From Candidatus Omnitrophota bacterium (GTDB lineage Bacteria > CAIJMQ01), in NCBI GenBank assembly GCA_018812925.1, contig JAHJCU010000007.1, positions 1 to 11,922 of the forward strand: a stretch of DNA of 11,922 nt. The letters are read 5' to 3'. This document shows, piece by piece, positions 1 through 11,922 of this stretch (within the stretch, counting starts at the first letter, position 1; each line of letters starts with the position of its first letter). The position numbers and the translations under genes were made by a program. The notes below the pieces were generated by a model that had not been told where the DNA came from, did not search any database, and worked only from the letters and a program-made list of their open reading frames with translations.

Positions 1-3000
1 CTTAACGACATCACACCAAACAGTAAACTCACTTTTAACGACGGCGATACATATACAATAACAGGTGCTGCAGGATTAAACCTTGACGGACAAGCGTTAG
101 GCACAGAGGTAATCATACTTAGTGATAACCCAGGCACACAATTTACTTTTGATTTGACAGGTGGCGCTCAAACTGTAAACCGTGTTAATGTTACAGATTC
201 CGCTGCATCAAGTAACAACATAACTGCTAATAATTCCGTCAATAATGGCGGTAATGATGATGGCGACCCTGTGCCTCACTGGATATTTAGTAATGTAACT
301 ATCACTGTTCCTTCTGCGGGTACCACTGTAGGTCAAACACCAACAGTTATCGGAACTGCTCCACCTGGGAATATTGTAATTTTAAAAGGAACCGTAGGAG
401 CTGTACCCTTACAACAAGTAGCTTCTGCAACTGCTGATGCCCTTGGCAATTATATAATAATGCAATCCAATTATACTGCTAATTTGGACATAGCAGCTCC
501 CAACAGCATAAGAGCTGAAGTAGGAGTAATTCAAAGTTCTCTTTTAAATATTAATGTTGTTGCAACGCCAACTTCCAATCAAGTTCCAACTATTATTTCA
601 CCTGCCGAAGGAAGTTCTGTAAATGGAAATAAACCGACCATTACTGGAAAAGGGGTAGCGGGACAAACAGTAACTTTAACAGTTAAGGATGCAGCAGGTA
701 ATCTGCTTTTGACCGATGTTGCTACTACCATAGTAGATGGTTTGGGAAACTGGACAATCTCAAGTCCGGATTATACTACCAACTTAGTAAAAGGAATAAA
801 TTATTTAAGTGCAACTGTTTCAGGTACTGTAAGCGATATAAGAACTATCAGTTTAACTGACCCTTTTGGTATAGTATTTGATTCTACAACTGATAACCCC
901 ATTGGAGGGGCAACAGTAACTATCTATAACAATGCTACCGGTCTTCCCTGCACTCCCGGGGTGGAAATAGCATTAGCTGATGCCAATCCTCAAACTACGG
1001 GTGCCGGTGGCGCTTACAGTTTCTTATGCGCTAACGGAAATTATTATATTATAGTAAGCGCTTTGGGTTACAGCTATCCTTCAACCAAAACCAGTTTCCC
1101 TGCCGGAAGAGTAATTGTGAACGGCTCTAAAGGGGAGGTCTTTACAGTAGCAAGCGTAATTATACAAATGGACCATCCTCTTGACTCGGGTAATCAGCTC
1201 TTAAGAATCAAGAAAGATGTTAATAAAAAAGAGGTGGTTATCGGCGAAGTAGTTACATATACAATAACCATAAAAAATGAAACCGCATCTGATGTGACAA
1301 ATGTTTACTTGGAAGATATGATTCCGGCCGGCTTCAAATATATAAATGACAGAGCAATTTTAGATAATAGGCAAATATCCAATCCCACAGGAAATCGTCC
1401 AATTACATTTAATATCGGCACAGTATCATCCGGACAAACACGCATTCTAAAATATCAATTAGTAGTTGGTTCTGGTGTAACTACAGGTAATTATAAAAAT
1501 TCTGCTGTGTGTAAATATTCTGATGGGACAATCATATCCAATAAAGATTCTGAAACCGTTAAGGTTACACTTGACCCATTATTTGATTTGGGAACAATTA
1601 TCGGCAAGGTATTTTGGGATAGGAATGAAGACAGAAGTCAGAATACAGATGACAGAAGGCAGAAAACAGAAATAGGAATTAGAGGTGTGCAAATAGTTAT
1701 GGAAGATGGCACAATTGTTACCACAGATGCAGATGGCAAATACCATGTGCCTGCAATTTTACCCGGAAGACATGTATTAAGGATTAATGAAAGGACCTTG
1801 CCCGAAGGAGCATATTTAACCACTGATAAAGTTGTCATAGTGGATATTACACCAGGAATATTAGCGAAAGTTAATTTTGGAGTAAATATAAAAGGCAGAA
1901 GACACCTGCCCGCTTCGCAGCAGGCGGGGAGGACAGAAGACAGAGAAGAGAATGGGAAAAGTCCCGCCATTGCGAGCCCCGATTCCGTTTATCGAGGCGT
2001 GGCAATCTCAAACAATCAAGTAGAAGCAAAATCGGAGTTGGCATCGGATAGAATATATGCAAAAGATAAACAGGCAAACACACAAACCGGTCAACCCGCT
2101 GACCCGCAAACCTACACGCGGGATGAGCAAGAAGAAAATCGTCTTTTCTTTGTTGTAATGGGCGATGCAAAAGCGGGCTATAATTTTAATAAAGGTGATA
2201 TGGAACCGGTTGAAGATAACGATAAATTTAATGAAGGATTCTGGTCCGAAGGAAAATTCGCTTATTACTTAAAAGGAAAAATCAAAGGTAAATATTTAAT
2301 TACTTCGAGTTTGGATACCCAAAGAGAACAAAAAGAATTGTTCCGGAATTTAGACCCTGATAAATATTACCCGGTCTACGGAGATGCTTCTACTATAAAT
2401 TATGATGCGACAAATACTCAAGGAAGACTTTATCTTTTAATAGAATGGGATAAATCCAAAGTCTTATGGGGTAATTATGTAACCGGTCTGACAGATACGG
2501 AATTTGCCCAGTTCAACCGCACTTTATACGGAGGAAAAATACATTTTGAAAGTGTCTCCTCTACTAAATTCGCAGAACCTGTCACAAAATTGATTGTCTT
2601 TGATGCACGCGCTAAACAAAGAGCAGCACATAATGAATTTGTTGGCACGGGCGGTTCGCTCTTCTATTTAAAACACTCTAACATCATTGAGGGTTCCGAA
2701 AAAATAAAGATTGAAATCAGAGATAAAATAACCGGTATTGTCCTAACCACAAAACAAATGCAGTCAGGTTTTGACTATGAAATTGATTATTCAAACGGTA
2801 GAGTAATTTTTGGGCAATCCGTCTCTTCTATCGCCGAATCAAGTTCTATTATTTCTTCCCAGTTATTGGATGGAAACTCTGTTTGTGTAGTAGTGGACTA
2901 CGAATATGAAGCTAAAGATAATTATGATAAAGGTACTCAAGGTGTGCGTCTGCAGCAATCCTTGACCGATTATTTAACTGTAGGTGGAACCTATGTCAAA

Positions 3001-5244
3001 GAAGAACAGCAAGATAAAGATTACGAACTGAAGGGGCTGGATGTAACAATTCATTTAGGAAAAAATATTGCAGTAACAGCCGAACAAGCAGAAAGCAAAT
3101 CCGGGCAAGCCGGGAGTTTTATCTCCACGGATGGCGGACTAAGCTTCACCGAATTAACCAATTTAGATAGTGATAAAGGTAAAGCTTATGGAATAAAATC
3201 CGAAGCGTATCTTTTTGATAAATTGGGTTTAACGAATTACTATAAAAAAATTGAAGGAGGGTTCTCTTCAACTTCCACCATTTCGCAACAAGGCAAAGAA
3301 TTATTCGGAGCAGGATTGACTTGGGATATAAATCCAAAAACGAAATTGGCGTTGTCGCACGACGAGCAAAAACTCATTGATGACGGAAATCCTCAAACTC
3401 AACTACAAGTAGGCGCCGAGGAAACAAAAACTACCTCTGCCCAGATAACACATCAAATGGAGAAATTGCGGCTTACCGGTGAATATAGACATCAGGCTGT
3501 AACCGACAAAAATGACGAGTTTGAATCCGAGACGAATAGAGATGAAGATACAGTTGCAGCAAAGGCAGATTATAAATTAACAGAAAAAGTTGGCATATCT
3601 TTAGAGCAGCAGACAACGTTGAGAGGTGAAACAAATAACCAGACCTCCGTAGGTATAAGCGCCCAGCCCAACGAGCGTTTATTTTTCAAAGCAAAACAGA
3701 CTGTCGGCACGGAAGGTTCTGCTACAAGCGTAGGAACAACGGTAAATATAAACGATAAAATATCTGCACATACAACCCTTGCTGTCGCCGATTCTATGGA
3801 AAAAGGCCAAACCCAATCGGTTGTTGTAGGTTCCCAACAAAAAGTTAACGAAGGATTAGTCATTACTACGGATAAAACATATGCAAAAAATAGAGATACG
3901 TTAATTGAAGGTAACACATTAGGTTTGACTAAAGAAAAAGATAACCGAAAATTAAAAGGGGCTTTTACGCAACAACAGTCTCAAAACAATACTGAAACCG
4001 CCAACACCAATATCTTTGGTCTATCAGGTGATATTAACGATAAATTAGCTATGATGGGAAGTTTCGAGCGCGGAGTTGTCCAAAATCACGATGGCACACA
4101 AGCAACACGCAGTGCAGGAGCCTTGGGAATGAGTTATGCAGATAAAAACCCGGAAACGGACAATATTCGTCTTCAAGCATCAAGCAAATTAGAACTTCGC
4201 ACAGATGACGGCGAAGAAGACAAAAAACAATATTTTATATATAACGCTCTTAAATGGCAATCCACTATAAATACAACTCTTTTTGCCAAAATAAATATAT
4301 CGCAGACCGAGAATACCAGCAACGACTCAACTGAAGCACAATATAAAGAATTGGTAACAGGAGTAGCTTACAGGCCAATATATTTTGACCGACTAAATCT
4401 TCTTGCAAGATATACATATTTAGAGGATAGCTTACCTTCGGACCAAACTGATTTCTCTAATATTGAAGAAGAAAGAGCGCATACTTTATCGGGAGAGCTT
4501 GCATATGATTTAACCGATAAATTGCAACTCGTTGAGAAATTGGCTTATAAATTCGGGGAAGAAAAAGTAGAAGGATTTGATTTTACGAAAACACAGACAT
4601 GGTTGAACATTCACCGCCTTAATTATAATATTAATAACAACTGGCAATTCGGCGCAGAATATAGATTCCTTACTCAAAAAGAAGCAGAGGATTCCAAACA
4701 GGGCGCATTGGTGGAAGTAAATAGGAAAATCGGTGAATTTGTTCAAATTGGCGCGGGTTACAACTTTACCGAATTCAACGATGACCTAACCTACCTTGAT
4801 TATACTTCTCAAGGTCCATTTGTAAGATTAACCGCAATGCTCTATGACCGGACCCCGGAAGAGGTAGAGCGCGCCCGACAAAGAGTTCAGGAAGAAAAAA
4901 TAAACCAGTGGATATGGGAATTGGTAAACGAAGAATTAGCTAAACCTAATAGTCCTATTATGCTAAAGTTGAATTATTACTACAATACAGCTAAAAAATT
5001 ACAAGCTGAGGGCAAGACAAAAGACGCAAAGGAACTCTACGAAAAGATTCAGATGACGTCGGATATGATGTATAATGAAGCCGAAAAATATATTCGCAGA
5101 CGACTTGAGCTGGAGAAAAGAATTAAAGAGGACAACCAGATTGCTTTGGTATACTATAAACAAGGTAAATTCAAAGAAGCAAAAGAATTATGGGAGAAAA
5201 TCACAAAAGAAGCCAAACCAGAACCAATATTTATAAAGTTTTGA
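1..5244 (+). CDS. Giant multidomain surface protein with outer-membrane beta-barrel and TPR tail (5' partial)
   Basis: The frame is open from base 1 to the TGA at 5242-5244, so the true start lies upstream; the TTG at 154 is not a credible start. Residues are counted from base 1 (1747 in all). About 1-95 resemble the end of an adhesin repeat (NRVNVTDS...HWIF). 98-190 and 193-287 are two Ig-like domains. 288-395 is carboxypeptidase-regulatory-like. 400-525 is DUF11-like (TYTITIKN...LEDMIPAGF). 529-630 is SdrD-B-like (GKVFWDRN...TDADGKYHVP). 631-713 is a hydrophilic linker built on palindromic DNA. From 714 a conserved segment (FFVVMGDAKAGYNF, YLKGKIKGKYLITSSLD, LDPDKYYPVYGD, GNYVTGLTDTEF) leads into many amphipathic strands ending near 1615 (GPFVRLTAMLY). 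1616-1747 is helical and TPR-like. Family knowledge suggests an outer-membrane barrel with an exposed adhesin-like part. The tail would then be periplasmic (inference). The substrate or partner is unknown. Confidence 0.85.
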   Translation, partial: LNDITPNSKLTFNDGDTYTITGAAGLNLDGQALGTEVIILSDNPGTQFTFDLTGGAQTVNRVNVTDSAASSNNITANNSVNNGGNDDGDPVPHWIFSNVTITVPSAGTTVGQTPTVIGTAPPGNIVILKGTVGAVPLQQVASATADALGNYIIMQSNYTANLDIAAPNSIRAEVGVIQSSLLNINVVATPTSNQVPTIISPAEGSSVNGNKPTITGKGVAGQTVTLTVKDAAGNLLLTDVATTIVDGLGNWTISSPDYTTNLVKGINYLSATVSGTVSDIRTISLTDPFGIVFDSTTDNPIGGATVTIYNNATGLPCTPGVEIALADANPQTTGAGGAYSFLCANGNYYIIVSALGYSYPSTKTSFPAGRVIVNGSKGEVFTVASVIIQMDHPLDSGNQLLRIKKDVNKKEVVIGEVVTYTITIKNETASDVTNVYLEDMIPAGFKYINDRAILDNRQISNPTGNRPITFNIGTVSSGQTRILKYQLVVGSGVTTGNYKNSAVCKYSDGTIISNKDSETVKVTLDPLFDLGTIIGKVFWDRNEDRSQNTDDRRQKTEIGIRGVQIVMEDGTIVTTDADGKYHVPAILPGRHVLRINERTLPEGAYLTTDKVVIVDITPGILAKVNFGVNIKGRRHLPASQQAGRTEDREENGKSPAIASPDSVYRGVAISNNQVEAKSELASDRIYAKDKQANTQTGQPADPQTYTRDEQEENRLFFVVMGDAKAGYNFNKGDMEPVEDNDKFNEGFWSEGKFAYYLKGKIKGKYLITSSLDTQREQKELFRNLDPDKYYPVYGDASTINYDATNTQGRLYLLIEWDKSKVLWGNYVTGLTDTEFAQFNRTLYGGKIHFESVSSTKFAEPVTKLIVFDARAKQRAAHNEFVGTGGSLFYLKHSNIIEGSEKIKIEIRDKITGIVLTTKQMQSGFDYEIDYSNGRVIFGQSVSSIAESSSIISSQLLDGNSVCVVVDYEYEAKDNYDKGTQGVRLQQSLTDYLTVGGTYVKEEQQDKDYELKGLDVTIHLGKNIAVTAEQAESKSGQAGSFISTDGGLSFTELTNLDSDKGKAYGIKSEAYLFDKLGLTNYYKKIEGGFSSTSTISQQGKELFGAGLTWDINPKTKLALSHDEQKLIDDGNPQTQLQVGAEETKTTSAQITHQMEKLRLTGEYRHQAVTDKNDEFESETNRDEDTVAAKADYKLTEKVGISLEQQTTLRGETNNQTSVGISAQPNERLFFKAKQTVGTEGSATSVGTTVNINDKISAHTTLAVADSMEKGQTQSVVVGSQQKVNEGLVITTDKTYAKNRDTLIEGNTLGLTKEKDNRKLKGAFTQQQSQNNTETANTNIFGLSGDINDKLAMMGSFERGVVQNHDGTQATRSAGALGMSYADKNPETDNIRLQASSKLELRTDDGEEDKKQYFIYNALKWQSTINTTLFAKINISQTENTSNDSTEAQYKELVTGVAYRPIYFDRLNLLARYTYLEDSLPSDQTDFSNIEEERAHTLSGELAYDLTDKLQLVEKLAYKFGEEKVEGFDFTKTQTWLNIHRLNYNINNNWQFGAEYRFLTQKEAEDSKQGALVEVNRKIGEFVQIGAGYNFTEFNDDLTYLDYTSQGPFVRLTAMLYDRTPEEVERARQRVQEEKINQWIWELVNEELAKPNSPIMLKLNYYYNTAKKLQAEGKTKDAKELYEKIQMTSDMMYNEAEKYIRRRLELEKRIKEDNQIALVYYKQGKFKEAKELWEKITKEAKPEPIFIKF
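1631..1672 (+). repeat. In-frame heptamer tandem array (six units, NCAGANN) inside the CDS
   Basis: Six consecutive 7-nt units read ACAGAAG, TCAGAAT, ACAGATG, ACAGAAG, GCAGAAA, ACAGAAA. The 42 nt equal 14 codons, so the reading frame is kept. The array encodes the polar stretch around EDRSQNTDDRRQKT, at the point where SdrD-B-like domains normally have a short Asp/Gly-rich loop (DRNGNGxxDxGE type). It therefore looks like an insertion into, or replacement of, that loop. The 7-nt period is visible directly; a mobile or repetitive origin is inferred. Confidence 0.7.
1895..1946 (+). repeat. Composite element: GC-rich palindrome embedded in ACAGAAG heptamers
   Basis: Arms 1905-1913 (CCTGCCCGC) and 1924-1932 (GCGGGGAGG) pair at 8 of 9 positions around a 10-nt loop. 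An alternative stem joins CCTGC 1905-1909 with GCAGG 1920-1924. On the left lies GCAGAAG (1895-1901); on the right lie ACAGAAG (1933-1939) and ACAGAGA (1940-1946). The same heptamer family as the array at 1631-1672 therefore brackets the palindrome. A triplet ACA sits at both palindrome borders (1902-1904, 1933-1935). That could be a target duplication, or simply heptamer phase. The element is translated in frame as part of GRRHLPASQQAGRTEDREE. Confidence 0.65.
1966..2010 (+). repeat. REP-like palindromic element translated in frame
   Basis: Outer arms ATTGC (1969-1973) and GCAAT (2002-2006) are perfect. Inner arms GCCCCGAT (1976-1983) and ATCGAGGC (1991-1998) pair at 7 of 8 positions around a 7-nt loop. 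The edges, CCATTGCGAGC on the left and GTGGCAATCTCA on the right, resemble the abundant intergenic CATTGCGAG.../...GGCAATCTC repeats I recall from many bacterial genomes; that match is from memory. Here it encodes PAIASPDSVYRGVAISN in the linker between the SdrD-B-like domain and the barrel. A small stem, GGGA 1954-1957 with TCCC 1962-1965, lies just upstream. Confidence 0.65.
2089..2122 (+). repeat. Double-hairpin GC-rich element inside the CDS
   Basis: GGTCA (2089-2093) and TGACC (2100-2104) form a perfect stem around the 6-nt loop ACCCGC. CCCGC (2103-2107) and GCGGG (2118-2122) form a second stem around a 10-nt loop. CCCGC also occurs directly repeated at 2095-2099, so the second arm could pair with either copy. 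The block encodes GQPADPQTYTRDE at the end of the linker, shortly before the conserved barrel-associated segment. It stands out by GC content from the A-rich flanking sequence. Confidence 0.5.
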
Positions 5245-5263
5245 TAATGGACGGTCTTTATAT

Positions 5264-5272
5264 AAGGGGGAG
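5264..5272 (+). promoter_or_regulatory. Shine-Dalgarno site that sets the start of the TPR/coiled-coil gene
   Basis: A purine run AAGGGGGAG ends four bases before the ATG at 5277. The upstream in-frame ATGs at 5190 (inside the barrel gene) and 5247 lack such a site. Starting at either would also place extra residues ahead of an otherwise good signal peptide. This supports 5277 as the start. Confidence 0.75.
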
Positions 5273-5276
5273 AAAA

Positions 5277-8200
5277 ATGCAAAAGATAATAATGGCAAGT
5301 AAACATTTGACCTGCGCAATCATAGTCGCATTTTTATTTTTATGCCCTTCAAGATGTGTTTTATCCGAAGAAGCAGAAAAATCACAGTCTCAGCAAACAC
5401 CGGAAATAAAAGGGTATAACTATAATTTAAAAGACTTATTGGGAAAAGTGGAACAAAATCTTGAGGAAGTTGATAAAAAGTTAAAAGAGGAAGAAGTTAA
5501 AAAACAAAATGAAGAAAGAGACACTGCTATAAGAAAACATTTTGAGAAAGGGAACCAACTTTATCAAGAAGGAAAATTCAAAGAAGCAAAACAACAGTGG
5601 CAAAAAGCGTTGGAAATCAGTAAAGACCCTGAGATGAAAGGCTATATCAAAAAAGCTGAAAGTAGAGCCAAAGAAAAAGAATTGGCAAGGAAAAAAGAAG
5701 AGCAAGAGCGACAAAAGCAACTTGAAGCTGAAGCAAAAGAGAGAGAACGCGTGGAAAAGGAAAAACAGAAACAATTGGAACTAGTGAAAAAGGGACAGGA
5801 AAACAAGGCAAAAGAAGAAGAATTAGTGCGTAAGAAAGAAGAACAAGAACAACAAAAGAGGCTTGAAATCGAAGCAAAAAAGAAAGAGCGCAAATTAAAC
5901 GAACAGGCAAAAACAATCTACAACGAAGCAGTATCTCTTTATAGAGTCAAAAACTATGAGCAGGCACAACTCAAATTTAACCAAGTAGCAAAATTAATCC
6001 CAAATTACGCAGGGACCGCTTCTTATCTGCGTCGTATCCCTCAAGATATACAAAAAGAAAAAAAACGCATTGAAAACGAAAAGAAGCGCCAGGAAGAATT
6101 AGCCCGGAAAGAACAGGAAAAACAGCAGAGATTAGAACAAACTCGGTTAGAGAAAGAAAAAACACAAAAAGAAACGGAACTAAAGAAACAACAAAAACTT
6201 GAACCAACGCGGAAAGAACAAGTACGTTCAGAAGCTGAAAAGAAACATCAGGAAGAACTTGCGCGCAAAAAAGAAGAACAGGAACGACAGAAACAGATAG
6301 TTGCTGAACAAAAAGAAAAGGAACGTTTAGCAATTGAGAAAAAACAACAGGAAGAATTAGTCAGGAAAGAACCAGAGCGCAAACAAAAGCAAGAACAAGC
6401 CAGATTAGAGAAAGAACAAAAAGAAAAACAGCGCTTGGAAGCTGAAAAAACACGGCAGGAAAAATTAGCCCAGGCAAAAAATATTGACTCCATATACAAA
6501 AAAGCAATTTCTTCTTATAGAAAAAATCAGTTTGAGGAAGCATCTTCTCTCTTCAAGCAAATCTTATCCCTAGACCCTGAACATAGAACAGCAAAGGACT
6601 ATTTAAACAAGAAAATACCTAGTAGGATAAAACAACTCGAAATGGCTAAACAACGGGAAGAAGAACGCGGGCAAATAGCCGAACAAAAGCGTTCCGAGAA
6701 GCAAATACAAGAAAAACAAGAATTAAAAAAGGAAAGTAAGGCTGAAACCAAAGATAAAAAAATCGATACTAAAGCAGAAGAATCAAAGCCCACATTAAAT
6801 GAAACTGCAAGAGCAATATACAAAGAAGCAATAGCTCTTTACAATTCCGGAGAATATACCCAAGCTAAAGTAAAATTCGAACAGATAAAACAGATTGCTC
6901 CCAACCATCCGAATACTGATTACTATCTTGGACGCATACCCCAAAAAATAACAGAATACAAAGAACGGGTTGAAGCCGAAAATAAGCAAGAAAAAGAAAC
7001 AACAAAAAGGGAAAAGATAGCTTCTCTATCTAATAAAGCAATCTCTTTTTATGATGAAGACAAACTTGCCGAAGCAGCTGCCTTGTTTAAGCAAATTTTA
7101 TCTTTAGACCCCGAAAACAGAAGAGCTCAATACTATTTAGAGAGTAAACTACCATCTGATGTTGTAAAACTCACTAAATCAGAACAGGGAAAACAAGATA
7201 TAGAGAAAGTCGAAAAAGAGCGCAAACAAAAACAATTAGAATTAGAAGCAGAAAAGCAACGTCAAGAAGAAATTGCGCGTAAGAACAAAGAACAGGAGCT
7301 CCAAAAACAATTAAAAGCTGAAGCAAAAGAAAAAGAACGCGTGGGAAAGGAAAAGCAGGAACAACTGGTAGCTGAACAGAAAGAGCAAGAGCGTCAATTA
7401 AACGAACAGGCAAAGGCAATATATAACGAAGCAGTTTCGCTTTATAGAGCCAAAAACTATCAGCAGGCGCAGGTCAAGTTTGAACAGACGGCGAAATTAA
7501 TTCCGCACTATGCAAGTAGCGATTACTATCTAAAACGCATAACTCAGGATATACAAAAAAAGAAAGAACGTTTAGCGGCTGAAAAGAAAAGAAAAGACGA
7601 ATTAACACGTAAAGAACAGGAAAAACAGCAGAAATTAGAACAAGCCCGTCTTGAACAAGAACGCAAAAAACAAGAGAAAATTAACCGTCAAGAGGTACAA
7701 GACAAACAGAAAGAAGAACAAGAACAACAAAAGAGTCTCGAAGCCGAAACCGGGAAAAAAAAGATCAAATTAAAAGAACAAGCAAAATCAACCTACAAAG
7801 AAGCGCTCTCTCTTTATAGAACTAAGAATTTTAAAAAAGCAAAAACAAAGTTTGAGCAGACAACGCAAATTATTCCTCACTATTCAAAAACCGATTATTA
7901 CCTTGCACGCATAGCTGAATATATCCAAAAAGAAAAAGAGCAAAAACAGAAGGAAGAAGAGCTTGCGCGACAAAAAGAAGAACAAGAACGACAAAAGCAA
8001 CTTGAAGCCGAAGCAAAAGAAAAAGAACAAATACTAAACGAACAGGCAATGAGTTTATATAAAGAAGGGATTACTCTTTATCGCGATAAAGAATATACCG
8101 AAGCGCAGGAAAAATTAATCCAGACGGCTAAATTAATCCCGCATTATGCCAAGACCGATTATTACCTTGCACGTATAACCCAAGATATACAGAGAGAAAA

Positions 8201-8537
8201 AGAGCGTCAGGAATTGGAGCGTAAAAGAAATCAAGAGAAGATAGAAAGAGAACAAAGAATAAAACAAGAGGCCGAAGAAAAAAAACAAGAACGGTTGCAA
8301 AAAGAAAAACAGAAACAACTAAAATCCGAGAAAAAAGAAAACAAATCGTCCCAAAACAGGGAAATAAACACCCTTTACAAAAAAGCTATTTCTTTATATA
8401 ACCGCGACCAATTAAACGAAGCAAGGGTCCTGTTTCTTGAAATTTTATCTTTAGACCCAATCGAACAAAAGGCTTTGGACTACATAAAGAATAAAATTCC
8501 AAGTCGCACAAAGAAACTACAAGAAACAATAAAGTAA
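5277..8537 (+). CDS. Exported TPR-repeat/coiled-coil protein, partner candidate of the barrel protein
   Basis: The product is 1086 residues from ATG 5277 to TAA 8535-8537. The N-terminus MQKIIMASKHLTCAIIVAFLFLC has a basic segment and hydrophobic core of a Sec signal peptide or anchor. Cysteines are present, but no clear lipobox. The mature part alternates about nine TPR-like units of 50-60 residues with long K/E/Q/R-rich helical segments that look like coiled coil or single alpha-helix. Units start near residues 82, 208, 400, 508, 578, 709, 833, 921 and 1027. It follows the barrel gene by 32 bp and precedes the heptose kinase by 37 bp, so co-transcription is likely. Family knowledge of TPRs suggests protein-protein scaffolding; an envelope-spanning tether or barrel-binding periplasmic scaffold is inference. 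The coiled-coil parts resemble TolA-like spacers in composition only. No enzymatic motif is visible and no specific family is recognised. Confidence 0.8.
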   Translation: MQKIIMASKHLTCAIIVAFLFLCPSRCVLSEEAEKSQSQQTPEIKGYNYNLKDLLGKVEQNLEEVDKKLKEEEVKKQNEERDTAIRKHFEKGNQLYQEGKFKEAKQQWQKALEISKDPEMKGYIKKAESRAKEKELARKKEEQERQKQLEAEAKERERVEKEKQKQLELVKKGQENKAKEEELVRKKEEQEQQKRLEIEAKKKERKLNEQAKTIYNEAVSLYRVKNYEQAQLKFNQVAKLIPNYAGTASYLRRIPQDIQKEKKRIENEKKRQEELARKEQEKQQRLEQTRLEKEKTQKETELKKQQKLEPTRKEQVRSEAEKKHQEELARKKEEQERQKQIVAEQKEKERLAIEKKQQEELVRKEPERKQKQEQARLEKEQKEKQRLEAEKTRQEKLAQAKNIDSIYKKAISSYRKNQFEEASSLFKQILSLDPEHRTAKDYLNKKIPSRIKQLEMAKQREEERGQIAEQKRSEKQIQEKQELKKESKAETKDKKIDTKAEESKPTLNETARAIYKEAIALYNSGEYTQAKVKFEQIKQIAPNHPNTDYYLGRIPQKITEYKERVEAENKQEKETTKREKIASLSNKAISFYDEDKLAEAAALFKQILSLDPENRRAQYYLESKLPSDVVKLTKSEQGKQDIEKVEKERKQKQLELEAEKQRQEEIARKNKEQELQKQLKAEAKEKERVGKEKQEQLVAEQKEQERQLNEQAKAIYNEAVSLYRAKNYQQAQVKFEQTAKLIPHYASSDYYLKRITQDIQKKKERLAAEKKRKDELTRKEQEKQQKLEQARLEQERKKQEKINRQEVQDKQKEEQEQQKSLEAETGKKKIKLKEQAKSTYKEALSLYRTKNFKKAKTKFEQTTQIIPHYSKTDYYLARIAEYIQKEKEQKQKEEELARQKEEQERQKQLEAEAKEKEQILNEQAMSLYKEGITLYRDKEYTEAQEKLIQTAKLIPHYAKTDYYLARITQDIQREKERQELERKRNQEKIEREQRIKQEAEEKKQERLQKEKQKQLKSEKKENKSSQNREINTLYKKAISLYNRDQLNEARVLFLEILSLDPIEQKALDYIKNKIPSRTKKLQETIK
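5521..8534 (+). repeat. Nine TPR-like units of three types (order N-A-B-A-B-A-A-A-B)
   Basis: Unit N (from about 5521) reads HFEKGNQLYQEGKFKEAK. Type A units start at about 5898, 6798, 7401, 7773 and 8037. Their pattern is IYxEAxxLYRxKxYxxAxxKFxQxxxLIPHY followed by TDYYLxRIxxDIQ. Type B units start at about 6471, 7008 and 8355, with the pattern YKKAISxYxxxxxxEAxxLFKQILSLDPE and a KIPSRxKxL end. Long identical DNA stretches link distant copies: 22 nt at 6108-6129 and 7611-7632, 20 nt at 7890-7909 and 8154-8173, and 20 nt at 5709-5728 and 7989-8008. This points to recent duplication or gene conversion. Unit boundaries are estimated by eye. Confidence 0.75.
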
Positions 8538-8574
8538 AAATCAAGAAAAATTAATTTTTAAAAAGAAAATAAAT

Positions 8575-9558
8575 ATGAGCAAGCAACTTCTGAAAATTCT
8601 CGAGAAAGTAAAGGGGAAAAAAATTCTTGTATGGGGCGACCTTGTTTGCGATGAATATATATATGGCGACGTGTCAAGAATTTCCAGAGAAGCTCCTGTT
8701 CTCGTTTTAAAAAAAACCGGGAGCGAATATCTCCTAGGAGGAGCGGCAAACGCGGCAAATAATCTTATATCTCTGGGCGCAAAAGTGAAATTAATGGGGA
8801 TATTAGGTAAAGACGAAAACGGCAAAAAATTACTGTCCCTGTTCAAAAACCAAAAAATCGATACCACAGGAATTTCAATAGAAGAAAATTTTTCTACCAT
8901 TACCAAAACAAGAATAATGGCTGGTGGAATTAACCGTACAAAACAACAAGTCATAAGGATAGACGAGGAAGTAGAAATAAAATCTCAATCAGATAAAATT
9001 CGAGATAAATTCTGGGAATATTTTTTGAGTATAAAAGATTCTTTGGATGGGGTTTTGATTTCGGATTACTCTTATGGTGCGGTAAATTATAAAACTTATA
9101 ATAATATTGTTAAAACATTGGCTAAGAAGAATATTCCGATTATCGTTGACTCAAGGTTTGACCTGCTCAAATTCAAAAACGCGACAGTGCTTACTCCCAA
9201 TGAGGAAGAAGCAGCAGAAGCGCTTGGTATGGCTCCCGAAGATATAGGCAAGATTGCAAAAAAAATATTAAACGAGTTGAATCCGAAAATTTTAATCTTG
9301 ACCAGAGGCAAAAAAGGAATGGACGTTTTTATGAAAAATAAAACCCCGCGTCATATTCCGATATATGGGACCAATGATGTTATAGACGTAACAGGCGCAG
9401 GGGATACCGTTTCAAGCATAGTTACTTTAGCTCTTAGCTGTAAAGCTGACGGATATGATGCGGCTCAATTAGCAAATTATGCCGCTAGTATCGTAGTTAT
9501 GAAAATGGGCGCCTCGACTGTTTCAACTAAAGAACTGAAAGAAGCCTTGTCCCGTTAG
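8575..9558 (+). CDS. rfaE1: D-glycero-beta-D-manno-heptose-7-phosphate kinase (PfkB family, RfaE1/HldE N-domain type)
   Basis: The 327-residue product phosphorylates heptose-7-phosphate at C1 in ADP-heptose synthesis, a cytoplasmic step supplying the lipopolysaccharide inner core. The diagnostic N-terminal stretch is GDLVCDEYIYGDVSRISREAP (21-41), matching the GDVxxDxxxxGxVxRISxEAP signature of HldE kinases. GGAANAANNL (55-64) is PfkB motif 1. TPNEEEAAEA (207-216) follows. DVTGAGDT (271-278) is PfkB motif 2, with Asp277 the expected catalytic base. The length matches a kinase alone; the bifunctional enterobacterial HldE is about 477 residues with a C-terminal nucleotidyltransferase. The adenylyltransferase must therefore be encoded elsewhere. 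The ribosome site is weak (AAAAAGAAAAT before ATG 8575). The 37-bp gap to the upstream gene fits co-transcription. Another PfkB sugar kinase is possible but less likely. Confidence 0.85.
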   Translation: MSKQLLKILEKVKGKKILVWGDLVCDEYIYGDVSRISREAPVLVLKKTGSEYLLGGAANAANNLISLGAKVKLMGILGKDENGKKLLSLFKNQKIDTTGISIEENFSTITKTRIMAGGINRTKQQVIRIDEEVEIKSQSDKIRDKFWEYFLSIKDSLDGVLISDYSYGAVNYKTYNNIVKTLAKKNIPIIVDSRFDLLKFKNATVLTPNEEEAAEALGMAPEDIGKIAKKILNELNPKILILTRGKKGMDVFMKNKTPRHIPIYGTNDVIDVTGAGDTVSSIVTLALSCKADGYDAAQLANYAASIVVMKMGASTVSTKELKEALSR

Positions 9559-9669
9559 AGATAGGTAAAATTTCTATAATACTTATAATCAAAACATATG
9601 GTGCCTCAGAAATCACAAGGAGCGTTTCCTATCTATAGCGGGATGGGAACTAAGTTTCAAACTATTAAA

Positions 9670-9743
9670 ACCCTCCAAACAACAATACAAAATCTCAAAA
9701 AGGAGGGTAAGCGGATAGTATTCGCAAAGAGAGGATTTTCTCT
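9670..9743 (+). promoter_or_regulatory. Cluster of three inverted repeats upstream of the xylF promoter
   Basis: ACCCTCC (9670-9676) and GGAGGGT (9702-9708) are perfect 7-bp arms around 25 nt. GCGGA (9711-9715) and TTCGC (9721-9725) form a five-pair stem with one G-T pair. AGAGA (9728-9732) and TCTCT (9739-9743) form a third stem. They lie back to back and end five bases before the -35 box. They could be operator sites for a sugar regulator. If transcribed from the TATAAT boxes at 9575-9589, they could instead form a structured RNA. I do not recognise a known riboswitch class. Confidence 0.4.
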
Positions 9744-9747
9744 AAAG

Positions 9748-9776
9748 TTTACAAAACCCTTATATATATGTATGAT
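9748..9776 (+). promoter_or_regulatory. Sigma70-type promoter for xylF
   Basis: A -35 box TTTACA (9748-9753) and a -10 box TATGAT (9771-9776) are separated by exactly 17 bp. Each differs from consensus at one position. Initiation near 9783 would give a leader of about 85 nt before the xylF ATG. The region is AT-rich, so a chance match cannot be excluded. Confidence 0.6.
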
Positions 9777-9853
9777 AAATATGCTGAATAGTTGCTATGG
9801 ATGTTATGAGGACATTATTATGTTTTCAAAGATAACGTCAAGTAAAAAAAGAA

Positions 9854-9859
9854 AGGAGG
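9854..9859 (+). promoter_or_regulatory. Shine-Dalgarno site of xylF
   Basis: A perfect AGGAGG lies nine bases before the ATG at 9869. It is much stronger than the site before rfaE1, and it fixes the xylF start over the internal ATG seven codons in. Confidence 0.85.
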
Positions 9860-9868
9860 AGTGGTAAA

Positions 9869-10993
9869 ATGGGCTTGAAAAAAGGAATGTATAGAAAGGT
9901 AATAGTAGTCTTGTTGGCCTTGGCGGTGGTAGGATACACTGTTGCCTTCTACGTCAAGAAAGCAAAGGAAGGGGTTGTTGATGAAGTCAAAATGAAACAG
10001 GCTGAAAAAATCAAAATAGGGCTTTTGTTAGAAACCTATGATGTCCAGCGCTGGGCAAGAGATGAGGCTTATTTCAGAGAAAAGGCAGAGGTGCTTGGTG
10101 CAGAGGTTATCCGCGCTGTGGCTAACGGCGATCAGGATAAACAGAACCAGCAGGCTGATACTTTTCTGACCATGGGAGTAAATGTTTTAGTGGTGGTTCC
10201 CAAGGAATTGAAGACCGCGGCCCGTATCATAAAGAGTGCACATGAGAAGAATGTTCCGGTACTTGCTTATGATAGGTTAATTCGGAACTGTGATTTGGAT
10301 ATGTATATAACTTTTGATAATGAAAAAGTCGGGTATTTACAGGCCAAGGGTATTCTCAAGAGTGTTCCGGAGGGCAACTTTATACTATTAGGCGGAGCTT
10401 CAAGTGATAATAACTCCAGACTGGTGCGTAACGGTCAGCTTAAAGCAATTGCTGAGCATGAAAAAAACACAGGTAAAAAGATAACGATTCTTGATGATTC
10501 TTTCCTGAATAACTGGGACAAAGAGGAAGCTCGGCAAAAGATTAGCAACATGCTGACGAAATTCAAAGCTGAAAATAAAGAAGTGCATGCTATTCTCGCT
10601 CCAAATGACAGCACGGCCGGCGGTGCTATTGCCGCCCTTAAAGCTGAAAGATTGGATGGTAAAGTGGCTGTCTCCGGACAGGATGCAGAATTAGGTGCCT
10701 GTCAGAGAATAGTTGAGGGCACACAGACAGTTACTGTTTACAAACCGGTTCGTGATTTGGCCAGCACCGCGGCTCAAATAGCAATAAAGTTGGCCAAAGG
10801 AGAAAAACCAGAGGAAATCGCTGCTTCACTTGGTTATAAGTCCAACATGCTGAACAACGGCACCAAAGATGTGCCTTCTATTTATCTTGAACCAATATTT
10901 GTAACTAAAGAGAATATGAGACAGACAGTAATTAAGGATGGTTGGCACAGCGAAGAAAAAGTTTACGCCCATGTCAAAGAGATTAATGAGTAA
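9869..10993 (+). CDS. xylF: D-xylose ABC transporter substrate-binding protein XylF
   Basis: The 374-residue protein is a periplasmic-binding-protein type 1 sugar binder that delivers D-xylose to the XylGH importer. XylF-like stretches include IGLLLETYDVQRW (50-62), AYDRLIRN (133-140), ITFDNEKVG (147-155), APNDSTAGGA (244-253), SGQDAELGACQRI (269-281) and TVYKPVRDLA (289-298). The N-terminus has a basic start and a hydrophobic segment at about 11-29 (VIVVLLALAVVGYTVAFYV). No lipobox cysteine is present, so it is either a Sec-cleaved periplasmic protein or membrane-anchored. xylG starts 11 bp after its stop. Own promoter and strong ribosome site lie upstream. The family call is firm; the exact sugar could differ, since related binders take other pentoses or hexoses. 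Confidence 0.88.
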   Translation: MGLKKGMYRKVIVVLLALAVVGYTVAFYVKKAKEGVVDEVKMKQAEKIKIGLLLETYDVQRWARDEAYFREKAEVLGAEVIRAVANGDQDKQNQQADTFLTMGVNVLVVVPKELKTAARIIKSAHEKNVPVLAYDRLIRNCDLDMYITFDNEKVGYLQAKGILKSVPEGNFILLGGASSDNNSRLVRNGQLKAIAEHEKNTGKKITILDDSFLNNWDKEEARQKISNMLTKFKAENKEVHAILAPNDSTAGGAIAALKAERLDGKVAVSGQDAELGACQRIVEGTQTVTVYKPVRDLASTAAQIAIKLAKGEKPEEIAASLGYKSNMLNNGTKDVPSIYLEPIFVTKENMRQTVIKDGWHSEEKVYAHVKEINE

Positions 10994-11004
10994 CGAGTAA
11001 AATA

Positions 11005-11922
11005 ATGGACTCAGAAAAAAAGAACCCATTGCTTGAGGCCAGAAACATAACCAAAGATTTCCCGGGAGTTCGGGCGCTTGATGGTGTGACTTTTGCTGCA
11101 TTCCCCGGTGAAATACATGCCTTGGTTGGTGAAAACGGCGCTGGCAAATCCACCCTTATTAAAATTCTCGCCGGTGTTTATCCTTATAACAGCTATGAAG
11201 GAGAGGTAGTTTTTAATAGTCAGCCGGTAACCTTCCGTACCATCCGCGATTCAAAGACACTGGGCATAGCTGTCATTCATCAAGAACTAGCGCTGGTCAA
11301 ACATATGACTGTTGGCGAAAATATTCTGCTTGGAGACGAACCGCACTATTGGGGGATTATTGATTATGGTCGGCTTTATAGTGAAGCTGAAGATATAATG
11401 AAACAGCTTGGAGTAACTGTTGATGTCTGTACAGAGATTGTTAACTTGGGAGTGGGCGAACAGCAGTTAGTCGAGATTGCCAAAGCTATCCGGAAGAAAG
11501 CCAATGTCCTTGTTTTGGATGAACCTACTGCCGCGTTAGCTGAGCATGAGATAGAAGTGCTGATGGGTATCATGCGCCGGTTAAAAGAACAAGGGACAGC
11601 TTTAATTTATATCTCTCATAAAATAGACGAAGTATTCAGTATTGCAGACAGGATTACTGTTTTGCGTGATGGTCAAACCGTAGATAGTGATACTGTTGGA
11701 AACTGGACACGCGAGAGTGTAGTGCGGGCTATGGTTGGACGAGAATTAACAGATATGTTCCCTAAAGTTGAGCATCAGCCAGGGAAAGTTATTTTTGAAG
11801 TGGAGGGTTTGTCTTTAGAAGACCCTGAAGTCCCGGGTCGTATGCTCTTCAAAGATGTTTCTTTCGATTTAAGAGAGAGGGAAATTTTAGGTATTGCCGG
11901 ATTAATGGGCGCGGGACGAACA
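11005..11922 (+). CDS. xylG: Xylose ABC transporter ATP-binding protein XylG (3' partial)
   Basis: The frame is open from ATG 11005 to the end of the window, giving 306 of the roughly 500 residues usual for this tandem-ATPase family. Domain 1 is complete. It has Walker A GENGAGKST (42-50), Q-loop HQE (92-94), signature LGVGEQQLVEIAKAI (148-162), Walker B VLVLDEPTAAL (168-178) and the switch histidine in ISHKIDEV (203-210). The signature is a variant of LSxGQ in which Gly replaces Ser and Glu replaces Gln. Domain 2 begins near 262 and is cut in its Walker A (GLMGAGRT). The product powers sugar uptake on the cytoplasmic side with a permease expected just downstream. The start follows the xylF stop by 11 bp with only a weak ribosome site, so translational coupling is likely. 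RbsA/MglA-type ATPases are close relatives; the xylF neighbour decides the name. Confidence 0.87.
   Translation, partial: MDSEKKNPLLEARNITKDFPGVRALDGVTFAAFPGEIHALVGENGAGKSTLIKILAGVYPYNSYEGEVVFNSQPVTFRTIRDSKTLGIAVIHQELALVKHMTVGENILLGDEPHYWGIIDYGRLYSEAEDIMKQLGVTVDVCTEIVNLGVGEQQLVEIAKAIRKKANVLVLDEPTAALAEHEIEVLMGIMRRLKEQGTALIYISHKIDEVFSIADRITVLRDGQTVDSDTVGNWTRESVVRAMVGRELTDMFPKVEHQPGKVIFEVEGLSLEDPEVPGRMLFKDVSFDLREREILGIAGLMGAGRT

Follow-up and report, generated by a model that had tools for sequence, protein, structure and literature searches.

Palindromic repeat DNA of 24–33 nt adds short peptides to many proteins of a Candidatus Omnitrophota bacterium and occurs in a variable protein linker

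The window, by which we mean the whole stretch of 11,922 nt that was analysed, belongs to a genome of 1.47 Mb that is 92% complete and of which the stretches around matches were examined. Gene calls combine open reading frames (ORFs), Pfam matches and orthologs. The host ORF discussed here, which encodes a large surface-type protein, occupies positions 1–5244 of the forward strand, to which all coordinates of the window refer, and has an open 5' end at the edge of the window. By Pfam its product consists, in this order, of CarboxypepD-reg and DUF11 domains, an SdrD-B-like domain, a linker (residues 631–713, positions 1891–2139) and a C-terminal part. The C-terminal part, which a preliminary description of this DNA termed a barrel, has no Pfam match and, when compared with solved structures, no relative beyond weak TPR matches. 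A protein-level scan of the named genomes found no relative, and an Rfam search of the window returned no known RNA family. The next gene (5277–8537) encodes a protein of 1,086 residues, in which TPR units alternate with long charged repeats rich in Lys, Glu and Gln. At the end of the window (9869–11922) lie the substrate-binding protein and the ATPase of a xylose-type sugar ABC transporter, which are related to XylF and XylG at scores below the curated cut-offs.

The preliminary description proposed that the entire linker is built from palindromes, that three hairpins of several families are stacked in it, perhaps turned from selfish DNA into a putative surface spacer, and that the frame stays open through all of them. 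The last point is confirmed, since ORF 1–5244 is continuous and its frame unbroken across the whole linker region. Element 1 (1905–1928) is a 24-nt palindrome, CCTGCCCGCTTCGCAGCAGGCGGG, whose fold extends to position 1932 and which is translated within the peptide HLPASQQAG. Element 2 (1968–2007) is a palindrome of the form CATTGCGAGC...GTGGCAATC. The calculated folding energies of these two hairpins (-17.7 and -14.6 kcal/mol, respectively) are exceptional compared to the 36-nt windows of the same ORF, which have a mean of -3.3 kcal/mol (sd 2.6). The third hairpin (2089–2122) is weak, with a folding energy of -8.4 kcal/mol, or -10.7 kcal/mol if two more bases are included on each side. Elements 1 and 2 recur in the genome and belong to dispersed families. 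Element 3 does not: no second copy was found in its own genome at E ≤ 10, and we reject a dispersed repeat family for this single-copy sequence. Moreover, 24 nt that overlap element 3 (2081–2104), are unique in the genome and are bordered by CAAACC direct repeats are missing in the sister species G001, and we therefore regard element 3 as an indel and not as a demonstrated repeat family. Together the three elements account for approximately 90 of the approximately 250 nt of the linker, so that a linker made of palindromes throughout is an overstatement.

Element 1 interrupts a heptamer array of the GACAGAR type (1894–1946), whose flanking parts lie at 1894–1904 and 1929–1946. Removal of element 1 leaves an array with a lag-7 identity of 0.59, the same arrangement as at three other loci (L139, L135, L141). 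A stronger array of the GACAGAA type, which like the first was overlooked in the preliminary description, is found in the SdrD-B-like domain (1626–1670), where it encodes DRSQNTDDRRQKTE and reaches a lag-7 identity of up to 0.74, compared to a mean of 0.28. The corresponding stretch of the sister species is shorter and more canonical; at the protein level this region (residues 541–560) is 53% identical between the two species, with three gaps.

The ortholog of the host protein in G001 (L010) is 87% identical. Identity amounts to 91% for residues 561–630, 95% for residues 714–800 and 99% for residues 800–950, whereas the linker is 47% identical, with 23 gap columns. Between shared anchors the linker measures 274 nt in G001 and 253 nt in the window. 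Thus, the clean absence of residues 631–713 that might have been expected in a homologue is not observed; the sister species has a linker of similar length with other contents, namely two heptamer arrays and a longer element 2, but no element 1. The site of element 1 and its GACAGAR array is occupied in G001 by a TCAAATA/TCAAAAA heptamer array. Element 2 of G001 has a shorter loop and a longer right end (to CTCGCAATGACA), an extension that the copy in the window lacks, and a GACAGAR heptamer stretch that is 21 nt longer in G001 matches the point 2043–2044 of the window, after GAGTTGGCA. All linker indels between the two species are multiples of three, except within element 2, where changes of +5 and -20 nt compensate each other. 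As a consequence, the two species differ in the frame used for the right half of element 2 (GGCGTGGCAATCTC), which encodes RGVAISNNQ in the window and GRGNLKG in G001. Elements 1 and 2 are neither unique nor set in a conserved linker. Judged from these alignments, it is the open frame alone, and not the peptide, that is conserved, and the linker is a frame-tolerant site in which small repeats come and go. The simplest account is a passive one, in which a region constrained by little more than its open frame takes up any repeats that are active.

We then asked how widely element 1 is distributed. The pattern CCYGCCYGC-N(2,20)-GCRGGCRGG has 48 matches per strand in the genome of the window, which correspond to 46 distinct sites, and a control pattern has none in the same genome. 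A search of its own genome with the whole window gave 22 matches; leaving aside the self match, all of them are confined to element 1 and the sequence next to it. Most copies are 24–33 nt long and come in forms of 24, 25, 27 and 33 nt. Three species of one genus have 46, 16 and 4 copies. The oriented pattern is rare: it is found 45 times in the window's genome, 12 times in G001, three times in G002 and not at all in G003, a few times each in five further genomes (G007, G005, G004, G037, G156), and once or not at all in nearly all of approximately 185 others. In the collection of named genomes the 24/25-mer pattern recovers 20 stretches (L196–L215), all of the 24-nt form; 19 of them are in two groundwater Bacteroidia/Bacteroidetes assemblies and one is in a Desulfotomaculum assembly. 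The Bacteroidia copies have the identical 24-mer of the window, lie mostly between genes and mostly in a heptamer-like context, and a few are in frame in WD40 proteins. In IMG/VR the 24-mer occurs in two contigs only. One viral contig (L223:8782–8857) carries two copies of it in opposite orientation, each within a larger GC-rich palindrome. The ends of element 1 are CCTGCC and GGCGGG, the flanking bases show a weak bias, and flank counts across the sites reveal no strongly conserved target sequence. Among 20 loci with copies outside confirmed genes three tRNAs were found; none contains a copy and one has a copy close by.

Each of the other 45 sites was analysed together with 1.5 kb on either side. 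Twenty of these copies lie in frame within conserved genes recognised by Pfam. The hosts are V/A-ATPase subunit A, UvrC, an RsmD-like methyltransferase, LarC, RACo, a proton-antiporter subunit, HypF, PFK, ValRS, LigA, PheT, a DEAD-box helicase, ParB, PGK, a GHMP kinase, transketolase, the alpha subunit of 2-oxoacid:ferredoxin oxidoreductase, Lnt, an amidase and the C-terminal subunit of fumarase. Both orientations and all codon phases are used. Selection for elements that are open in all six frames is not needed to explain this, since shuffled sequences with this composition are open about equally often. For 19 of the 20 host genes orthologs were identified in G001, G002 and G003, and many of them lack, at the nucleotide level, exactly 24, 27, 33 or 51 nt, while their flanks are intact and no target is duplicated. 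The inserts measure exactly 33 nt in the DEAD helicase, PFK and V/A-ATPase A, and 24 nt in PGK, LarC and PheT; the site in PFOR alpha reads ...CATTCGGA[24]TAAAAAACC... A few sites are occupied in G001 as well (ParB, UvrC) or contain an altered copy there (RsmD-like, transketolase, Lnt), and at these sites G002 or G003 has no insert. Since G003, a member of another genus, lacks most inserts, insertion is the simpler direction of change. At some sites the G001 copy is altered and not absent (L130/L148, L137/L157), which indicates that internal change of copies also happens. In the best PDB alignments of PGK, PFK, LigA and the DEAD helicase the insert coincides with alignment gaps or breaks in connecting stretches. 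The notion of a tolerant landing site holds insofar as the element content of the linker varies between orthologs, but the linker is not special for element 1, which has entered ordinary enzymes too. The comparison with Rickettsia made in the preliminary description fits well: about 20 other genes carry element 1 in frame, most of them with clean empty sites in relatives.

The length of the copies depends on where they are found. All nine copies of the 24-nt form are in genes, whereas none of the nine copies of the 25-nt form, which has a TTCGCAA loop, is (Fisher p = 4 × 10−5 in this one genome). In a hand-curated set 21 of 21 coding copies, but only 14 of the remaining 25, have a length that is a multiple of three (p = 4 × 10−4); with an automatic classification of coding copies the bias towards multiples of three has p = 5 × 10−4 and one apparent exception, HypF. 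The length test rests on a single genome, the only one with enough copies. The split between 24 and 25 nt is as expected if selection removes insertions that break the frame. In HypF (L108, around 1490–1516) a 27-nt palindrome is nested exactly within a 24-nt copy of element 1, and its removal restores a perfect 24-mer. The total of 51 nt corresponds to 17 residues that are absent from the G002 and G003 orthologs.

Heptamer arrays are a recurrent neighbour of element 1. After deletion of the element, a lag-7 identity of at least 0.45 is reached at 14 of 45 sites, compared to 2.1% of the background (p = 3 × 10−13); of the control lags, 6, 8 and 9 gave nothing and lag 5 only p = 0.02. With a period of seven, each of the three frames yields one and the same heptapeptide cycle, and by arithmetic such arrays are therefore frame-neutral apart from their total length. 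GACAGAR arrays are also found in frame in genes for a MiaB-type radical SAM protein, LeuRS, another class I tRNA synthetase and a GltD-like protein of the genus (L077, L078, L095, L089). Element 2 (CATTGYGAGC...GTGGCAATC) has three copies in the genome of the window, 24 in G001, three in G002 and two in G003. Nearly all of them are intergenic, which makes the linker an unusual place for element 2; the ten papers listed by a literature search with its core were all unrelated. Finally, G002 has a second 27-nt palindrome family, CCCCACACC...GGTGTGGGG (L226–L229), with copies within TRCF/Mfd-like, TruB, thymidylate-synthase-like and fumarase genes, the last at the position that element 1 occupies in the fumarase of the window's genome.

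Taken as a whole, these observations are, with high probability, best explained by a tiny palindrome that spreads by precise insertion and is filtered by reading frame, and by a linker that accumulates several repeats. Element 1, in its forms of 24, 27 or 33 nt, would have spread by precise insertion, irrespective of orientation and codon phase and without target-site duplication, into intergenic DNA, heptamer tandem arrays and protein-coding genes. Insertions that hit tolerant loops or linkers and have a length divisible by three would survive purifying selection and leave 8–11 extra residues, and 25-nt copies would persist outside genes only. Element 2, the heptamer arrays and the CCCCACACC palindromes of G002 would behave in a related manner, and residues 631–713 are a frame-tolerant site in which several repeats have accumulated and turned over. 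Family membership, the precise presence or absence of copies in different species, the length filter, the single nested insertion and the turnover of the linker are observed directly. We infer that the elements are probably mobile today and that they may move as single-stranded hairpins under the control of a trans-acting enzyme, no gene for which was found in this genome.

The most serious alternative, which we consider unlikely, involves no mobility. Aided by hairpin formation, recombination or template switching between heptamer arrays and copies already present would have spread the repeats in the course of replication or repair. The strong 7-nt periodicity at the insertion sites would suit such a process, as would copies at one site that differ in their inner parts between sister species (33 nt in L103 and 24 nt in L180; L130 and L148). 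Moreover, neither a Y1 transposase (PF01797) was detected in the window's genome nor a reverse transcriptase in any of the four genomes searched, the latter leading us to reject reverse transcriptase or group II intron machinery. However, many empty sites show a clean addition to a target without homology to element 1 (e.g., L131/L166, L123/L175, L111/L178), and the complete 27-mer nested in a 24-mer also argues against this view.

Somewhat less probable is the view that the elements are classic REPs of the GTAG/CGTC superfamily, moved by a RAYT/Y1 HUH transposase whose gene has been lost or is not included in the assembly. REPs are imperfect palindromes of 20–40 nt, insertion without target duplication suits HUH/Y1 chemistry, and the incomplete assembly leaves room for such a gene. 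IS200-like Y1 genes are indeed present in G001 (L217, L218, L220, L221) and G002 (L216, L219). Yet it is the genome with most copies that has no Y1 match, flank counts show no conserved GTAG or CGTC adjoining the copies, and no full copy of element 1 or 2 was found within approximately 1.5 kb of the Y1 loci of G001 and G002. RAYT mobilisation thus has no support in the window's genome, nor flanking copies at the loci of the other two.

It is improbable that the palindromes are kept in genes because they serve a positive function, for example in transcript stability, in nucleoid organisation or in DNA uptake. The inner stem pairs partly change on both sides, with 86.1% of the cells paired and none of 500 shuffles reaching this value, which is consistent with selection for the hairpin in a small set of related sequences. 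Copies are also found on both strands and in genic as well as intergenic locations. Against such a function, most of the insertions are missing from other species of the genus, the copy number is low, and uptake sequences normally arise by point change and not by exact insertion. That the linker hairpins are chance products of a repeat-poor coding sequence under low constraint is very improbable: much of the linker is ordinary polar sequence and element 3 is unique and weak, but the exact or near-exact copies of elements 1 and 2 elsewhere contradict chance for both, leaving it for element 3 only, and the sister linker holds other known repeats at corresponding places.

If we return to a precisely inserted, frame-filtered palindrome, its nearest functional analogue is the RPE of Rickettsia together with the Wolbachia elements. 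Several families of these palindromes occupy intergenic positions and also interrupt, in frame, conserved genes that are unrelated to each other, and their host proteins presumably remain functional (PMC2229807, PMC10969869). Element 1 resembles RPE in being in frame in about 20 conserved genes and in having intergenic copies. RPE are, however, approximately 105–150 bp long and encode longer peptides, which makes them four to six times longer than the 24–33 nt, or 8–11 residues, of element 1. Moreover, unlike RPE with their own conserved peptide, element 1 is read in both orientations and all phases, and it belongs to a different lineage. Intragenic REPs of the GTAG and CGTC superfamilies are palindromes of 20–40 nt, some of them within ORFs, whose hosts include DNA repair genes, a DNA ligase, RNA helicases and tRNA synthetases (PMC3733652). 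Element 1 is likewise a multi-copy palindrome (46 sites, mostly 24–33 nt), but its ends lack GTAG/CGTC, no RAYT was found in its genome, and its copies are mostly single and not arranged in dimers or clusters. MITEs have a length of 70–300 bp (PMC3733652). With them element 1 shares that it is short, non-coding, non-autonomous, dispersed palindromic DNA; it differs in being several times smaller and in having exact empty sites without target-site duplication, the length of the insert being that of the element.

Element 1 also has features of the cyanobacterial SDR, with which we compared it by description. Elhai et al. (2008) reportedly described these as hairpins of 21–27 nt, often within heptameric tandem repeats and nested, and proposed that they are mobile. 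Element 1 is a dispersed hairpin too, its 24-, 25- and 27-nt forms fall within this range whereas the 33-nt forms exceed it, it shares the heptamer context and one nested copy, and it is found in a different lineage. To our knowledge, in-frame insertion into many housekeeping enzymes with a length filter of 24 versus 25 nt is not a described hallmark of SDR. The cyanobacterial STRR consist of seven-base units in dispersed arrays that are sites for small palindromes; unlike them, the heptamer arrays described here are also in frame within conserved proteins such as the MiaB-type protein and LeuRS. We tentatively propose, short of regarding it as probable, that element 1 is a mobile palindrome of 24–33 nt that inserts precisely, without target duplication or an encoded or recognisable transposase, crosses phyla, routinely adds 8–11 residues to conserved enzymes and comes in lengths of 24 and 25 nt that separate gene-compatible from excluded copies.

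Protein-coding palindromes are best known from Rickettsia, Wolbachia and scattered intragenic REPs. Here, palindromic repeat DNA of a much smaller kind, 24–33 nt in length and from another lineage, adds short peptides to many proteins. The linker illustrates that debris of repeats can give rise to part of a protein, and that two sister species can use different frames of one and the same DNA. The system makes testable how a precise 24-nt insertion can take place without a visible transposase, and in what way the length of a mobile repeat responds to selection on the reading frame. Finally, since filled and empty sites are paired in well over 12 conserved enzymes, the cost of an inserted peptide of 8–11 residues is directly measurable.
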